A stretch of 64,000 nucleotides of DNA from Polyangia bacterium (lineage in GTDB: Bacteria; Myxococcota_A; Polyangia; Fen-1088), in contig DATATI010000066.1 in the NCBI GenBank assembly GCA_036268875.1, positions 62,001 to 126,000 of the forward strand, written 5' to 3'. The notes beneath the pieces were generated by a model that searched no databases, was not told the DNA's origin, and saw only the letters and a list, made by a program, of their open reading frames with translations. Position 1 is the stretch's first letter, and each line of letters starts with the position of its first letter. This document shows, in pieces, positions 1-64,000 of this stretch. The position numbers and the translations under genes were made by a program.

Positions 1-1
1 C

Positions 2-532
2 TCGATCAGCAACCCGGCCGAGGCCATCGCCTTTGGCATTGGCCTGGTGGCGCAGGATCGCCGCGAGAGCCTGGTGCACGAACACACCATCGCCGAGAAC
101 ATCGTGCTGGCCTGTCTCGGCTCGGTCACGCGGCGCGGGTTTCTGGACGTGCCGAAGATGCGCCGCCTGGCCACCGACTTCATGAAACGGCTGGCCATCC
201 GCGCGCCCGGCATCGACACGCCGGTGGGCACGCTGAGCGGCGGCAACCAGCAGAAGGTGCAGGTGGCGCGCTGGCTGGCCACCGGCGCCCGCATCCTGTT
301 GCTGGTTGATCCCACGCGCGGCATCGACGTCGGCGCCCGCCACGAGATCAACCAGCTATGGCGAACATTGTCTGACGAGGGGTGCGCCTTGCTCTTGATC
401 TCATCGGAAGCGGAAGAGTTGGTCGACGTCTGTCACCGCGTGACGGTGCTGCGCAACGGCGCCGCCGTCGGCGATCTGGCCGGTGCCGACATCACTGAAG
501 AGCGCTTGCTGCGCCTGGCGGCGGGGGTCTGA
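2..532 (+). CDS. Sugar ABC transporter ATP-binding protein, C-terminal part (XylG/RbsA type), truncated by window edge
   Basis: This is the last 176 residues of a monosaccharide ABC importer ATPase, whose two tandem nucleotide-binding domains power uptake through the permease encoded next. The reading frame is open from the first bases, so the true start lies upstream. The signature motif LSGGNQQK, typical of the second domain of RbsA/XylG proteins, is followed by LLLVDPTRGIDVGAR. In family members the Walker B region usually reads LILDEPTRG, so here the aspartate-glutamate pair is Val-Asp. That suggests a degenerate second ATP site, although variants of this kind exist in the family. The stop lies 2 bases before the permease start, so the genes form one operon. 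The substrate cannot be told from the sequence. Confidence 0.93.
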   Translation, partial: SISNPAEAIAFGIGLVAQDRRESLVHEHTIAENIVLACLGSVTRRGFLDVPKMRRLATDFMKRLAIRAPGIDTPVGTLSGGNQQKVQVARWLATGARILLLVDPTRGIDVGARHEINQLWRTLSDEGCALLLISSEAEELVDVCHRVTVLRNGAAVGDLAGADITEERLLRLAAGV

Positions 533-534
533 AC

Positions 535-1698
535 GTGCTGGGACGACTGGGCCGTCTGTTTAATCGCGACGCTTTCCGTGATTCCACACTGCTGCTGGTG
601 GTGGCGGGGATCTGGATCTTCTTTCAGTTCACCACCGAGGGAACTTTCCTCACCCAGCGCAACCTGGTGCTGCTGGCCTTGCAGACATCGATCGTCAGCC
701 TGGCGGCCATCAGCGCGGTGATGTTGATCGTGACCCGCAATTTCGATCTGTCGGTGGGCTCGGCGGTGGCGCTGGTGGGCGTGGTGGTGGCGGTCTTGAC
801 CGTCAACCACGACATGAACCCATTGCTGGCACTGCCGATCGCGCTCCTGGCCGGCGTGGCCATGGGCGCCTGGCAAGGGCTGTGGGTCACGCGCATGGGC
901 GTGTCGTCGTTCATCGTCACGCTGGCCGGCATGTTGTACTTCAGGGGCGCGTCGATGATCGCCACCAATGGCGCGACCATCGCCCCGCTGCCGGATGCTC
1001 TGGCCGATCTGGCCACCGGCTTTCTGGCGCCCGGCCCGTCCATTGCGTTGATCGTCGTCGGGATCGGCGCGCTGGCGGGATTTCAACTGCTGGGCGCGCG
1101 GCGGGCACAGCAGCTGGGGTTGATGGACGCCGTCGGCGCGCACCTGGTTCGCCGGCTGGCGCCGTTCGTCGTCGGTGGGCTGGCGTTTGGTTGGGTGGCC
1201 ACCCGGCAGGGCATTCCGTATCTGGTGCTGCTGGTGGCGGCGGCGGCGGTGGGCGCCGAGGTGGTGATGCGACGGACGCGCTTCGGCTTGCAGCTTTACG
1301 CCATCGGCGGCAACCCGGAGGCGGCGCGGCTGTCAGGCATCCGCGTCAACCGGGTCATCTTTGCCAATTTCTTGATCGCCGGGCTCGCCTACGGCGTCAC
1401 GGGCGTGGCCCTGACCGCACGCGTGGGCGGTGCCGTCGCGGGCAGCGCGGGTTTGTTCCTGGAGCTGGACGCCATCTCGGCGGCGATCATCGGCGGCACG
1501 TCGCTGACCGGCGGCCGCGGACGCGTCTTCGGCGCGTTGGTCGGCGCGTTGTTGATGGGCAGCCTGAACAACGGCATGAGCCTGATGAACGTCCCGACCT
1601 TCTATCAAGAGACGGCGCGCGGTGTGGTGCTGCTTTTTGCCGTCGCGGCCGATCAATATCGCCGTACGCGCAAATCGACGGGCCGAAAGACGACCTGA
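535..1698 (+). CDS. Monosaccharide ABC transporter permease, XylH type
   Basis: This 387-residue integral membrane protein is the permease partner of the preceding ATPase. It begins with GTG two bases after the ATPase stop, indicating translational coupling. Many hydrophobic helices cover the whole length. The segments RNFDLSVGS near residue 68 and WVTRMGVSSFIVTLAGML near 120 are characteristic of the RbsC/XylH branch. Its length matches XylH (about 390 residues) better than RbsC (about 320), because of an extra central hydrophobic segment. It ends in a basic cytoplasmic tail. The periplasmic binding protein of the system is not in the window and may lie upstream. Confidence 0.92.
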   Translation: MLGRLGRLFNRDAFRDSTLLLVVAGIWIFFQFTTEGTFLTQRNLVLLALQTSIVSLAAISAVMLIVTRNFDLSVGSAVALVGVVVAVLTVNHDMNPLLALPIALLAGVAMGAWQGLWVTRMGVSSFIVTLAGMLYFRGASMIATNGATIAPLPDALADLATGFLAPGPSIALIVVGIGALAGFQLLGARRAQQLGLMDAVGAHLVRRLAPFVVGGLAFGWVATRQGIPYLVLLVAAAAVGAEVVMRRTRFGLQLYAIGGNPEAARLSGIRVNRVIFANFLIAGLAYGVTGVALTARVGGAVAGSAGLFLELDAISAAIIGGTSLTGGRGRVFGALVGALLMGSLNNGMSLMNVPTFYQETARGVVLLFAVAADQYRRTRKSTGRKTT

Positions 1699-1841
1699 AC
1701 CGCTGCCAGGCCTTCGGCATCGACGGCAGTGACAACGGTAGCCGCACCGGACCTGGGTTTACGATCCGATGGGCAACTGTCTTACAGCGGTCGGCGCCGA
1801 CGTGGGTCGATTCGACCGACCTGACGCTGACCCGCAAATAG

Positions 1842-1876
1842 AAAATGGGCGGAGCCACTGTGGCCCCGCCCACTTT
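1842..1876. terminator. Bidirectional intrinsic terminator between convergent genes
   Basis: Near-perfect inverted arms of 16 bases (1842-1857 and 1861-1876) surround a 3-base loop. The GC-rich core GGGCGGAGCCA is flanked by AAAA on one side and CTTT on the other, so each strand ends its hairpin in a short T-rich tract. It sits between the end of the permease gene at 1698 and the end of the converging GntR gene at 1903, so it can serve both. Confidence 0.75.
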
Positions 1877-1902
1877 CAAAATGGCGGCACGCTGGCGCCT
1901 CG

Positions 1903-2760
1903 CTAGCCGTTGCCGCCGATGTTGCGCGACTGGCCGATGCTGCGAAAGACCATCGGCGGCTGATTGGACTGTGCCGGCGGCTGAGGACGTTGCTCCCCTT
2001 CGCCGGTGTCCAGTACGGCCGAATCGCTGGGGTCGACCACCGGATCGGGCGTTTGCACGGGACCGACGTTCTGGGCGAACTCGCGCTCGACTCGGCGCAG
2101 ATGGCGCTGCATGGCCCGTCGCGCGCTCGCCGCTGAATGCTCGCGCAGAGCGCCCACGATCTCGCGGTGGTCGGTGATCACGGCCGTGCGCAGGGCCGGG
2201 GTCTGAAAATGGCGTTCCAACTTGCGCCACATCTGGCCCCGCCGCATGTCCCAGTACATGCGCACGGTCTGCACCAGGGCACCGTTGTGCGTGGCCTCGG
2301 CGATGCCGACGTGGAACTTGCGGTCGAGTTCGTCGTAGTCCTGCGAACCGGGTGCGCTTCGCTCCATGGCGTCGACGGTCTTCTCCAGCTCGTTCAGCGA
2401 CGCGTCTTCGATGCACTCGGCGGCTTCGGCGGCCACTTCGGATTCGACCACCCGTCGCGCCTTCAGCAGTTCGAACGGCCCCGGCCCGACGTCACCCGCC
2501 TCGAACAGGGACTGGCCCGCGCTGGGAACGCGCGACACATAGATCCCCGAGCCGATCCGAACCTCGACCAGGCCCGCCAGCTCGAGGGCGATGATCGCCT
2601 CGCGCACAGACGTCCGTGACACTTTCAGTTGGGCGGCCATGTCGCGTTCCGGCGGAAGACGCGAACCCAGCGGATATTGCCCCGATGCAAGCAAATCGCG
2701 GATCTGTTCGGCAATCTGCCGGTAAAGTCGCCTTGTACCCAGCGGTTGGAATTGCATCAT
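1903..2760 (-). CDS. GntR-family transcriptional regulator, FadR subfamily
   Basis: This 285-residue DNA-binding regulator probably controls the neighbouring sugar transporter. An N-terminal winged helix-turn-helix covers about residues 8-75, with GSRLPPERDMAAQLKVSRTS and the wing region VRIGSGIYV. An all-helical FCD effector domain follows at about 95-235. The tail is proline-rich and poorly conserved in appearance. I chose the ATG at 2760 because GGAG lies 6 bases upstream and the wHTH begins within ten residues. The open frame continues to 2907 without a better signal. It converges on the transporter genes across a shared terminator. The ligand is unknown; FCD members usually bind organic or sugar acids. 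Confidence 0.9.
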   Translation of the reverse strand: MMQFQPLGTRRLYRQIAEQIRDLLASGQYPLGSRLPPERDMAAQLKVSRTSVREAIIALELAGLVEVRIGSGIYVSRVPSAGQSLFEAGDVGPGPFELLKARRVVESEVAAEAAECIEDASLNELEKTVDAMERSAPGSQDYDELDRKFHVGIAEATHNGALVQTVRMYWDMRRGQMWRKLERHFQTPALRTAVITDHREIVGALREHSAASARRAMQRHLRRVEREFAQNVGPVQTPDPVVDPSDSAVLDTGEGEQRPQPPAQSNQPPMVFRSIGQSRNIGGNG

Positions 2761-2933
2761 TGGCAGCTCCTCGGTCGGACCAATCGTGATCGCATGCCAA
2801 AGTAGACGGCCGGCTGACTGACGGCAGGCAGCCGCCGGCGATTTAGTCAGCAGATTTTTTACGTCGGCCTCCGGATCGCGACGGCCAGCGTCGACAAACG
2901 GCGCCAACGGCCGCCCGTCTGGGCGCTGCGGTG

Positions 2934-3356
2934 CTAGCCCGCGGGGACCGGCTTTATCAGTTCGGCATTGATCGCGGCCTCCAGACGACTGACCCAGGTG
3001 TTGTAGTGCTTGTGAATGTGCTGTCCGTCGAACTTGAAGGCGGGCGCGCTTTCCTTGTGGATGATCGAGTACTCGGCCGCCGTGTAAGGAATGTCGACGA
3101 CCGCAAAGTATTTTTCTCGTTCGACGCGGGCGGTGACCACGCCCGGCGCATCTTGCACCACCTGCCAGCCACGACTGACCAGCGCCCGAACAATCGCTTC
3201 ATGGACCCGCGCGGTGCCGTCCACGCCGGGCGGCGGTGCCACCACCGGGACGTGCGCCGGCGCCAACACGGGCGACATATTCGCGCCGCACCCAACCACA
3301 ATCAGGGTCGCGCCCAGCGCCAAGAGACGAAGAGTCAGCGTCATGGTCCGTTCCAT
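2934..3356 (-). CDS. Small lipoprotein of unknown function
   Basis: The 140-residue product has a short positive N-terminus, a hydrophobic stretch and a lipobox ending LIVVGC, so it is likely an exported lipoprotein. A Pro-rich linker follows, then a compact domain of about 100 residues with alternating strands and helices (around AIVRALVSRGWQVVQDAPG) and a histidine-containing segment QHIHKHYNTW near the end. I do not recognise the family. The start at 3356 gives the most compact signal peptide; an upstream in-frame ATG at 3395 would add 13 residues. It lies downstream of nothing obviously co-transcribed. Confidence 0.75.
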   Translation of the reverse strand: MERTMTLTLRLLALGATLIVVGCGANMSPVLAPAHVPVVAPPPGVDGTARVHEAIVRALVSRGWQVVQDAPGVVTARVEREKYFAVVDIPYTAAEYSIIHKESAPAFKFDGQHIHKHYNTWVSRLEAAINAELIKPVPAG

Positions 3357-3425
3357 TTGTGAAGGTCGCTTCAGCATGACGCGCAGGATACACAAGGCGG
3401 AGAGGAAACCAAGCCAGCGGCGCGC

Positions 3426-4865
3426 CTAAAGGCCGTGCTTTTTGACCTTGGTCATGAACGTCCGCAAGGGGACGCCCAGCAGCTTGGCGGCCTTGGTTTT
3501 GTTGCCGCCGGTGAGGTCCAGGGCGGCTTGCAGGCGCGCCCGCTCGTGCTCACGATTGCTCTCCGCCAGCGAGACCGGCGTCGACGGTGCCGGCGGAGGC
3601 GCCAGCGCCAGCGCAGCGGCCAGCTCGGCCGCTGATTCGCGAGCCACCGTGGCGCCGCTGTTTTCCAGGACTGCCGCGACGACGTCCAGATCGATGGGAC
3701 CACCGCGGTGGGTGACGGCCAGATACTCCATCATGTTCTTGAGCTCGCGAATGTTGCCGGGCCAGGAGTGGTTCATCAACCGCTGCAGCGCCGCCGGCGT
3801 GATCGCCACCGGGGGATGGCCGAGCGCTCTGCGGGCTTGGTTGACAAAGCGCTCGGCCAGCCGGGCCAGCTCGCGCGGGCGCGCGCGCAGCGGCGGCAAA
3901 GACAGAAACGCCACGTTCAAGCGATAGTACAGATCCTCGCGGAACCAACCCTCTTTGGCGCCCAGATCGATCCGCCGGTGCGACGCCGCCACCACGCGCA
4001 CGTCGATCTTCCGTTCTTGCACGGCGCCCAGGCGGGTCACGGCGCGCGTCTCAAGAACGCGCAGCAGTTTGCTTTGAATGGACAGCGACAGATCGCCGAT
4101 CTCGTCCAGGAACACTGTGCCTCCGGCGGCGGTCTCCAGCAGGCCGGGTTTGTCCGCGATGGCGCCCGAGAACGCGCCGCGGACGTGGCCGAACAATTCG
4201 CTTTCAGCGAGGCCGTCGGGCAAGGCGGCACAATTGATGGCCACGAAAGGTCCCGCCGCTCGATTCGACCACAGGTGCAATGCGGTCGCCGCCAGCTCTT
4301 TGCCGGTGCCGGTCTCACCCCAGATCAGCACCGATAGATCGGTCGACGCCAGGCGTTCGATCTGCGCGTACACGTGGCTCATCGACGGATCGGCGACCAG
4401 CACGGTGGTATCGCCCAGGGTGACGATTCGTTCGATGGCCTCCGGTCCGGGCATGCCTTCCCGGCCGATTGACTCGCCGGTCGGTTGCTCGGAGAAGACC
4501 ACGAACACCTCGCCCAACGTAATAACGTCGCCGTAACACAAGGCGCGTTGATCGGCGATGCGCTCACCGTTTATGCGAGTGCCGTTCTGGCTGTCCAGAT
4601 CGCGGATGGTCACTTGGCTGTCGTGGATCAGTAACTCGGCGTGGCGGCGTGAAATAGAAGGAGAGTCGATGCGGACCTGGACGTCGCCGCCCCGCCCCAG
4701 CACCACGCGGCCCCCGCCCGGCAAGACGCGCGCCTCGGCATTGTCGCCCGACCACACCACCAAGCGATGGCGCAAACCGAGCGCGTGCGGTGGCACTGAC
4801 GGCCGGGTCATCGGCACCGACGGCGTGGACCGACCAAGCTCGGGGGAAAGACGCGGCTCACTCAT
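3426..4865 (-). CDS. FHA-domain sigma-54-dependent transcriptional activator
   Basis: This 479-residue enhancer-binding protein has three parts. An FHA domain at about residues 45-125 (VVLGRGGDVQVRI, SISRRHAELL, DSQNGTRINGERI) should bind phosphothreonine peptides. An AAA+ domain at about 165-395 carries Walker A GETGTGKE and Walker B GGTVFLDEIGDL. A Fis-type helix-turn-helix lies at the C-terminus (NKTKAAKLLGVPLRTFMTKV). The sigma-54 contact loop reads GAFSGA in place of GAFTGA, a conservative change. There is no receiver domain, so Ser/Thr kinase signalling is the likely input. The ATG at 4865 is preceded by GAGG; the frame is open to 4922. No cognate kinase gene is in the window. Confidence 0.93.
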   Translation of the reverse strand: MSEPRLSPELGRSTPSVPMTRPSVPPHALGLRHRLVVWSGDNAEARVLPGGGRVVLGRGGDVQVRIDSPSISRRHAELLIHDSQVTIRDLDSQNGTRINGERIADQRALCYGDVITLGEVFVVFSEQPTGESIGREGMPGPEAIERIVTLGDTTVLVADPSMSHVYAQIERLASTDLSVLIWGETGTGKELAATALHLWSNRAAGPFVAINCAALPDGLAESELFGHVRGAFSGAIADKPGLLETAAGGTVFLDEIGDLSLSIQSKLLRVLETRAVTRLGAVQERKIDVRVVAASHRRIDLGAKEGWFREDLYYRLNVAFLSLPPLRARPRELARLAERFVNQARRALGHPPVAITPAALQRLMNHSWPGNIRELKNMMEYLAVTHRGGPIDLDVVAAVLENSGATVARESAAELAAALALAPPPAPSTPVSLAESNREHERARLQAALDLTGGNKTKAAKLLGVPLRTFMTKVKKHGL

Positions 4866-4890
4866 CTTTTTGGCCTCTCGCCGATCATCG

Positions 4891-4929
4891 CCTGCTCGCG
4901 GTTGCCTTCGGCTACTACGCACGAGCAGG
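4891..4929. other. Inverted repeat between haem-protein gene and sigma-54 activator gene
   Basis: Arms CCTGCTCG (4891-4898) and CGAGCAGG (4922-4929) are perfect 8-base inverted repeats with a 23-base spacer. They lie 25 bases upstream of the activator start and 76 bases after the end of the preceding gene on the same strand. They could be an operator or a weak transcription-end hairpin; no T tract is present. Confidence 0.35.
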
Positions 4930-5004
4930 TTCGAGGTGCCGCGGACAATACAAAATCTTTTGGTCCGGGCGCGGCGACCGACCGTGGGCGGCGGCAGGCC
5001 CCGC

Positions 5005-7842
5005 CTAAAGCGACTTCAGAAACGCTACCAGCGCCTCCCGATCGGCGCTGGGCAGATGCAGCACGCGGGCCTTGACCGCCGACGCTTCGCCACCGTGCCA
5101 CAGCACCGCCTCCAGCAAACTGGCCGCCCGGCCGTCGTGAAGATAATGGCATGGGCCCTGATTGGGCGCCGGGTTCAGCGTCTGATCCTTCTGGTATCCG
5201 GCCGCCACCTCGTCGCAAAGACCGATGCCCCACAAGGGCGGCGTCCGCCACATCGACGGAGTGGCGACGTATTCGCCGACGCTGTTGTCCGACAGCTCTG
5301 CGCCCATGTCGTGCAACAAAAGGTCGCTGTAGGGGTGGATGACCTGATCTTGCAGCTCCACAAACGGCGCGGGGCCGGTGTGCTGGTTGGGCACGTGGCA
5401 GCTCACGCAGCCCATCTGGGCGAACAGGCCCTCGCCGCGCGCTACCTGCGGATCCTTGAGATCGCGGCGCGGCGGCACCGCCAATGCGCGCATGTACGTC
5501 ACCAAACGATCGAGATCGGCGTCGGCGAGTTCCGGCGTTGGTCTGTCCGCCGCTGTGCATGCGGTTTGGTTGGCTCCACAGTCGTGCCGGGGAAAGACGC
5601 TGGTGGTGACGCCGATGTCCAGGTTCAGCGCCTCGGCGACCTGGTGGCGCACGCTGGCTTTCGACGCCTTCCAACCCAGACGTCCGAGGTGCATCTTGCC
5701 GTCTTCGGGATCGAAAACCAGGTTCGGGACGCCTTTGATCCCGTCGTGATCGCAATCGGTGGGATCGGCGTGGGCCAGGATGTCCGCCTCGGGAATGGCC
5801 TCCAGCAAGCCCATGCCGATCAGCGGCCGCGCCAGCCGGATCGAGTACGCCGCCGGTGCGCCGCCGCTGGCGCCGGTGAAGACCGTGCTCGGTTTGGTCA
5901 GCGTATAGGCGGTCCCGTCGTCGAACGTGCCGGCCACGGTCTGGAACTGGAAGGCCGCCGATCCTTCCGCCACCGCACCGCCGATGGCCTTCGGTTGTAG
6001 CTGCTTTCCATAATTTGGATCAGGCGTCGGCCCGCCGTGTTCATCCTTGCCGGGCCCGAAGAGCTTCACCACCACCGAATCGAACGGCGCCCCGGCGGCC
6101 GGCGGCACGCCGCGGTTGTTGTGCGAATGACAGCCTTCGCAGGTCACCTGGTTGAAGAGCGGACCGCTCAGGTTGGCGTGCACCGCGGTGTCCGCGTCGG
6201 GCAAGTCGTTGTTCGCCTCGATGTGCTTGCCGGTGCTGTAGTCGGTGTGAAAGAGACGACGGCCCTGGACAAAATTGGCGGCGTTTTCACCCAGAATATT
6301 CGGCGACATCTGCGAGTAATACAGATCGTGCCGCCAGCGCAGGTACGGCATCGTCGCGGCGCCGCCCGACCAGCCCGCTTCGTCGGGGCCGCTGCGATCT
6401 TTGATCTGGCCGGCGGCGATGGCCTTGGCGACAGGTCCGCCGGCGGAACAGTCGTAGGGATGTGGAAAATCCTGGCCGGTGCCCTCGTACTCGGGTGGGA
6501 CGGACATCGTGCAGTCCTGGTTGAACGGGGTCACCGTCCCCTTCCCCACCACGTACCGGAACGAGTCTGAATAGTAGTTCGCCTGGGTGTAGCAGCCGTT
6601 GGTGAACGGCGGACCGTTCAGCGTGCAGCCGCCCGGCAGCGGCAGGATGTTGCGCACGTGGCTGCCGTTGCCGACGTCGTAGCGGGCGGCGAAGATGCCG
6701 AACTCGATCTGCAGCTGATCGCCCATCTGGATGGCGCGGTGTTCGCGGTCGTTGCGCGTGATGGTGAAGGTGTACCGCTGCGTGTTGCAGGAGGCGGCGT
6801 TCGGATCGGCCTCGCAACCCATGGGCAGCACGTTGTTCGCCGCCCCGCCGGCGTTGGTGGCGAAGGCATTGCCGTCGACGCCGCCGTAGATCTTCCAGGC
6901 CCGGATGTTCAGATCGGCCCCGCCTTGCTGACCGCCGGCCAGCTTTTGTTTGCTGTAGTACTGGTTGACGTCGGGCAGGAACGTCACGCCGATGGTGGTG
7001 CCGCCGGCGGGGATGCTGTCGTCGAGAATGTATTCGAAGGTGCGGTCCTCGAAATAATGGTCGTGATAAATGGCGTACGTCTCTTCCATCTCGTGCCGAA
7101 AGCGCACCCGGCCGGCGCCGCGAAAGATGAGGTGGTGGGTGGTCGGATCGATGTACGAGATCGGTTTGGCCGCGCTGGTGGTGGATACAAACAGCGGCGC
7201 GAAGGTCAACGCCTGCCCCGAACACGCTCCCAGATTGGCGCTGCTTTTCCCGTCCTCACCGGCACAGGTCGCCGTCGCCGCCGGGGTGCCAGCTTTGAAA
7301 TAATTGTAAATCGATTGTATCTCGGCGTCGGAAATCGCCGCGGCGGCGAAGGCGGGCATCAAGGTCCCACCGGTGGGCGCGCGAACCTGGGCGAGAAAAG
7401 CCGCCGCGCTGGCCACGCTACCGCCTGCGGCAGTGCTGGTGAACAGATTCGGCACCAACGGATTAGCCGCGGCGCCGAAGGCACTGTGACAGCCACCGCA
7501 GTCGGGGACAAAACTGGCCGGCAAGGCCGGGGCGGTGCCCGCGTTGCCCACGCAGGCAGGCGGTACACCGGTTCCCACGCTGCCACCACCAGCGCCGCCG
7601 GCCGTGCCGGCGTCGGATGACCCAGTCCCACTCGCGCCGCCCCCGCCGGCGACGAAGCCGCCGCTGCCCGATGGGGCGGGATCATTTCCCCCGCCCGTGG
7701 TCCCGCCCGCTCCGATATTGGCGCCGCGGCCGCAGCCGGCGAACGACGGCCCTGACAACAAAGCCCCGACCGCGGCGATGTGGACTGTCTGACGGGCGCT
7801 GACAGCGAGAAGCGCTGTCGCCATCATTCGGGTGCGCGACAT
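5005..7842 (-). CDS. Large multi-haem DHOR-like (di-haem oxidoreductase) exported lipoprotein
   Basis: The 945-residue product carries three CxxCH haem-c sites: CGGCH near residue 115, CEGCH near 570 and CVSCH near 810. The signal segment ends FAGC and a Gly/Ser-rich linker of about 60 residues follows. The C-terminal 400 residues, with VTCEGCHSHNNRG and MGCVSCHVPNQHTG, resemble the DHOR family of putative di-haem peroxidase/thiol oxidoreductases. The N-terminal haem segment resembles a single-haem cytochrome domain. Between them lies a roughly 300-residue segment rich in Asp, His and aromatic residues that I do not recognise. The start at 7842 has AAAGG upstream. It probably acts in the cell envelope; its electron partner is unknown. 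Confidence 0.85.
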   Translation of the reverse strand: MSRTRMMATALLAVSARQTVHIAAVGALLSGPSFAGCGRGANIGAGGTTGGGNDPAPSGSGGFVAGGGGASGTGSSDAGTAGGAGGGSVGTGVPPACVGNAGTAPALPASFVPDCGGCHSAFGAAANPLVPNLFTSTAAGGSVASAAAFLAQVRAPTGGTLMPAFAAAAISDAEIQSIYNYFKAGTPAATATCAGEDGKSSANLGACSGQALTFAPLFVSTTSAAKPISYIDPTTHHLIFRGAGRVRFRHEMEETYAIYHDHYFEDRTFEYILDDSIPAGGTTIGVTFLPDVNQYYSKQKLAGGQQGGADLNIRAWKIYGGVDGNAFATNAGGAANNVLPMGCEADPNAASCNTQRYTFTITRNDREHRAIQMGDQLQIEFGIFAARYDVGNGSHVRNILPLPGGCTLNGPPFTNGCYTQANYYSDSFRYVVGKGTVTPFNQDCTMSVPPEYEGTGQDFPHPYDCSAGGPVAKAIAAGQIKDRSGPDEAGWSGGAATMPYLRWRHDLYYSQMSPNILGENAANFVQGRRLFHTDYSTGKHIEANNDLPDADTAVHANLSGPLFNQVTCEGCHSHNNRGVPPAAGAPFDSVVVKLFGPGKDEHGGPTPDPNYGKQLQPKAIGGAVAEGSAAFQFQTVAGTFDDGTAYTLTKPSTVFTGASGGAPAAYSIRLARPLIGMGLLEAIPEADILAHADPTDCDHDGIKGVPNLVFDPEDGKMHLGRLGWKASKASVRHQVAEALNLDIGVTTSVFPRHDCGANQTACTAADRPTPELADADLDRLVTYMRALAVPPRRDLKDPQVARGEGLFAQMGCVSCHVPNQHTGPAPFVELQDQVIHPYSDLLLHDMGAELSDNSVGEYVATPSMWRTPPLWGIGLCDEVAAGYQKDQTLNPAPNQGPCHYLHDGRAASLLEAVLWHGGEASAVKARVLHLPSADREALVAFLKSL

Positions 7843-8026
7843 TTAACGCTGCCTTTCGCTCGGGAAAATGAAGACCGACCCATCAATCTTCGTCCGAACA
7901 CCGTCCGTCCTTCAGTAGTGGAAAGCCCGACGCCATTCAGTTGTGGCGGGCGAAGAAGCCGCTGACGCGTGGCGCGGCGTCAAAGTTCTGACGCTGGTCG
8001 GATGACCTGCGTGGCGCGCGTTGGCG

Positions 8027-8479
8027 TCAGCGCGCGGCGGTCGTCGCGGCCTTCTCCAGCCAGCGCTGCATTTGCTGCGCGTCGACCAGGCCCGCCTGTT
8101 GCGACACCACCTGCCCGCGACTGAGAACCAGAAAATTCGGGATCCCTTGGACGTGAAAACGCTGGGCCAGGTCCGGTTGCTGATCGGTGTTCACCTTCAA
8201 CACCACGGCGCGGCCGGCCATCGTTTCGGCCACCTTCTTCACTTGCGGCCCCGCCACCCGACACGGCCCGCACCACGGCGCCCAGAAATCCACCAGCACT
8301 GGCACCGGCGACGCGCCGATGATCTCGTCAAAGCGCGCGGTGTCGGCGTCGATCGGCTCGGCCATCGGGGGCAGCGTCGCTTTGCAGGCGCCGCAGTGCC
8401 CAAGGTGAGACAAATGTTCGTACGGCGTTCGGTTCTTTGCGCCACACCCAGGACACACGCGCACCAGCGAACCCGTCAT
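8027..8479 (-). CDS. trxC: Thioredoxin with N-terminal zinc ribbon (thioredoxin 2 type)
   Basis: The product is 150 residues long. The first 40 residues hold two CxxC pairs (CPGC and CGAC), the zinc ribbon of TrxC. The thioredoxin fold follows, with active site WAPWCGPC near residue 68 and the cis-proline region GIPNFLVL. It reduces protein disulfides in the cytosol and is often linked to oxidative stress. The start at 8479 was chosen because GAGGAGGG lies about 10 bases upstream and the zinc ribbon begins directly. It lies upstream of the haem-protein gene on the same strand, 184 bases away, so co-transcription is possible but not clear. Confidence 0.92.
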   Translation of the reverse strand: MTGSLVRVCPGCGAKNRTPYEHLSHLGHCGACKATLPPMAEPIDADTARFDEIIGASPVPVLVDFWAPWCGPCRVAGPQVKKVAETMAGRAVVLKVNTDQQPDLAQRFHVQGIPNFLVLSRGQVVSQQAGLVDAQQMQRWLEKAATTAAR

Positions 8480-8623
8480 TTCGAAAACCCTCCTCGCCTT
8501 TAGAGGCAGATGGACCCGAAGGGTTCCCGAAAAGTCAGGGAGCGCCAGGCGCAAAATCAGCGGCGCGGCGGCGCCGCCCTCCTCGACGGCGATCTGGAGT
8601 CAGACGCAGTTTCGCGGTAATGG

Positions 8624-10543
8624 ATGCCGGTGTCAGCGCCGGTTTATGCTCGCCTCAGGCGGCTCTTGCCGTCGGGTTTGTCGTCCTGGTTGGTCGTCAC
8701 GGCGTGCGTCGCGGTGGCTGTGGGGTTGGCCGCGCGCACGATTGTCAATTGCACCAGCGGGGCGGCCGGCCTTTCGTGCCGATGGGCGTTCAACCACGTT
8801 GGCGCCACCGACGACTGGCGCTACTTCGCCGAGTCCTGGGAGACCGCCCGGGTCACCTTCTCGACGTTCCATCAATTGCCGTCGTGGAATCCATATCAGT
8901 GCGGCGGTCTGGTCTTCTATCAAGATCCACAAGCGCCGTTCCCTGGTCCCCTGTTTCTGCTGACCTTCTGGTGGCTACCCACCGGCGCCGCCATCAAGAC
9001 CTGGATCATCATTCATCTGCTGGTCGGCACGCTGGGCGCGCGCGCCTTGATCAAGGATCGCGGCGGCAACGGCCTGGAACAGATCCTGGGCTCGGTCTTG
9101 ATGGCGGCCAACGGTTTCATCGCCCACCACGCCGGCGGCGGGCACCTGTCGTTCACGCCGTTCGAGTTTCTGCCTCTCATCCTGTGGTCGTTTCGGCGGT
9201 CGTTGTCCCTCGACGTGCGCTGGGCCGTGCTGACGGCCGCGCTTTTCGCCCTGGCCTTCTTCGAAGGCGGGACGTATCCGGTTCCCCTGATGTTGTTCGC
9301 CGTCGGCGTCGAATCGCTGGCCCGCCTTGGCTCGGCGCAGGACCGCCGGGCGTTGCTGTGGTCCCTGCCGATGGTGGTCGGGCTGTTCGGGTTTCTGTCG
9401 GGCCTGCGCTTGATCCCCATCCTTCGCTATTTGCGCGAGCACCCGCGCCTTGTACCCCTCGACGATCAGATGACATTGGGCGAGGTGTTCCAGACCTGGC
9501 TTCTGCGCACGCACACCCGCGGCTTCGCGCCCCACCCTTACGTCTGGCCGGAGTTCGGTGCTTACGTCGGCGCGCTGCCGGTGCTGTTGATGGTGGCGGG
9601 CGTGGGCGTGGCGCTGGTTCGTCGCGACGTCGACACCCGCCAGCGGCGCATCGATCTGGTCTTCCTGGCCGCGCTGATATTCGCGGCGCTGGGCAATATC
9701 CCGGGTCTGTCGCTTTTCGGTCTGCTGCACGAGCTGCCTATCTATGCGTCGCTGCGCGTGCCCTCGCGGTTTATCGGCCCGGCGATGGTGGGATTCGGTC
9801 TGCTGGCGGTCTCGGCGTTGATCGCGCTGCGCCGCCTGGCCGCCCAGCACAGTCTCCGTCGCGGAATCCAGCGCGCCATTCTGATCATCGAAGCGTGCCT
9901 GGTGGCCGGGATCGCCGTCGACGTCTGCTGTACGAACGCGCCGTTGATGCAGCAAGGAGTGGATCCCTCCTTGCCGCGCGCCAAGGGCGAGACGAATTTC
10001 TATCAAGCCAGCGGCGTCAACTTCACGCAGTTCCCGACCTTTCCGGTGCGCGGCATCGGCACGCGCATCTGTTACCTGCCGCTGCAGTGGAAGCCGTCGC
10101 CCGGCATCGTCGAGGGCAAGGTGCCCCAGCAAAAGATCGATCCGCCGGCGGCTGGCACGGCGACCCAGATCTCGTGGTCGCCCAACGCCGTGGAGATCGA
10201 AGCGCGGCTGACCAAACCGGCCTTGCTGATCGTCAACCAGAATTACGAGACCGGCTGGCAGGCCAGCACCGGAGAGATCGGCGCTTACATCACCGAGGAG
10301 AATCGCTTCTGGCCGCGGCCCTCGACGCGGGTGGAGGGGGCCCCACCCGTCGGGCTGCTGGCGGTTTCGCTGCCCGCGGGCACCACCCGGGTGACCGTTC
10401 GCCACCGGCCGCCCGGCTTGATGCTGGGCTTTCTGATGACCTTGCTCGGGCTGGCGGCCGGCGGGCTGGCGCTGCGATATCTCGACCCCACGCGGGTGGC
10501 CAGGCTAACCGCGCGCGGCCGATCCTGGCTGACCGGCGCCTGA
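8624..10543 (+). CDS. Polytopic membrane protein, YfhO/GT-C glycosyltransferase-like
   Basis: The 639-residue protein has about a dozen predicted transmembrane helices in its first 450 residues and a C-terminal extracytoplasmic beta-rich domain of about 150 residues. The first periplasmic loop contains DDWRYFAESW, an acidic pair in the place where GT-C fold enzymes keep catalytic acids. The overall plan resembles YfhO, which is thought to add sugars to envelope polymers from lipid-linked donors. Its 3' end overlaps the end of the converging glycosyltransferase gene by 39 bases. Together with that gene and the methyltransferase it suggests transfer of a polyprenyl-phosphate sugar. The fold assignment is inference from layout. 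Confidence 0.7.
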   Translation: MPVSAPVYARLRRLLPSGLSSWLVVTACVAVAVGLAARTIVNCTSGAAGLSCRWAFNHVGATDDWRYFAESWETARVTFSTFHQLPSWNPYQCGGLVFYQDPQAPFPGPLFLLTFWWLPTGAAIKTWIIIHLLVGTLGARALIKDRGGNGLEQILGSVLMAANGFIAHHAGGGHLSFTPFEFLPLILWSFRRSLSLDVRWAVLTAALFALAFFEGGTYPVPLMLFAVGVESLARLGSAQDRRALLWSLPMVVGLFGFLSGLRLIPILRYLREHPRLVPLDDQMTLGEVFQTWLLRTHTRGFAPHPYVWPEFGAYVGALPVLLMVAGVGVALVRRDVDTRQRRIDLVFLAALIFAALGNIPGLSLFGLLHELPIYASLRVPSRFIGPAMVGFGLLAVSALIALRRLAAQHSLRRGIQRAILIIEACLVAGIAVDVCCTNAPLMQQGVDPSLPRAKGETNFYQASGVNFTQFPTFPVRGIGTRICYLPLQWKPSPGIVEGKVPQQKIDPPAAGTATQISWSPNAVEIEARLTKPALLIVNQNYETGWQASTGEIGAYITEENRFWPRPSTRVEGAPPVGLLAVSLPAGTTRVTVRHRPPGLMLGFLMTLLGLAAGGLALRYLDPTRVARLTARGRSWLTGA

Positions 10544-11317
10544 AGCCGGCGAACCCTGGGCGTCCTCCGCCAGATCGCGCGACAGCAGATCGCTGAGGTC
10601 CTGGTCGCGATAGTGGCCGGCCACCTGGTGCGCCTTGATGCGAAAGATGTCCAGCAACATGCGGCTGGAATCGCGCACCAAACGCACGCTGGACGTCTCG
10701 TTGTTTCGCAGCACCACCGGCACCCGCTTGATGTCCAGGCGGTGGCGCAAGGCCAGGTACAGCACCTCGACGTCGAAGGCGAAGCGATCGATGATCGTGC
10801 GCGAGAACAACGCCTGCGCGACGTCGCCGCGAAAACCCTTGAAGCCACATTGGGTGTCGAAGAAACCGCCGGTCACCAGCTTGCTGACGAACTGAGAAAA
10901 CAGGAACGAGGCCGCGCGCCGTTTGACTCCGATGTCCAGGTGGTAACGCGAATCCTGCAGCGTCCGATCGCCGACCACCAGGTGGTATCGCCGATCCAGA
11001 AGGTAACGAGTCGCCGGCAGAAAGACCGACAGCTCGAAGGGCAGATCCACGTCAGTGAAGAACCGGCTGCGCCCGCTGGCCGCCAGCATGCCGGCGCGAA
11101 CCGCCGCACCTTTGCCCCGGTTTTCGGGAAAGCGAATCAGCTTCACCGGTCCGTGCGGGCTGCGCGGCTCCTCGGAGAAATCGCCGCCGCCGTCGTCGAT
11201 GATCACGATCTCCCACGACAGCGGCTGGCCGTGCAGGAACCGCCCCAGCTCGCCGACCGAGCGCAGCGCCAGTGCGGCATTGCGATAGGACGGCAGAATG
11301 ATCGATAGATCGACCAT
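10505..11317 (-). CDS. Family 2 glycosyltransferase, dolichyl/polyprenyl-phosphate sugar synthase type
   Basis: The 270-residue enzyme has a GT-A fold typical of DPM1/ALG5 proteins: SIILPSYRN at the start, IVIIDDGGGD near residue 40, and the metal-binding DVDLPFE near 95, where many homologues have DADL. The segment GFFDTQCGFKGFRGD near 150 is also characteristic. Such enzymes load a sugar from a nucleotide donor onto a lipid phosphate carrier at the membrane. I chose the ATG at 11317, just before the conserved core; the frame opens at 11362, but that would overlap the methyltransferase. It runs 8 bases behind the methyltransferase gene in one operon. A membrane anchor helix is not evident. 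Confidence 0.88.
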   Translation of the reverse strand: MVDLSIILPSYRNAALALRSVGELGRFLHGQPLSWEIVIIDDGGGDFSEEPRSPHGPVKLIRFPENRGKGAAVRAGMLAASGRSRFFTDVDLPFELSVFLPATRYLLDRRYHLVVGDRTLQDSRYHLDIGVKRRAASFLFSQFVSKLVTGGFFDTQCGFKGFRGDVAQALFSRTIIDRFAFDVEVLYLALRHRLDIKRVPVVLRNNETSSVRLVRDSSRMLLDIFRIKAHQVAGHYRDQDLSDLLSRDLAEDAQGSPASGAGQPGSAARG

Positions 11318-11324
11318 CAGCAGA

Positions 11325-12086
11325 CTACGCAGACCGGCCGCCGGCGCCATCTGGCAGATCACTCGACCGACGCGCCACCGTCAGCAGCAAGCTGCCGAAC
11401 GGAACGTCCGCCTTGTCTTCCAGCGCGGCGCACTGTTCTGCCGCCGGCCAGCTGAGGGCGCTGACAAACGGAGCGAAGGTGCAGAACGTCGACAGCCGCT
11501 CGATTTGCCAGCCGGTCTCGGTCAGCAGACGGCGCAAGCTGCCGCGGTGAAACTTGGTGACGTGCTGGTGTTCGGCCAGCGGCGGCGCCAGGTGCAACCG
11601 ATCCAGAGCGATCTCGATCGCCGGCCAGAATCCTCGATAGTTGGGGGTGGTCAGCGTCAGCGCGCCGCCGGGACGAATCAACCGATGAAACGTGGCCAGC
11701 AGGTTGCGCACCTGCGGCTCGTAAAGGTGTTCGATCACTTCGAGACAGTAGACCCGATCGATCGAGCCGTCGGGATACGGCAAGTCTTCCACCAACGCCC
11801 GGCGAAAACGCAGGTTCGGTCGGTGATAGGTGGCCTCCGCGAAGGAGATGGCTTCGGCGTTGATGTCCACGCCGGTCACCTCGGCCCCGAACGAGGCCAG
11901 CAGATCGGACACCACGCCCGACCCGCAGCCGACGTCCAGAACGTGCTCGCCCGGCGCGGGCGCGCTGAATTTGCGGATCACGCGCTCTTTCTCGTAGTGC
12001 CAAAAGCGCTGCACGGCGCGGCCTTGCGTGCGCGCCTTGTGTTGATAGTCCCCGCTGATGGGAACCGTGTCACCTCGACGTTCCAT
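11325..12086 (-). CDS. Class I SAM-dependent methyltransferase (UbiG-like)
   Basis: The 253-residue product has the SAM-binding motif VLDVGCGSGVVSDLLA near residue 50, the acidic loop VTGVDINAEA and motif IV DRVYCLEVIEHL near 115, followed by the motif around LIRPGGALTLTTPNY. The overall arrangement matches UbiG/methyltransferase-11 proteins that methylate small molecules or lipids. Its substrate cannot be read from the sequence. It is the first gene of a two-gene operon with the lipid-linked sugar synthase, so a lipid carrier or sugar is plausible. Confidence 0.88.
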   Translation of the reverse strand: MERRGDTVPISGDYQHKARTQGRAVQRFWHYEKERVIRKFSAPAPGEHVLDVGCGSGVVSDLLASFGAEVTGVDINAEAISFAEATYHRPNLRFRRALVEDLPYPDGSIDRVYCLEVIEHLYEPQVRNLLATFHRLIRPGGALTLTTPNYRGFWPAIEIALDRLHLAPPLAEHQHVTKFHRGSLRRLLTETGWQIERLSTFCTFAPFVSALSWPAAEQCAALEDKADVPFGSLLLTVARRSSDLPDGAGGRSA

Positions 12087-12144
12087 CGGGCGGCGCGAAC
12101 CCTACCACACCCGACCAACCGCGACGAAAGACCCAGGCGATGTT

Positions 12145-13521
12145 CTAGCCGAGACCGGTCAGGACGCCCGGGAAGCGGGGATCGCCGAAGCCGGTCGACG
12201 AGATCCCGAACATGTTCTGAAAAGCGGCGAAGAGTTTGTTGTGCGGATCGCCGTTGAAATGAACATAGCGCCCGGTCCGCAGGGCGCCGTTGCCCTGCCC
12301 GGCCAGCACGTACGGCAGGTCGCGACGGTCGTGCACGGTCCCGCGCGAAAGCTCGTTGACCCAGAAGACCACCGAACCATCCAGCAGCGTCTGGCCGTCG
12401 GCGTCGGTGACCGCCGCCAGCCGATCAAGTAGCCCGCTGAACTGCTGCGCGTACCAGGTGTGGACCTGCGACAGCGCACCGGCGTTGGTGACATCGTCGT
12501 GCGACATCAGGTGGTGCTCTTGTGTCACCGAAATCTCGGAGTGCACGACCGTGCTCTCGGCCGTCGACCACTGCAGGGTCGCGACGCGGGTGAGATCGCA
12601 GGCCAGCGCCAGCGCCATGATGTCCATCTGGGCCTGGCCGATGCTGGCAAAGTCGCCCACGCACGTCGCCGGCCGCGCGTCCTGCAGGCAACTGTACGGC
12701 TTCAGGCTGACAGTGGGCGCCGTCGGCGTGACGCCCTGGCAGCTTTGCGAGGCGCTGCCCGCGGTGAGCAGCTGCTTTTCCAGCTCGCGGATCGACGTCG
12801 TGTGCGCGTCCAGTTTGGCCTTGTCGCCGGCGCCCACGATGGAGGAGACGCTGGTCAGATCAGCCAGCACCGCGTCCAGGATGGTTCCGCGCCGCTTCTG
12901 CGTGGCCATGATCATCGCCTGCGTGGCCTGGGTGTCGCCGAACAGCGAGGCGAACGCCCGCGACGGATCGTCCTCGGGAATGATCGGATCACTCACCGCC
13001 CGGTAGGACATCTTGGTGACCATCGGCTCAAGGATGGTGCTGGTCGACTGCACCCCCAGCGCCAGCGAGGTGAACCGCTTGCCTGCACCGATCGACTTGG
13101 CGATCACCTGATCGATCGACGGGCCGCCCGCGGTGCCGTCGATGATGTGGTCGGCGCGGCCAAGGCCGCTGGGGCCGATGATCATCGGCATCGCGCTCAG
13201 CATCGTTCCCATCGACAGGTCGTGACCGTTGCTGCCCGGCGTGTTGTACGAGACCTCATTGTTGAGCCCGCGCATGATCAACAGCCGATCGCGGTGGGCG
13301 GCAAGCGGCATCAAGATGGGCGAGAAGGTGAACGCGGTGTCGGCACCGCCCGGCGTCCAGTTGTCCAGGATGGTGCCGTTGGCGCTGAAGAACACGATGA
13401 AGCGCTTGGCGACGCCCGCCGCCCGCGCCCGCCGCGGCTGGGTCATGGCGTCGAGGAACGGCAGGGCGACGGCGATCCCACCGGCCCCGCGCAAAACAGT
13501 ACGCCGGCTGAGCGCCTTCAC
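12145..13521 (-). CDS. DUF1552 family exported protein with Tat-like signal
   Basis: The 458-residue protein begins with a twin-arginine signal (SRRTVLRGAGG) and continues with the pattern of DUF1552 proteins, such as RFIVFFSANGTILDNWTP and ISVTQEHHLMSHD near residue 330. DUF1552 genes regularly sit beside DUF1592 cytochrome-like genes in Planctomycetes and Myxococcota; their role is unknown. The start is GTG at 13521, which overlaps the TGA stop of the preceding gene as GTGA, with GGAGGTGA placed seven bases upstream inside that gene. This coupling shows that the two products are made together and fixes the start. Confidence 0.9.
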   Translation of the reverse strand: MKALSRRTVLRGAGGIAVALPFLDAMTQPRRARAAGVAKRFIVFFSANGTILDNWTPGGADTAFTFSPILMPLAAHRDRLLIMRGLNNEVSYNTPGSNGHDLSMGTMLSAMPMIIGPSGLGRADHIIDGTAGGPSIDQVIAKSIGAGKRFTSLALGVQSTSTILEPMVTKMSYRAVSDPIIPEDDPSRAFASLFGDTQATQAMIMATQKRRGTILDAVLADLTSVSSIVGAGDKAKLDAHTTSIRELEKQLLTAGSASQSCQGVTPTAPTVSLKPYSCLQDARPATCVGDFASIGQAQMDIMALALACDLTRVATLQWSTAESTVVHSEISVTQEHHLMSHDDVTNAGALSQVHTWYAQQFSGLLDRLAAVTDADGQTLLDGSVVFWVNELSRGTVHDRRDLPYVLAGQGNGALRTGRYVHFNGDPHNKLFAAFQNMFGISSTGFGDPRFPGVLTGLG

Positions 13522-15260
13522 GGCGTCACCTCCAGCTTCAAGAAGGCTGGCACTTGGGTCATCGCTACCATCAGATCCACCACCTTCTGACGACTGGTTC
13601 CAAACCCGCTGCCGAGCTGGCTCAACGTGGGCGCGTCCTCGGGCGTCTCGAAGCGTCCGAAGCCGAAGCGGAACAGCTCGCGCACGGCGCAAGCGGAGAC
13701 CTGCGCGCTGCTGGCCAGCTTCTGCGCCAGTTGCACCGCCCCGACGAACGGACCATCGACGTCGGTGCCAGTCAGCTTGCCCGACACATCGATGGCCTGC
13801 CCGCCTTCGGTGTCGCGCCAGCGGCCCATGCCGTCGTAATTTTCGAACGCCAGGCCGATCGGGTCCATGAAGATGTGACAGGCGGCGCACGCCGCCACCG
13901 AATCGTGCTGGGCAAAGCGCTGGCGCGCGGTGGTGTTCGGCGTGATCACCGGCGGCGTGATGTTCACGTTGCTGGGCGGTGGCGGAACGCTGCCGCACAA
14001 CAAATCCTCGAAGATGAACTTGCCGCGATGGACGGGATCCGTTGAATCGGCCTTGGCGAAGGTGGCCATCAGCGCCGGTTGGGTCAGAAGGCCAGCGCGC
14101 TGTTTGGGATCGAGCATCAGCTTGCCGTCAGCAGCGGGCGCCGCCGTTCCATAAAGAGCGGCAATTTCTGGCGTCGCGTAGGTGTACGGCGCCGTCAGCA
14201 ACGTGCCGAGATCGCCCGGGCCGCCGAAGATGGTGTGGGTGACGAACGATTGCGTCTCCTGCAACATCGCCGGGCCCAGCGTCGCCGTGAAGGTGGGAAA
14301 GGCCTTCATGTCCTTTTGCAGGCTGGCGACGTTCACCAGGTGCAGCCATTCGGAGAAGAACTGCGCAATGCGCTCGGTGACCGGGCCACTGGTGGCGCTC
14401 AAGAGGCGGCGGGCCTGCGCGGCGATCTGGTCGGGCGTGCTGAGCTGATCCGCCGCGGCCGCGGTAAAAAGCGCGTCGTCCGGCATCGAACCGATCAGAA
14501 AATAGGATAGCCGCGAAGCGATCTCCCATGACGTCAACGACGCCACGGTCGTGCCCGGCGCCGCGCCCCCCGTGTGCTCGACGCGATAAAGAAACTTCGG
14601 CGAGACCAGGAAAGCCTGCAGGATCATCTGCACGCTGGTCGGGACATCGAAGTCGACGCGGCCCTTGGTATAGACGGCGTCCAGGGCGTCGACCTCTGCC
14701 GCCGCCAGCGGCCGGCGCCAGGCGCGCTGCCCGAAGCGGGTCACGAACATCCGCACGCAAGCATCGCCAGCAGTGGTCGGGTCGCAGCCCATCAATCCGA
14801 CCAGATTCTTGGTGGCGGTCAGCGACAGGGCCTCGGCGGCTCCCAAATACTGTTGCGCCAGGTTGGTCCCGACGTTCTGGGTATCGGCGTTGTTGGTAAA
14901 GCCGTCAGCCAGCGTGTCGGGTTCGAACTGTTGGGCTGGCTGGGTGGTGTCACCCAGGAGATCATGGACAGTGTTGTTGTATTCCACCCGCGACAGGCGG
15001 CGTAACGGTGCCCGTCCCGGCATCAGCGGCAACGCCATCGCCCCGCCCATGCCCGGCGCGCCGCCGCTGCCGCTGCCGTTACCGCTGCCCGAGCCGCCCC
15101 CTGGGCCGCCGGGCATGCCCGCAGCGCCCGTGGTGGTCCCCGGCGTGGCTCTCCCGCCGACCGCACCGGTACAACCCACAACGACGGTGGTGGAGGCAGC
15201 AATCACCCACGAAATGATGAACGTCCCGCGACCCGCCCCCCGAGCGCATGACACTTTCAT
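13518..15260 (-). CDS. DUF1592/DUF1588/DUF1585 cytochrome-like lipoprotein
   Basis: The 580-residue product has a signal peptide ending in a VVVGC lipobox and a Gly/Ser-rich linker to about residue 75. Then come, in order, a DUF1587-like start (LSRVEYNNTVHDLLGD), the helical DUF1595/DUF1592 core, and a DUF1588-like segment with a CxxCH haem motif (ACAACHIFMDPIGLAFENYD near 465). A DUF1585-like C-terminus ends with KLEVTP. Such proteins occur with DUF1552 partners in Planctomycetes and Myxococcota and probably act as exported haem proteins in polymer or carbon breakdown, which is unproven. The last codons carry the ribosome-binding site of the following gene. Confidence 0.9.
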   Translation of the reverse strand: MKVSCARGAGRGTFIISWVIAASTTVVVGCTGAVGGRATPGTTTGAAGMPGGPGGGSGSGNGSGSGGAPGMGGAMALPLMPGRAPLRRLSRVEYNNTVHDLLGDTTQPAQQFEPDTLADGFTNNADTQNVGTNLAQQYLGAAEALSLTATKNLVGLMGCDPTTAGDACVRMFVTRFGQRAWRRPLAAAEVDALDAVYTKGRVDFDVPTSVQMILQAFLVSPKFLYRVEHTGGAAPGTTVASLTSWEIASRLSYFLIGSMPDDALFTAAAADQLSTPDQIAAQARRLLSATSGPVTERIAQFFSEWLHLVNVASLQKDMKAFPTFTATLGPAMLQETQSFVTHTIFGGPGDLGTLLTAPYTYATPEIAALYGTAAPAADGKLMLDPKQRAGLLTQPALMATFAKADSTDPVHRGKFIFEDLLCGSVPPPPSNVNITPPVITPNTTARQRFAQHDSVAACAACHIFMDPIGLAFENYDGMGRWRDTEGGQAIDVSGKLTGTDVDGPFVGAVQLAQKLASSAQVSACAVRELFRFGFGRFETPEDAPTLSQLGSGFGTSRQKVVDLMVAMTQVPAFLKLEVTP

Positions 15261-15351
15261 CAGCGTTTGAGTGTCCGATGTCGGACCGATCCGTCTGAAA
15301 ATCGCCTCTCTTTTTTTGTCTGAATTGCCCGCGAGAACGAGTGGCGCGGCC

Positions 15352-16035
15352 TTAGCCGAAGATGCCCACCACCAGATTGACCGCCACCGCCAAGATCACG
15401 GTGTTGTAGGCAAACGACAGCAAGGCGTGGACCATCACCGCGCGGCGAATCTGCCGGCTGCACACGGTGACGTCGGAGACCTGGAAACACATCCCCACGG
15501 TGAAGGCGAAGTACGCAAAGTCGATATAGGCCGGCGGCGGCGCGGGCGTGGTCGCCGACGGAAACAACAAGCCGCCCTCCCCTTCGGCGTCGTCTCGATA
15601 ATAAAGGTGGGCATAGCGAAGGGTGTATCCGGTGTGCGTCAACACCCAGGAGGAGATCACCGCCACAATACACAGCGCCACGAACACGTCGCGTGCCTCC
15701 GGCGCCAGCGTCCGGGCCTGGCGCACGACCACGGTGGTGGCAAACAGGCTGAGGGTACTGGCCATCAGGATCAGAACCCAGACCGTGGTGCGACCCGGAT
15801 CCTCACCGGCGGCGCGGCGCCGGGTTTCCTGTGGGGTCGATCGGAAGATCGTCCACCAGGCGAGACCGCTCATGACCAGCGCGACGCCGTCCCAGCCTGC
15901 CACCAACCGCAGCGCGATGCCCATCCGCGGCGAGATGATCGCAGCCGTCAACACGCCGGCGACCAGCGCCGTGAAGGTCCGACTGAGCGCTTGGTGCTTG
16001 CGCTGGCCGTGCGCCTTCGCTGTCTGCTTGGACAT
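15352..16035 (-). CDS. DUF1345 membrane protein
   Basis: The 227-residue protein has about five hydrophobic helices. The sequence around HTGYTLRYAHLYYRDD and YFAFTVGMCFQVSDVTV matches the pattern of the DUF1345 family. The function of the family is not known. It stands alone, with 91 bases to the DUF1592 gene start and 365 bases without a gene on its upstream side. The start at 16035 precedes a charged, lysine-rich cytoplasmic tail. Confidence 0.88.
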   Translation of the reverse strand: MSKQTAKAHGQRKHQALSRTFTALVAGVLTAAIISPRMGIALRLVAGWDGVALVMSGLAWWTIFRSTPQETRRRAAGEDPGRTTVWVLILMASTLSLFATTVVVRQARTLAPEARDVFVALCIVAVISSWVLTHTGYTLRYAHLYYRDDAEGEGGLLFPSATTPAPPPAYIDFAYFAFTVGMCFQVSDVTVCSRQIRRAVMVHALLSFAYNTVILAVAVNLVVGIFG

Positions 16036-16113
16036 GGCGCCCAGCTTCGGCGATCGCGCCGATGGCGTCCAATCAAGCAGCCAGGCTGATCTTCTCGTGT
16101 ACCGCGCGCGGCG

Positions 16114-16300
16114 TGACTGGGTGGTCAGCGCCTGGAAAAGATTGGGCTCCTGGCGCAGCGCCGGCGCACCGCGCGCTCGATCACGCCGATGATCTGCCCC
16201 GCGAACGCCGCTCGGCGCCGAAGGCCGCGTCGGGCCGGCATCCCATCAGGTGCGTGCGGCCGGGCTTGACGATGTGGTCGAAGGCGCGCCTTGGCCGTGA
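16114..16300 (-). pseudogene. Degraded fragment of a class II fumarase gene
   Basis: Read on the minus strand, this gap holds DNA closely similar to the intact fumC at 49519-50910. The part around 16255-16298 matches fumC bases near 50040-50100 (residues KARAFDHIVK and GRTHLM), with small base differences and a lost base pair that shifts frame. The part around 16115-16185 matches fumC near 50260-50330 (IIGVI, then RQ-PNLF-ALTTQ). The roughly 150 bases between them in fumC are mostly missing. Frames are broken, so no protein is made. It explains much of the gene-free stretch 16036-16400, where I see nothing else. Confidence 0.75.
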
Positions 16301-16400
16301 ACGTTCCCTCTGCAGTCTGCGGCGGCAACCATTTTAGCTTCGCCTCTGAAGGCCATTGGCGCCCTCGGCGGTTGTCAAATAGGTTGCTGGCGACGATCCT

Positions 16401-18107
16401 TTACTTGTTGGCCACCGATGGGCTCGTTGACGCGAAGGTGACAGTCCCATTGATCTCGCGGCGTCGAGCAAGCTCCAGATCCTCGAGCCGGGCCAGCGCC
16501 TTGGGAATGTCCGCGCGAAGTATCGTCACCTCGACGGCGATCGCCTCTTCGGACGCTTCGCCGAGCCGCCGCAGAGCCGTCAAGACCGTCATCTCCGAAT
16601 CGATCAGGCCCGCGACCACGCCGGACGAGTGACCATCGGTCTGCCGGCGCGTGGGAACGCCGGTCAATATGCCTTCATATTCCGCGAGGGCCACCCCCAA
16701 GCGCACGCCGGACGACGTGATGGTATAGCGCCGCATCTCCTGGCTATAGCCACTGCGCCGCATCTTCACGATGACGAGGACCTTCTCGAGGCGGCCTTGC
16801 AGCTCGACGTAGCGAAGAAAGATGATGTTCTGCGAAAGGTAGGAGATGGCGTGAGGGCTGAAGCTCAGGCTGGAGAAACTTTCCGTCACCTCCACCATCA
16901 TCATGATCGTGACGCCGCCCCCGGTGAGCCCGCTTATCATGCGATAGAGCGACTCCTGGAAATCTTCCCGGAAGGTCGGAGCCAGCGCGATCTCGAGCCC
17001 GTTCAGCGAATCGATCACCAGCCGCGTGGCCCCGCTTTCGGCCACCGTCTGCTGAACTTCTTGCAGGATCTCGTCGGCCGAAAGATCTAGCGGCCGCAGA
17101 TAGATGAGCCGCAGATCGCCGTCGCGCACGAACTTCTCCAGATCGAAGCCGATGTCTTTGGCGCGCGCCACGTAATCTTGCGGGTGCTCCTCGAAGACAG
17201 CCAACACGGCCCGCTCGCCTTTTTGGATACCCTCGGTCACGAAATGCGTTCCAAGGACGGTCTTTCCGGTTCCTGAGGGTCCGCTCAGCAGGACGGCGTC
17301 TCCGGCCGGTATCCCTCCGCCCAGCATCTCGTCGAGCGCCGCGACGCCCATGCCCAGTCGAACGCCGGGTGGCGGGCGCCTGTCGCCGGCCGGGCGCGAT
17401 TGGATCCGAGGGAAGACCTGAAGCCCTTCGTCGCTGATCCGAAACGTATGAAGGCCAGGCATGGGAGCGGTGCCGCGCACCTTCATCGCCTGTAACTTCC
17501 GAACCACCGAATTCCGATCGCGGCTCTGAGCCATCCAGATGATGCCGTCGGCGATGGTGAAGACCGGGTTGTCCTGCATCTCTGACTCCTGGTATTCGCC
17601 TACCAGGAAGGTGGTCGCTTGCCAGCTGGTCAGGTGCAACGCCAGGCGCTGCAGGAAACCTTGAAGATCCATGTGGCCCTCCGGCGAGCCGGCCTGACCG
17701 CGCAGCATGGTCCGGAACGAGTCGACCACGACGATGCCTGGATTGATCTGCTCGACCTCCGAAACGATAACCTCAAGGACCTTGCTGAGATCACGATCGA
17801 GAACCGTCTGGCTGAGATCCACGAACCGGATGAACGTCCCGACTTTTTCTGGGTCAAAGAAGGCCATCTGCTGCTGGTAGCGCAGCATCTTCAGCGCTGG
17901 TTCCCCGAGGACAGTGAAGTAGATGGCCGGGCGCTCGAGAGAAGCGTTCGCGAACATCAACTGGTGCACCAGGGTGGTCTTGCCCGCGCCGGGCGCCCCT
18001 GCCACCAGGTTGAAGGAGTACTCCGGCAAGCCTCCGCCAAGTATTTCGTCCAGACCGGGGATTCCCGTCGCGAGCTTCTGAATTTCCGGACCCTTCCGCT
18101 TACTCAT
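16401..18107 (-). CDS. Two-domain KaiC-like ATPase
   Basis: The 568-residue product has two RecA-type domains with a C-terminal extension, as in KaiC. Walker A motifs are GAPGAGKTT (about residue 37) and GPSGTGKTV (about 273). In the first domain the usual catalytic Glu-Glu pair reads Gly-Glu (VLGEP); in the second it is intact (VFEEHP). In the second domain the region equivalent to the KaiC phosphosites reads HAISYLSQNII, so the serine is kept and the neighbouring threonine is tyrosine. The last 100 residues resemble a winged-helix segment. Its ATG overlaps the end of a 155-residue unknown gene. No KaiA or KaiB gene is present. A role in signalling rather than a clock is likely. Confidence 0.9.
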   Translation of the reverse strand: MSKRKGPEIQKLATGIPGLDEILGGGLPEYSFNLVAGAPGAGKTTLVHQLMFANASLERPAIYFTVLGEPALKMLRYQQQMAFFDPEKVGTFIRFVDLSQTVLDRDLSKVLEVIVSEVEQINPGIVVVDSFRTMLRGQAGSPEGHMDLQGFLQRLALHLTSWQATTFLVGEYQESEMQDNPVFTIADGIIWMAQSRDRNSVVRKLQAMKVRGTAPMPGLHTFRISDEGLQVFPRIQSRPAGDRRPPPGVRLGMGVAALDEMLGGGIPAGDAVLLSGPSGTGKTVLGTHFVTEGIQKGERAVLAVFEEHPQDYVARAKDIGFDLEKFVRDGDLRLIYLRPLDLSADEILQEVQQTVAESGATRLVIDSLNGLEIALAPTFREDFQESLYRMISGLTGGGVTIMMMVEVTESFSSLSFSPHAISYLSQNIIFLRYVELQGRLEKVLVIVKMRRSGYSQEMRRYTITSSGVRLGVALAEYEGILTGVPTRRQTDGHSSGVVAGLIDSEMTVLTALRRLGEASEEAIAVEVTILRADIPKALARLEDLELARRREINGTVTFASTSPSVANK

Positions 18108-18567
18108 CCTTGCTCTCCTCGGCGTCGGTCGTGCTCAAATCCAATTCTGGCCAGCCTCGGGCCAGTGCCCGCCTGGTCAGGTCCTCTCCGATGAAACTGA
18201 ACAGTAAGGAGAAGACCTGCGCCAGCAAGGCGGCAGCGGCGGCCAAGATTTCCGCTGGCCGGTGATCATGAGGGCCTGCGACCAGGAACCTGGCCACGTT
18301 TGGTGGGCTGGATGGCTCAAGATCGAGAAAATCGAATCGCAGGCGGGTCATGAACACCGAGCGCTTTACCAGGGCTTCGAAACCCAAATCGCCGATGACA
18401 GGCGTCATCAGCGATGAGACTCGGTACAAGGTTCGGTTCGTCGTGTGTAGAAAATCATGAGCTGCGCCGTCATTCGACGGATCATTCCTGCTTGACCCCG
18501 CTTCATGGTCAAGCAGACGGCGCGCCAGCTGGTTCGCTGCGCGCGACGCGGTCTTGGGTATCGGCAC
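18100..18567 (-). CDS. Unknown protein translationally linked to the KaiC-like gene
   Basis: The 155-residue product is not one I recognise. It has a basic N-terminus, a central part with TRLRFDFLDLE, a strongly hydrophobic amphipathic stretch ILAAAAALLAQVFSLLFSFI near residue 110, and an acidic tail ending in DAEESKDE. Its stop at 18100 overlaps the KaiC-like start by 8 bases, so the two are very likely co-translated. The gene starts 124 bases from the divergently transcribed histidine kinase, so both transcripts are probably controlled from that gap. It may regulate or partner the KaiC-like ATPase. Confidence 0.78.
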   Translation of the reverse strand: MPIPKTASRAANQLARRLLDHEAGSSRNDPSNDGAAHDFLHTTNRTLYRVSSLMTPVIGDLGFEALVKRSVFMTRLRFDFLDLEPSSPPNVARFLVAGPHDHRPAEILAAAAALLAQVFSLLFSFIGEDLTRRALARGWPELDLSTTDAEESKDE

Positions 18568-18691
18568 CCGGACAACATAGCGGAAATTGACGTTTGCTCC
18601 CGGATCTTCTCTTCAATTCTTGGCGTGTGAAGGGCCACATATATTCCTGCCCCTCGCAAGATGGCAGAAGCGATGCCATCTTGTTCACGTA

Positions 18692-20035
18692 ATGGCGGTT
18701 CCAGATCTCAAGCAAGCGAACGAGCAGCTGTTGCTTGCCGCCATTCGCGAACAGGAGGACGCCGAGGCCGCGCGGCGGCTGGCGGCGGAGCTCGAGGCAG
18801 CGATAGCCCGAGAGAAAATTCTCGCCAGCGCCAGCATGGCCTTGATGTCCTCTTTCGACTACCGGGAGACGATCTTCAAGGTTCCGAGCTTGCTGGTCCC
18901 GACGATCTCCGACTGGTGCGCGATCGAGATCGTCGGTCCCGAAGGTGAGCTCGACCATCTGGCCGCAGCTCATCTGGCTGAACGAAACGCGGCCATGGGG
19001 CCGGTCACCGGGCGCGAGATGGACATGATGGTTTCTGGGGGCGTCATCGCTGAACGGGTCATGGCAAGTCAGAAGCCCGAGCTGCGCATCGGCTGCTCGG
19101 AGGCCGCTGAGAACGCGCCGCCTGGTCGACCGAAGACTCCCTTCAAGATCCACTCGTGCTTGTGCGTTCCGGTGGTCGCTCGGAATGAGGTCCTTGCGCT
19201 CATCTGGCTGGCGACGTGGGCGACGGGGCGCGAACTTGGTCCGGCCGAGGTGCGCTTTGGCGAGGAGCTGAGTCGCCGAGCCGCCACCGCTTTGGAAAAC
19301 TCCGGTCTCTATCACGCCACCAAGCTCGCCGTGCGGATGCGTGACGACGTCCTCGCGACCGTGGCTCACGATCTGATGAATCCGCTGACGGCCATTCGAC
19401 TGAGCGCGGCCTCGTTGCTGCTGCCGAAGCCCGGAACGCCTGTCAACGAGGAGACCTTCCGGCTGGCGGGGCGCATCGAGCGATCGGTCGAAAGCATTTC
19501 ATATCTAGTGGAACAACTAACGGAGATGGCCAGCGTCCATACCGGACAATTAAAGCTGCACGCGACGCAGGTCGATGCAGCGGCCATTGTCGAATCGGCT
19601 TGCGACATAGCGGATCCTCTTGCGGCGGCGAAGACGCAGCAGCTCCTGCGCGACCTGCCTAGCCGGGAAGTCGTGGTCCAATGTGACGCCGAGCGCGTCC
19701 GCCGTTTGCTTTCGAACCTCATCGGGAATTCGATCAAGTTCACGCCTCCTGGAGGATCGATCACGGTCTCCGCAAGGCAAGTCGACAGTCACGTGGAGAT
19801 TTCAGTCGAAGATGACGGCATCGGTATTCCCGAAACCGATCGCGACACGATCTTCGGGCCGTACGGACGCGGCTCCGCGACGGATCAGCCGGGCAAGGGC
19901 TTGGGCCTTTACATCGCGCGCGGTATAGCCGAGGCCCATGGCGGTACGCTCGCGTTCGACTCGGCGCGGGTGGCGGGCAGCCGATTCGTGCTGACTTTGC
20001 CGATAAGTCAGAACCCGCCGGCATCGATTCCGTAA
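18692..20035 (+). CDS. GAF-domain sensor histidine kinase
   Basis: The 447-residue cytosolic kinase has an N-terminal coiled-coil stretch (residues 5-45), a GAF-like sensor domain at about 50-210, and a kinase core. The H box is VAHDLMNPLTAIRLS near 235, the N box NLIGNSIKFTPPGG near 350, and the glycine-rich boxes are DDGIGIP and GKGLGLYIA. It has no transmembrane helix and no receiver domain. I chose the ATG at 18692, at the start of the coiled coil; the frame opens at 18587 in an unlikely sequence. It is divergent from the KaiC-like pair and no response regulator lies nearby, so its partner is unknown. Confidence 0.9.
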   Translation: MAVPDLKQANEQLLLAAIREQEDAEAARRLAAELEAAIAREKILASASMALMSSFDYRETIFKVPSLLVPTISDWCAIEIVGPEGELDHLAAAHLAERNAAMGPVTGREMDMMVSGGVIAERVMASQKPELRIGCSEAAENAPPGRPKTPFKIHSCLCVPVVARNEVLALIWLATWATGRELGPAEVRFGEELSRRAATALENSGLYHATKLAVRMRDDVLATVAHDLMNPLTAIRLSAASLLLPKPGTPVNEETFRLAGRIERSVESISYLVEQLTEMASVHTGQLKLHATQVDAAAIVESACDIADPLAAAKTQQLLRDLPSREVVVQCDAERVRRLLSNLIGNSIKFTPPGGSITVSARQVDSHVEISVEDDGIGIPETDRDTIFGPYGRGSATDQPGKGLGLYIARGIAEAHGGTLAFDSARVAGSRFVLTLPISQNPPASIP

Positions 20036-20165
20036 ACGGCGTCGCTCGTCGCTGCCCCTGGCCAAGACCGGGTAGCGCTGCCACTTGTCGCTTCCCGGCC
20101 CGATGCACATAGGCCTTCCAGGTCGAACTTTGCAACGGCAATCCTGGAACCAAAGGAGACACCTC

Positions 20166-20618
20166 ATGAGCAACCGTTTTCTGAAGATTGTTCTGTTCGG
20201 GTTTTTGATGGCGCCCCTCGCGGCCAGCGCGCAAAGCGGCAGCGGCTCGGGCAGCAGCGGCTCGGGATCGGCGAACTCGGGTTCGATGGGATCGACCGGG
20301 TCCGGATCGCCGTCCGGTGCGGCGGGCGCCACGGATTCGTCCGGCTCGACAAGCACGACCCGCCGCCGCGCGAACGGGACGAACAGCGGTTCCAGCACAG
20401 GCAGCATGAACAACGGAAGCAGCTCTGGCTCCAGCGGCTCCAGCGGCGCGGGCGGTCACCCGAGCGGGAGCGACACCATGGGTGCGTCGGGCACCGGCTC
20501 GTCTTCGATGGGCAGCTCCGGTGGTACCGCGACCGGCAGCGGCACCAAAGCAAAACGCAAGACGCGCAGCAAAAATGGCACCAATTCCGGCGGCGGGTCC
20601 GGATCGACGAACCAGTGA
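20166..20618 (+). CDS. Secreted Ser/Gly-rich low-complexity protein
   Basis: The 150-residue product begins with a clear signal peptide cleaved after ASAQ. The rest is almost entirely Ser, Gly and Thr with short basic patches (TTRRRANGTNS and KAKRKTRSKNGTNSG). AGGAG sits 7 bases upstream of the ATG. The composition suggests a flexible surface or matrix protein, but no family can be assigned and low complexity prevents a functional call. It stands 130 bases after the histidine kinase gene. Confidence 0.7.
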   Translation: MSNRFLKIVLFGFLMAPLAASAQSGSGSGSSGSGSANSGSMGSTGSGSPSGAAGATDSSGSTSTTRRRANGTNSGSSTGSMNNGSSSGSSGSSGAGGHPSGSDTMGASGTGSSSMGSSGGTATGSGTKAKRKTRSKNGTNSGGGSGSTNQ

Positions 20619-20652
20619 AGTCACACACCAGACGGCCAACGCTCGCCCCTCT

Positions 20653-21042
20653 TCACGAGGCTGCCGAACCCCGGTTGCGGATCGCCCAGAGGGCCAGATT
20701 GACCGCCGCCCACGCGACGGTCGCCGTGACGAGCACGACGGCCGGCGGCCAAGCCCAAGCGCTTGTCCACACAACCAGCGCGAACACGATGAGACCTATG
20801 CTGCCGAGACGGCCACCGCGGGCGTCTTCAACCGCCTGCTGACGTCCGTCGTGTTCCTTTATGAGGGTGAGGCTCGCTGGCAAAATGGCCGGGAAGCCGA
20901 GAAAGAGGCCGCCAATCGTCGGGCCGAAGCGCTTGGTGATCAACATGGCCGCAACAGTCACCGCGCCGCCGAAAATGAATCGTATCAAGTACTCCCATGG
21001 TTTTGGCTTTCCAAGCCCGGCACAATCGAGCTTTGGCGTCAC
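20653..21042 (-). CDS. DUF3147 family membrane protein (downstream copy)
   Basis: The 129-residue protein has about four hydrophobic helices and the segments FGGAVTVAAMLITKRFGP and GGLFLGFPAILPASLTLI, which match DUF3147 proteins. The start is GTG at 21042, which overlaps the TGA of the preceding paralogue as GTGA. Longer in-frame starts up to 21183 would lie inside that gene. The function of the family is unknown. Together with the upstream copy it may form a two-subunit membrane protein. Confidence 0.82.
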   Translation of the reverse strand: MTPKLDCAGLGKPKPWEYLIRFIFGGAVTVAAMLITKRFGPTIGGLFLGFPAILPASLTLIKEHDGRQQAVEDARGGRLGSIGLIVFALVVWTSAWAWPPAVVLVTATVAWAAVNLALWAIRNRGSAAS

Positions 21043-21398
21043 TGCAGCGCTCTTACAGCCTTTGTTGCGGCCCATCCACCGAATGCGATCGCGAACCAAC
21101 CCAGCCATGCCGCGGTTGCAGAAAGCCAGACCGGCCATCGGGTTCGTCTGACCCCTGTCACGCATAGGGCTGCATAGGCCCACAGTGCCAGTGCGCCAAT
21201 GACCATAGAGCGCGCGAGCACCGCGACCTCGCCACGCCCTTGCCTGTTGTACGTCAATGCCAACGTGGCGATCGCCACCGACGGAGCGGCGCCGAAAATG
21301 CCGGAGAATGTCTTAGGCGTCCATATTTCCCCAATGACGGCGAACGCCGAGACAATAAATCCGCCGACCAGAAATTTGATTAACAATTCTCGCAGCAA
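21039..21398 (-). CDS. DUF3147 family membrane protein (upstream copy)
   Basis: The 119-residue protein has four predicted helices; LLIKFLVGGFIVSAFAVIGE and IFGAAPSVAIATLALTYN fit the DUF3147 pattern. It is a diverged paralogue of the next gene and is coupled to it by a GTGA overlap. Such tandem pairs suggest hetero-oligomers, as in small multidrug or ion channels, but no function is known. Confidence 0.82.
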   Translation of the reverse strand: MLRELLIKFLVGGFIVSAFAVIGEIWTPKTFSGIFGAAPSVAIATLALTYNRQGRGEVAVLARSMVIGALALWAYAALCVTGVRRTRWPVWLSATAAWLGWFAIAFGGWAATKAVRALQ

Positions 21399-21437
21399 CG
21401 TTCTGGTCTCCTCTGACAGAACAATGTGTACAGTCGA

Positions 21438-22016
21438 CTATTTCTTTTGCTGCTGATGCCACACCCGCGCACCGTCCCTGACCAGTTTCCAGGCGACCTT
21501 CGGGCCCTTACAGCCGAGGACGCGGTACTTCTCACCGTACGCGGCATGGTAGTTGATGAAAAACTCTTCCAGTTCGGAGAGCAGGTTCTTGTTCAGGTCA
21601 TGGACATGCTTGAGGTCGCCGTGGGTATGGCTGGGGATGGCGACGGCGACCAATCGATCATTGCGCTCTTTCTTTTTCGTCTTGCTGCCTTGCTCGCCCA
21701 GGATCGCGCCTATCAGCCGGCACGCGACCAATGAACCCGTGGTGCCCGGCTCATCCATCAGCACCAGCGCATCGAGCGGATCTCCGTCGCCGCCGCGCGT
21801 GGAAGGGACGAAACCGAAGTCGTAAGGAAAGCTCATTCCCTCCGGCAATACCTTCTTCAGCCGAAAGACTCCGATCTCCTCGTCATACGCCATCTTGTTT
21901 CGCCCACCACGAGCCGTCTCCACGATGACATGCAGCACGCGATCGTGATTCTTGCCGTCGAATGACGGCAACTTGATAGGAACAGGAACCCGCGATGCCA
22001 TCCTGGGCATGCGCAT
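21438..22016 (-). CDS. Family I inorganic pyrophosphatase-like protein
   Basis: The 192-residue protein keeps the family I pyrophosphatase core: VIVETARGGRNKMAYDEE near residue 30, FPYDFGFVPST near 63 and the metal-binding DGDPLDALVLMDEP near 77. It would hydrolyse pyrophosphate to phosphate in the cytosol. It differs from typical housekeeping enzymes in the second half, which is Lys-rich. It may be an accessory copy. The start is uncertain; three ATG codons occur in the first six codons and none has a clear ribosome-binding site. Confidence 0.82.
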   Translation of the reverse strand: MRMPRMASRVPVPIKLPSFDGKNHDRVLHVIVETARGGRNKMAYDEEIGVFRLKKVLPEGMSFPYDFGFVPSTRGGDGDPLDALVLMDEPGTTGSLVACRLIGAILGEQGSKTKKKERNDRLVAVAIPSHTHGDLKHVHDLNKNLLSELEEFFINYHAAYGEKYRVLGCKGPKVAWKLVRDGARVWHQQQKK

Positions 22017-22045
22017 AACATAAGGTGCACGTTTTCGCAGACAAG

Positions 22046-22360
22046 CTACGCCTCAAGCTCCGATGGCTTCACCGGCCGTTCATTGCTGTCAACGACCGCT
22101 TCGATCAGCGCCGGAGAGGCGAACGAAGCGCCTGGGCGATCGTCGGTCGCACGTCGTCGGCGCTGGCGCAACGGTACCCTTCTGCACCGCAAGACCCCGC
22201 GAAGGCCGCGAAGTCAATCGGTGACAGGTCGCAGCCGGAGAGGGGGTTTCCCAGATCCTTCTGTCCGGTGGTGAAAGGGAAGTCATCGGGGAGCACCCCT
22301 TTGCCGAGGAGTGCCTTGGCGACCGGGGCGGCTAACGTTTCGGCGAGCTGTTCCACTGCC
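22046..22360 (-). pseudogene. Remnant of a thiamine-diphosphate enzyme (pyruvate-oxidase/acetolactate-synthase type)
   Basis: On the minus strand the translation reads PVAKALLGKGVLPDDFPFTTG, similar to PVAKALLGK of the intact enzyme at 26419-28200, then jumps to a C-terminal piece (IDFAAFAGSCGAEGYRC and DDVRPTIAQALRSP). A frameshift near 22105 is needed to continue as ALIEAVVDSNERPVKP and reach a TAG at 22046. About 200 residues in the middle are missing. It is non-functional. The fragment lies in the gene-free space before the ASRT-like gene and makes most of an apparent long plus-strand reading frame there. Confidence 0.72.
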
Positions 22361-22468
22361 GCGGGCGCCGTGATTCTCCATCGAGGGGTGAGCAAGGAGC
22401 GACGAAGCGTCCCACGCGCCACCGATGCTCTTGTCTTCGCGCGCGGCGGCGCCAGATTGATCCGCGAC

Positions 22469-22840
22469 ATGCCGATCGGACGCCGCCGCTGGGCCATCGC
22501 AGAGGGTTACCTGCCCGAGTGGAGCCACGCTTCGGGACCGCAGCTCGAGAGCCACGAGACAGCGTGCATCCTCAACACGGGGGCGACCGACGCGCAGGTC
22601 ACGATCACCATCTTCTATGCGGATCGAGATCCGGTCGGCCCTTACCGCTTGGCCGTTCCTGCGCGCCGCACGTTGCACGTTCGGTTCAACGACCTACGCG
22701 AGCCCGCGGTCATCCCGAAGGGCGTTGACTTCAGCAGCGTCATCGAATCGGACGTCCCGATCGTCGTGCAACACACGCGCCTCGATTCACGCCAGGCGGC
22801 CAATGCCCTCCTCAGCACGATCGCGTTCGCCGACGACTGA
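22469..22840 (+). CDS. Sensory rhodopsin transducer (ASRT) homologue without a rhodopsin
   Basis: The 123-residue protein is closely similar in pattern to the Anabaena sensory rhodopsin transducer. Shared elements include RRWAIAEGYLPEW, ESHETACILNTG, DPVGPYRLAVPARRTLHVRF and DVPIVVQHTRLDSRQAANALL. ASRT is a soluble tetrameric beta-sandwich that interacts with rhodopsin, but homologues also occur without rhodopsin. No rhodopsin gene is in the window. The ATG at 22469 gives the family length; the open frame upstream to 22025 runs across a pseudogene remnant on the other strand and is not homologous. No clear ribosome-binding site is visible. Confidence 0.85.
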   Translation: MPIGRRRWAIAEGYLPEWSHASGPQLESHETACILNTGATDAQVTITIFYADRDPVGPYRLAVPARRTLHVRFNDLREPAVIPKGVDFSSVIESDVPIVVQHTRLDSRQAANALLSTIAFADD

Positions 22841-22874
22841 AGCTTTCCCTCTCAGGCGTCGTGCACCAGGGCGC

Positions 22875-23232
22875 CGCGCGCGAGAACGACCAGGTGAGTT
22901 GGTTGTGCCGCGACAGATCTTGCCAGCCGTCGGACGCACCCACGAAGCCGGCGCTAGCGTGCAAAAGTGGCGGATCGGCGACCAGCGCCAGCGCGCAAGG
23001 ACCGTGCTGGGCGAGGAGCGCGTCGTCCTCCGTCCAGCCCGTGTTGTCGTGTCCGGTGCCGTCGAGATGGGGCGCGACCAAAACCACGAGCGCGTCGTCT
23101 CCTTCGAGGTCGAACGACATGAGGTGGACGTCGCGGGCGGTCCCACAGGGGCGCCGCGCCCAGCGCCGTCGTCACCAGATCCTTGCTGCTGCTGGCCCAC
23201 GTCTGCCGCACGCCGGCCGCGCCGAATGCGTC
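22875..23232 (-). pseudogene. Remnant of a GH15 glucoamylase-type gene
   Basis: The minus strand translates to pieces of a GH15 glucan glucosidase: near 23232-23170 the start-like AFGAAGVRQTWASSSKDLV, and, in a different frame (23120-22875), DDALVVLVAPHLDGTG, CALALVADPPLLHASAGFVG and ASDGWQDLSRHNQLTWS. The gap between the pieces corresponds to a missing section of about 90 residues, and the catalytic domain is absent. The subfamily differs from the intact GH15 at 41468-43312. It occupies the 400-base space between the ASRT-like gene and the oxidoreductase gene. Confidence 0.7.
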
Positions 23233-23243
23233 CCGCGCCAAGC

Positions 23244-26200
23244 CTAACCTCGTCGCCGCCGCGTCGAAACGGCCAGCGCGGCCAGGGCGGCCGCCGTCGC
23301 GCCAGCAACCGTGATCGTCCCAAGGACCGGCAACGATGACAGCCAGGACCACGCCCCGCCGCGGGCGCGGCGCCGGCGGAGAGTCGCCCCGAGCGCAGCC
23401 GCTGCCCATGTCACGGCGGCGACCGCCGCCGGCACGGCGGGGCCGAGCACGGGCGGCTCCTCGGCGTTCGAGATCCGCGCCGGGCCGGCGATGGCCATTT
23501 GCGCGACCTCGGCGGCGTGAAGCGCACGGCGCGAGGCCAGGCCGCGGATCTGCTCACGGCAGGAGAAGCCGTCAGCGATGATCAGCGTGTCGTCGGGTCG
23601 GCCGCGCACAGCGGGCAGGATGCCAAGCTCGGCCACCTTGATCGACACGGCGTGCTTGTCGCCGCGCTCGAAACCGAACGAGCCGGCCATGCCGCAACAG
23701 CCGGCGTCGAGGATCTCGGCTTCCACGCCGAGCCGGGCCAACAGCGCCCGCTGGTGCTCCGTCCCGAAAAGCGACTTCTCGTGACAGTGAACTTGAACCA
23801 CGGCCCGGCCGCCCAGCAGCGGCCACGGAATGCGATCGGCCTCCTTGTCGACGAGCTCGCCGAAGAGGACCACCTGGCGTGCAAGGCGAGCGGCGCGCGG
23901 ATCGTCGGGCATCAGGCCGCGCAGCTCGTCGCGGAAGACCGAGACGCACGAAGGCTCGAGCCCGACGATGGGAACGCCGCTGGCGATCGCCCCTTCGAGG
24001 CTGGCAAGCGTCCGCCGCAGCCGGCGCTTGGCCGCGTCGAGCATGCCGAAGTCATAGAGCGGCCGGCCGCAACAGACATCACCGTCAGGCACCACGACGT
24101 GGTAGCCCATGGCTTCCAGCACCTCGACGGCGGCCCAGGCCGTCTCGGGAAAGAAGTGGTCGTTGAAGGTGTCGGGCCACAGCACGACGTCGGGCTGGCC
24201 CACGTTCCATTCCGGGCGCGCGCGAAAACCCGCGCGGAACGTGCGACGCGCGAACAGCGGCAGCGTGCGTTCGGGCGCGATGCCCGCGACGCGTTTGATC
24301 AGCGCCGCCGTCGCGGGCGCGCGCGCGAGCAAGTTCACCAGCCCCGGGGCACGCGACGCCAGCCGCGCCCAGGTGTGGATGAGGCCCATGGCGTACGCGG
24401 CACGCGGTCGCAGCCGCCCCGCGTAGTGGTGGGCGAGGAACTCGGCCTTGTACGTCGCGACGTCGACGTTGACGGGGCACTCGCCCTTGCAGCCCTTGCA
24501 AGCGAGGCACAGATCAAGGGACTCGCGCACCTGCTCGTCGCGCCAGCCGTCGAGCTCCTGGCCACGCATCATCTCGAACAGCAAGTGGGCACGCCCGCGT
24601 GTGCTGTGTTTTTCCTCGCGCGTCGCCCGGTAGCTCGGGCACATCGTGCCGCCGTGCTCGCGGCGGCACTCGCCCACGCCCACGCAGCGGAGCGTCGCCC
24701 GGGTGAAGTCGCCGTCATCGTCGGGGTATCGAAAGTGCGTCTCGACGTGTGGCGGATGAAAGTCGGCGCCGAGGCGCAGGTTCTCGTCCGCCTTGAACGG
24801 GTCGACAACCTTGCCGGGGTTCATGCGCCCGTCGGGATCCCAGATCGACTTGAACGCGCGGAAGGCCTCGACCAGCTCGGGCCCGAACATGCGCGGCAAA
24901 AGCTCGGCGCGCGACTGACCGTCACCGTGCTCGCCCGAAAGTGAGCCGCCGAAGCGCACGACCAGCGCGGCCGCCTCCTCGAGGAACTCGTGGTATTCGG
25001 CGATCCCGCCCTTCGACTGGAGGTCGAAGTTGAGGCGCGTGTGCAGGCAGCCCTGTCCGAAGTGGCCGTAGAAGGCGCCGTCGTACCCGTGGGACCCGAG
25101 CAACTGGCGCAGCTCGCGCAAGTAATCGCCCATCCGCTCCGGAGGAACTGCCGAATCTTCCCATCCCTCCCAGGTGTCGGGCGAGCCCGGGATGCGCGCC
25201 GTCGCTCCCAGCCCCGACTCGCGCACCTTCCAGAGCTTTTCTTCCTGATCGGCGTCGTCGTAGATCTTGCCGCTGGGCCGGGGCACCGTGGCCGCAAGGC
25301 GCGCCAGCGCGACGGCGGCGCGCGCGTCGGCCTCGGCCTTGGTGTCGCCGCCGAACTCGACAAGCAGGAACGCATGGCCCTTGGGCAGATAGCGCAGGTA
25401 CCGCTCGTGTAGCCCCTTCTTGTGGATGTCATCGATGAGGCGCTGGTCGATCGCCTCGAGGCCCATCGGGCCGTCGCGCATGACGTCCGGGACATGATCG
25501 GCTGCGGCATAGATGTCCGGGTAGCCGAGCACGAGCAGCGTGCGCGCCCGTGGCCAGGGCACGAGGCGCAGCGTCGCCTCGAGGACGGTCACGCACGTGC
25601 CTTCCGTGCCCACCAGCGCGCGCGCGACGTGAAAGCCGTTCTCGGGCAGCAACTCATCGAGGTTGTAGCCGGACACCCGACGGGGGATCTTCGGAAATTG
25701 CTTTCGCACCAAATCGCCGTAGCGGGCGATGAGGGCGCGCAGCCGGCCGTGAATTTCGCCGCGGCGGCCGCCCGCGCGCACGATCGCGTCCACCTCCGCG
25801 GGCGACGTGGCGCCCACACGCATGACGTCGCCGTCGTAGGTCAGCACCTCCAACTCCTCGACGTTTTCGGCCGTCCGGCCCGCCATGATCGAGTGCACGC
25901 CGCACGAGTTGTTGCCAATCATGCCGCCGAGCGTGCAGTGGTTGTGCGTCGACGGGTCGGGGCCGAATGTCAGGTCGTGCTTGTTCGCGGCGGCGCGCAG
26001 GTCGTCGAGCACCGTACCGGGCAGCACCCGCGCCCGGCGACCAGCGGGGTCGAGGTCGAGGATGCCGCGCAGGTGCTTCGACATGTCCAGGACGACGGCG
26101 ACGTTGCAACACTGGCCCGCCAGGCTGGTCCCGCCGCCGCGCGAGAGCACGGGCGCACCGAAACGGCGGCATACGTCGACGGTTGCGACGACGTCGACCT

Positions 26201-26414
26201 TGTGGCGGGGCACAACGACGCCGATCGGGACCTGCCGGTAGTTTGAACCATCGGTGGCGTAGAGCGCGCGGCTGCCGGCGTCGAAGCGAACCTCGCCGTC
26301 TATCTCGCGCGCCAGAGCATCGGCCAGCGCGTCCACGTCGAGGCGTTTGCCCTCGAATGGCCGGGCCTCGCGCGCCCGCAGGCGTGACACGGGAACTAGG
26401 TCGGCGCTCTCCAT
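23244..26414 (-). CDS. FAD-linked oxidase/Fe-S oxidoreductase fusion (YdiJ type) with C-terminal membrane helices
   Basis: The 1056-residue protein joins an FAD-binding type 4 domain (about residues 20-300; GGGTSLAGQCCN, GGMIGNNSCG), the matching FAD-linked oxidase C-terminal domain (to 580), two [4Fe-4S] motifs (CVGVGEC near 600 and CLACKGCKGECPVNVD near 655) and a CCG domain (CCGRP and CCGMAGSFGFE). This architecture matches YdiJ-like D-2-hydroxyacid dehydrogenases. Here the last 80 residues contain two predicted transmembrane helices, which suggests membrane anchoring. The ATG at 26414 has GAGG 7 bases upstream and lies 4 bases after the stop of the TPP enzyme, so the two form an operon. 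The substrate may be D-lactate, glycolate or D-2-hydroxyglutarate. Confidence 0.9.
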   Translation of the reverse strand: MESADLVPVSRLRAREARPFEGKRLDVDALADALAREIDGEVRFDAGSRALYATDGSNYRQVPIGVVVPRHKVDVVATVDVCRRFGAPVLSRGGGTSLAGQCCNVAVVLDMSKHLRGILDLDPAGRRARVLPGTVLDDLRAAANKHDLTFGPDPSTHNHCTLGGMIGNNSCGVHSIMAGRTAENVEELEVLTYDGDVMRVGATSPAEVDAIVRAGGRRGEIHGRLRALIARYGDLVRKQFPKIPRRVSGYNLDELLPENGFHVARALVGTEGTCVTVLEATLRLVPWPRARTLLVLGYPDIYAAADHVPDVMRDGPMGLEAIDQRLIDDIHKKGLHERYLRYLPKGHAFLLVEFGGDTKAEADARAAVALARLAATVPRPSGKIYDDADQEEKLWKVRESGLGATARIPGSPDTWEGWEDSAVPPERMGDYLRELRQLLGSHGYDGAFYGHFGQGCLHTRLNFDLQSKGGIAEYHEFLEEAAALVVRFGGSLSGEHGDGQSRAELLPRMFGPELVEAFRAFKSIWDPDGRMNPGKVVDPFKADENLRLGADFHPPHVETHFRYPDDDGDFTRATLRCVGVGECRREHGGTMCPSYRATREEKHSTRGRAHLLFEMMRGQELDGWRDEQVRESLDLCLACKGCKGECPVNVDVATYKAEFLAHHYAGRLRPRAAYAMGLIHTWARLASRAPGLVNLLARAPATAALIKRVAGIAPERTLPLFARRTFRAGFRARPEWNVGQPDVVLWPDTFNDHFFPETAWAAVEVLEAMGYHVVVPDGDVCCGRPLYDFGMLDAAKRRLRRTLASLEGAIASGVPIVGLEPSCVSVFRDELRGLMPDDPRAARLARQVVLFGELVDKEADRIPWPLLGGRAVVQVHCHEKSLFGTEHQRALLARLGVEAEILDAGCCGMAGSFGFERGDKHAVSIKVAELGILPAVRGRPDDTLIIADGFSCREQIRGLASRRALHAAEVAQMAIAGPARISNAEEPPVLGPAVPAAVAAVTWAAAALGATLRRRRARGGAWSWLSSLPVLGTITVAGATAAALAALAVSTRRRRG

Positions 26415-26418
26415 GCCG

Positions 26419-28200
26419 TCAGCCTCGGTGTGGCTTCCACGTCGCGAGCATCTCGCGGTAGGTCTGGCGGACGACGCCACGCCAGTGGGGATCGCCCGAG
26501 AGCAGCGCCTTGCCCAGGGCGGCCGCCTGTTTGACCGTGATGTGCGGCGGCAGGGGCGGCACCTCGGGATCGGTGATCGCCTCGATGACGACGGGGCGGT
26601 CGGCTGCGAAGGCCTGGCCCCAGGCGCCGACAATCTGATCGGGACGGTCGACGCGGATTCCGCGCAGGCCGATCGATTCGGCGTAGCGCGCGTAAGGAAA
26701 GTCGGGGATATCTTGCGCGGCCTCCAGCTTCGGATCGCCCGACATCGCCCGCTGCTCCCACGTCACCTGATTGAGGTCGCGGTTGTTCAGCACCAATACC
26801 ACCAGCCGCGGATCTTTCCACTCGCGCCAGTACTTCGCGATCGTCAGCAGCTCGCTGTTGCCGTTCATCTGCATGGCGCCGTCCCCCACCATGGCGACGA
26901 CCGTGCGCTCGGGATAGGCGAACTTGGCGGCGACGGCGTACGGCACCCCCGGCCCCATCGTCGCCAGCGTCCCCGACAGCGATGCCATCATGCCGGGGCG
27001 GATCTTGATGTCGCGCGCGAACCAGTTCGCGGCCGAGCCCGAATCGCTGCTGAGGATCGCGCCGTCGGGCAGCTGGCGCGACAGCTCCCAGAACAATCGC
27101 TGCGGGTTGACCGGCCGCGCCTCGTTCAAGGCGCGCGCCTCGAGGACCTTCCACCAGTCGACCACGCTCTCCTCGATACGCTTGCGCCAGGCGCGGTTCG
27201 TCTTGCGCTTGAGGTGCGGCACCAGCGCTCGCAGGGTCTCGGCGGCGTCGCCCACCAGGTTGACCTCCATCGGGTAGCGCAGGCTGGTGCGGCGGGCGGC
27301 GAGATCGATCTGCACGCCCCGCGCCTGGCCCTCCTCTGGCAGGAACTCGGAGTACGGGAAGCTCGACCCGACCATCAGCAGCGTGTCGCATTCGGACATC
27401 AGCTCCCAGCTGGGCTTCGTACCGAGCAGGCCAATCGAGCCCGTGACCCACGGCAAATCGTCGGGCAGCACGGCCTTGCCCAGCAGGGCCTTGGCCACGC
27501 CTGCGCCCAGCAGATCGGCGACTGTCTCGACCTCCTCGGTGGCACCGAGCGCGCCTTGCCCGACCAGCATCGCGACCTTCTCGCCGCCGTTCAACACCGC
27601 GGCGGCCCGCCGGAGCGCGTCCTCGCGCGGGACGACCTTCGGCGGCTCGTAACCTATCCCGGTCAGCGCGGCGCCGTGCTCGTGCGGCGGCGTCTCGACG
27701 GCGTCCAGCTCTTGCACGTCCTTGGGCAGAATGAGGCAGGTCACCGTGCGCTCGGCCAGCGCGATGCGGACGGCGCGGTCGACGAGGTGGCGCACCTGCA
27801 CCGGCGCCATGGCGGTCTGCACAAACTCGTGCGCGACGTCCTTGAACAACGACGCCAGATCGACCTCCTGTTGGTACTCGGCGCCCATCGACGCGCGCGC
27901 CGACTGCCCCACGATCGCGACCACCGGTTGGTGGTCCATCTGCGCGTCATAAAGCCCGTTCAGCAAGTGGATCGCTCCCGGGCCCGAGGTCGCCAGGCAC
28001 ACACCGACCTGGCCGGTGAACTTGGCGTGCGCGCAGGCCATGAACGCCGCCATCTCCTCATGGCGGACCTGGACGAACTTCATCTCCGGAACGCGGCGAA
28101 AAGCGCCGAACACGCCGAGGATGCCGTCACCGGGGTATCCATAGATCCGGCCCACCTTCCACGCGAGGAGGCGGCGGAGCACGTACTCGCCTACCTTCAT
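26419..28200 (-). CDS. Thiamine-diphosphate enzyme, pyruvate oxidase/PoxB-like
   Basis: The 593-residue enzyme has the three domains of TPP-dependent decarboxylases: the N-terminal PYR domain with catalytic Glu in VRHEEMAAFM near residue 49, the central FAD/nucleotide-like domain, and the C-terminal PP domain with the TPP motif GDGAMQMNGNSELL and ending LNN near 460. Its layout is closest to pyruvate oxidase (PoxB) and similar ubiquinone-linked pyruvate decarboxylases, though acetolactate-synthase-like activity cannot be excluded. AAGGAGACG precedes the ATG by 4 bases. It is followed after 4 bases by the FAD/Fe-S oxidoreductase, so a joint role in pyruvate/lactate oxidation is likely. Confidence 0.87.
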   Translation of the reverse strand: MKVGEYVLRRLLAWKVGRIYGYPGDGILGVFGAFRRVPEMKFVQVRHEEMAAFMACAHAKFTGQVGVCLATSGPGAIHLLNGLYDAQMDHQPVVAIVGQSARASMGAEYQQEVDLASLFKDVAHEFVQTAMAPVQVRHLVDRAVRIALAERTVTCLILPKDVQELDAVETPPHEHGAALTGIGYEPPKVVPREDALRRAAAVLNGGEKVAMLVGQGALGATEEVETVADLLGAGVAKALLGKAVLPDDLPWVTGSIGLLGTKPSWELMSECDTLLMVGSSFPYSEFLPEEGQARGVQIDLAARRTSLRYPMEVNLVGDAAETLRALVPHLKRKTNRAWRKRIEESVVDWWKVLEARALNEARPVNPQRLFWELSRQLPDGAILSSDSGSAANWFARDIKIRPGMMASLSGTLATMGPGVPYAVAAKFAYPERTVVAMVGDGAMQMNGNSELLTIAKYWREWKDPRLVVLVLNNRDLNQVTWEQRAMSGDPKLEAAQDIPDFPYARYAESIGLRGIRVDRPDQIVGAWGQAFAADRPVVIEAITDPEVPPLPPHITVKQAAALGKALLSGDPHWRGVVRQTYREMLATWKPHRG

Positions 28201-28256
28201 TGTTCGTCTCCTTCGATCCAGAACCTAGTGCCGCTGTCGTCGGTGGCAACGGCCCG

Positions 28257-28745
28257 TCATGCCGCGAACCGTTCGGCGTCCTTCCGCTTGAAGACAAGGC
28301 CCAGCCCGGGTCGGCTCAGATCGGCGCGCAGCGCGCCGTTGCCGGGCACCGGCGCGCCGTCGAAGAAGAGAAGGCCTTCAATGCGTGCGTGGTCATGGAA
28401 GTACTCGATGTTCAGCAGCCGCGGCGCCGCCAGGCACGCGTGCCGGTGCAGCGCGGGCGCACAGTGGGCGGAGAGCGGCATCTGCCAGGCATCGCAGAGC
28501 GCCACGCGCAAGAAGCCGTCGGCCCTCCGCAGCGCGAGGCGTCCCCCTGCAAAACATCGACGGCGCCCGCAGCGAGCATCCGCCCGAAGTACACGCTGCG
28601 ATAGCCTTACTCGCCGGCGGCGACGCGCATGGATGCCGGCATGCGATCACGCGCCAGCCGTAGGCCCGCCAGATCGTCAGCGCTGACGGGTTCCTCGAAC
28701 CACGTCACGCCGAGCTCCGCGAACTGTTCGCCCAGCTGACATCCG
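28257..28745 (-). pseudogene. Remnant of an enolase-superfamily (mandelate racemase/MLE) gene
   Basis: The minus strand shows FAELGVTWFEEPVSADDLA (upstream end), then an in-frame TAA at 28609-28607 where family members have a Tyr-rich GEYGY. Then follows YFGRMLAAGAVDVLQGDASR, a frameshift near 28520, and a C-terminal piece with ALCDAWQMPLSAHCAPALH ending at a TGA at 28257. The nonsense codon and shift both disable it. The N-terminal domain is missing. It lies 56 bases upstream of the TPP-enzyme gene on the same strand. Confidence 0.75.
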
Positions 28746-28802
28746 TGGGAACGACCTCATGTTTCTGCTATCCGCGTCCAATTGAAGAAAGGAGACCAGC
28801 AT

Positions 28803-28961
28803 ATGCGCACGTCAAGGCAAGGACAAACCGCCCGACGAAATATCAAGAAAGCCATCGCGGCGGCCAAGAAGAAAAAGACCATCCAAAATCTGCCAAAGAC
28901 AACGCGCCGCGCGCTTGGCAAGCAAGGGAACAAAGTCAAGCGCCAGCGTCACGGCCACTAG
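28803..28961 (+). CDS. Very small lysine/arginine-rich protein
   Basis: An ATG at 28803 opens a 52-codon frame with a strong ribosome-binding site (GAAAGGAGA, 7 bases before). The product begins MRTSRQGQTARRN, then carries IKKAIAAAKKKKTIQN and ends in a basic, histidine-rich tail. It has an alternating basic/alanine pattern typical of nucleic-acid-binding tails, with no recognisable family. A second frame covers the same bases but has weaker start signals. It lies just before a 15-base tandem repeat and another small basic gene. Confidence 0.55.
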   Translation: MRTSRQGQTARRNIKKAIAAAKKKKTIQNLPKTTRRALGKQGNKVKRQRHGH

Positions 28962-28970
28962 CTTTCCACC

Positions 28971-29030
28971 TCTAGCGATCACTGTTCCAGCGATCACTGT
29001 TCTAGCGATCATTGTTCCAGCGATCATTGG
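28971..29030. repeat. Four tandem copies of a 15-base unit
   Basis: The unit T(C/T)(T/C)AGCGATCA(C/T)TGT occurs four times head to tail at 28971, 28986, 29001 and 29016, differing at two or three positions. It begins 9 bases after the stop of the small basic gene. Translated on the minus strand, the repeat gives a short VIAGT/MIART-like repeat, but no credible gene covers it. No function is evident; slippage-generated expansion is the simplest origin. Confidence 0.85.
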
Positions 29031-29069
29031 CGCACTGATAAATCTCGTACCGGCCGCCGCGGCGAGACG

Positions 29070-29270
29070 CTACGACCTCTTTCGGGGGACCTTCGCACCT
29101 TTTTTGCGCGCTTCCGAAAGGCCGATGGCGATCGCCTGTTTCCGGCTTTTCACTTTGCCATGACGTCCCTTCCCGCTCTTCAGCGTTCCTCGTTTCTTGC
29201 GCCTCATCGCGCTGCTCACCGCTCGTTTGGCCCCCGAACCATACTTCCTTCCTCTCGTGCTTCGCCTCAT
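29070..29270 (-). CDS. Small basic DUF6496-like protein
   Basis: The 66-residue product is rich in Arg, Lys, Ser and Gly and carries SRKQAIAIGLSEARKKGAKV near the end. This pattern is seen in a family of small basic soil-bacterial proteins (DUF6496-like); the assignment is from memory of the motif. AGGTGG lies 5 bases before the ATG at 29270. DNA or RNA binding is plausible but unproven. It is convergent with the other small basic gene, with the tandem repeat between them. Confidence 0.65.
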   Translation of the reverse strand: MRRSTRGRKYGSGAKRAVSSAMRRKKRGTLKSGKGRHGKVKSRKQAIAIGLSEARKKGAKVPRKRS

Positions 29271-29443
29271 CGATACCACCTCGATATAAAGTTAGTCACT
29301 CTTCATCGCGGCGCAAAGTCCACACGACGTCGTGTCTCTGGCCGACGATCCGGCCGCTTGACCAAGCTCGGCCAGGCAATACGGTGTGCCCCACCAAGAC
29401 CCGAGCGCGTCGCCTCCGAAGAGGCTGGGGCTTGGTCTTAAAT

Positions 29444-29477
29444 ATAACTGCCCGCTCATTGCTGAGCGGGCAGTTAT
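29444..29477. terminator. Perfect 15-base-pair hairpin downstream of the stress-protein gene
   Basis: ATAACTGCCCGCTCA and its exact reverse complement flank the loop TTGC. It begins 24 bases past the stop of the minus-strand gene ending at 29501 and is followed on that strand by ATTTAAG. It most likely ends that transcript and could work in both directions. About 170 bases on its other side, before the DUF6496-like gene, hold nothing recognisable. Confidence 0.72.
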
Positions 29478-29500
29478 GGACATAAGAGATCGGGCTGGTT

Positions 29501-30076
29501 TCAGATTTTCGCTGCGGTCGCCGCGTCTGGATTTCCGACAGGAGATTTAATGTCGGCCCTCGCCTCGCCGGTCGAGGACACGTCGCTGACCTTGCAGCGT
29601 GCAAGGATTTCCTTCGCCTTCTTCGTCCATTCAGAATTGTCCGAATGGACCGAAAGCAGAATTCCTCCCGCCTTGACCATGCCTTCATAGCGCTTGGCCT
29701 CGAACTCGGGAATGCCCCATCCCACCAAGGCACCGGTCACACCACCAACCGTGCCGCCAGCGCCCGCTCCGGCGAGAGAAGCCATGAGGGGACCAGCGGC
29801 GACAAAAGGCCCGAGCCCTGGTATCGCCAAGGCGCCGATTCCGACCAGCCATCCCAAGGTGCCTCCAACGGCCAGGCCAGCGCCGGCTCCTGTCGCCGCG
29901 CCCTCCGGCGCCTTGGTGTGCTTCTCGTGCGCAAAATTCCTGGTTCCCTCTTGGTCCGGAAAAAGAGCGGACACGTCGTCGTTGCGAAATCCAGCCATTC
30001 TCAATTCATCCACAGCCTGCTCCAGCTCAGGAATGCTGCGACAGATCCCAAATACAGCGGTGTTTTTGCCAGCCAT
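29501..30076 (-). CDS. Glycine-zipper stress protein with YflT/17M-like domain
   Basis: The 191-residue protein has an N-terminal alpha/beta domain (VFGICRSIPELEQAVDEL, like the YflT/general stress 17M domain), then a 60-residue glycine-alanine hydrophobic zipper (ATGAGAGLAVGGTLGWL through GGVTGALVGWGIPE) that may insert in membrane. A C-terminal soluble part with GILLSVHSDNSEWTKKAKEI follows. Such proteins are often found in stress-induced genes of soil bacteria. AGGAG lies 7 bases before the ATG at 30076; the frame opens at 30100. It is followed by a perfect hairpin. The 295 bases on its upstream side hold no recognisable gene. Confidence 0.75.
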   Translation of the reverse strand: MAGKNTAVFGICRSIPELEQAVDELRMAGFRNDDVSALFPDQEGTRNFAHEKHTKAPEGAATGAGAGLAVGGTLGWLVGIGALAIPGLGPFVAAGPLMASLAGAGAGGTVGGVTGALVGWGIPEFEAKRYEGMVKAGGILLSVHSDNSEWTKKAKEILARCKVSDVSSTGEARADIKSPVGNPDAATAAKI

Positions 30077-30371
30077 TTGTTTTCTCCTCTTCTGTTCCAT
30101 TTGATCGGTTGTCGATTTCGTCGGGGCTAACTGCCCACATTTGTCAGCGGGCGATCGAACTCAACCTTCAAACAGCACGCCATCGCCGGGACTCCCGCCG
30201 ATTCGCGCTTTCGAGCGAGGACGAGCGCGCGAAACCCGGACCGGCGTTTCCATCTGCGGAACTAGCGCGGCTCAACGTTGCCTAACAGTGTCGGGGAAAG
30301 ACAGGAGTCGCGATCGCTGACAGATCCGCGCTGCCCGCCGAACGAGCCGAGGTGGCGCGCGTGCGCGACAC

Positions 30372-32297
30372 TCAGGCGAACGGCAGCAGATAAAGCGCGC
30401 CCAGCGGCGGCAGGGTCAGGCTCAACGAAAAGGGGCGCCCGTGGGCCGGGACGGGCGCCGCGTCCACGGCGCCGAAGTTGCCGTGGTTGCGGCCGCCAAA
30501 TCCGACGCCGTCGGTGTTCAGCGCCTCGGCCCACGGGCCATCGAGCGGCACGCCCAGGCGATAGTTGAACCGCGGCACCGGCGTGCAATTGAAGACCGCC
30601 AGCAACGGCCGCGCCCCTGGGCCGCCCAATCGCAGGAAGGCGTAGACGCTGGTGTCGGCGTCGTCGGCCGCCACCCAGTCGAAGCCGCCCGGATCGGCGT
30701 CCCGCTGGTGCAGCGCCGGCTCGCTTCGATAAAGACGATTGAGCTCGCTGACCACAAGCTGCACCTGGCCATGCAGGGGCGATTGCCGCAAGAGGTGCCA
30801 GTCCAGGCTGCGGTCGTGGTTCCATTCATTGCGCTGGGCGAACTCGCCGCCGGCAAACAGCAGCTTTTTCCCGGGCTGCGCCCACATGAACGCGTACAGC
30901 AGCCGCAGGGTGGCGAACTTTTGCCAGTCGTCGCCAGGCATTTTTCCCAGCAGCGAGCGTTTTCCGTACACCACCTCGTCGTGCGACAGCGGCAATACGA
31001 ACCGCTCGCTGAAGGCGTAGAGGCTGCGAAAGGTCAGCTGGTGGTGATGGTCGCGGCGGAACAGCGGATCGAGGGCGAAGTACGCGAGAGTGTCGTGCAT
31101 CCAACCCATGTCCCACTTGAGCGAGAAGCCCAGGCCACCGTCGCCGGTCGGATGCGAGACCATGGGCCACGCCGTTGACTCCTCGGCGATGGTCAAGGTG
31201 TCGGGGTGGCGCTGCGCGACCGCACGGTTGACGGCACGCAAAAGCTCGACGGCGGCGCGGTTGTCGCGGCCGCCGTCCTCGTTCGGGATCCATTGGCCAG
31301 GCGGCCGTCCGTAGTCGAGATACAGCATCGAAGCCACGGCGTCGACGCGCAGTCCGTCCAGGTGATAACGGTCGAGCCAGAAAAGCGCGTTCGACAGCAG
31401 GAAGCTGCGAACTTCGTTGCGGCCGTAGTTGAAGACGGCGCTGCCCCATTCGGGGTGGCGTCCCTGGCGCGGATCGGCGTGCTCGTAAAGATGGGTGCCG
31501 TCGAAGAAGACCAGGCCGTGCTCATCTTCGGGAAAGTGCGCCGGGGTCCAATCAAGAATCACGCCGATGCCGCTTTGATGAAGGGCATCGACGAAGGCCA
31601 TGAAGTCAGCCGGCGTTCCATAGCGGGCGGTGGGCGCGAAGAAGCCGGTCACCTGGTACCCCCACGAGCCATAAAATGGATGCTCGGCGATGGGCAAAAG
31701 CTCGACATGAGAAAAGCCGGTGCGTTGCGCGTGCTCGATCAACCGTGGCGCCAGCTCTCGATAACCAAGAAAGCGTTCCGGGCGCGCTGGATCGCGCATC
31801 CACGAGCCCAGGTGGACCTCGTAGATCGAAACGGGCGCGTCCAGCCGGTGGCGCGCGGCGCGGGCCTGCATCCAGCCGCCGTCGCCCCAGGCATAGCGCA
31901 GATCGGCAACCACGGAGGCGGTGCGCGGCGGCTCTTCGCTCGCGAAGGCGTAGGGGTCGGCCTTGTCGACGGCGTACCCGCCATAGCGCGAGCGGATCCG
32001 ATACTTGTAGCGAGCACCAAACCCGACGCCAGGCGCGAAGCCCTCCCATATTCCGGACGCGTGTACGGCGCGCAATGGCAGCTGGCCGGCGGACCAATTG
32101 TTCCAGTCGCCGATCACGCTGACCGTCTCTGCGTTGGGCGCCCACACCGCGAAGCGCGTGCCGGGGTTGCCGTCTTGCGACGCCGGGTGCGCCCCCAGCG
32201 TCTCGTAGAGGCGGGCGTGTGTTCCTTCGCCGAAAAGATGAAGGTCGACATCTCCGAAGATCGACGGCGTCGCCGGCGCGCGATCCTCCGCTGTCAT
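30372..32297 (-). CDS. glgB: 1,4-alpha-glucan branching enzyme
   Basis: The 641-residue enzyme adds alpha-1,6 branches to glucan. A carbohydrate-binding module 48 at about residues 30-130 (FAVWAPNAETVSVIGDWNNW) precedes a GH13 barrel with the nucleophile in DGLRVDAVASML near 290, the acid/base Glu in TIAEESTAWP near 345 and the LSHDEVVYGKRS loop near 415. The ATG overlaps the upstream kinase stop as ATGA, so they are co-translated. It follows the maltokinase and GlgE genes, so it branches the maltose-1-phosphate-derived glucan of the GlgE pathway. Confidence 0.96.
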   Translation of the reverse strand: MTAEDRAPATPSIFGDVDLHLFGEGTHARLYETLGAHPASQDGNPGTRFAVWAPNAETVSVIGDWNNWSAGQLPLRAVHASGIWEGFAPGVGFGARYKYRIRSRYGGYAVDKADPYAFASEEPPRTASVVADLRYAWGDGGWMQARAARHRLDAPVSIYEVHLGSWMRDPARPERFLGYRELAPRLIEHAQRTGFSHVELLPIAEHPFYGSWGYQVTGFFAPTARYGTPADFMAFVDALHQSGIGVILDWTPAHFPEDEHGLVFFDGTHLYEHADPRQGRHPEWGSAVFNYGRNEVRSFLLSNALFWLDRYHLDGLRVDAVASMLYLDYGRPPGQWIPNEDGGRDNRAAVELLRAVNRAVAQRHPDTLTIAEESTAWPMVSHPTGDGGLGFSLKWDMGWMHDTLAYFALDPLFRRDHHHQLTFRSLYAFSERFVLPLSHDEVVYGKRSLLGKMPGDDWQKFATLRLLYAFMWAQPGKKLLFAGGEFAQRNEWNHDRSLDWHLLRQSPLHGQVQLVVSELNRLYRSEPALHQRDADPGGFDWVAADDADTSVYAFLRLGGPGARPLLAVFNCTPVPRFNYRLGVPLDGPWAEALNTDGVGFGGRNHGNFGAVDAAPVPAHGRPFSLSLTLPPLGALYLLPFA

Positions 32298-33967
32298 CGT
32301 GGGACTTTTTCGCCCGTCAGAGCACACAGACCGCGCAACGGGATGTCCACCCAATCGGGGCGGTTGTTGGCCTCGTATTCAATCTCGTAGAGCACCCGCT
32401 CGAGCTGGAAGAAGCGCATCATCAGCGAAAGCTGCGCGGGGTCGGGCGTGGTGCGCGTGGCGCTGGGCGCACGGCGAATGACGGGAAGGAAAGGCGCATC
32501 GCCCACCTGCTGCAGATAGCCGCGCTGGAAGGCTGCCGCGACCGCGTCTTTCCAGCTGGCCAGGAATTCCAGCACGGGCGGCTCCCTCTCTTGCGGCAAG
32601 CGGCTTTTTCTCGACGACGCTCGCTGGCGCAGCACCGCCTCGGGCGCGTAGTCAAACGAGCGCAGCATGCCGACCACGTCCCGCAGGGGTGACGCCTTGG
32701 CGCGGCGTTCAGCCAGCGGACGAGCCGGCTCGCCCTCGAAGTCGATGATCACAAAGTCGTCCTGGCGGCACAGCACCTGGCCAAGGTGCAGATCGCCGTG
32801 AATGCGCGTCTTGAGTACGTCCAGCGGTTCATCGCGAAAATCATCGAGCAGGGCGCCGATAAGCCGGCGTTCGTCGCTGGCGGGATCGAGCAGGCGGGCC
32901 GCGCGGGCGCGCAGGAGAGGCGGCAGCTTCTCCAGATGGCTTGGCAGGGCGTCCACCGTCCGGTGCAGCATCGCCTGCACGCGCGACACGGCGGCGGCGC
33001 GATCGTCACTGGTGAGGGGCATGGGCGCGAATGCCGGATCGGGTTCGCCGCCATCGGCAGGCGCGGTATCCAGCAGCGCCTGGTGCAGTTCGCCCGTGCG
33101 CCGACCCAGCGTCTCGGCGCGCGCCACCATACTGGTCATCGCCGGCGCGGTGGCGTCGGTTGTGACCGACATGACGTTGACCCGATCGACGGCGGCATCC
33201 AGCTCACGCAGCGTCCACGACCAGGCGTCACCGTCGTTGGGGAGAAATTCATGAATCACGGCCAGGCTGTGTTCGGCGCCGCCGGCGGCGTGCCAATAAA
33301 GCGCGCCCAGCACACGAGGCGTGGGCGGCTGCCGGCGGTGCCCGGTCAGAAAATGACCCAGTTCCAGCTCGGGGTGGAGCCCGGCCATCACCTGGCGGTA
33401 GACCTTCAACAAAACCCTCTGGCCAAGAATGATGGTCGAGTTGCTCTGTTCGGTCCTGGACACCTCGACCGGTAATAACTGCTGGGCGCTGCTCTCCCGA
33501 AGCGCGGCCGACCCTTCGCCCTGCAACGCGCCGGCCTGGCCCACCCGTGTTTTTGCCTCGCTGGCGACAGCCAGCAAATTCCCGGCGAGTCCGCCGGTGG
33601 CTAGCCCGTCGACCAGCGCGCCGCCGGTCGAGCCCAGCCAGGCGATCAGCGCAGGCGGCCTGCTGTCGGCGAGCCGCCGGGCGTTCGCGCCGTCGGCCGG
33701 CAGCACCGCCACCGCATAACACTCGGGATCGCCGAATTGATAGTCGATCTCCAGCAGGATCAGCGCGGAGCTGGGCGCCGCGCTGGGCCCGTCGAGAGGA
33801 ATCACGTCGGCGATGCGGGCGCCGCGCGCCGGGCGGGTCTTGGCCCGATACCAGCGTCGCGGCTGCACGTACGCCAGCAGCGTTGCCGCCAGCTCTTCGT
33901 GCGACGCCGCCTGCAAGATCTCCGGCCAGGCGGCGCGCAGCTTGGGTGCCGGCGGTTCGACGCTCAC
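32294..33967 (-). CDS. Stand-alone maltokinase-like protein
   Basis: The 557-residue protein is a kinase of the maltokinase/aminoglycoside phosphotransferase type. N-terminal cap features include YRAKTRPARGARIADVI near residue 40. The catalytic core has THGD-like RIHGDLHLGQVL near 390 and the metal-binding FVIIDFEGEPARPL near 405. Maltokinase makes maltose 1-phosphate, the substrate of GlgE. It starts with GTG overlapping the GlgE stop (GTGA) and ends overlapping the GlgB start. A second maltokinase domain is fused to TreS at 38081-41374, so this copy may be redundant or specialised. Confidence 0.9.
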   Translation of the reverse strand: MSVEPPAPKLRAAWPEILQAASHEELAATLLAYVQPRRWYRAKTRPARGARIADVIPLDGPSAAPSSALILLEIDYQFGDPECYAVAVLPADGANARRLADSRPPALIAWLGSTGGALVDGLATGGLAGNLLAVASEAKTRVGQAGALQGEGSAALRESSAQQLLPVEVSRTEQSNSTIILGQRVLLKVYRQVMAGLHPELELGHFLTGHRRQPPTPRVLGALYWHAAGGAEHSLAVIHEFLPNDGDAWSWTLRELDAAVDRVNVMSVTTDATAPAMTSMVARAETLGRRTGELHQALLDTAPADGGEPDPAFAPMPLTSDDRAAAVSRVQAMLHRTVDALPSHLEKLPPLLRARAARLLDPASDERRLIGALLDDFRDEPLDVLKTRIHGDLHLGQVLCRQDDFVIIDFEGEPARPLAERRAKASPLRDVVGMLRSFDYAPEAVLRQRASSRKSRLPQEREPPVLEFLASWKDAVAAAFQRGYLQQVGDAPFLPVIRRAPSATRTTPDPAQLSLMMRFFQLERVLYEIEYEANNRPDWVDIPLRGLCALTGEKVPR

Positions 33968-36054
33968 AGGTAGTACTCGAACGCCTGCTCGGAGCGGACG
34001 TGGCGACGGAGGTGAAATATGTGGGCGGGCATCGTCTTTGGATCCAGGTCAACGAAGGCGCGCGCGCCGCTCCACAGGTAGCGGGCGTCGCCGAGCAGAT
34101 CGTGAACCTGGAACGAGCTGCTCGCCGCCAGCCCCAGCGCCGCCTGATCAAGCGTCAGCCACCCGCTTTGCGCGCGATGGGGATCCAGATTCACCACCAC
34201 CAGCACCACGTCCGATTTGTCCGCTGTCGACCGGCTGTAACAGAAGACGGCGTCATTGTCGGTCATGTGCACGACCGTCCCGCCCAGCTGGCGCAACGCC
34301 GGTCGGTCGCGCCGGATGCGATTGAGGCGCCGCAGGACCGGCGCCAGCGTGTTCGGCTGATCGAGGTTCCACGCGCGCACCTGGTACTTTTCGTTGCGGG
34401 CGTACTCCTCGGTGCCTTCCCGGGCCCGCGTTTCTTGTAGCTCGAACGCTGGACCATACACGCCCCAGTTGGGTGACAGCGTGGCGGCCAGGACGGCGCG
34501 CACGATGAAGGTGCCGCGCGTCCCGTTTTGCAAGTGCTCGGGCAAAATATCGGGCGTGTTCGGCCAAAGATTGGGGCGAAAAAATTCCTTCGTCTCTCGC
34601 CCGTCGAGAGAACGCACGAACTCGGTCAGCTCGGCCTTCGTGGTGCGCCAGGTGAAGTAGGTGTAGGACTGCGAAAAACCCAGCTTGGCCAGGGCGCGCA
34701 TCAGCTTGGGCCGGGTGAAGGCCTCGGCCAAGAAAATCGCCCGCGGCTCGCGCGCCTTCACGCTGGCGATGCACCAGCGCCAGAACGGAAGCGGTTTGGT
34801 GTGCGGATTGTCGACGCGAAAGACCGTCACGCCCTGCTCGATCCAGAACAAGAAGACGTCGCGCAGCTCGTCCCACAGGCTTTCCCATCCGGCGCCGGTG
34901 AAATCGAACGGGACGATGTCCTGGTATTTTTTGGGCGGGTTTTCGGCGAACTGGATCGTTCCATCGGCGCGGCGAAAGAACCACTCCGGGTGGGCGCGCA
35001 GATAGGGATGGTCGGGCGACGCTTGCAACGCGATGTCCAGCGCCACCTCCAGCCCGAGCCTCCGGGCCGCGCTCATGAAATGACGAAAGTCCTGCAAGGT
35101 CCCCAGCAGTGGGTGCACCGTCGTGTGTCCGCCCTCCTCGCTGCCGATTGCCCACGGGCTTCCCGGGTCGGTGCCGGTCGCGGTCAGGCTATTGTCCGGG
35201 CCCTTGCGGTGGGTGCGCCCGATGGGGTGGATGGGCGGCAGATAGACCACGTCAAAACCGAGGTCGGCGATGTATGCCAGGCGGTCTTCCGCTTCCTTGA
35301 ATGTGCCGTGTGGCGGCGGCGCCGGGCCGTCCGCCGCCGCTGAGACACCGGCGCCCGCGCGCGAGCGAGGAAACATTTCGTACCAGCTGCTGAAGGCGGC
35401 CAGCGGCACGTCGACGACCACGGCCAGCGGCGGCTGGTGGCTGGTGGCCAGCCGATCGTCGGGATGCAGGCGCATCAAAGCCGCCGTCTCTTCGCTCAAG
35501 GCGGCGGCGATTGTCTCGGTCGATGCAGGGGCGGCGGACGCGGCCAGCCGGTCGGCCAGCTGGCGCAGCGTCGCGCGCGCGGGATCGGCGGCGCGATCAG
35601 CGGCGGCGGCCAGCAACGCCGCACCGCCGCGCAGATCGACGGCGATGTCTTGCCCATCGGCGATCTTCCGGGTCACCGCCCAGACCCAGCTTTGCCAGCT
35701 GTCGACCCAGGCCTTGACGGTGTACTCCCAGATCCCCAGCGCATCGACGCTGAACACCGCCCACCAGCGATCGTCCTCGCGCTGGCCGCCGAGCACCGGC
35801 TGCACCGCCGAGGCACAAAGCGGCACCTCGTGCCACGCAGGCGCGGCGGCCCTGCGATAAAGCAGGCGCCCCGCCAGTTTGTCGTGGCCGTCGGACAGCA
35901 GGTCCGCTTGTACCAGCAAGCGATCGCCGAGCACGCGCTTGATGGGATGGCGTCCGCCGTCGACGCTGGGACGTATATCGTCGATGATCACGCGGGTCGG
36001 TCGCTCCGGCCTTCCGACCGGACGAACCGACCCATCGACTGGCTGCACCACCAC
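33964..36054 (-). CDS. glgE: Alpha-1,4-glucan:maltose-1-phosphate maltosyltransferase
   Basis: The 696-residue GH13_3 enzyme transfers maltosyl units from maltose 1-phosphate to glucan. It has an N-terminal beta domain (RVIIDDIRPSVDGGRHPIKR), a helical section, and a barrel with nucleophile aspartate in VFRVDNPHTKPLPFW near residue 414 and acid/base glutamate in FLAEAFTRPKLM near 444. The start is uncertain. The frame is open to 36186, but those codons overlap the divergent malQ start; I placed it at the GTG at 36054, about 20 residues before the first conserved segment. It is the first gene of an operon with the maltokinase and glgB. Confidence 0.93.
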   Translation of the reverse strand: MVVQPVDGSVRPVGRPERPTRVIIDDIRPSVDGGRHPIKRVLGDRLLVQADLLSDGHDKLAGRLLYRRAAAPAWHEVPLCASAVQPVLGGQREDDRWWAVFSVDALGIWEYTVKAWVDSWQSWVWAVTRKIADGQDIAVDLRGGAALLAAAADRAADPARATLRQLADRLAASAAPASTETIAAALSEETAALMRLHPDDRLATSHQPPLAVVVDVPLAAFSSWYEMFPRSRAGAGVSAAADGPAPPPHGTFKEAEDRLAYIADLGFDVVYLPPIHPIGRTHRKGPDNSLTATGTDPGSPWAIGSEEGGHTTVHPLLGTLQDFRHFMSAARRLGLEVALDIALQASPDHPYLRAHPEWFFRRADGTIQFAENPPKKYQDIVPFDFTGAGWESLWDELRDVFLFWIEQGVTVFRVDNPHTKPLPFWRWCIASVKAREPRAIFLAEAFTRPKLMRALAKLGFSQSYTYFTWRTTKAELTEFVRSLDGRETKEFFRPNLWPNTPDILPEHLQNGTRGTFIVRAVLAATLSPNWGVYGPAFELQETRAREGTEEYARNEKYQVRAWNLDQPNTLAPVLRRLNRIRRDRPALRQLGGTVVHMTDNDAVFCYSRSTADKSDVVLVVVNLDPHRAQSGWLTLDQAALGLAASSSFQVHDLLGDARYLWSGARAFVDLDPKTMPAHIFHLRRHVRSEQAFEYYL

Positions 36055-36088
36055 GAGAGCAAACGTGAGGGTGTCCTGGTGGTTTTCA

Positions 36089-38077
36089 ATGGGCCCGGTA
36101 GACTTTGGGTTGTTTTCCGAAGGACTGACGACCACCATTCGCGCGGCGTTGCGCGCCCTAGGCATCGAGCGCCTGACCCTGGCCATTCACGACGCCAGCT
36201 TTCCCAGCACGTCCGACGAGGATATCGGCCGCGGCTCGCCGTATGGCCAGGGCGCGCGAAAACTGCTGCACTTCGCAACGGCCATCGGCTTCGACAGTTT
36301 GCAACTGGGCCCGCAGGGAGACGTGTCGGAGTCGAACCCGTCTCCTTACGACGGCGCCCTGTTCAGCAAGAATCCCCAATCCATTGCGCTGGCCACGCTG
36401 ATCGAGGATCCGCTGTGGGCGCCGCTGGCCGCCGGGCTGCTGGCGCCGGTCGTCGACGATCGTCCCCTCGGTCCGTCCGCGCGCGGGCAACACGCCAGCG
36501 CCTGGCGCGCGGCCCGGCGGGTGCTGGCGTCGTTGCACGAACGCTTTTGCGCGCGCCCGGACGCCGCCGGTGGCGAACTGTCCCGGCGCTTTGACGCCTT
36601 CCGCGCGCGCTGGGGCACCACCCTGTGGGCCGACGGGCTCTACGAGGCGCTGACTGCTCAGCACGGCAGCGACGATTGGCGTCGCTGGGCGGACGACGAT
36701 CCGGCGCGCCCGGATCAAAGACTGTTCTCCCCTTCGTCGCCCGCCGAGGCCGAGCGGGCCCGGCACCGGCGCGCGGCGCTTGCGGCCGTGCCTTCGCCCG
36801 CGAGGGAGCGGTACCTTTTCGGGCAGTTCGTGCTGGACCAACAGCACCAGGCATTTCGCGCGGCGGCCGGCGCGGCGTCGCTGGCGTTGTTCGGCGATCT
36901 ACAGATCGGGTTTTCTCCCCGCGACGTCTGGAGCCAACGGGCGCTTTTTCGCGACGACTATCTGATGGGCGCGCCACCCAGCCGCACCAACCCTGCCGGT
37001 CAACCGTGGGGCTATCCGGTGCTGGACGTGGACCGCACGCCGGGGGGCACGCTGGCCCTGCTGGCGGCGCGGATCGATCGCATGATCGTCGATTTCGACG
37101 GCCTTCGCGTCGATCATCCGCACGGACTGGTCTGCCCCTGGGTTTACGCGGCGGCCGATCCCGATCCCGCGGCGGCGGTGATGCGCGGCGCGCGGCTGCG
37201 CTGCTCGCCCGCCCTGCCCGACCATCCGGTCCTGGCCGCGGTGGCCATCCCCGCGCTCGATCAGCTGGCCCGCGATCCGGGGCTGGCCCGTTATGCCGAC
37301 GACTGGGTGCGCACGCTGCGGCCAGAGCAGGTGGACCGTTACGGGCTGCTGTTCGACGCGGTGATGGCCCGGGTGCGCGCCGCCGGCCGCCGCGAGTCCG
37401 ACGTCGTCTGCGAGGTCCTCAGCACCTGGCCTTATCCCTTGCGCCGGGTGATGGAACGGTATGGCCTGGGCCGTTTTTGCGTCACGCAGAAGGCTGACCT
37501 GGCGCGGACCGATGACGTCTACCGCGGCGAGAACGCCTCCGAGCGCGACTGGATCATGGTCGGCAACCACGACACGCCGCCCATCTGGTCGCTGGCCGAT
37601 GCCTGGCATGGCACCGCCGCCGGCAGCGAGCGCGCGCTGGCCCTGGCCCGGCGCCTTTCCCCGCGGCCGGCGCTGCGCGCCCGGCTGGCGCGCTGGTTCG
37701 ATCGCCATCCGCACCACCTTTGTCAGGGGCTGTTCGCCGAGCTGTTCGTCGGTCCGGCGCGCCGGATCTCGGTCTTCTTCGCCGATCTTTTCGGCAGCCG
37801 CGACATTTACAACCGCCCGGGCGTCGTGCATCCGGACAACTGGACGCTGCGTTTGCCGCCAGAGTTCGCCACCGAGTACGTTCAGCGCAGCGCGCGCGGC
37901 GCTGCCTTCAACCCTCCGCTGGCGCTGGCGCTGGCGCTGCTGGCCCGGGCAGCGCGGCCGGGCAGCGAGACAGACGCCCTGCTGTTACGCCCGCTCATCG
38001 ACGGCGCGCGCCAGCTGGCGCCAGCCATCGACCCGGAGATCTGGGCGTTGCTGGACGCAGCGCTGGCCCCTTCCTGA
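36089..38077 (+). CDS. malQ: 4-alpha-glucanotransferase (amylomaltase, GH77)
   Basis: The 662-residue enzyme shuffles alpha-1,4 glucan chains and recycles maltodextrins. Its conserved parts include IHDASFPSTSDEDIGRGSPY at the N-terminus, the nucleophile region DGLRVDHPHG near residue 341, the acid/base region VVCEVLSTWPYP near 435 and VGNHDTPPIW near 490. The sequence is diverged from E. coli MalQ. The ATG at 36089 has GGTGG 6 bases before it. The gene is divergent from glgE with only 34 bases between the chosen starts, so promoters probably lie within the coding ends. Confidence 0.88.
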   Translation: MGPVDFGLFSEGLTTTIRAALRALGIERLTLAIHDASFPSTSDEDIGRGSPYGQGARKLLHFATAIGFDSLQLGPQGDVSESNPSPYDGALFSKNPQSIALATLIEDPLWAPLAAGLLAPVVDDRPLGPSARGQHASAWRAARRVLASLHERFCARPDAAGGELSRRFDAFRARWGTTLWADGLYEALTAQHGSDDWRRWADDDPARPDQRLFSPSSPAEAERARHRRAALAAVPSPARERYLFGQFVLDQQHQAFRAAAGAASLALFGDLQIGFSPRDVWSQRALFRDDYLMGAPPSRTNPAGQPWGYPVLDVDRTPGGTLALLAARIDRMIVDFDGLRVDHPHGLVCPWVYAAADPDPAAAVMRGARLRCSPALPDHPVLAAVAIPALDQLARDPGLARYADDWVRTLRPEQVDRYGLLFDAVMARVRAAGRRESDVVCEVLSTWPYPLRRVMERYGLGRFCVTQKADLARTDDVYRGENASERDWIMVGNHDTPPIWSLADAWHGTAAGSERALALARRLSPRPALRARLARWFDRHPHHLCQGLFAELFVGPARRISVFFADLFGSRDIYNRPGVVHPDNWTLRLPPEFATEYVQRSARGAAFNPPLALALALLARAARPGSETDALLLRPLIDGARQLAPAIDPEIWALLDAALAPS

Positions 38078-38080
38078 TCG

Positions 38081-41374
<3,294 letters not shown>

Positions 41375-41467
41375 TCCTGGAATCGGAACATAGGCGCGAC
41401 CCCGCGATCCGCAAGGCCGGGCGACGGCGAACCTTGCCGTCTCGCTGCCGCCGTGCCCGCTGCGCGC

Positions 41468-43312
41468 TCAGCTTTCTTCGCCCGCCCGGTGTCGAGCCGG
41501 GCGCTGGCGGCCGGCGGTCAAGTTGTACGCGGTGTTGACCAACGACAGATGCGAAAATGCCTGGGGAAAGTTTCCGAGCAGACGGTTTGCCTGCGGGTCG
41601 TACTGCTCAGAGAGCAGCCCGACGTCGTTGCGCAGGTTCAACAATCGTTCAAAGAGCCGAACGGCATCGTCGTGTCTGCCCAGTTGCTCATAGACATCGG
41701 CCAGCCAGAAGCTGCACGGCAGGAACACGCCTTCCCCGGGCGGCATCCCGTCGGCCGCCGTCTGATCGTCGTCGGTGAGATAGCGCCTGACGAAACCATC
41801 GTGCAATAGCTGGCGCTCGACCGCTTCGACGGTCGCCGCCACCCGCGGATCGTCGGGCGGAAGAAAACCGACCAGCGAAACCAGCAGCAGCGAGGCGTCC
41901 ATCGCCGTCGCGCCGTAGGTCTGGGTGAAGGTCTTTCCCTTTTGATCGTAGCCTTGGGCGCAAACTTGAGAATGGATCTCGCTGCGGATGGCGCGCCAAC
42001 GATCGCTCGGCCCCTTGAGGCCGAAGTTGTCGACGGCCTTGATCGCCCGATCGAACGCCACCCATGCCATGATCTTCGAATGCGTGAAGTGCTGCTTCGG
42101 CCCACGCACCTCCCAGATTCCGTGATCCGGCTGGCGCCAGCGGGTCTCCAGGAATTCGAGCAGCGTCTTCTCCAGGGACCAGGCCCAGGGATCTGCGGCG
42201 ATGCCCAACCGCCGCGCCTGGTGAAGAGCGTCGCTGATCTCGCCGAAGACATCCAGCTGCAATTGCCCGTAGGCGGCGTTGCCGATGCGGACCGGCCTCG
42301 ATTCGGCGAACCCGGGCAGCCAGTGGGCTTCGTGCTCTTCCAGGCGGCGCTCGCCGGCCACGCCGTACATGATCTGCAGCCGCGACGGATCTCCGGCGGC
42401 GGCACGTAATAGCCATTCACGCCACGCCTCGGCCTCCTCCACGTACCCGCCCAGCATGAGGGCGTAAAGCGTCAGTGTGGCGTCGCGCAGCCAGCAGTAG
42501 CGATAGTCCCAGTTGCGCATGCCGCCGATCTTCTCGGGCAGCGACGTGGTGGGCGCGGCAACGATGCCGCCCGTGGGACCAAAAGTCAGCGCCTTCAATA
42601 CCCGCAGCGAGCTGCCCACTGCTTCTTTCCAGGGCCCGTCGTAGGTGCAGCGACTTGACCAGGATCGCCACCATTGGTCAGTCTCGGCCAGCGCCGCCAA
42701 CGGATCAACGGATGGCGGCAGCGGCTGGTGCGAGGGAAACCAGGTCAGCGCCGCCACCCGTCGCTGTCCGGCGGCGATGTCGAAATGTCCCACCGTCGAT
42801 AGATCTTTTCCATGGACCGCGATGTCACTGCGCAGGCACAGGGCATCGGGGCCGGCGGTGAGGGTCAGCGTTCCTTCGCGCCGGCGCACCCACGGCGTGA
42901 CGCGCCCGGTGTCAAAACGAACCACCAGGTCGAAACCCATCGCCACCTGCCCGACGAGCCCTTCCACGACGCGGATGAGGTTCGGTAACCCGTCCCGGAT
43001 GGGCATGAAGTCCACGATCCGCACCACGCCTTGCGCGGTGGTCATCTCGGTCTCCAGCACCAAGCTGTCCTGGCGATAACGCCGACGCACGCTGCGCACG
43101 CGATCCCGCGGCGCGATCAGCCAGCGTCCGTGATCGCGATTGCCCAGCAGCGCCGCAAAGGCCGCCTCCGAATCGAAACGTGGCAGGCATAGCCAGTCGA
43201 TCGACCCATTCCGTCCCACCAGCGCGGCGGTTTGGCTGTCGCCGATGATGGCGTAGTCTTCGATGCGGCCTGGCGTCTCCGCTGATGATTCGTCAACCGG
43301 CGGGCGAGTCAT
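41468..43312 (-). CDS. Glycoside hydrolase family 15 (glucoamylase/trehalase-like)
   Basis: The 614-residue protein matches bacterial GH15 hydrolases without secretion signal. Conserved parts include RIEDYAIIGDSQTAALVGR and GSIDWLCLPRFDS at the start, GMRNWDYRYCWLRDATLTLY near residue 265 and RIGNAAYGQLQLDVFGEI near 345. LLSEQYDP near 575 holds the likely catalytic base glutamate. This subgroup includes trehalases and glucan glucosidases, so it may release glucose from trehalose or glucan in the cytosol. It lies 93 bases from the trehalose synthase gene on the same strand, and the two probably belong together. Confidence 0.92.
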   Translation of the reverse strand: MTRPPVDESSAETPGRIEDYAIIGDSQTAALVGRNGSIDWLCLPRFDSEAAFAALLGNRDHGRWLIAPRDRVRSVRRRYRQDSLVLETEMTTAQGVVRIVDFMPIRDGLPNLIRVVEGLVGQVAMGFDLVVRFDTGRVTPWVRRREGTLTLTAGPDALCLRSDIAVHGKDLSTVGHFDIAAGQRRVAALTWFPSHQPLPPSVDPLAALAETDQWWRSWSSRCTYDGPWKEAVGSSLRVLKALTFGPTGGIVAAPTTSLPEKIGGMRNWDYRYCWLRDATLTLYALMLGGYVEEAEAWREWLLRAAAGDPSRLQIMYGVAGERRLEEHEAHWLPGFAESRPVRIGNAAYGQLQLDVFGEISDALHQARRLGIAADPWAWSLEKTLLEFLETRWRQPDHGIWEVRGPKQHFTHSKIMAWVAFDRAIKAVDNFGLKGPSDRWRAIRSEIHSQVCAQGYDQKGKTFTQTYGATAMDASLLLVSLVGFLPPDDPRVAATVEAVERQLLHDGFVRRYLTDDDQTAADGMPPGEGVFLPCSFWLADVYEQLGRHDDAVRLFERLLNLRNDVGLLSEQYDPQANRLLGNFPQAFSHLSLVNTAYNLTAGRQRPARHRAGEES

Positions 43313-43341
43313 GGCGACACACTGTAATCGCGCTTGAGGTC

Positions 43342-43641
43342 GTGCGGATTCATGAGCACACGATACTCGTGAAGCCGGAGGTCATTGGCTGGACAAGTTC
43401 GGTGATTCTGTTTCTCACCCTCTCGCAACAGGTGTGGAAACAGTGGAAGGACGGTTCGACGAAGGGAGTCTCGAGGTGGCTTTTCGTCGGGCAACTGGCG
43501 GCGTCACTGGGATTCACGATCTACAGCCTTCTCAAGCGGGACTGGGTCTTCGTGACCACCAACGGAGCCATGGTGATGAATGCCTTGGTCGGTTGCCTCG
43601 TGCTTCGCCACAACCGGCGCCCGCCTAGAAACTCGGACTGA
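43342..43641 (+). CDS. SemiSWEET-type sugar transporter
   Basis: The roughly 99-residue product has three hydrophobic helices and resembles bacterial SemiSWEET proteins, which form dimers that move sugars through the membrane. Conserved positions include GWTSSVILFLTLSQQVWKQW, GSTKGVSRWLF and VTTNGAMVMNALVGCLVL. The proline of the usual PQ motif is serine here (LSQ). The start is uncertain: GTG at 43342, or ATG at 43285, which would overlap the GH15 gene by 28 bases. It is divergent from the GH15 gene and at the edge of the trehalose/glucan locus. Confidence 0.72.
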   Translation: MRIHEHTILVKPEVIGWTSSVILFLTLSQQVWKQWKDGSTKGVSRWLFVGQLAASLGFTIYSLLKRDWVFVTTNGAMVMNALVGCLVLRHNRRPPRNSD

Positions 43642-44338
43642 CATGATCATTCCCAGGGCCAGGTCCCACGAGGATACGTGGCCAGGTTCTGATGATGTTC
43701 CGCGGTTCCTCAAGCTGCGGCATCTGCCTGTGCCTCTCGAAGGGTCGCCGTGTCGAATTCCAGGCAGCAGATCCGATGGACTTTCATCTCGTGCTCCCCG
43801 GTGTTGTGGAATGAAATTTTCGGGTCACGCGGAGACGATCTTTTTCGACGGCCCTGCCACAACCCTGTGCATCAGCTCGTGCTGATCAAGACTCGCATCC
43901 TTGGCTATCGGCCCGCAACGCATGAAACTTCCGGCTCTTGTCATCGGTTACGCAAATGCACACGTTGGCAGTCGAGCGAAGGAGTCATCCGTGCGGGTAT
44001 CACAAGTGACGTGATCATCGCGAGCGGTGTTCCTACGGGCGCCAGGCGACCGACGAGGACCTCGTGTCTCCGACTCGACACACGTTCATCACCGAGATCG
44101 TGAAGCAGGAAGCGAAGCCAGGGTCGGCGAGATCTTCCGCGACAACCCGGCTTTCGGCACGCCGACACAGGATCGCGCAATTTCTTGGTCAGCATGATTT
44201 GCTCCGCGGTCATGGCAAGCGAACTCCTGCTCGACCTGGCCGGTCGTCTGCGGAACTTCAGGTTGCCGTGCTCACGTGGACTTGTCCCCGTTTTTGAGGC
44301 GATCGTCAACACGCTGGTTATCCGCGGCGAGCGCTGAC
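43642..44338. other. Gene-poor stretch with no recognisable product
   Basis: Several overlapping short frames occur on both strands here, but none has a ribosome-binding site, a conserved motif or a plausible composition. The stretch joins the sugar-metabolism locus to the Fic remnant and may be further decayed DNA. A second unassigned stretch lies at 44537-44738. Confidence 0.5.
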
Positions 44339-44515
44339 GTGGGATCGCTACCGCCTCGGTTCTCGATCACCAACGCCATCACGGCGAGTTTGACGGCGAT
44401 CGAGCGGGCGCGCGGGTTTCTAGAGGCGGCGACGCTCTCCGACGATTGGATCTCGCGCATGAGCAAGCGCGCACTTCTGCTCGAGGCGCACCACACAACC
44501 CACATCGAGGGGACC
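44339..44515 (+). pseudogene. Truncated Fic-family gene (N-terminal domain only)
   Basis: The frame reads [20 protein letters not shown] and [17 protein letters not shown], then [17 protein letters not shown], which closely resembles the N-terminal domain of Fic proteins with a built-in inhibitory helix. The (S/T)xxxE(G/N) motif is kept as TTHIEG. The sequence stops matching after THIEGT and a stop codon follows at 44536. The catalytic HPFxxGNG core is absent, so it cannot modify targets. Confidence 0.68.
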
Positions 44516-44738
44516 CATCGACGACCTAGGATTTGAACGTGGACAGGAGGGCGGCTGTGGTGCTGTCGGGCTTGACGAGACATCCGGAAGAAACCATCAC
44601 GGCAAGTGTATCGTCCGCGTCTCCATAAACTTTGGCGCCTGGCGGCCACAACGGCAACTTCAACATAAAACAGCGAGGTCCAGGTGGCGGTCGTCGCGGC
44701 TCGGGCCATGTGACATATCGAAACGACGGCCAGCTCCA

Positions 44739-45901
44739 CTACTTCCTTGGCTGCGATGCCATCGCGACCATCGCCGCCACCGCCGTCTCGACGGATGGCA
44801 GCGCGGCGATCTCGTCGGCGATCCGTCGTGCGGCGCGGCCGAAGTCGGCGACCGCCAGCACGCGCGCGACGGCGGCCCCAAGGATGCCGGCGTCCGCGCC
44901 CGGCAAGGCAAGCCCGGCGCCCACGGCGGCGATGCGGCGCGCGTTGTGCGGTTGATCCGCACCCTGAGGCACCACGACCATCGGGACGCCGGCGGCCAGT
45001 GAACCGCGAACCGTGCCGGAGCCGCCGTGGCACACCACCGCCGCCGCGCGAGCCATGACGTCGCGCTGCGGAACCCACTCCTCGACGTGGACGTTGGCGG
45101 GAATCGCTCCCAGTGTTCCCTCCTCCATGCCGCGCCCGGTGGTGAGCAGCGCGCTGACTGGTAGGCTCGCGATCGCGTCCAAGGCCGTGCGATAGACCCC
45201 GCGCAAGGCCGGCGACGTGCCGACGATGGTGCCGAACGTGATGTAGACGAGCGGCCGCTCGTCACCTGGCGGCGCCCAGGTGGCCGGCGCGGCGCCCGGC
45301 GCGTCCTCGATCATGCGAACACGGAGAGGCGGCTGCCCTATTGCCACCGAAGAATCGTCAAGCGACGCCGGGAAGGCGCTGAACACCGGCTCCCCGCTCA
45401 GGAACAAAGTCCCGCTCGCAGTCAGGCCGGCAGCGCGCCGGAGCTCGTCGAGGGGGTCCGCCGCCAGAGCGGGGATGATCTCTTCGAACGAGACCATGTG
45501 TACCGCCACGCGAGCGTGGGGTACCCCCGCGCGCTCGGCCGCCACCGCTGAGGCGAACTCCACCGAGTCGCGCACCACGAGGTCGGGCCGCCAGGTGTCG
45601 ATCGTCTCCATGAGCTGGGGAAGGGCCGCCTTCGCGTTCAGGCCCGCGAAGAGCTCCCGGATGGCGAGGGCCAGACTCTCATCGGGAGGCGCCCCGCGGA
45701 GTCGGGCCCAGATCGGCGCCAGCGTTGCGTCCCCCGGATGACCGAACGGCGCATGGGCGAGTCCCGCCGCGCTCAGCGTCTCCGCGATGTCGACCGGCCC
45801 GGCGATCTTGACTTCGTGCCCGTGCGCCTCGAGCGCGTGCGCGTACGGCAACAGCGGCTGGAGATGCCCGGCTCCCGAGTCGACGAGAACAAGACGCGCA
45901 T
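44739..45901 (-). pseudogene. Glycosyltransferase family 1 gene (MGT/UGT type) with a frameshift near its start
   Basis: The main part (from about 45878 to 44739) encodes a typical two-domain nucleotide-sugar glycosyltransferase, with PLVYITFGTIVG near the middle and the sugar-nucleotide motif VEEWVPQRDVMARAAAVVCHGGSGT, as in macrolide-type enzymes. The N-terminal codons MRVLFSSTREPG start at 45901 in one frame, but the conserved continuation HLQPLLPYAHALEAHG is in another. One base appears to be missing near 45878. A real disabling deletion or a sequencing error would both explain this. A shortened protein could begin at 45851. Confidence 0.75.
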
Positions 45902-46134
45902 GCGGAGATCCCTAACAGCCGCCAGGGATCCGCGATACCCAAAAGGGCGGAGCCGAAGCCAACTGGGATTGCGCGCTGACCTGGAGAGTGCCCATCGGGT
46001 CACTTTTCAATGTGGACGTCGAGATCCCGCTCTCGCTGGTCGCCAAGGCTGCCTAGGGAGGGCGCTACCGAGCCTGCGGAGCCGAGCCCTGGGCCCGTGC
46101 GGTCAACCGCAAGCCGTGGCACACTAGAAACGCG

Positions 46135-46365
46135 ATGCGGTACGAGCGAATCACTCTCCGATCTGATCAGATGGGTGGCCAGCCGTGTATCCGGGGGCTC
46201 CGCATACCGGTGGCAACGGTCGTCGGCATGGTCGCAGACGGTATGTCCCACGACGAGATTCTCGCCGTTCATCCGGATTTGGAGCAGGCCGATATAGGCG
46301 AGGCTCTCCGTTACGCGGCTGAGGCCGTCCGCGAGCGCGAACTGCCGCTCAAGACCGTGGCGTGA
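46135..46365 (+). CDS. DUF433 antitoxin
   Basis: The 76-residue protein has the DUF433 helix-turn-helix pattern: [20 protein letters not shown], then [19 protein letters not shown]. It would bind the downstream toxin and probably its own promoter. Its stop overlaps the GTG start of the next gene as GTGA. It lies 233 bases after the frameshifted glycosyltransferase; that stretch holds nothing recognisable. Confidence 0.88.
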
Positions 46366-46733
46366 AATTCCTGATCGACAACGCCCTTTCACCGATCGTT
46401 GCTACGGGCCTGCTGGCGGCCGGCCACGACGCCGTCCATGTTCGCGATTACGCCATGCAAGCCTCGACCGATCAGGAGATTCTCGCGCGCGCCGTGGCCG
46501 AAACGCGCGTCGTGGTCTCGGCGGATACCGACTTCGGAACCCTTCTGGCCGCGCAGGACGAGGCACGTCCTTCGGTCGTCCTCTTCCGCCACGGAACCGA
46601 GCGGCGGCCAGAACGGCAACTGCAGCTCCTCCTCGCAAACCTTTCCCCGCTGCAGGCCGATCTCGAGGCAGGTGCCGTCGTGGTTTTCGAGCAGGCACGA
46701 ATTCGGGTTCGACGATTGCCTATCGGCCGATGA
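46362..46733 (+). CDS. DUF5615 PIN-like toxin
   Basis: The 123-residue protein has the DUF5615 PIN-like fold: FLIDNALSP at the start and [13 protein letters not shown] near residue 55 hold acidic residues that would form the nuclease site. DUF433 and DUF5615 genes usually form a type II toxin-antitoxin pair. The start is the GTG at 46362, overlapping the antitoxin stop, which is typical translational coupling. Confidence 0.87.
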
Positions 46734-46786
46734 TTGCCCGGCCTCGGGCCTCCTAAAGGACGCCGCAACAGAAGGTGCTGCCCGCA

Positions 46787-47758
46787 CTAGCGAAGGCGGG
46801 GCAGTCGCGTGCGGGCGCGCGGGGCTACCGCGCCCGCATCCTCGAACGTTCCATGATGCCGTTCGATGAACGCATCGCGCTCGACGGGATCGGGCGTGCA
46901 GCGACGCGGCCATTGGAGAGCAAACACCTCATAGACCCGCCCCCGTGCGCGTCTACACCCGAGGATGCCGATGCCCGATGCGATCACATACTCGAACAGC
47001 CGAGGATCTTTCTCGCGCAATTCCACAGCAGCTTGACCTAGCTGAGCCTGAACAGGGACTGCGATCCACACGCGGTCGGCGAAACGAGTGTAGTTATGAG
47101 CCTGCTGCACCGCGCGGGCGTTGAAATCGAGCTTCACCTCCACGCAGGTCAGGTCGACGACATCGGCGGAACGCCAGTGAACAGCAATGGCGTCGACGTT
47201 CTCGAACTCGTTGCCAGGACGCTCGCTGTGAACGTCAAATGCCACCTCGTGATTCTCACCGGCAAATTCAGATGCGTATAGATCGCTCAGCGCATCGACG
47301 ACGAATGGCACCAGGCGTGCCTCCTCTTGCCGAGCTTTGCGGCGTACTCGAACCTCCTCGCCGCCCTGGGCCTCTTTCTCTACGGTCTCAACGGCGATCT
47401 TCTCGGCGAGATTAGCGGCATTTTCTGCTTCGGATTCGCGCTGCTTGATCTGATGACGAAAGGCTTCTTCGGTGTAGAAGCTCTTGCCGTGATGTTTCCA
47501 CGCCAAGGGTGGTCGAGGCCTCGCATCGTCTGCTGGCGCGTCGAAGTCAAAAAACTTCAGGCCGCTGACCAACTGCCGGGCGTCCCCTATTCCCTTCCGC
47601 TCAAGCTCTTTGCGGAGAGCGAGACTGCTGACGCATCCGTCCGAGCGCTGGAACATCTGGCCGAGTAGCTCGGTCGCCGCAATCCAATCGGCCCTCGAGC
47701 TCGCATCGCTTGCCGAATCCTCAACCAGCGTGCTCAGCGCCTGCGCATTTGCTTGCAT
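46787..47758 (-). CDS. Unknown protein with a possible PD-(D/E)xK nuclease-like domain
   Basis: The 323-residue protein has a helical N-terminal half with a coiled coil (about residues 110-155; EAENAANLAEKIAVETVEKE). The C-terminal half has ENVDAIAVHW followed after about 10 residues by DLTCVEVKLDF, then a helix, which fits an Asp...Glu-x-Lys arrangement of restriction-endonuclease folds. I do not recognise a family. The ATG at 47758 has GGAGGAG 6 bases upstream, which is better than the ATG at 47776. It sits between a toxin-antitoxin pair and two tRNA genes, an accessory location, so defence or mobile-element functions are possible. Confidence 0.6.
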   Translation of the reverse strand: MQANAQALSTLVEDSASDASSRADWIAATELLGQMFQRSDGCVSSLALRKELERKGIGDARQLVSGLKFFDFDAPADDARPRPPLAWKHHGKSFYTEEAFRHQIKQRESEAENAANLAEKIAVETVEKEAQGGEEVRVRRKARQEEARLVPFVVDALSDLYASEFAGENHEVAFDVHSERPGNEFENVDAIAVHWRSADVVDLTCVEVKLDFNARAVQQAHNYTRFADRVWIAVPVQAQLGQAAVELREKDPRLFEYVIASGIGILGCRRARGRVYEVFALQWPRRCTPDPVERDAFIERHHGTFEDAGAVAPRARTRLPRLR

Positions 47759-47863
47759 TTCCCACTCCTCCGCCATCTGGGTTAACGGCTTGAGCAGGAG
47801 GCTCGACAAATTGCGATGTAAACTTGAGCCTGCAATAACGCAATGGTGATTGAGGCTTTCTAG

Positions 47864-47937
<74 letters not shown>

Positions 47938-47978
47938 TGACGTGTGACGGATGAAGCAGGCGCGTTTTACCTGCTTTG

Positions 47979-48052
47979 TGGTTCGGGGACAAGGGGTCGA
48001 ACCTTGATAGCCAGATCCAGAATCTGGCGTCCTGCCATTAGACGATCCCCGA
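47979..48052 (-). tRNA. tRNA-Gln (CTG anticodon)
   Basis: The 74 bases form a standard cloverleaf with acceptor TCGGGGA/TCCCCGA, anticodon arm CCAGA/TCTGG and loop TTCTGGA (anticodon CTG), and T arm CAAGG/CCTTG. The 3' CCA is encoded after discriminator A. It is the promoter-proximal gene of a two-tRNA transcript. Confidence 0.96.
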
Positions 48053-48076
48053 TCGTGTTGCGGTGCCGGGCACTCT

Positions 48077-48104
48077 TTTCTAACAATCACCGACGGGCTG
48101 TCAA
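48077..48104 (-). promoter_or_regulatory. Sigma-70 type promoter for the tRNA genes
   Basis: On the minus strand a perfect -35 box TTGACA (48104-48099) is separated by 16 bases from TAGAAA (48082-48077), a good -10 match. The predicted start would be about 20 bases before tRNA-Gln. The position and strength fit a tRNA promoter. Confidence 0.75.
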
Positions 48105-48220
48105 GCGCTTGTATCTCCTCGATTCTGGTCCGCGATTCCCGTACCGCGCGGCGGCGGATCGTGCTACCACGAAGAGCTTAGGGTGAAAGGGGCGCGGCTT
48201 CCGCTGGAGACTACCAATCG

Positions 48221-49507
48221 ATGGAGCTGAACTTCTGGGCCGCCACGGATGTGGGGAAGAAGCGGGAGGTCAACGAGGATAACTTCCTCGTCGACAAGAA
48301 ACTCTCGCTGTTCATCGTGGCAGACGGGATGGGCGGGCACGCTTCCGGCGAGGTGGCGTCGCACCTGGCGGTGCACGAGTTCCGCAACGCCGTCGACGCC
48401 GGCAAAGAGATGATCGAAAAGTTTTCGCGCGCCGACGCCAGCGTGCGGCCGCAGGACATCCTCACCTTGCTGGAAGCGGCGGTCCAGGCCGCCGGCCACG
48501 CCATCTATCACAAGGGACAGGCCGAGCCGGAGAAACGCGGCATGGGCACCACCACGTCGGCGCTGCTGATCGCCGGTGACCGCGGCTTTATCGCCCACGT
48601 CGGCGACAGCCGCATCTACATGTTGCGCGCCGGTCAGGTGGTGCAGCTGACCGAGGACCATTCGCTGGTCAACGAGCTCATTCGCCGCGGGCGCATCACC
48701 CGCGAAGGTCTCGATGGCTCGCCTTACAAGGCCTACAAGAACGCGGTCACCCGCGCGGTGGGCGTCTACGAGACCGTCCAGGGCGACACCATCGACTTCG
48801 AGATCTTGCCCGGCGATCAGTTCCTGCTCTGCTCCGACGGCCTGCACGCCTACCTGGACGACGCGCGCATCATCGAACTGCTGAAGGGCGAGGACATCAC
48901 CGAGTTGCCGCGCCGCCTGGTCGATCACGCCAACGCCGGCGGCGGCCACGACAACATCACCGCGGTGATCGTGCGCGTCGAGGCGCCGCAGCCGGGCGCC
49001 ACCGAGGAACGCGCCGAAGAGCTGACCCGCAAGGTCGACATGCTCAAGCAGATGCCGCTGTTCCGGCATCTCATCTACAAGGAAATCCTGCGCGTCGTGA
49101 ACGTCACCCAGGTGCGCGAGTACGCGGCCGGCGACGAGATCATCAAGGAAGGCCAACCCGGCGACGAGATGTTCGTTCTTCTGCGCGGCAAGATCCGCCT
49201 GCACAAGAACAATGCCTTCATCACCCACCTGGTTCCGGGCGCGCACATCGGCGAGATGGCGCTGGTGGATCCGCGCCAGCCGCGTTCGGCCAGCGCCACC
49301 GCCGACGAACGTTCGCGGGTGCTGATCCTGCGCCGCCGCGATTTCTACGAGATCATCCGCAAAGAGCCGCAGCTGTCGGTCAAGCTGCTCTGGAGTTTTG
49401 TCCAGGTGTTGGCCGATCGCCTGCGCAAGACCACGGCTGATCTCTCGGGCGCGCGCCTGGAAGCGGGCGCCCTGGACATGACCGAGGACGTTCTTTTCGA
49501 CGAATAG
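48221..49507 (+). CDS. PP2C-type Ser/Thr phosphatase fused to a cyclic nucleotide-binding domain
   Basis: The 428-residue protein starts with a PP2C/PPM domain (about residues 1-250). It contains the metal-binding motifs TDVGKKREVNEDN, ADGMGGHASGEVAS, IAHVGDSRIY, CSDGLH and GGHDN. A CNMP-binding domain follows at about 280-400 (EYAAGDEIIKEGQPGDEMFV and IGEMALVDPRQPRSASA). The fusion suggests a phosphatase that responds to cyclic nucleotide and removes phosphates placed by Ser/Thr kinases, common in myxobacteria. It is 11 bases upstream of fumC, so they may be co-transcribed. Confidence 0.93.
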   Translation: MELNFWAATDVGKKREVNEDNFLVDKKLSLFIVADGMGGHASGEVASHLAVHEFRNAVDAGKEMIEKFSRADASVRPQDILTLLEAAVQAAGHAIYHKGQAEPEKRGMGTTTSALLIAGDRGFIAHVGDSRIYMLRAGQVVQLTEDHSLVNELIRRGRITREGLDGSPYKAYKNAVTRAVGVYETVQGDTIDFEILPGDQFLLCSDGLHAYLDDARIIELLKGEDITELPRRLVDHANAGGGHDNITAVIVRVEAPQPGATEERAEELTRKVDMLKQMPLFRHLIYKEILRVVNVTQVREYAAGDEIIKEGQPGDEMFVLLRGKIRLHKNNAFITHLVPGAHIGEMALVDPRQPRSASATADERSRVLILRRRDFYEIIRKEPQLSVKLLWSFVQVLADRLRKTTADLSGARLEAGALDMTEDVLFDE

Positions 49508-49518
49508 GCGGGACGACG

Positions 49519-50910
49519 ATGACAGACGAGCTGCGAACCGAGAAAGACTCCCTGGGCGAGGTGGCGGTTCCGGCGGACGCCCTGTTCGGCGCCCAGACCC
49601 AGCGCGCCGCCACAAACTTCCCGGTCAGCGGCCTGCGCCTGCCCCGCCCGATCATTCGCTCCTTGGGCCTCATCAAGAAAGCCGCCGCCGAGCTGAACAA
49701 GGACGCCGGCCACTTACCGCCGGCGATCGCCGACGCCATCGTCACCGCCGCGTTGGAGGTGGCCGCCGGCCAGCACGACGATCAATTCGTGGTGGACATC
49801 TTCCAGACCGGTTCAGGCACCTCCAGCAACATGAACGCCAACGAGGTGATCGCCAACCGGGCGATTCAAATCCTGGGCGGCCGCATCGGCTCGAAGACGC
49901 CGGTGCACCCGAACGATCACGTCAACAAGGGACAGTCGTCGAACGACGTCTTTCCCAGCGCTGTCCACATCGCCGCCGTCGAAGCGGTCGAACGCGATCT
50001 GCTGCCGGCCCTGCGCGCGCTGGAGGGGGCGCTGGACTCCAAGGCGCGCGCCTTCGACCACATCGTCAAGATCGGGCGCACGCACCTGATGGATGCCGTG
50101 CCGATTCGTCTGGGACAAGAGTTCTCCGGTTACGCAGCGATGCTGACCTCCAGCATCCGGCGCGTGGAATCGGTGTGCGGCGCGCTTTGCCAGCTGGCGC
50201 TGGGCGGGACCGCGGTGGGCACGGGGCTCGGCGCTGACCCGGCGTTCGCGCGCCGGATCATCGGCGTGATCGGGCGCGAGGTGGCGCTGCCGCTGCGCCA
50301 GGCACCCAACCTGTTCGAAGCGCTGGCCACTCACGACGGCCTGGTCGAAGCGTCGGGCGCCCTGCGCGCCACCGCCGTCAGCCTGACCAAGATCGCCAAC
50401 GACGTGCGCTGGCTGGGCTCCGGCCCTCGCTGCGGCATCGGCGAGCTGCACCTGCCCGACCTGCAACCGGGCAGCTCGATCATGCCCGGCAAGGTGAACC
50501 CGGTGATGGCCGAGATGTTGCTGCAGGCCTGCGCCCAGGTCATCGGCAACGACGCCACCATCGCCTGGGGCGGCGCCGCCGGCAACTTCGAGCTGAACGT
50601 GATGACCCCGGTGATGGCGTACAACTTCCTTCAGTCGACGGAGATCCTGGCCAACGGCTGCCGGCTGTTCGCCGCCCGCTGCATCGAAGGCATCGAGCCC
50701 AACGAAGACCGCTGCACCTCGCTGGTCGAGCAAAGCCTGGCCATGGTCACCGCCCTGGTCCCGCGCATCGGCTACGACGCCGCCGCGGCCATCGCCCAAG
50801 AGTCGGTCAAAACCGGTAAAACGGTTCGACAGATCTGTATGGAGAAAAACGTCCTGCCGGCGGACGAATTGACCCGACTCTTGGATCCGCTGAGCATGAC
50901 CGGGCGCTAA
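49519..50910 (+). CDS. fumC: Class II fumarate hydratase
   Basis: The 463-residue enzyme interconverts fumarate and malate in the TCA cycle. The family signature GSSIMPGKVNPV near residue 315 and the substrate segments TGSGTSSNMN near 95 and KIGRTHLMDA near 185 are intact. It is a soluble homotetramer in the family. A degraded copy of part of this gene lies at 16114-16300. Confidence 0.97.
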   Translation: MTDELRTEKDSLGEVAVPADALFGAQTQRAATNFPVSGLRLPRPIIRSLGLIKKAAAELNKDAGHLPPAIADAIVTAALEVAAGQHDDQFVVDIFQTGSGTSSNMNANEVIANRAIQILGGRIGSKTPVHPNDHVNKGQSSNDVFPSAVHIAAVEAVERDLLPALRALEGALDSKARAFDHIVKIGRTHLMDAVPIRLGQEFSGYAAMLTSSIRRVESVCGALCQLALGGTAVGTGLGADPAFARRIIGVIGREVALPLRQAPNLFEALATHDGLVEASGALRATAVSLTKIANDVRWLGSGPRCGIGELHLPDLQPGSSIMPGKVNPVMAEMLLQACAQVIGNDATIAWGGAAGNFELNVMTPVMAYNFLQSTEILANGCRLFAARCIEGIEPNEDRCTSLVEQSLAMVTALVPRIGYDAAAAIAQESVKTGKTVRQICMEKNVLPADELTRLLDPLSMTGR

Positions 50911-50958
50911 CCGGTCGGAACGAATTGTTCATTGCATTCGGACGGCGCGCACAGTCGC

Positions 50959-51018
50959 AACTGGCTGGCCAGTTCGATCACCGTCAGAGAATTGACATGG
51001 AACGGTACATCCGTTCCA
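50959..51018. other. Two inverted repeats after fumC
   Basis: AACTGG...CCAGTT with a 4-base spacer (50959-50974) and TGGAACGG...CCGTTCCA with a 5-base spacer (50998-51018) lie in the 247-base gap after fumC. The first could form a weak terminator hairpin; the second directly follows a TTGACA and may be an operator. Neither has a T tract. A third small hairpin, CGAAAG-TCT-CTTTCG, is at 51069-51083. Confidence 0.4.
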
Positions 51019-51157
51019 ACCACCCGACCGAAATCCCGGTTGCGACGCCTCGGCGGTCACCGTCGGGGCGAAAGTCTCTTTCGGTTTCACGATTTCTAAG
51101 TAAGACTACTTCCCACACCGTTGGAACCTGTGGTATCCGACGAATTCGGAGGGACCC

Positions 51158-51715
51158 ATGACGCGATCGGTTTCCGTCGCCCGCTCTTCCGGGGCGTGGC
51201 CCCTGAGCTTGATAGGTAGTAGTTTGCTCGCCTTTTGTCTGGTCGGCTGCGCGGGATCGCTTCCCGCGGATCTGAGGGGCAGCGGGGGCAGTGGCAGCGG
51301 TGGATCGGGCGGGGGTACCGGCGGGATGTCGGGTGCCGGGGGCATGATCCCGGTTGGTTGCGACACGACGAGCATCTTCAGCAATCACACATGCACCACG
51401 ATCTGTCATAAGGCTGAAGCATCGTCGGTGTTCGGCGGCTTCGACATGACGACGACCGGCTGGCAGCAGAAGCTGGTCGGCGAGATGCCACCCGCCCAGA
51501 CGGCGGCGAACATGAACAAGTGTGGCGGCATGGGTCTGGTCTATCTCAAGCCCAACATGCAGCCGGCACAGGGACTGTTCCTGGACAAACTCACCATGGC
51601 GACACCGCCCTGTGGGGTACAGATGCCGATGAGCGCAGCCCCGCTTTCGGCGGACGAACTCGCCTGCGTGCAAAAATGGGCCAACAACATTGTCGGCGGC
51701 GGTTCGGGCATATGA
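51158..51715 (+). CDS. Exported lipoprotein with an unusual CxxxCH motif
   Basis: The 185-residue product has a signal peptide ending in the lipobox LVGC, a Gly/Ser linker (SGGSGSGGSGGG) and a Cys-rich domain. The segment HTCTTICHKA has the spacing CxxxCH instead of CxxCH, so it may or may not bind haem. Other cysteines (CGG, CGV, CVQ) could form disulfides. GGAGGG lies 5 bases before the ATG. Its TGA overlaps the start of the next gene as ATGA, so both are made together. The family is unknown. Confidence 0.8.
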   Translation: MTRSVSVARSSGAWPLSLIGSSLLAFCLVGCAGSLPADLRGSGGSGSGGSGGGTGGMSGAGGMIPVGCDTTSIFSNHTCTTICHKAEASSVFGGFDMTTTGWQQKLVGEMPPAQTAANMNKCGGMGLVYLKPNMQPAQGLFLDKLTMATPPCGVQMPMSAAPLSADELACVQKWANNIVGGGSGI

Positions 51716-53154
51716 GACAAATTCCCCGGCTCTTCGTTCGTTCAAAATCAATCATCGCTCTCTTCTTCGTCGCCGTCCTGGCCTGGCCAGGGCTGGCCTC
51801 GGCGGAGAAGAAACGCGTCGGTATTCCGCGCTTCGAAGGACAGCAAGAAGCCTTGATTCGCAAGGTGGTCATGCAGGTCGTGAAGGGCAAGGGATTCGAA
51901 CTGGTGCGGTCGCGCGAGATCGACGAGGCCGCCAAGTCGGCGGGCATCAGCCTCGACTCTAACGACAGCTTTCAGACTCTGGCCAAAAATATGGCGCTGT
52001 CGGCGATCGTCACTGGCGAAGTGGGAAAGAAGAAAGCCAAGCTGACTGTCCGCAACGGCGCGGACGGATCAGTCGCGGGCGACGCTGCCTTCGCCGGAGC
52101 CAACCCGAAGAAGCTGGCGGTCGAGGTGGCGAAGAACTTCTGGCGACGCTTGGGCTCCTCCATCGAGCACGGCAAGGCGCCGTCCGGCGCCAAGAAGCCG
52201 TCCAAGGCCGCCGCACCGGCAGCCGCCGAGGACAACGAGGACGACAAAGAAGCGGCGGCCGCGGCCGCCGGCAACGACGAAGAGGACAAGGACAAAGACA
52301 AGTCCGAAGAAAAAGCGGCCAAGTCCGAAGAGAAGTCCTCGTCCGAGAGCAACGCCGAGGAAGAAAAGCCCAAGAAAAAGCGCCACAACGCCGAAGAGGA
52401 ATCGTCGGGCGGCGGCGGTGGTGGCTTGCGCTACCTGGACGTGGCAGTGGGCGTCCACATCTTCAACCGCAGCCTGACGTACAACGAGGACATCAGCGGG
52501 GCGTTGCGCCCGGACAAGCTGACGGCGCCCGCGCCGGCGTTCAACCTGGTCTGGTACCCGGGCGCTGCTGGCTCGACGGAAGGACCGCTGGCCAACATCG
52601 GTCTCGACGCCAACGTCGAATGGGGCTTCGGGTTGAAGTCCGGGACGTCGGACGGAAAGTCGTACCCGACCACGTACCACGACTACAACGTCGGCTTGCG
52701 CTACCGCTTTCCGTTCGGCGAGGGCGGCGAGTTCGCCATCTCCGGCACCGGCGGCGAGCACGCCTTCCGCCTGGGCAGCGGCACCAACGCTCCCCGTTCG
52801 GACCTGGTGTTGCCCGACACCATCTACCACTACATTCGCGGTGGCCTGTTCGTGCGCGTGCCGGCCGGGCCAGCCTCGGTGTTCGTCGGCGCTGGGTATC
52901 GGTTCGTCCTGTCGCCTGGGCAGATCAAGGACGTCTACTTCAAGAACCTGTCCGTCGGTGGCATCGACGCGCAGGCCGGCCTTGGTTATCACCTGACGCC
53001 GACCATCGAAGTGCGGGCCGGGGTTGATCTGCGGCGGTACTTCTACGACTTCAAGGTGACAGCCGACAGCATGTACAAGGTGGGCGGCGCCATCGACCAG
53101 TACATCGCCGGCACCATCATGCTCGCCGTCACGCTGGATGGAGAGAAGAAGTAG
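51712..53154 (+). CDS. Outer-membrane-barrel-like protein with N-terminal CsgG/LpoB-like domain
   Basis: The 480-residue protein has a signal peptide cleaved near ASAEKK and a compact domain (about residues 30-135; GVxRFEGQQ-like start, then FQTLAKNMALSAIVTGEV) that resembles the N-terminal domain of CsgG/LpoB-like proteins. A Lys/Glu/Asp/Ala-rich linker (about 150-245) follows. The C-terminus is rich in aromatic residues and beta strands (GLRYRFPFGEGGEF; VGAGYRFVLSP; GGAIDQYIAGTIM) in the pattern of an outer-membrane barrel. The start at 51712 overlaps the previous stop (ATGA). The gene ends 17 bases inside dinB. Confidence 0.72.
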   Translation: MRQIPRLFVRSKSIIALFFVAVLAWPGLASAEKKRVGIPRFEGQQEALIRKVVMQVVKGKGFELVRSREIDEAAKSAGISLDSNDSFQTLAKNMALSAIVTGEVGKKKAKLTVRNGADGSVAGDAAFAGANPKKLAVEVAKNFWRRLGSSIEHGKAPSGAKKPSKAAAPAAAEDNEDDKEAAAAAAGNDEEDKDKDKSEEKAAKSEEKSSSESNAEEEKPKKKRHNAEEESSGGGGGGLRYLDVAVGVHIFNRSLTYNEDISGALRPDKLTAPAPAFNLVWYPGAAGSTEGPLANIGLDANVEWGFGLKSGTSDGKSYPTTYHDYNVGLRYRFPFGEGGEFAISGTGGEHAFRLGSGTNAPRSDLVLPDTIYHYIRGGLFVRVPAGPASVFVGAGYRFVLSPGQIKDVYFKNLSVGGIDAQAGLGYHLTPTIEVRAGVDLRRYFYDFKVTADSMYKVGGAIDQYIAGTIMLAVTLDGEKK

Positions 53155-54430
53155 CGCGAACCGCGCGATCATCCACCTGGACATGGACGCGTTCTACGCG
53201 TCCGTGGAACAGAGGAACGACCCGTCGCTGCGCGGGCGTCCCGTCATCGTCGGCGGGCACCGGCGCCGCGGCGTGGTCCTGGCCGCATCCTACGAAGTCC
53301 GCCCGTTCGGCGTGCGCAGCGCCATTCCGATGGCGCGGGCGCTGAAGCTGGCGCCCGACGCCGTGGTGGTCACGCCGCACTTCTCCGAATACGTCGCCGC
53401 CAGCGAGCGGGTGTTCGCCATCCTTCACCAGGTGACGCCGCTGGTGGAGCCGCTGTCGCTGGACGAAGCCTTCCTGGACGTCACGGCGTCGATTTCATTG
53501 TTCGGGCCGCCGCCGGAGATCGCCCGCGGCCTGCGCCGGCGCATCGCCGACGAGGTGGGCCTGCCCGCCTCCGCCGGCCTGGCGGCGGTGAAGTTCATCG
53601 CCAAGATCGCCTCCGACCTGGCCAAGCCCGACGGCCAGCGCGAAGTCGCCGAGGCCGACGGCCGGGCCTTCCTGGCGCCGCTGTCCATCGGCCGCCTGTG
53701 GGGTGTCGGGCCCAAGACGGAAAGGATGCTGCGGTTGCAGGGCATCGAGACCATCGGCGACGTGGCGGCGCGCGATCCCGCACAACTGGAACGGCGCCTG
53801 GGCCCGTCGGGCCGTGACCTGTGGAACCTCAGCCAGGCCGTCGATCCGCGGCCGGTGATCCCCGATCGCGACGGCAAGAGCATCGGTTCGGAGGACACCT
53901 TCGACGACGATCTGCGCGGCACCGAAGCGCTGCGCCCGTACATTCACGCCCAGGCGCTTCGGGTGGCCGAACGGCTGCGCGCCGCCGGTCAAAAGGCGCG
54001 CACGGTGCAGCTCAAGATCAAGCTGGCGGACTTCACGCTGCTGACCCGCCGGTCGACGTACGAAACGGCGGTTGACGACGGCCAGACGCTCTATCGCACG
54101 GCGATGGACCTTCTCGCCAAGGCGCCGCTGCCGCAGGCGGTGCGGCTGACCGGCGTGTCGGCGCAGAATCTGGATGGCGGCGGCGGTGACAGCGGCGGGC
54201 AGCTACCCATGTTCGCGCCCCCTGCCCCGCCGACCGAGCGCCTGAACGCCGCCCTGGATCGCATCGGCGCCCGCTTTGGCCAGGGAGTGGTCACCACCGC
54301 CGATCTCACCGGGCCATCGATCGCCAAGCGCCAGCGCCTCAGCGGCGGGCGAAGCGAGCCACCGAAAACGGCGCCAGATCAATCGCCGACTGCTCCCCCG
54401 CCACCAGCTCGGCGACGACCTGACCGGTGA
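53138..54430 (+). CDS. dinB: DNA polymerase IV (Y-family translesion polymerase)
   Basis: The 430-residue protein has the Y-family catalytic motifs HLDMDAFYASVE near residue 15 and SLDEAFLDV near 105, a helix-hairpin-helix region (GRLWGVGPKTERML) and the little-finger domain. A beta-clamp-like peptide QLPMF occurs near residue 355, followed by a Pro-rich tail. It bypasses damaged bases. The start overlaps the preceding gene by 17 bases. Its end overlaps the convergent glycine oxidase gene by 92 bases, so the last 30 codons also encode the opposite protein. Confidence 0.95.
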   Translation: MERRSSANRAIIHLDMDAFYASVEQRNDPSLRGRPVIVGGHRRRGVVLAASYEVRPFGVRSAIPMARALKLAPDAVVVTPHFSEYVAASERVFAILHQVTPLVEPLSLDEAFLDVTASISLFGPPPEIARGLRRRIADEVGLPASAGLAAVKFIAKIASDLAKPDGQREVAEADGRAFLAPLSIGRLWGVGPKTERMLRLQGIETIGDVAARDPAQLERRLGPSGRDLWNLSQAVDPRPVIPDRDGKSIGSEDTFDDDLRGTEALRPYIHAQALRVAERLRAAGQKARTVQLKIKLADFTLLTRRSTYETAVDDGQTLYRTAMDLLAKAPLPQAVRLTGVSAQNLDGGGGDSGGQLPMFAPPAPPTERLNAALDRIGARFGQGVVTTADLTGPSIAKRQRLSGGRSEPPKTAPDQSPTAPPPPARRRPDR

Positions 54431-55472
54431 CGGGCGCCAGCAAGATTCCGTTTCGAAAATGGCCGGTGGCCAAGGTCAACCCGCGCACGGCGGTCAGGCC
54501 CAGCACCGGCAAGTGATCGACGGTGTCGGGACGAAAATTTGACCAGGTTGCCGTCACCGGCGCGTCGCCCAGGGCCGGGACCAGCGCGTGGGCCAGGCCC
54601 AGAATCTGGCCCAGGCCCGCCACCGTCACCTCTTTGCGAAAGCCGGCCATCTCCATGGTGCTGCCGGCCAGCACGCTGCCGTCGCGGCGCGGAACCAGAT
54701 AACCGCGGCCGTGCACGCTGATGACGTGGCGCAGGATCGGCGGGCGGGTTTCGATCGACACCATCTGTCCCCGCGCCGGGCGCACCACCTGCGCCGGCAG
54801 GCCCGCGCCTTCGACCAAGCCCGACCAGCTTCCCGCCGCCACCACCACCGCTCCGGCCGGCAGGATCTCGTCGTCCAGCTCGACGCCGATCACCGCGTCG
54901 CCCTTCACCACCACCCGCCGCACGTAATGTCCCTGCAGAAACCGCGCGCCCGCACCCGCCGCCGCCTGCGACAGCGCGCGCGCCAGATCGCGGGCGTTGA
55001 CCTGACCGTCGTCGGCAAAGCGCAGGCCGCCCAGCACCTGGGGGCTTATCGCCGGCTCGACGGTGCGTAGAATTTCCGGCGGCAAGGTCTCGACGCGCAG
55101 CCCACGGCCGAGCTGCCAGATGCGGCGCGCGCCGAGCTCGGCTTCTTGGGCGGCATCGAAGGCCACCGCCAGCACGCCCGATTTGACATAGCCGATGTCG
55201 ATGCCGGTGGCGTCGCGCAGCTCGGCGGCCAGCGCCGGGTAAAGCGCCCGGCTGCGCAGCCCCAGCTCCAGCATCGGCCCCGCCTGATCCGATTCCATCT
55301 GCGGACCCAAGATCCCGGCGGCGGCGCTGGAGGCTTCGGCGCCCGGGATGCCGCGCTCGATCACCGTGACCGCCAGGCCTTTTTGCGCCAGACGCAGGGC
55401 CACCGCGCAGCCCATCACGCCGCCGCCGACGATGGCGACGTCTGCGCTTGCCTGGGTGCCCGTCGCGTTCAT
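54339..55472 (-). CDS. thiO: Glycine oxidase-like FAD-dependent amino acid oxidase
   Basis: The 377-residue protein is a member of the DAO/ThiO family. The FAD-binding motif is VAIVGGGVMGCAVALRLAQK at residue 10, with AGILGPQME and a C-terminal ATGHFRNGILLAPVTGQV that holds the flavin. ThiO makes the iminoglycine for thiamine synthesis; related enzymes oxidise other amino acids. I used the ATG at 55472; the frame is open to 55568. It is the last gene of an accD-folC-apbE-thiO operon. No other thiamine genes are in the window, so the thiO name is moderately firm. Confidence 0.85.
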   Translation of the reverse strand: MNATGTQASADVAIVGGGVMGCAVALRLAQKGLAVTVIERGIPGAEASSAAAGILGPQMESDQAGPMLELGLRSRALYPALAAELRDATGIDIGYVKSGVLAVAFDAAQEAELGARRIWQLGRGLRVETLPPEILRTVEPAISPQVLGGLRFADDGQVNARDLARALSQAAAGAGARFLQGHYVRRVVVKGDAVIGVELDDEILPAGAVVVAAGSWSGLVEGAGLPAQVVRPARGQMVSIETRPPILRHVISVHGRGYLVPRRDGSVLAGSTMEMAGFRKEVTVAGLGQILGLAHALVPALGDAPVTATWSNFRPDTVDHLPVLGLTAVRGLTLATGHFRNGILLAPVTGQVVAELVAGEQSAIDLAPFSVARFARR

Positions 55473-55488
55473 CGTGGTGTTCGCTGCT

Positions 55489-56580
55489 TCAGATTCCGTC
55501 GGTGGGAGCGCCGGTGCGCTGCAGGACGCCTTCCAGCGACGGCGACATCCAGACCTTGTTGGCGCCATCGACGATCAGCGCCGCGCAGCCCGGATACGAC
55601 GCCACCAGGGCCAGCCCCTTCTCCGGTCCGAGAATGAAAACCGCGTCGTCCAGGGCGTCGGCCAGAAACGCCGTCGGCGCGAAGATGGTCACCCCGCGTG
55701 ACGCCATGGCCGGATAGCCGGTCTTCGGATCGATGATGTGGTGATAGCGCTTGCCGCCCAGGATGAACGACCGTTCGTAATCGCCCGCCGTCGAGAAGGC
55801 GTGATCCTTGATGGGCATCTTGGCGATGATGTCGCGCGGCCCGCCGCGGGGATCGCGCACGCCCACCATCCAGTTCACCGCGCCCTTCTGGCCGGCCACG
55901 AACAGATCGCCGCCCGCCTGCACCATGAAGTTCGTCAGGCCCTGGGCGCGAATGACGTCTGCGCACCGATCGACGGCGTACCCCTTGGCGATGCCGCCCA
56001 GGCCCACGCGCATGCCCACGCGGCGCAGCTTCACCGTGCTGGCGGCGTGGTCAACGATGACGTCGCGATAGTTGATGAGCTTGCGGCGGGCGGCAATCTC
56101 CGCGTCGGGCGGGACCTTGCGTTCCAGATCCTCGTCGAACTTCCACAGTCCGTGCATGACGGCGAAGGTGATGTCGAACGCGCCGTCCGAGTGCCGGGAC
56201 ATCTCCAGCGATTTGTCGATCACCGCCAGGGTTTCATCCGACACCCTGACCGCTTTTTTTCCCGCCGCCTTGTTGATGCGGACGATGTCGCTGGGGTCCT
56301 GGCCGGGGCGGTCCCAGTCGGTCATCAGGTGTTCGATGCGGCGGATCTCGTCGGTGGCCAGCTCGAAGGCGCGTTCGGCGCGCGCCTGATCGTCGGTCCA
56401 GATGCTGAAGGTGGCGTCGGTGCCCATCACCTGCACGGTGCGGGCGTGTACGCGCGCGCCCGGCGCGACGGCCGATGGCGCGGCGGCCGTCGGGGGTGGC
56501 GGCAACGTCGTCGGGGGCGACGCCTGCATCAGCAGCGCAGCCACGGTCAGCGAACGCAGGAAGACGGCTGAAACCAGCAT
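55489..56580 (-). CDS. apbE: FAD:protein FMN transferase
   Basis: The 363-residue protein has an N-terminal signal anchor and proline-rich linker (about residues 1-45). The ApbE core follows, with MGTDATFSIW, DPSDIVRINKAAG, GGIAKGYAVD near 205, FMVQAGGDLFVAG and RYHHIIDPKTGYPA near 280. It attaches FMN to threonine in membrane or periplasmic flavoproteins such as NqrB/RnfG-like subunits. It is 33 bases downstream of folC and 16 upstream of thiO. Target flavoproteins are not in the window. Confidence 0.93.
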   Translation of the reverse strand: MLVSAVFLRSLTVAALLMQASPPTTLPPPPTAAAPSAVAPGARVHARTVQVMGTDATFSIWTDDQARAERAFELATDEIRRIEHLMTDWDRPGQDPSDIVRINKAAGKKAVRVSDETLAVIDKSLEMSRHSDGAFDITFAVMHGLWKFDEDLERKVPPDAEIAARRKLINYRDVIVDHAASTVKLRRVGMRVGLGGIAKGYAVDRCADVIRAQGLTNFMVQAGGDLFVAGQKGAVNWMVGVRDPRGGPRDIIAKMPIKDHAFSTAGDYERSFILGGKRYHHIIDPKTGYPAMASRGVTIFAPTAFLADALDDAVFILGPEKGLALVASYPGCAALIVDGANKVWMSPSLEGVLQRTGAPTDGI

Positions 56581-56613
56581 CGACGCCGGACCATAGCACT
56601 GTCGTCGCGATCG

Positions 56614-57855
56614 CTAGACGGGATCCGACAGCGGTGTCGGATCGGTGGTCTCGCCGCAAAGCGCGGCGCGAACTTCGCCGACCAGGAAGATCGAGCCGGC
56701 CACCACCACCAGGCCACCGACGGCGGCCATTCGCTGGCGCGCCTCCGCCAAGGCGGCGCGCGCCTCGGGAATCACCAGCGACGGCGGCCCCGGGGGCAGC
56801 GCCGCCGCCAAGGCCGCCGCCGGCAGCGCGCGCGGGTTGTGCGAAGCGGTGGCGATGATCAAGTCGAACGCGCCAGTCAACGGCGCCAGCACGCCCGCCA
56901 CGTCTTTGTCTTTGACCACCGAGACCACCAGGGCCAGACGCCGGCCACTCGCCAGCGCCGGCAGCGCCGCCGCCAGCGCCGCCGCGCCCTCCGGGTTGTG
57001 AGCGCAGTCGAGCAAGACGTCGGCGGCGATCCGCTCCAACCGCCCAGGCCAGCGCGCAGCGCCCAGTCCGGCCGCCAGCGCCGCCTCGCCGATCGGCCGA
57101 CCCAGCGCCGCGCCCGCGGCGATCGCCAGCGCGCGCGCGATCCCGGCGTTGTCGCGCTGGTGCAGGCCGGCCAGGCCCACGGGTTCCTTGGCCGGGAAAA
57201 AATCCACCCCCAACCGACGCAGCGGCGCGCCCACCCGCGCCGCCGCCTTTTGCATCTCTTCGTCTGCCACCGCCGGCAAGCGGCCGATGAAGTGCGGAAC
57301 GCCCGGCTTGATGACCCCGGCTTTCTCGCGGGCGATGGAACGCAGATCCGTCCCCAGGTAATCCATGTGATCGAAGGCGATGCTGGTGACGGCGGTGGCC
57401 ACCGGCCGACAGGTGGTCACGGCGTCCAGCCGACCGCCGAGGCCCGTCTCCAGCACCGCCAGGTCCACGCTCTCCTCGGCCATCAAAAGAAACGCCAGCA
57501 CCGTCGACACCTCGAAGTACGTCAGCGGCACGGAGGTGGCCACGATGCGTAGGTCCAGCGCCGCCAGCCGATCGCCGTCGGCCTCGACGTCGCCCGCCCG
57601 GATGCGTTCGGTGAACCGACTCAAGTGCGGTGACGTGAAGAGCCCGGTCTTCCACCCCGCCGCTCGCAAGATGGCGTCGGTCATCGCCGCCGTCGAGCCC
57701 TTGCCGTTGGTGCCGGCGATCTGCACGGCCGGAAACTTGTCCTCGGGCGCGCCCAGCCGCCGCAGCGCCTCGCGCACGCGATCCAATCCCAGATCGACGC
57801 CCAGCGTGCGCACGCTGTCCAGGCGGGCCAGCAGATCCGGATAGCGCGCGCCCAT
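56614..57855 (-). CDS. folC: Bifunctional folylpolyglutamate synthase/dihydrofolate synthase
   Basis: The 413-residue ligase has the P-loop VQIAGTNGKGSTAAMTDAIL near residue 45, the FTSPHLSRFTERIR motif near 75 and LETGLGGRLDAV near 130, with the Mur-ligase-type C-terminal domain (LDCAHNPEGAAAL near 290). It adds glutamates to folates. It lies 23 bases after accD, as in many bacteria where accD and folC are adjacent. Confidence 0.96.
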   Translation of the reverse strand: MGARYPDLLARLDSVRTLGVDLGLDRVREALRRLGAPEDKFPAVQIAGTNGKGSTAAMTDAILRAAGWKTGLFTSPHLSRFTERIRAGDVEADGDRLAALDLRIVATSVPLTYFEVSTVLAFLLMAEESVDLAVLETGLGGRLDAVTTCRPVATAVTSIAFDHMDYLGTDLRSIAREKAGVIKPGVPHFIGRLPAVADEEMQKAAARVGAPLRRLGVDFFPAKEPVGLAGLHQRDNAGIARALAIAAGAALGRPIGEAALAAGLGAARWPGRLERIAADVLLDCAHNPEGAAALAAALPALASGRRLALVVSVVKDKDVAGVLAPLTGAFDLIIATASHNPRALPAAALAAALPPGPPSLVIPEARAALAEARQRMAAVGGLVVVAGSIFLVGEVRAALCGETTDPTPLSDPV

Positions 57856-57878
57856 CGCCGCCTGGCCTTGATCGATCG

Positions 57879-58736
57879 TCAGCGGCCGCGCGGGCCGAGC
57901 AGGCGCACCAGCCGCGCCAGCGTCGCGCGCAGCTCGCGGCGCGGAACGATGCGATCCAGAAAGCCGTGCTCCAGCAAGAACTCGGCGCGCTGGAACCCGG
58001 GCGGCAGACGCTGGCGGATGGTGTTCTGGATGACCCGCGCGCCGGCGAAGCCGATCAACGCCTTGGGCTCGGCGATGATCACGTCGCCCAGCATGGCGAA
58101 GCTGGCCGCCACGCCGCCCGTCGTCGGGTGCAGCAGCACCGAGATATACGGCAGCCCGGCTTCGCGCAGCCGCCCCAGCGCCGCCGACGTCTTCGCCATC
58201 TGCATCAGCGACAGGACGCCTTCCTGCATGCGCGCGCCGCCCGACGACGAAAACACGATGGCCGGCACGCGGCGCTCCAGGGCGCGTTCATAGACCCGGG
58301 TGATCTTCTCGCCGACCACCGAGCCCATCGACCCGCCCATGAACTCGAAGACGAAGACGCCGACCTCCACCGGCTGGCCTTCGATCAAGCCGGCGCCGGA
58401 ACGAACCGCGTCGCCGCCGGGAACGTCCGACGATTTCTTGGCCGCGCGCAGCCGCTCGACATAACGCTTGGTATCGCGGAAGCCCAGCGGATCGATGCTG
58501 TCGATGGTGGCGTCTTCCTCGGCGAAGCTGTCCGGATCCAGGACCAGCGCCAGCCGCTGCGACGCCGACAGCATGAAGTGGTGGTCGCACTGGGGACAGA
58601 CCTGGTCGCTCTTTTCCAGGTCAGCGGTGAGAAGCGCGGCGCGGCACCCCGGGCATTTCGTGAACACCCCGGCGGGGACGCTGCGCTTCTCGTTCCCGAG
58701 CTCGTCTTCTTTGTCGTCGCGTCGGTACCAGGCCAT
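57879..58736 (-). CDS. accD: Acetyl-CoA carboxylase carboxyltransferase subunit beta
   Basis: The 285-residue subunit has an N-terminal zinc ribbon (TKCPGCRAALLTADLE and VCPQCDHH) and the carboxyltransferase domain with VFEFMGGSMGSVVGEKI, VFSSSGGARMQEG and HPTTGGVAASFAMLGDV. It makes malonyl-CoA with AccA. I took the ATG at 58736 giving MAWYRR, the usual N-terminus; an upstream GTG at 58760 would add 8 residues. It leads a four-gene operon. Confidence 0.96.
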   Translation of the reverse strand: MAWYRRDDKEDELGNEKRSVPAGVFTKCPGCRAALLTADLEKSDQVCPQCDHHFMLSASQRLALVLDPDSFAEEDATIDSIDPLGFRDTKRYVERLRAAKKSSDVPGGDAVRSGAGLIEGQPVEVGVFVFEFMGGSMGSVVGEKITRVYERALERRVPAIVFSSSGGARMQEGVLSLMQMAKTSAALGRLREAGLPYISVLLHPTTGGVAASFAMLGDVIIAEPKALIGFAGARVIQNTIRQRLPPGFQRAEFLLEHGFLDRIVPRRELRATLARLVRLLGPRGR

Positions 58737-58812
58737 CAAGAATGCGGGAGAATACCTCACCGCGGGTGTGGAACGCTCGTCGGCGTACGTTTTAATTTGT
58801 TATGCTGCGCGC

Positions 58813-59169
58813 GTGCATTTCGGCTCTTGGCACCCCATAACGGAAGCCAGCTCGCAGGCGCCCGAATCGTCGGGCATCCTGCAGGTGCGCGCCGAAGGGG
58901 TGATGGATTATGAGACCGGGCGCAGCGCCATGGTCATGTACGCGTGCTCGCCGCCGGGCGAGACCTTGCGCGGGTTCGTGGGTGGACGCGGAGGCCGCCA
59001 GCTGCGCCGCGCGGTGGCGGCCGGCGCGCGCTGGATCCGCTTCGCCGAGGTGCCCGACCCGGAGGCCGAGCTCGACCGCCTGCTGCGCGGCTTCGTCGAG
59101 CGATTCGGTTCGCCGCCCATCAACAACGCCGCCAACAGCGCGCGCCGCGCCCGTGCCGACGAGGACTAG
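58813..59169 (+). CDS. Conserved-looking unknown protein upstream of purM
   Basis: The 118-residue protein starts at GTG in HFGSWHPITEA and has a compact alpha/beta core (GILQVRAEGVMDYETGRSAM, VMYACSPPGETLRGFVGG, RFAEVPDPEAELDRLLRGF). I do not recognise a domain. TATGCT at 58801-58806 is a good -10 box just before the GTG, and no ribosome-binding site is visible, so translation could be leaderless. The gene is divergent from accD and 8 bases upstream of purM, so it is probably co-transcribed with purine genes. Confidence 0.65.
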   Translation: MHFGSWHPITEASSQAPESSGILQVRAEGVMDYETGRSAMVMYACSPPGETLRGFVGGRGGRQLRRAVAAGARWIRFAEVPDPEAELDRLLRGFVERFGSPPINNAANSARRARADED

Positions 59170-59177
59170 GAACAGGA

Positions 59178-60281
59178 ATGTCAGACGGCAACCGCCCCGG
59201 GCTCACCTATCGTGAAGCGGGCGTCGACATCGACGCTGGCGACAATCTGGTCGATCGCATCAAGCCACACGTCTTGCGTACCATGCGCCCCGAGGTGCTG
59301 GCCGGCGTGGGCGGCTTCGCGGCGCTGTGCGGGCTGCCGTCCGGCTATCGCGAACCGTTGCTGGTGTCGTGCACCGACGGCGTGGGCACGAAGCTGAAGC
59401 TGGCGTTCATCAGCGGCAAGCACAGCACGGTCGGCGTCGATCTGGTGGCGATGAACGTCAACGACCTGGTGGTCAGCGGGGCCGAGCCGCTGTTCTTCCT
59501 GGACTACTTCGCCGCCGGCGCGCTGGACGTCGAGGTGGCCGAGCAGGTGATCGCCGGGATCGCCGACGGCTGCCAGCAAGCGGGCTGCGCTCTCATCGGC
59601 GGCGAGACGGCTGAGCTGCCCGGTTTCTACGCCGCCGGCGAGTACGATCTGGCCGGGTTCTGCGTGGGCGTGGTGGAACGCAGCCGGCGCGTCGACGGCA
59701 GCGCCATCCGCGCCGGCGACAAGTTATTTGGGCTGGCGTCGTCGGGATTTCATTCGAACGGCTACTCGCTGGTGCGGCGAGTTTTTCTGGAACACCTGAA
59801 GCTGCCGCTGGACGCCAGGCTGCCCGGGCTGGACGCGCCGCTGGGCGAGGTGCTGATGCGGCCGACGCGCATCTACGTCAAGGCCATCCGCGCCCTGGAA
59901 AAGGCCGACCTTCTGCGCGGCGCCGCCCACATCACCGGCGGCGGCCTGGTCGACAACCCGACGCGCATGCTGCCGCCGGGCGCCCGGCTCAAGCTGCACC
60001 TTCGCCTGGGCTCGTGGGACATCCCGACGGTGTTCGACCTCCTGGCTCGCGGCGGCAACGTGGCGGCGGAAGAAATGCTGCGCACGTTCAACATGGGCAT
60101 CGGCATGATCGCCTGCGTGCCCAAGGGCCGCGCCGCCGACGCCCGGGCCCTGCTGGAAGCGCAAGGCGAGCGGGTGTTCGACATCGGCGAGGTGGCCGAC
60201 AGCAGCGTCGTCGACGGCCCGGTCGAGTTCAGCGGTCGTTTGCCGATCGCCGTCGCCAGCCGCCCCGCGGATCACGCATGA
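59178..60281 (+). CDS. purM: Phosphoribosylformylglycinamidine cyclo-ligase
   Basis: The 367-residue enzyme closes the imidazole ring in purine synthesis. Family motifs TDGVGTKLKLAF near residue 68, GVDLVAMNVNDL near 85, GGETAELPGFY near 145 and AHITGGGLVDNPTRMLP near 255 are intact. AGGA lies just before the ATG. Its stop overlaps purN as ATGA, so it is coupled. Confidence 0.97.
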   Translation: MSDGNRPGLTYREAGVDIDAGDNLVDRIKPHVLRTMRPEVLAGVGGFAALCGLPSGYREPLLVSCTDGVGTKLKLAFISGKHSTVGVDLVAMNVNDLVVSGAEPLFFLDYFAAGALDVEVAEQVIAGIADGCQQAGCALIGGETAELPGFYAAGEYDLAGFCVGVVERSRRVDGSAIRAGDKLFGLASSGFHSNGYSLVRRVFLEHLKLPLDARLPGLDAPLGEVLMRPTRIYVKAIRALEKADLLRGAAHITGGGLVDNPTRMLPPGARLKLHLRLGSWDIPTVFDLLARGGNVAAEEMLRTFNMGIGMIACVPKGRAADARALLEAQGERVFDIGEVADSSVVDGPVEFSGRLPIAVASRPADHA

Positions 60282-60916
60282 GGGTGGGCGTCCTGGCGTC
60301 GGGCAGCGGGACGAACCTTCAATCTCTCATCGACAGCGCGGCGAGCGGCGCGCTGGGGCCGGCCTCGCTGGCGGTGGTGGGCGTGAACGTTCCCGACTGC
60401 GGCGCCCTGGCCCGGGCCCGCGGCGCCGGCATCCCCACCTTCGTCGTCGACCACCGCGGATTCGCCCAGCGGGCGCTGTTCGATCAGGCGTTGCTGGGCG
60501 CGCTGCGCCTGCACGACGTCGAGCTGGTGGTGCTGGCCGGGTTCATGCGTTTGCTGGGCGCCGACCTGCTGGCGGCGTTTCCGGCGCGGGTGATCAACGT
60601 TCACCCGGCCTTGCTGCCGGCGTTTCCCGGCGTGAAGGCGCAGGCCCAGTCGTTCGCCTACGGCGTGAAGATCGCCGGCTGCACCGTGCACTTCGTCGAC
60701 ACCGGCGTCGACAGCGGCGTGGTGATCGCCCAGGCGGCGGTGCCGGTGCTGGACAGCGACGACGCCGAAGCCTTGCGCCTGCGCATCCTGGCCCTGGAGC
60801 ACCAGCTTCTGCCCGCGGTGGTGCGCGCCTTCGCCGAGGGACGGGTCTTTGTGGAAGGCCGCCGCGTGCGCGTCGTCGGCGAGAAGGCCAGTCCGGACCG
60901 GCTGGTCAGCCTCTGA
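60278..60916 (+). CDS. purN: Phosphoribosylglycinamide formyltransferase
   Basis: The 212-residue enzyme formylates GAR using 10-formyl-THF. Conserved motifs include VLASGSGTNLQSL, the catalytic segment INVHPALLPAFPG near residue 110 and HFVDTGVDSGVVIAQ near 142. It overlaps purM by four bases (ATGA). A flavoprotein gene follows after 30 bases. Confidence 0.96.
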   Translation: MRVGVLASGSGTNLQSLIDSAASGALGPASLAVVGVNVPDCGALARARGAGIPTFVVDHRGFAQRALFDQALLGALRLHDVELVVLAGFMRLLGADLLAAFPARVINVHPALLPAFPGVKAQAQSFAYGVKIAGCTVHFVDTGVDSGVVIAQAAVPVLDSDDAEALRLRILALEHQLLPAVVRAFAEGRVFVEGRRVRVVGEKASPDRLVSL

Positions 60917-60946
60917 CCAAGTATTCTTCGCTGCTCGCCCCCCCTC

Positions 60947-62461
60947 ATGGACACGAACTATTACGACGTCATCGTCTGCGGCGGTGAGCTGACCGGGCTC
61001 ATCGCCGCGGCGTTGTTGGGGCGGCGGGGATTTCGCGTCTTGCTGGTGGGCCACGACGCCGATCGCCCGACCTTCGAAGCCGGCGGGTACACCCTGCCGC
61101 GCGGGCCGGCGCTGCTGCCGGCGCTGGATTCGCCGCCGGTGGCGCGCGTGCTCAGCGAATTGAACTGCGTCCAGGTGGTGCGTCGCCGGGCGCCCGCGCT
61201 GCAACCGGGCTTCCAGGTGGTCCTGCCCAAGCACCGCTTCGACGTGCCCGCCGACGACGACGCCCTGCTGTCCGAGCTGCGCCGCGAGTTCGGCGACAAC
61301 GCCACCGTCATGCTGGCCGCCACCGCCCGCCTGCACGAAACCAGCGCCGTGCTGGAACCGGTGCTGGGCGCCGAGCTGACGCTGCCGGCGGACGGATTCT
61401 GGGAGCGGCGCGAGGTGGCGCGCCTGGAATCGCTGCTGCCCAAGGTGGGGACGGATCTGCTGGCGCCGCTGCCCATCGAGCATCCCTGGCGCACGGTGGT
61501 GGCGGCGCCGGCGGCGCTGGGCAGCGCCTTCGGTCCCAATGATCTGGGGACAGTCACGCAGGCGCGTTCTTTCGTGCTGGCCCGACGCGGGTTGCACCGT
61601 CTGGAAGGCGGCACCACCGCCCTGCACGCGCTGTTTCTCGATAAGCTGGGAACCTTCGCCGGCGAAAAGCGCGAACGCCTGACGCCGGTGGAGATCGTCC
61701 AGCGGCGCGGCAAGGCGGTGGGCATTCGCTTTCGCCCGCGCGACGAGACCATCGGCGCCGAACATTTGATCTGGGCCGGTCCAGCGGCGGTGATGCACGG
61801 CTTGTGCGGAGAAAAGCCGCGCAAGGGACGCGACACCGCCACCGGCCTGCACGTCGCCTGCTATCGCTATGGCCTGGCTTTGTTGGTGGCCGCCGACGCC
61901 ATTCCCGAGGGGATGGGCAGCCGGGTCTTCTTGATCGCCGATCCGAACCGGCCGCTGCTGGAAGAAAACGCCATCGCCGTGACCGTCGCGCCCAGCAGCA
62001 GCAGCGGACGAGAGGCCGGCCACGTCCACATCTGGGCCGAGTGTCTGGTGCCGGCCCCGGCGGTCGATGGCGGTCCCGGCTACCTGCGCGCCGTGCGCGG
62101 CCGCGTGCGCAAGCAACTGGCCAAGCTGCTCCCTTTTTTCGCGGAACACCTGGCCGTGCTGGCCTCTCCGTACGATGGCCTGCCGGCCGAATTGCCGGCG
62201 GGTACGAAGACGCCGCCGGTCGCCGTGCCGGCTCTGCCCATGCCGCCGGTCTACAGCGCCGAGTCAGCGCGCCCCCTGGACGTCGCCGGCCTGCCGCACG
62301 CCACCGGGATCAAGAATCTTTATCTGGCTGGCCGCGAGAACCTGCCCGGTCTGGGCGTCGAGGGCGAGTTCGTCTCGGCCTGGGGCGTGCTGCGGCTGGT
62401 GGCCGGGACGCAACCGAAGAAAGACGTTCGCCGACGCGAAGTCCTGCTCAGCGAAGGCTAG
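60947..62461 (+). CDS. Flavoprotein/NAD(P)-binding oxidoreductase of the phytoene-desaturase-like group
   Basis: The 504-residue protein begins with VIVCGGELTGLIAAALL, where the usual GxGxxG dinucleotide motif has a glutamate in place of its second glycine. The second half carries GIKNLYLAGRENLPGLGVEG and FVSAWGVLRL, as in FAD-dependent desaturase/isomerase proteins. The odd motif may weaken FAD binding or just reflect a variant fold. The substrate is unknown. It is the last gene of the purine operon and converges with the PilZ gene at one base of separation. Confidence 0.75.
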   Translation: MDTNYYDVIVCGGELTGLIAAALLGRRGFRVLLVGHDADRPTFEAGGYTLPRGPALLPALDSPPVARVLSELNCVQVVRRRAPALQPGFQVVLPKHRFDVPADDDALLSELRREFGDNATVMLAATARLHETSAVLEPVLGAELTLPADGFWERREVARLESLLPKVGTDLLAPLPIEHPWRTVVAAPAALGSAFGPNDLGTVTQARSFVLARRGLHRLEGGTTALHALFLDKLGTFAGEKRERLTPVEIVQRRGKAVGIRFRPRDETIGAEHLIWAGPAAVMHGLCGEKPRKGRDTATGLHVACYRYGLALLVAADAIPEGMGSRVFLIADPNRPLLEENAIAVTVAPSSSSGREAGHVHIWAECLVPAPAVDGGPGYLRAVRGRVRKQLAKLLPFFAEHLAVLASPYDGLPAELPAGTKTPPVAVPALPMPPVYSAESARPLDVAGLPHATGIKNLYLAGRENLPGLGVEGEFVSAWGVLRLVAGTQPKKDVRRREVLLSEG

Positions 62462-62462
62462 T

Positions 62463-62825
62463 TCAGCGCGAGGCGCGACGCTGCAGGCGGCGGCAGAACC
62501 CGGCGATGGCCTGGCGGTGCTCCGGGCGCAAGGCGATGAACGAGACGCCGGTGCGACGAAAAGAACCGACCGGCGTGTCGCTGGTGATCACCCCTTCGGC
62601 GGCGATCTCTTCGGGCGAGCCCGGCAGCGAAAAAGTCAGCGCCACCGGCGTGCGCGGCTTGTACGAGGCGTCCTTGGTTCGCTTGATGGTGATGCCGCCC
62701 GGGCAGATGTCCTCCGCCTGGCAAAGCTGGATCCGGCCACTGGTTGCGTTCTTGACCGCGAACGTGGCGGCCGTGCGCCGCATCTGGCGCCGCTCGCGGT
62801 CGGTTCTGCGCCGCTCTCCGGACAT
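62463..62825 (-). CDS. PilZ-domain protein
   Basis: The 120-residue protein has a basic N-terminus (GERRRTDRERRQMRR, the RxxxR part) and AEDICPGGITIKR, which match a PilZ domain that may bind cyclic di-GMP. The second part (VITSDTPVGSFRRTGVSFI) completes the barrel. It converges with the flavoprotein. It probably regulates motility or envelope functions. Confidence 0.85.
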   Translation of the reverse strand: MSGERRRTDRERRQMRRTAATFAVKNATSGRIQLCQAEDICPGGITIKRTKDASYKPRTPVALTFSLPGSPEEIAAEGVITSDTPVGSFRRTGVSFIALRPEHRQAIAGFCRRLQRRASR

Positions 62826-62870
62826 ACCCCATTGTCGCGGCGGCCGGCGGAATCCGCAAAAAATTTGCGC

Positions 62871-62933
62871 TTACTCCACCAGCGGCTGCGCTTATTCCAC
62901 CAGCGGCTGCGCTTACTCCACCAGAGGCTGCGC
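62871..62933. repeat. Three tandem 21-base units, each ending in a stop codon
   Basis: The units at 62871-62891, 62892-62912 and 62913-62933 differ at one or two positions. On the minus strand each encodes AQPLVE and a stop, so the C-terminus and stop codon of the Trm112-like gene are triplicated and two redundant copies follow its stop. The duplication is recent by its similarity. Confidence 0.9.
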
Positions 62934-63086
62934 CTCTTCGATGATGAAGTTCGGAATCTCGTCGGTCACTGCAAAGGCCAGCCGGCAGCGGGCGCATTCG
63001 AAGGCGCTTTCGTCCGGGCGCAGAGTCAACGGACCCTTGCATTTTGGACAGGCCAGGATCTCGATCAGCTCTTTGTTCAACGGCAC
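62913..63086 (-). CDS. Trm112/UPF0434 family small zinc-ribbon protein
   Basis: The 57-residue protein reads ELIEILACPKCKGPLTL, then FECARCRLAFAVTDEIPNFI, with two CxxC pairs that likely bind zinc. It resembles Trm112-like partners of methyltransferases. A GTG at 63086 or TTG at 63080 starts the frame. The 3' end carries an extra tandem repeat. Its separation from the PilZ gene is 87 bases. Confidence 0.82.
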   Translation of the reverse strand: MPLNKELIEILACPKCKGPLTLRPDESAFECARCRLAFAVTDEIPNFIIEEAQPLVE

Positions 63087-63140
63087 GGCGCCGGTGTTTA
63101 TACCTGAAATCCCCCCCCTGGGATACGATGCTCGCGGACC

Positions 63141-64000
63141 ATGAAACGCGTGATCTTCACCGTTGTCCTCCTCGGCGCTTTGGCCTTTTTTGCCTGGACC
63201 GTGCGGCGTTTTGCCCGCCTGATCCTGGGCGGACGCCCGGATGTCCGCACCGATCACCCGGGCGATCGGGTGGCGTCGGTGATGACCTATTTCTTCGGCC
63301 AGAAGAAGGTGGTCGAAAAAACCGTCATCCCGGCGGCCCGGGCCAAGCGCCTGGTCAGCGCCATCGGCAGCAAGTACCACTTTCTGATCTTCTGGGGCTT
63401 CATCATCATCACCGTCGGCACCGGTGAGACGCTGCTGCAGGGGATCTTCCCGTCGTTCGCCCTGACCGACCTCCTCGGCCCGACGCTGGGGCGTTTTCTC
63501 TATGCCACGATCGACGTGTCCAACGTGCTGGTGCTGGCGACGATCGTCTTCGCCGTCTTCCGTCGCGTGGTCTTGAAACCGCGCCTCATCCCGATGAGCC
63601 GCGACGCCGCCGCCATCCTGGGCGCCATCGCCTTGCTGATGATCACCCACTATGGCATCCACGGCCTGCGCGCCGCCGCCGGGGCCGGCCAGGCGGGGTT
63701 CCCGCTCTCGAACGCCATCGGCGACGCCCTGGCCGGGTTGTCGGCGCCCACGGCGATGGCGTGGTCCGAAGTCTGCTGGTGGCTCCACGTCGTGGTGGTG
63801 CTGGCGTTCCTGAACTACCTGCTTTACTCGAAGCACAGCCACATCATCGCGGCGCTGCCGAACATCTATTTTCGCAAGCTGGGCCAGCGCGGAATCCTGC
63901 CCAAGCTGAACATGGAAGCCGACGACATGGCCGCCACCGGCGTGGTTTCCGAGTACAAGGACTTCACCTGGAAGTCGCTCCTCGACGGCTACGCCTGCAC
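63141..64000 (+). CDS. Membrane Fe-S oxidoreductase (HdrD/NarI-type) N-terminal part, truncated by window edge
   Basis: The visible 286 residues include about five transmembrane helices: an N-terminal anchor, then YHFLIFWGFIIITVG near residue 80 and ITHYGIHGLR near 170. WWLHVVVVLAFLNYLL near 215 and KHSHIIAAL follow, with histidines placed as haem b ligands in NarI-like domains. The end (SLLDGYAC) is the expected start of a [4Fe-4S] ferredoxin segment. Such proteins, with heterodisulfide-reductase-like CCG domains, move electrons between quinones and soluble partners. The gene continues past the window. Confidence 0.85.
   Translation, partial: MKRVIFTVVLLGALAFFAWTVRRFARLILGGRPDVRTDHPGDRVASVMTYFFGQKKVVEKTVIPAARAKRLVSAIGSKYHFLIFWGFIIITVGTGETLLQGIFPSFALTDLLGPTLGRFLYATIDVSNVLVLATIVFAVFRRVVLKPRLIPMSRDAAAILGAIALLMITHYGIHGLRAAAGAGQAGFPLSNAIGDALAGLSAPTAMAWSEVCWWLHVVVVLAFLNYLLYSKHSHIIAALPNIYFRKLGQRGILPKLNMEADDMAATGVVSEYKDFTWKSLLDGYAC

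Follow-up and report, generated by a model that had tools for sequence, protein, structure and literature searches.

The window, the 64-kb stretch of DNA analysed here, holds a KaiC-like ATPase gene, a gene for a 155-aa protein directly upstream of it, and a histidine kinase gene that diverges from both (Table 1). The three open reading frames lie where the original prediction had placed them, including the 155-aa ORF overlapping the start of the KaiC-like gene by 8 nt. It had also described the kinase as a soluble GAF histidine kinase separated by 124 nt from the other two genes, and Pfam agreed, identifying GAF, HisKA and HATPase_c domains; the H, N and G box motifs were read by eye. No receiver-domain protein was found within the 64 kb.

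Table 1. Positions of the genes and other features of the locus within the window
Feature	Position	Strand	Description
KaiC-like ATPase gene	16401..18107	-	ATG start, 568 aa; ORF and Pfam
Small-protein gene	18100..18567	-	GTG start, 155 codons, 155 aa
GAF-HisKA-HATPase_c histidine kinase gene	18692..20035	+	Best start ATG 18692, 447 aa, soluble
Overlap of small-gene stop and KaiC start	18100..18107	-	8 nt, ATGAGTAA
Divergent intergenic region, small-KaiC genes vs. histidine kinase	18568..18691	.	124 nt
Perfect inverted repeat	18657..18683	.	CAAGATGGCA-N7-TGCCATCTTG, just 5' of the histidine kinase
C-terminal winged-helix domain of the KaiC-like protein	16428..16610	-	Residues about 500-560

At the domain level, the ATPase belongs to the KaiC family. 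It contains two PF06745 domains (Pfam E 1.3e-70) with the Walker A motifs GAPGAGKT and GPSGTGKT, and it matched solved KaiCs at E 1e-53 to 7e-61, with the two-ring architecture. Its scores were below the cut-offs of the circadian-clock equivalog models (NF006799, 242.8 vs. 408 bits; TIGR02655, 170.8 vs. 546.25 bits). When aligned to solved KaiCs, the CI ring has its Walker A motif but TVLGEP replaces the Glu-Glu motif (FEE), whereas CII keeps FEE; therefore, the Glu-Glu motif is not present in both rings. The same pattern marks the KaiC subgroup to which the window protein belongs: CI reads TVLGEP-xxKMLRYQQQ where solved KaiCs have FEE, and CII reads FEE in most relatives, and FEK, FER or FEQ in some. 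At the positions of the phosphosites S431 and T432, the window KaiC displays Ser-Tyr. Across the subgroup, the first is Ser in most members and Ala in a few, and almost all members have Tyr or Phe at the second. In cyanobacterial KaiC, the slow ATPase of the CI ring sets the pace of the clock. The loss of the Glu pair in CI, when it is kept in CII, suggests that ATP turnover or phosphate transfer is confined to the second ring, in contrast to the clock.

The predicted absence of kaiA and kaiB extends to the whole genome: neither KaiA (PF07688) nor KaiB (PF07689) had a match in the assembly, which is 97% complete, and Synechococcus elongatus, used as control for the search, matched above the cut-off. 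A KaiABC system, with KaiA and KaiB both encoded in the genome, is not what we found. Considering this absence and the altered CI ring, the module is probably not a clock.

The 155-aa protein represents a family for which we found no description in the part of the literature covered. Its 32 members had no significant match among Pfam, NCBIfam or PDB sequences, with best E-values of 0.013, 0.018 and 0.23, respectively. The AF2 model, obtained from five input sequences (window and L058-L061), presented five helices and a short hairpin at middling confidence (mean pLDDT 78, pTM 0.76). For this middling-confidence model, Foldseek gave no match with E below 1 and the best VIA Z was 5.0. The VIA-align rows were noise from coiled coils and helical bundles, and a likeness to HEPN, MarR or RNase III was discarded, all these Foldseek matches being weak (E 1 or worse). 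A KaiB-like identity was also unsupported, as a Pfam search at E 10 gave no match.

The conserved positions of the family are structural (G59, G62, L66, L121, L122, G127 and W139), together with one Arg (R69). The family alignment contained no conserved catalytic residue, and the phospho-acceptor His expected of a histidine phosphotransfer protein was not conserved among the 32 homologues. We rejected a phosphotransfer, redox or metal-binding protein since no His, Asp or Cys is conserved. Thus, with conserved Gly and Leu and a single Arg, the family looks more like a binding protein than like an enzyme or a phosphotransfer domain.

Across genomes, small-family homologues were located directly upstream of KaiC in Myxococcota, Chloroflexota and Gemmatimonadota, and on plasmids of Paracoccus and Caballeronia. 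A protein search with the 155-aa sequence alone gave weak Myxococcota matches; the search with the KaiC protein found the closest orthologues (71% in G387), and a related-locus search contributed the G387 locus, two loci from Chloroflexota and one from Gemmatimonadales. In every such orthologue having upstream sequence, a small homologous ORF ends at the KaiC start; the one of L046 was recognised by eye, and a profile search then confirmed it. The nearest relative carries the 155-aa orthologue in the same place (phmmer E 3e-22). In several Chloroflexota, KaiC is flanked by two paralogues of the small family. The plasmid collection provided four further pairs, including those of Paracoccus liaowanqingii (KaiC identity of 55% to the window KaiC) and Caballeronia sp. 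SBC1 and SBC2 (49-50%). Their small ORFs are annotated as "hypothetical protein", and they matched a profile that excluded them at E 1e-23 to 1e-26.

The two genes overlap by 4 nt in most loci and by 8 nt in the window and in L058, with a few exceptions in spacing (-11, +4 and +6). Among core loci whose KaiC start could be read, the gap is never larger than 6 nt and most present an overlap of 4-11 nt, so that the small gene and KaiC are likely translationally coupled through the overlap.

To assess the pairing in an independent, unbiased sample, KaiC was searched in 301 Chloroflexota genomes and the flanks were checked for a small-family ORF. The KaiC scores formed two groups: 12 proteins had E-values no higher than 1e-138, and all others stayed at or above 1e-89. 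A small-family ORF was just upstream of all 12 subgroup KaiCs, three of which (L132-L134) were absent from the building set of the profile. This compares with one of the 19 more distant KaiCs returned as loci examined, for which the flank was 1.5 kb and a strongly diverged small protein could escape detection (Fisher p 9e-8). The small ORF of L134 is a partial, weak match (E 1.6e-4), and counting it as absent gave p 1.6e-6. With these 12 loci and the orthologue of the nearest relative, conservation rules out a chance ORF, and the small protein and this KaiC subgroup are adjacent essentially wherever they were found. The original prediction had proposed searching other genomes for the 155-aa protein beside this KaiC subgroup. 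Since the pair passes that neighbour test, its reading of a non-clock KaiC module with the small protein as candidate regulator is a reasonable one.

The histories of both proteins are also similar. Tree distances of KaiC and of the small protein correlated across 21 core pairs (r 0.77, Mantel p 2e-4, the minimum attainable with 5000 permutations), and they were poorly related to phylum difference (r 0.16 and 0.14, respectively). In the KaiC tree, the window protein groups with Chloroflexota and not with other Myxococcota. The plasmid copies of the pair are flanked by insertion sequences. Matching trees that largely ignore phylum, together with these plasmid copies, suggest that the pair has been transferred as a unit. 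Overall, the conserved pair suggests that at least four bacterial phyla share a type of KaiC control system not yet characterised.

The kinase is a looser associate. Among the 27 loci of the KaiC subgroup with enough flank, a histidine kinase is the next or next-but-one gene in 21; of the remaining six, two have a GGDEF protein (diguanylate cyclase), one has a kinase at a greater distance, and in three (L110, L116 and L185) no kinase lies nearby. The sensor domains are GAF, PAS, HWE or GGDEF, none is recognised in some neighbouring kinases, and some are hybrid. Outside the window and L044/L058, the kinase is usually downstream of KaiC on the same strand. Thus, of the three-gene unit proposed originally, the pair stood, but an orthologue of the window kinase in the same divergent arrangement appeared in only one other locus (L044/L058); likewise, co-occurrence with a kinase held for most loci, but not its type or orientation. 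Because the sensor domains differ and the window kinase has its divergent orthologue only there, the association is a strong tendency, and the kinase is not a fixed third component. The partnership is argued from neighbourhood, with kinases that are not orthologous across loci and are abundant in these genomes. The window locus is a KaiC-histidine kinase pair lacking KaiB, in which the kinase diverges at 124 nt from the small gene. The N-terminal region of this kinase is a GAF domain and not a SasA-type KaiB-like sensor; against the PRK09303 model it aligned at positions 148-379 only (135.9 bits vs. a cut-off of 342).

About half of the KaiC subgroup, including the window protein, is extended at the C-terminus by a further domain of about 65 residues, which the original prediction had not noted. 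Pfam gave TrmB below the cut-off (E 0.0016), and AF2 modelled an H-H-H-E-E core (helix-helix-helix-hairpin) with a pLDDT of about 90, whose best Foldseek matches were all winged-helix regulators of the MarR, ArsR or TFE type (E 8e-4, probability 1.00). Judging from the model, winged-helix KaiCs may bind DNA. This would not be the function shared by the whole subgroup, because the domain is missing in about half of it. The inverted repeat just 5' of the kinase gene is a possible operator or hairpin; it has no second copy in its genome, and the L044 region lacks it. We did not retain it as a conserved operator –it is not conserved in the L044 region– and left it as a candidate.

Altogether, we consider it probable that the locus encodes a KaiC module independent of KaiB and KaiA, in which a dedicated small subunit links KaiC with two-component signalling. 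The receiver domain fused to one small-family homologue (L086) is in line with such a link. What the analysis supports directly is that the gene pair is conserved and has been inherited together across phyla, which domains the proteins contain, and that a kinase is usually encoded nearby; every step of the mechanism beyond the conserved pair is our proposal. A distinct KaiC subgroup –CI Glu pair lost, CII pair kept, Ser followed by Tyr or Phe– would be made with its own helical subunit. The overlapping genes would provide matched amounts of the small protein and KaiC, which would thus form a complex. Docked on the KaiC ring, the small protein may pass the nucleotide or phosphorylation state to the neighbouring histidine kinase. 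By analogy, its role would correspond to that of KaiB and SasA-type adaptors in the cyanobacterial clock, and it could connect KaiC with whatever kinase or cyclase accompanies the pair. KaiC variants with the winged helix, including the one in the window, might in addition bind DNA directly and act on the divergent promoter. More tentatively, the 155-aa family could represent KaiC regulators of a third class, with no relation to KaiA or KaiB, and define a widely transferred non-clock switch whose first ring has lost catalysis and whose KaiC can itself serve as a DNA-binding output.

An unlikely alternative, which deserves to be weighed, is that the small protein is primarily an adaptor or inhibitor of histidine kinases, and KaiC is an accessory ATPase that loads, removes or sequesters it. 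It draws on about fifteen Chloroflexota genomes in which a probable distant relative of the small family immediately precedes a GAF histidine kinase gene and KaiC was not detected in the vicinity, and on L086, where a small-family homologue is fused behind a receiver domain in a single ORF. However, the homology of the kinase-linked group is modest, with a profile-profile hhalign E-value of 3.5e-4 and a probability of 37% (first link E 1.3e-4). Moreover, the strict partner in the window's subgroup is KaiC, and the kinase varies or is missing.

It is less likely still that the conserved unit is only the pair and that the adjacent GAF kinase of the window has no relation to it and is expressed from a promoter of its own. 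This kinase is divergent and not co-transcribed, its arrangement recurs just once, and some loci of the subgroup do without a kinase nearby. Against this, kinases stay close in most of the subgroup despite changed orientation and sensor type, and other KaiC groups present the same tendency in the available part of the PMC3164672 survey. Finally, a timer –hourglass or oscillator– with the small protein in place of KaiB or KaiA appears very improbable: a phosphorylatable Ser is found at the S431 position, the CII Glu pair is intact, and an hourglass role was suggested for KaiC-kinase pairs without KaiB (in the sections of PMC3164672 at hand), but the CI Glu-Glu motif is gone throughout the subgroup and the T432 position is Tyr or Phe.

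Returning to a small subunit that couples KaiC to signalling, its relevance lies in the regulation of KaiC: KaiA does not accompany the majority of KaiC proteins, KaiB is often missing too, and many of these proteins have no phosphosites. The modulators of KaiC are described as "yet to be identified" in the available text of PMC11832031. A strictly linked, probably co-translated partner family is a concrete, cloneable target for studying this regulation, and it is present in the named strains Caballeronia sp. SBC1 and SBC2 and Paracoccus liaowanqingii. The KaiC-kinase arrangement without KaiB was already known; what is added here is the family of small partners, of which the literature covered gave no description.

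When compared to the cyanobacterial KaiABC-SasA clock, the window shares a two-ring KaiC and the combination of an ATPase, a small partner and a histidine kinase. Unlike the clock, it has no KaiA or KaiB, its KaiC has lost the CI Glu pair and has Tyr at T432, its small partner is unrelated in sequence, and its kinase has no match to the KaiB-like domain of SasA.

The closest described arrangement is that of the PMC3164672 survey, whose available portion reports KaiC genes that adjoin those of histidine kinases or GGDEF proteins and have no KaiB, SY phosphosites among them, with Rta_04330/Rta_04340 of Ramlibacter tataouinensis and the "dark-blue" and "black" KaiC contexts as examples. Our locus is alike in that kaiC is beside a histidine kinase or GGDEF gene, kaiB is missing and the phosphosite is of the SY type. 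However, in that portion the kinase is downstream of kaiC in most cases, which is not so in the window, and the kinase of the dark-blue group has a KaiB/SasA-like N-terminus, whereas those of the window's subgroup have GAF, PAS or other domains. No co-translated small partner is described there –a "hypothetical protein" is listed among the neighbours in a supplement legend– and the CI Glu loss and the winged helix of the window KaiC are not mentioned.

Myxobacterial KaiCs, as summarised in the accessible part of PMC11832031, occur in multiple copies, none with kaiA and few with kaiB, and many have one or no phosphosite; that part names no small partner. Archaeal KaiC-like ATPases have been proposed as signalling hubs (Makarova et al. 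2017, per the summary in PMC5847659). They resemble our module in being KaiC-like ATPases, some of them degenerate, fused to or neighbouring two-component parts. Compared with these hubs as summarised there, the module described here differs in being bacterial, in having one dedicated small family and in belonging to a defined KaiC subgroup.

Immediately before the histidine kinase gene, the window carries an inverted repeat that may serve as an operator or form a hairpin. It is the sole copy in the genome at up to 3 mismatches, and it was not found in the matching region of L044, the related locus where an orthologous kinase keeps the same divergent arrangement. Among the other genes of the window, one of the two small membrane-like ORFs matches DUF3147, and the two possibly form a pair.

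Additional features of the window
Feature	Position	Strand	Remark
DUF1552 (HXXSHH) protein adjoining DUF1587/1592/1595/1588/1585 (PSD) protein	12145-15260	-	
Perfect 10-bp inverted repeat	18657-18683		7-nt spacer; immediately 5' of kinase start
177-codon Gly/Ser-rich ORF plus two small membrane-like ORFs	20085-21398		Gly/Ser-rich ORF comes first

A second KaiC-like gene of this genome, at L052 (G000:C23:75000-88782), adjoins a histidine kinase and is without a small-family ORF. At loci L065 and L056, the KaiC ORF is broken into two overlapping frames, possibly decayed copies or sequencing errors.

In some Chloroflexota (L186, L187, L118), subgroup KaiC genes are flanked by two divergent small-family genes, one on each side. 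About 15 genomes of this phylum (L167-L182, L188-L193) have a GAF histidine kinase with what is probably a distant relative of the small protein directly 5', and KaiC was not detected near these kinase-linked relatives. On a plasmid of Caballeronia sp. SBC2 (L063:7572-9149), GGDEF is followed by HisKA and HATPase_c, under the annotation diguanylate cyclase. Finally, the small-family domain also occurs together with a receiver domain in a single 240-aa ORF (L163/L183 of genome G422, P0004; L086, 1462-2181, minus strand).
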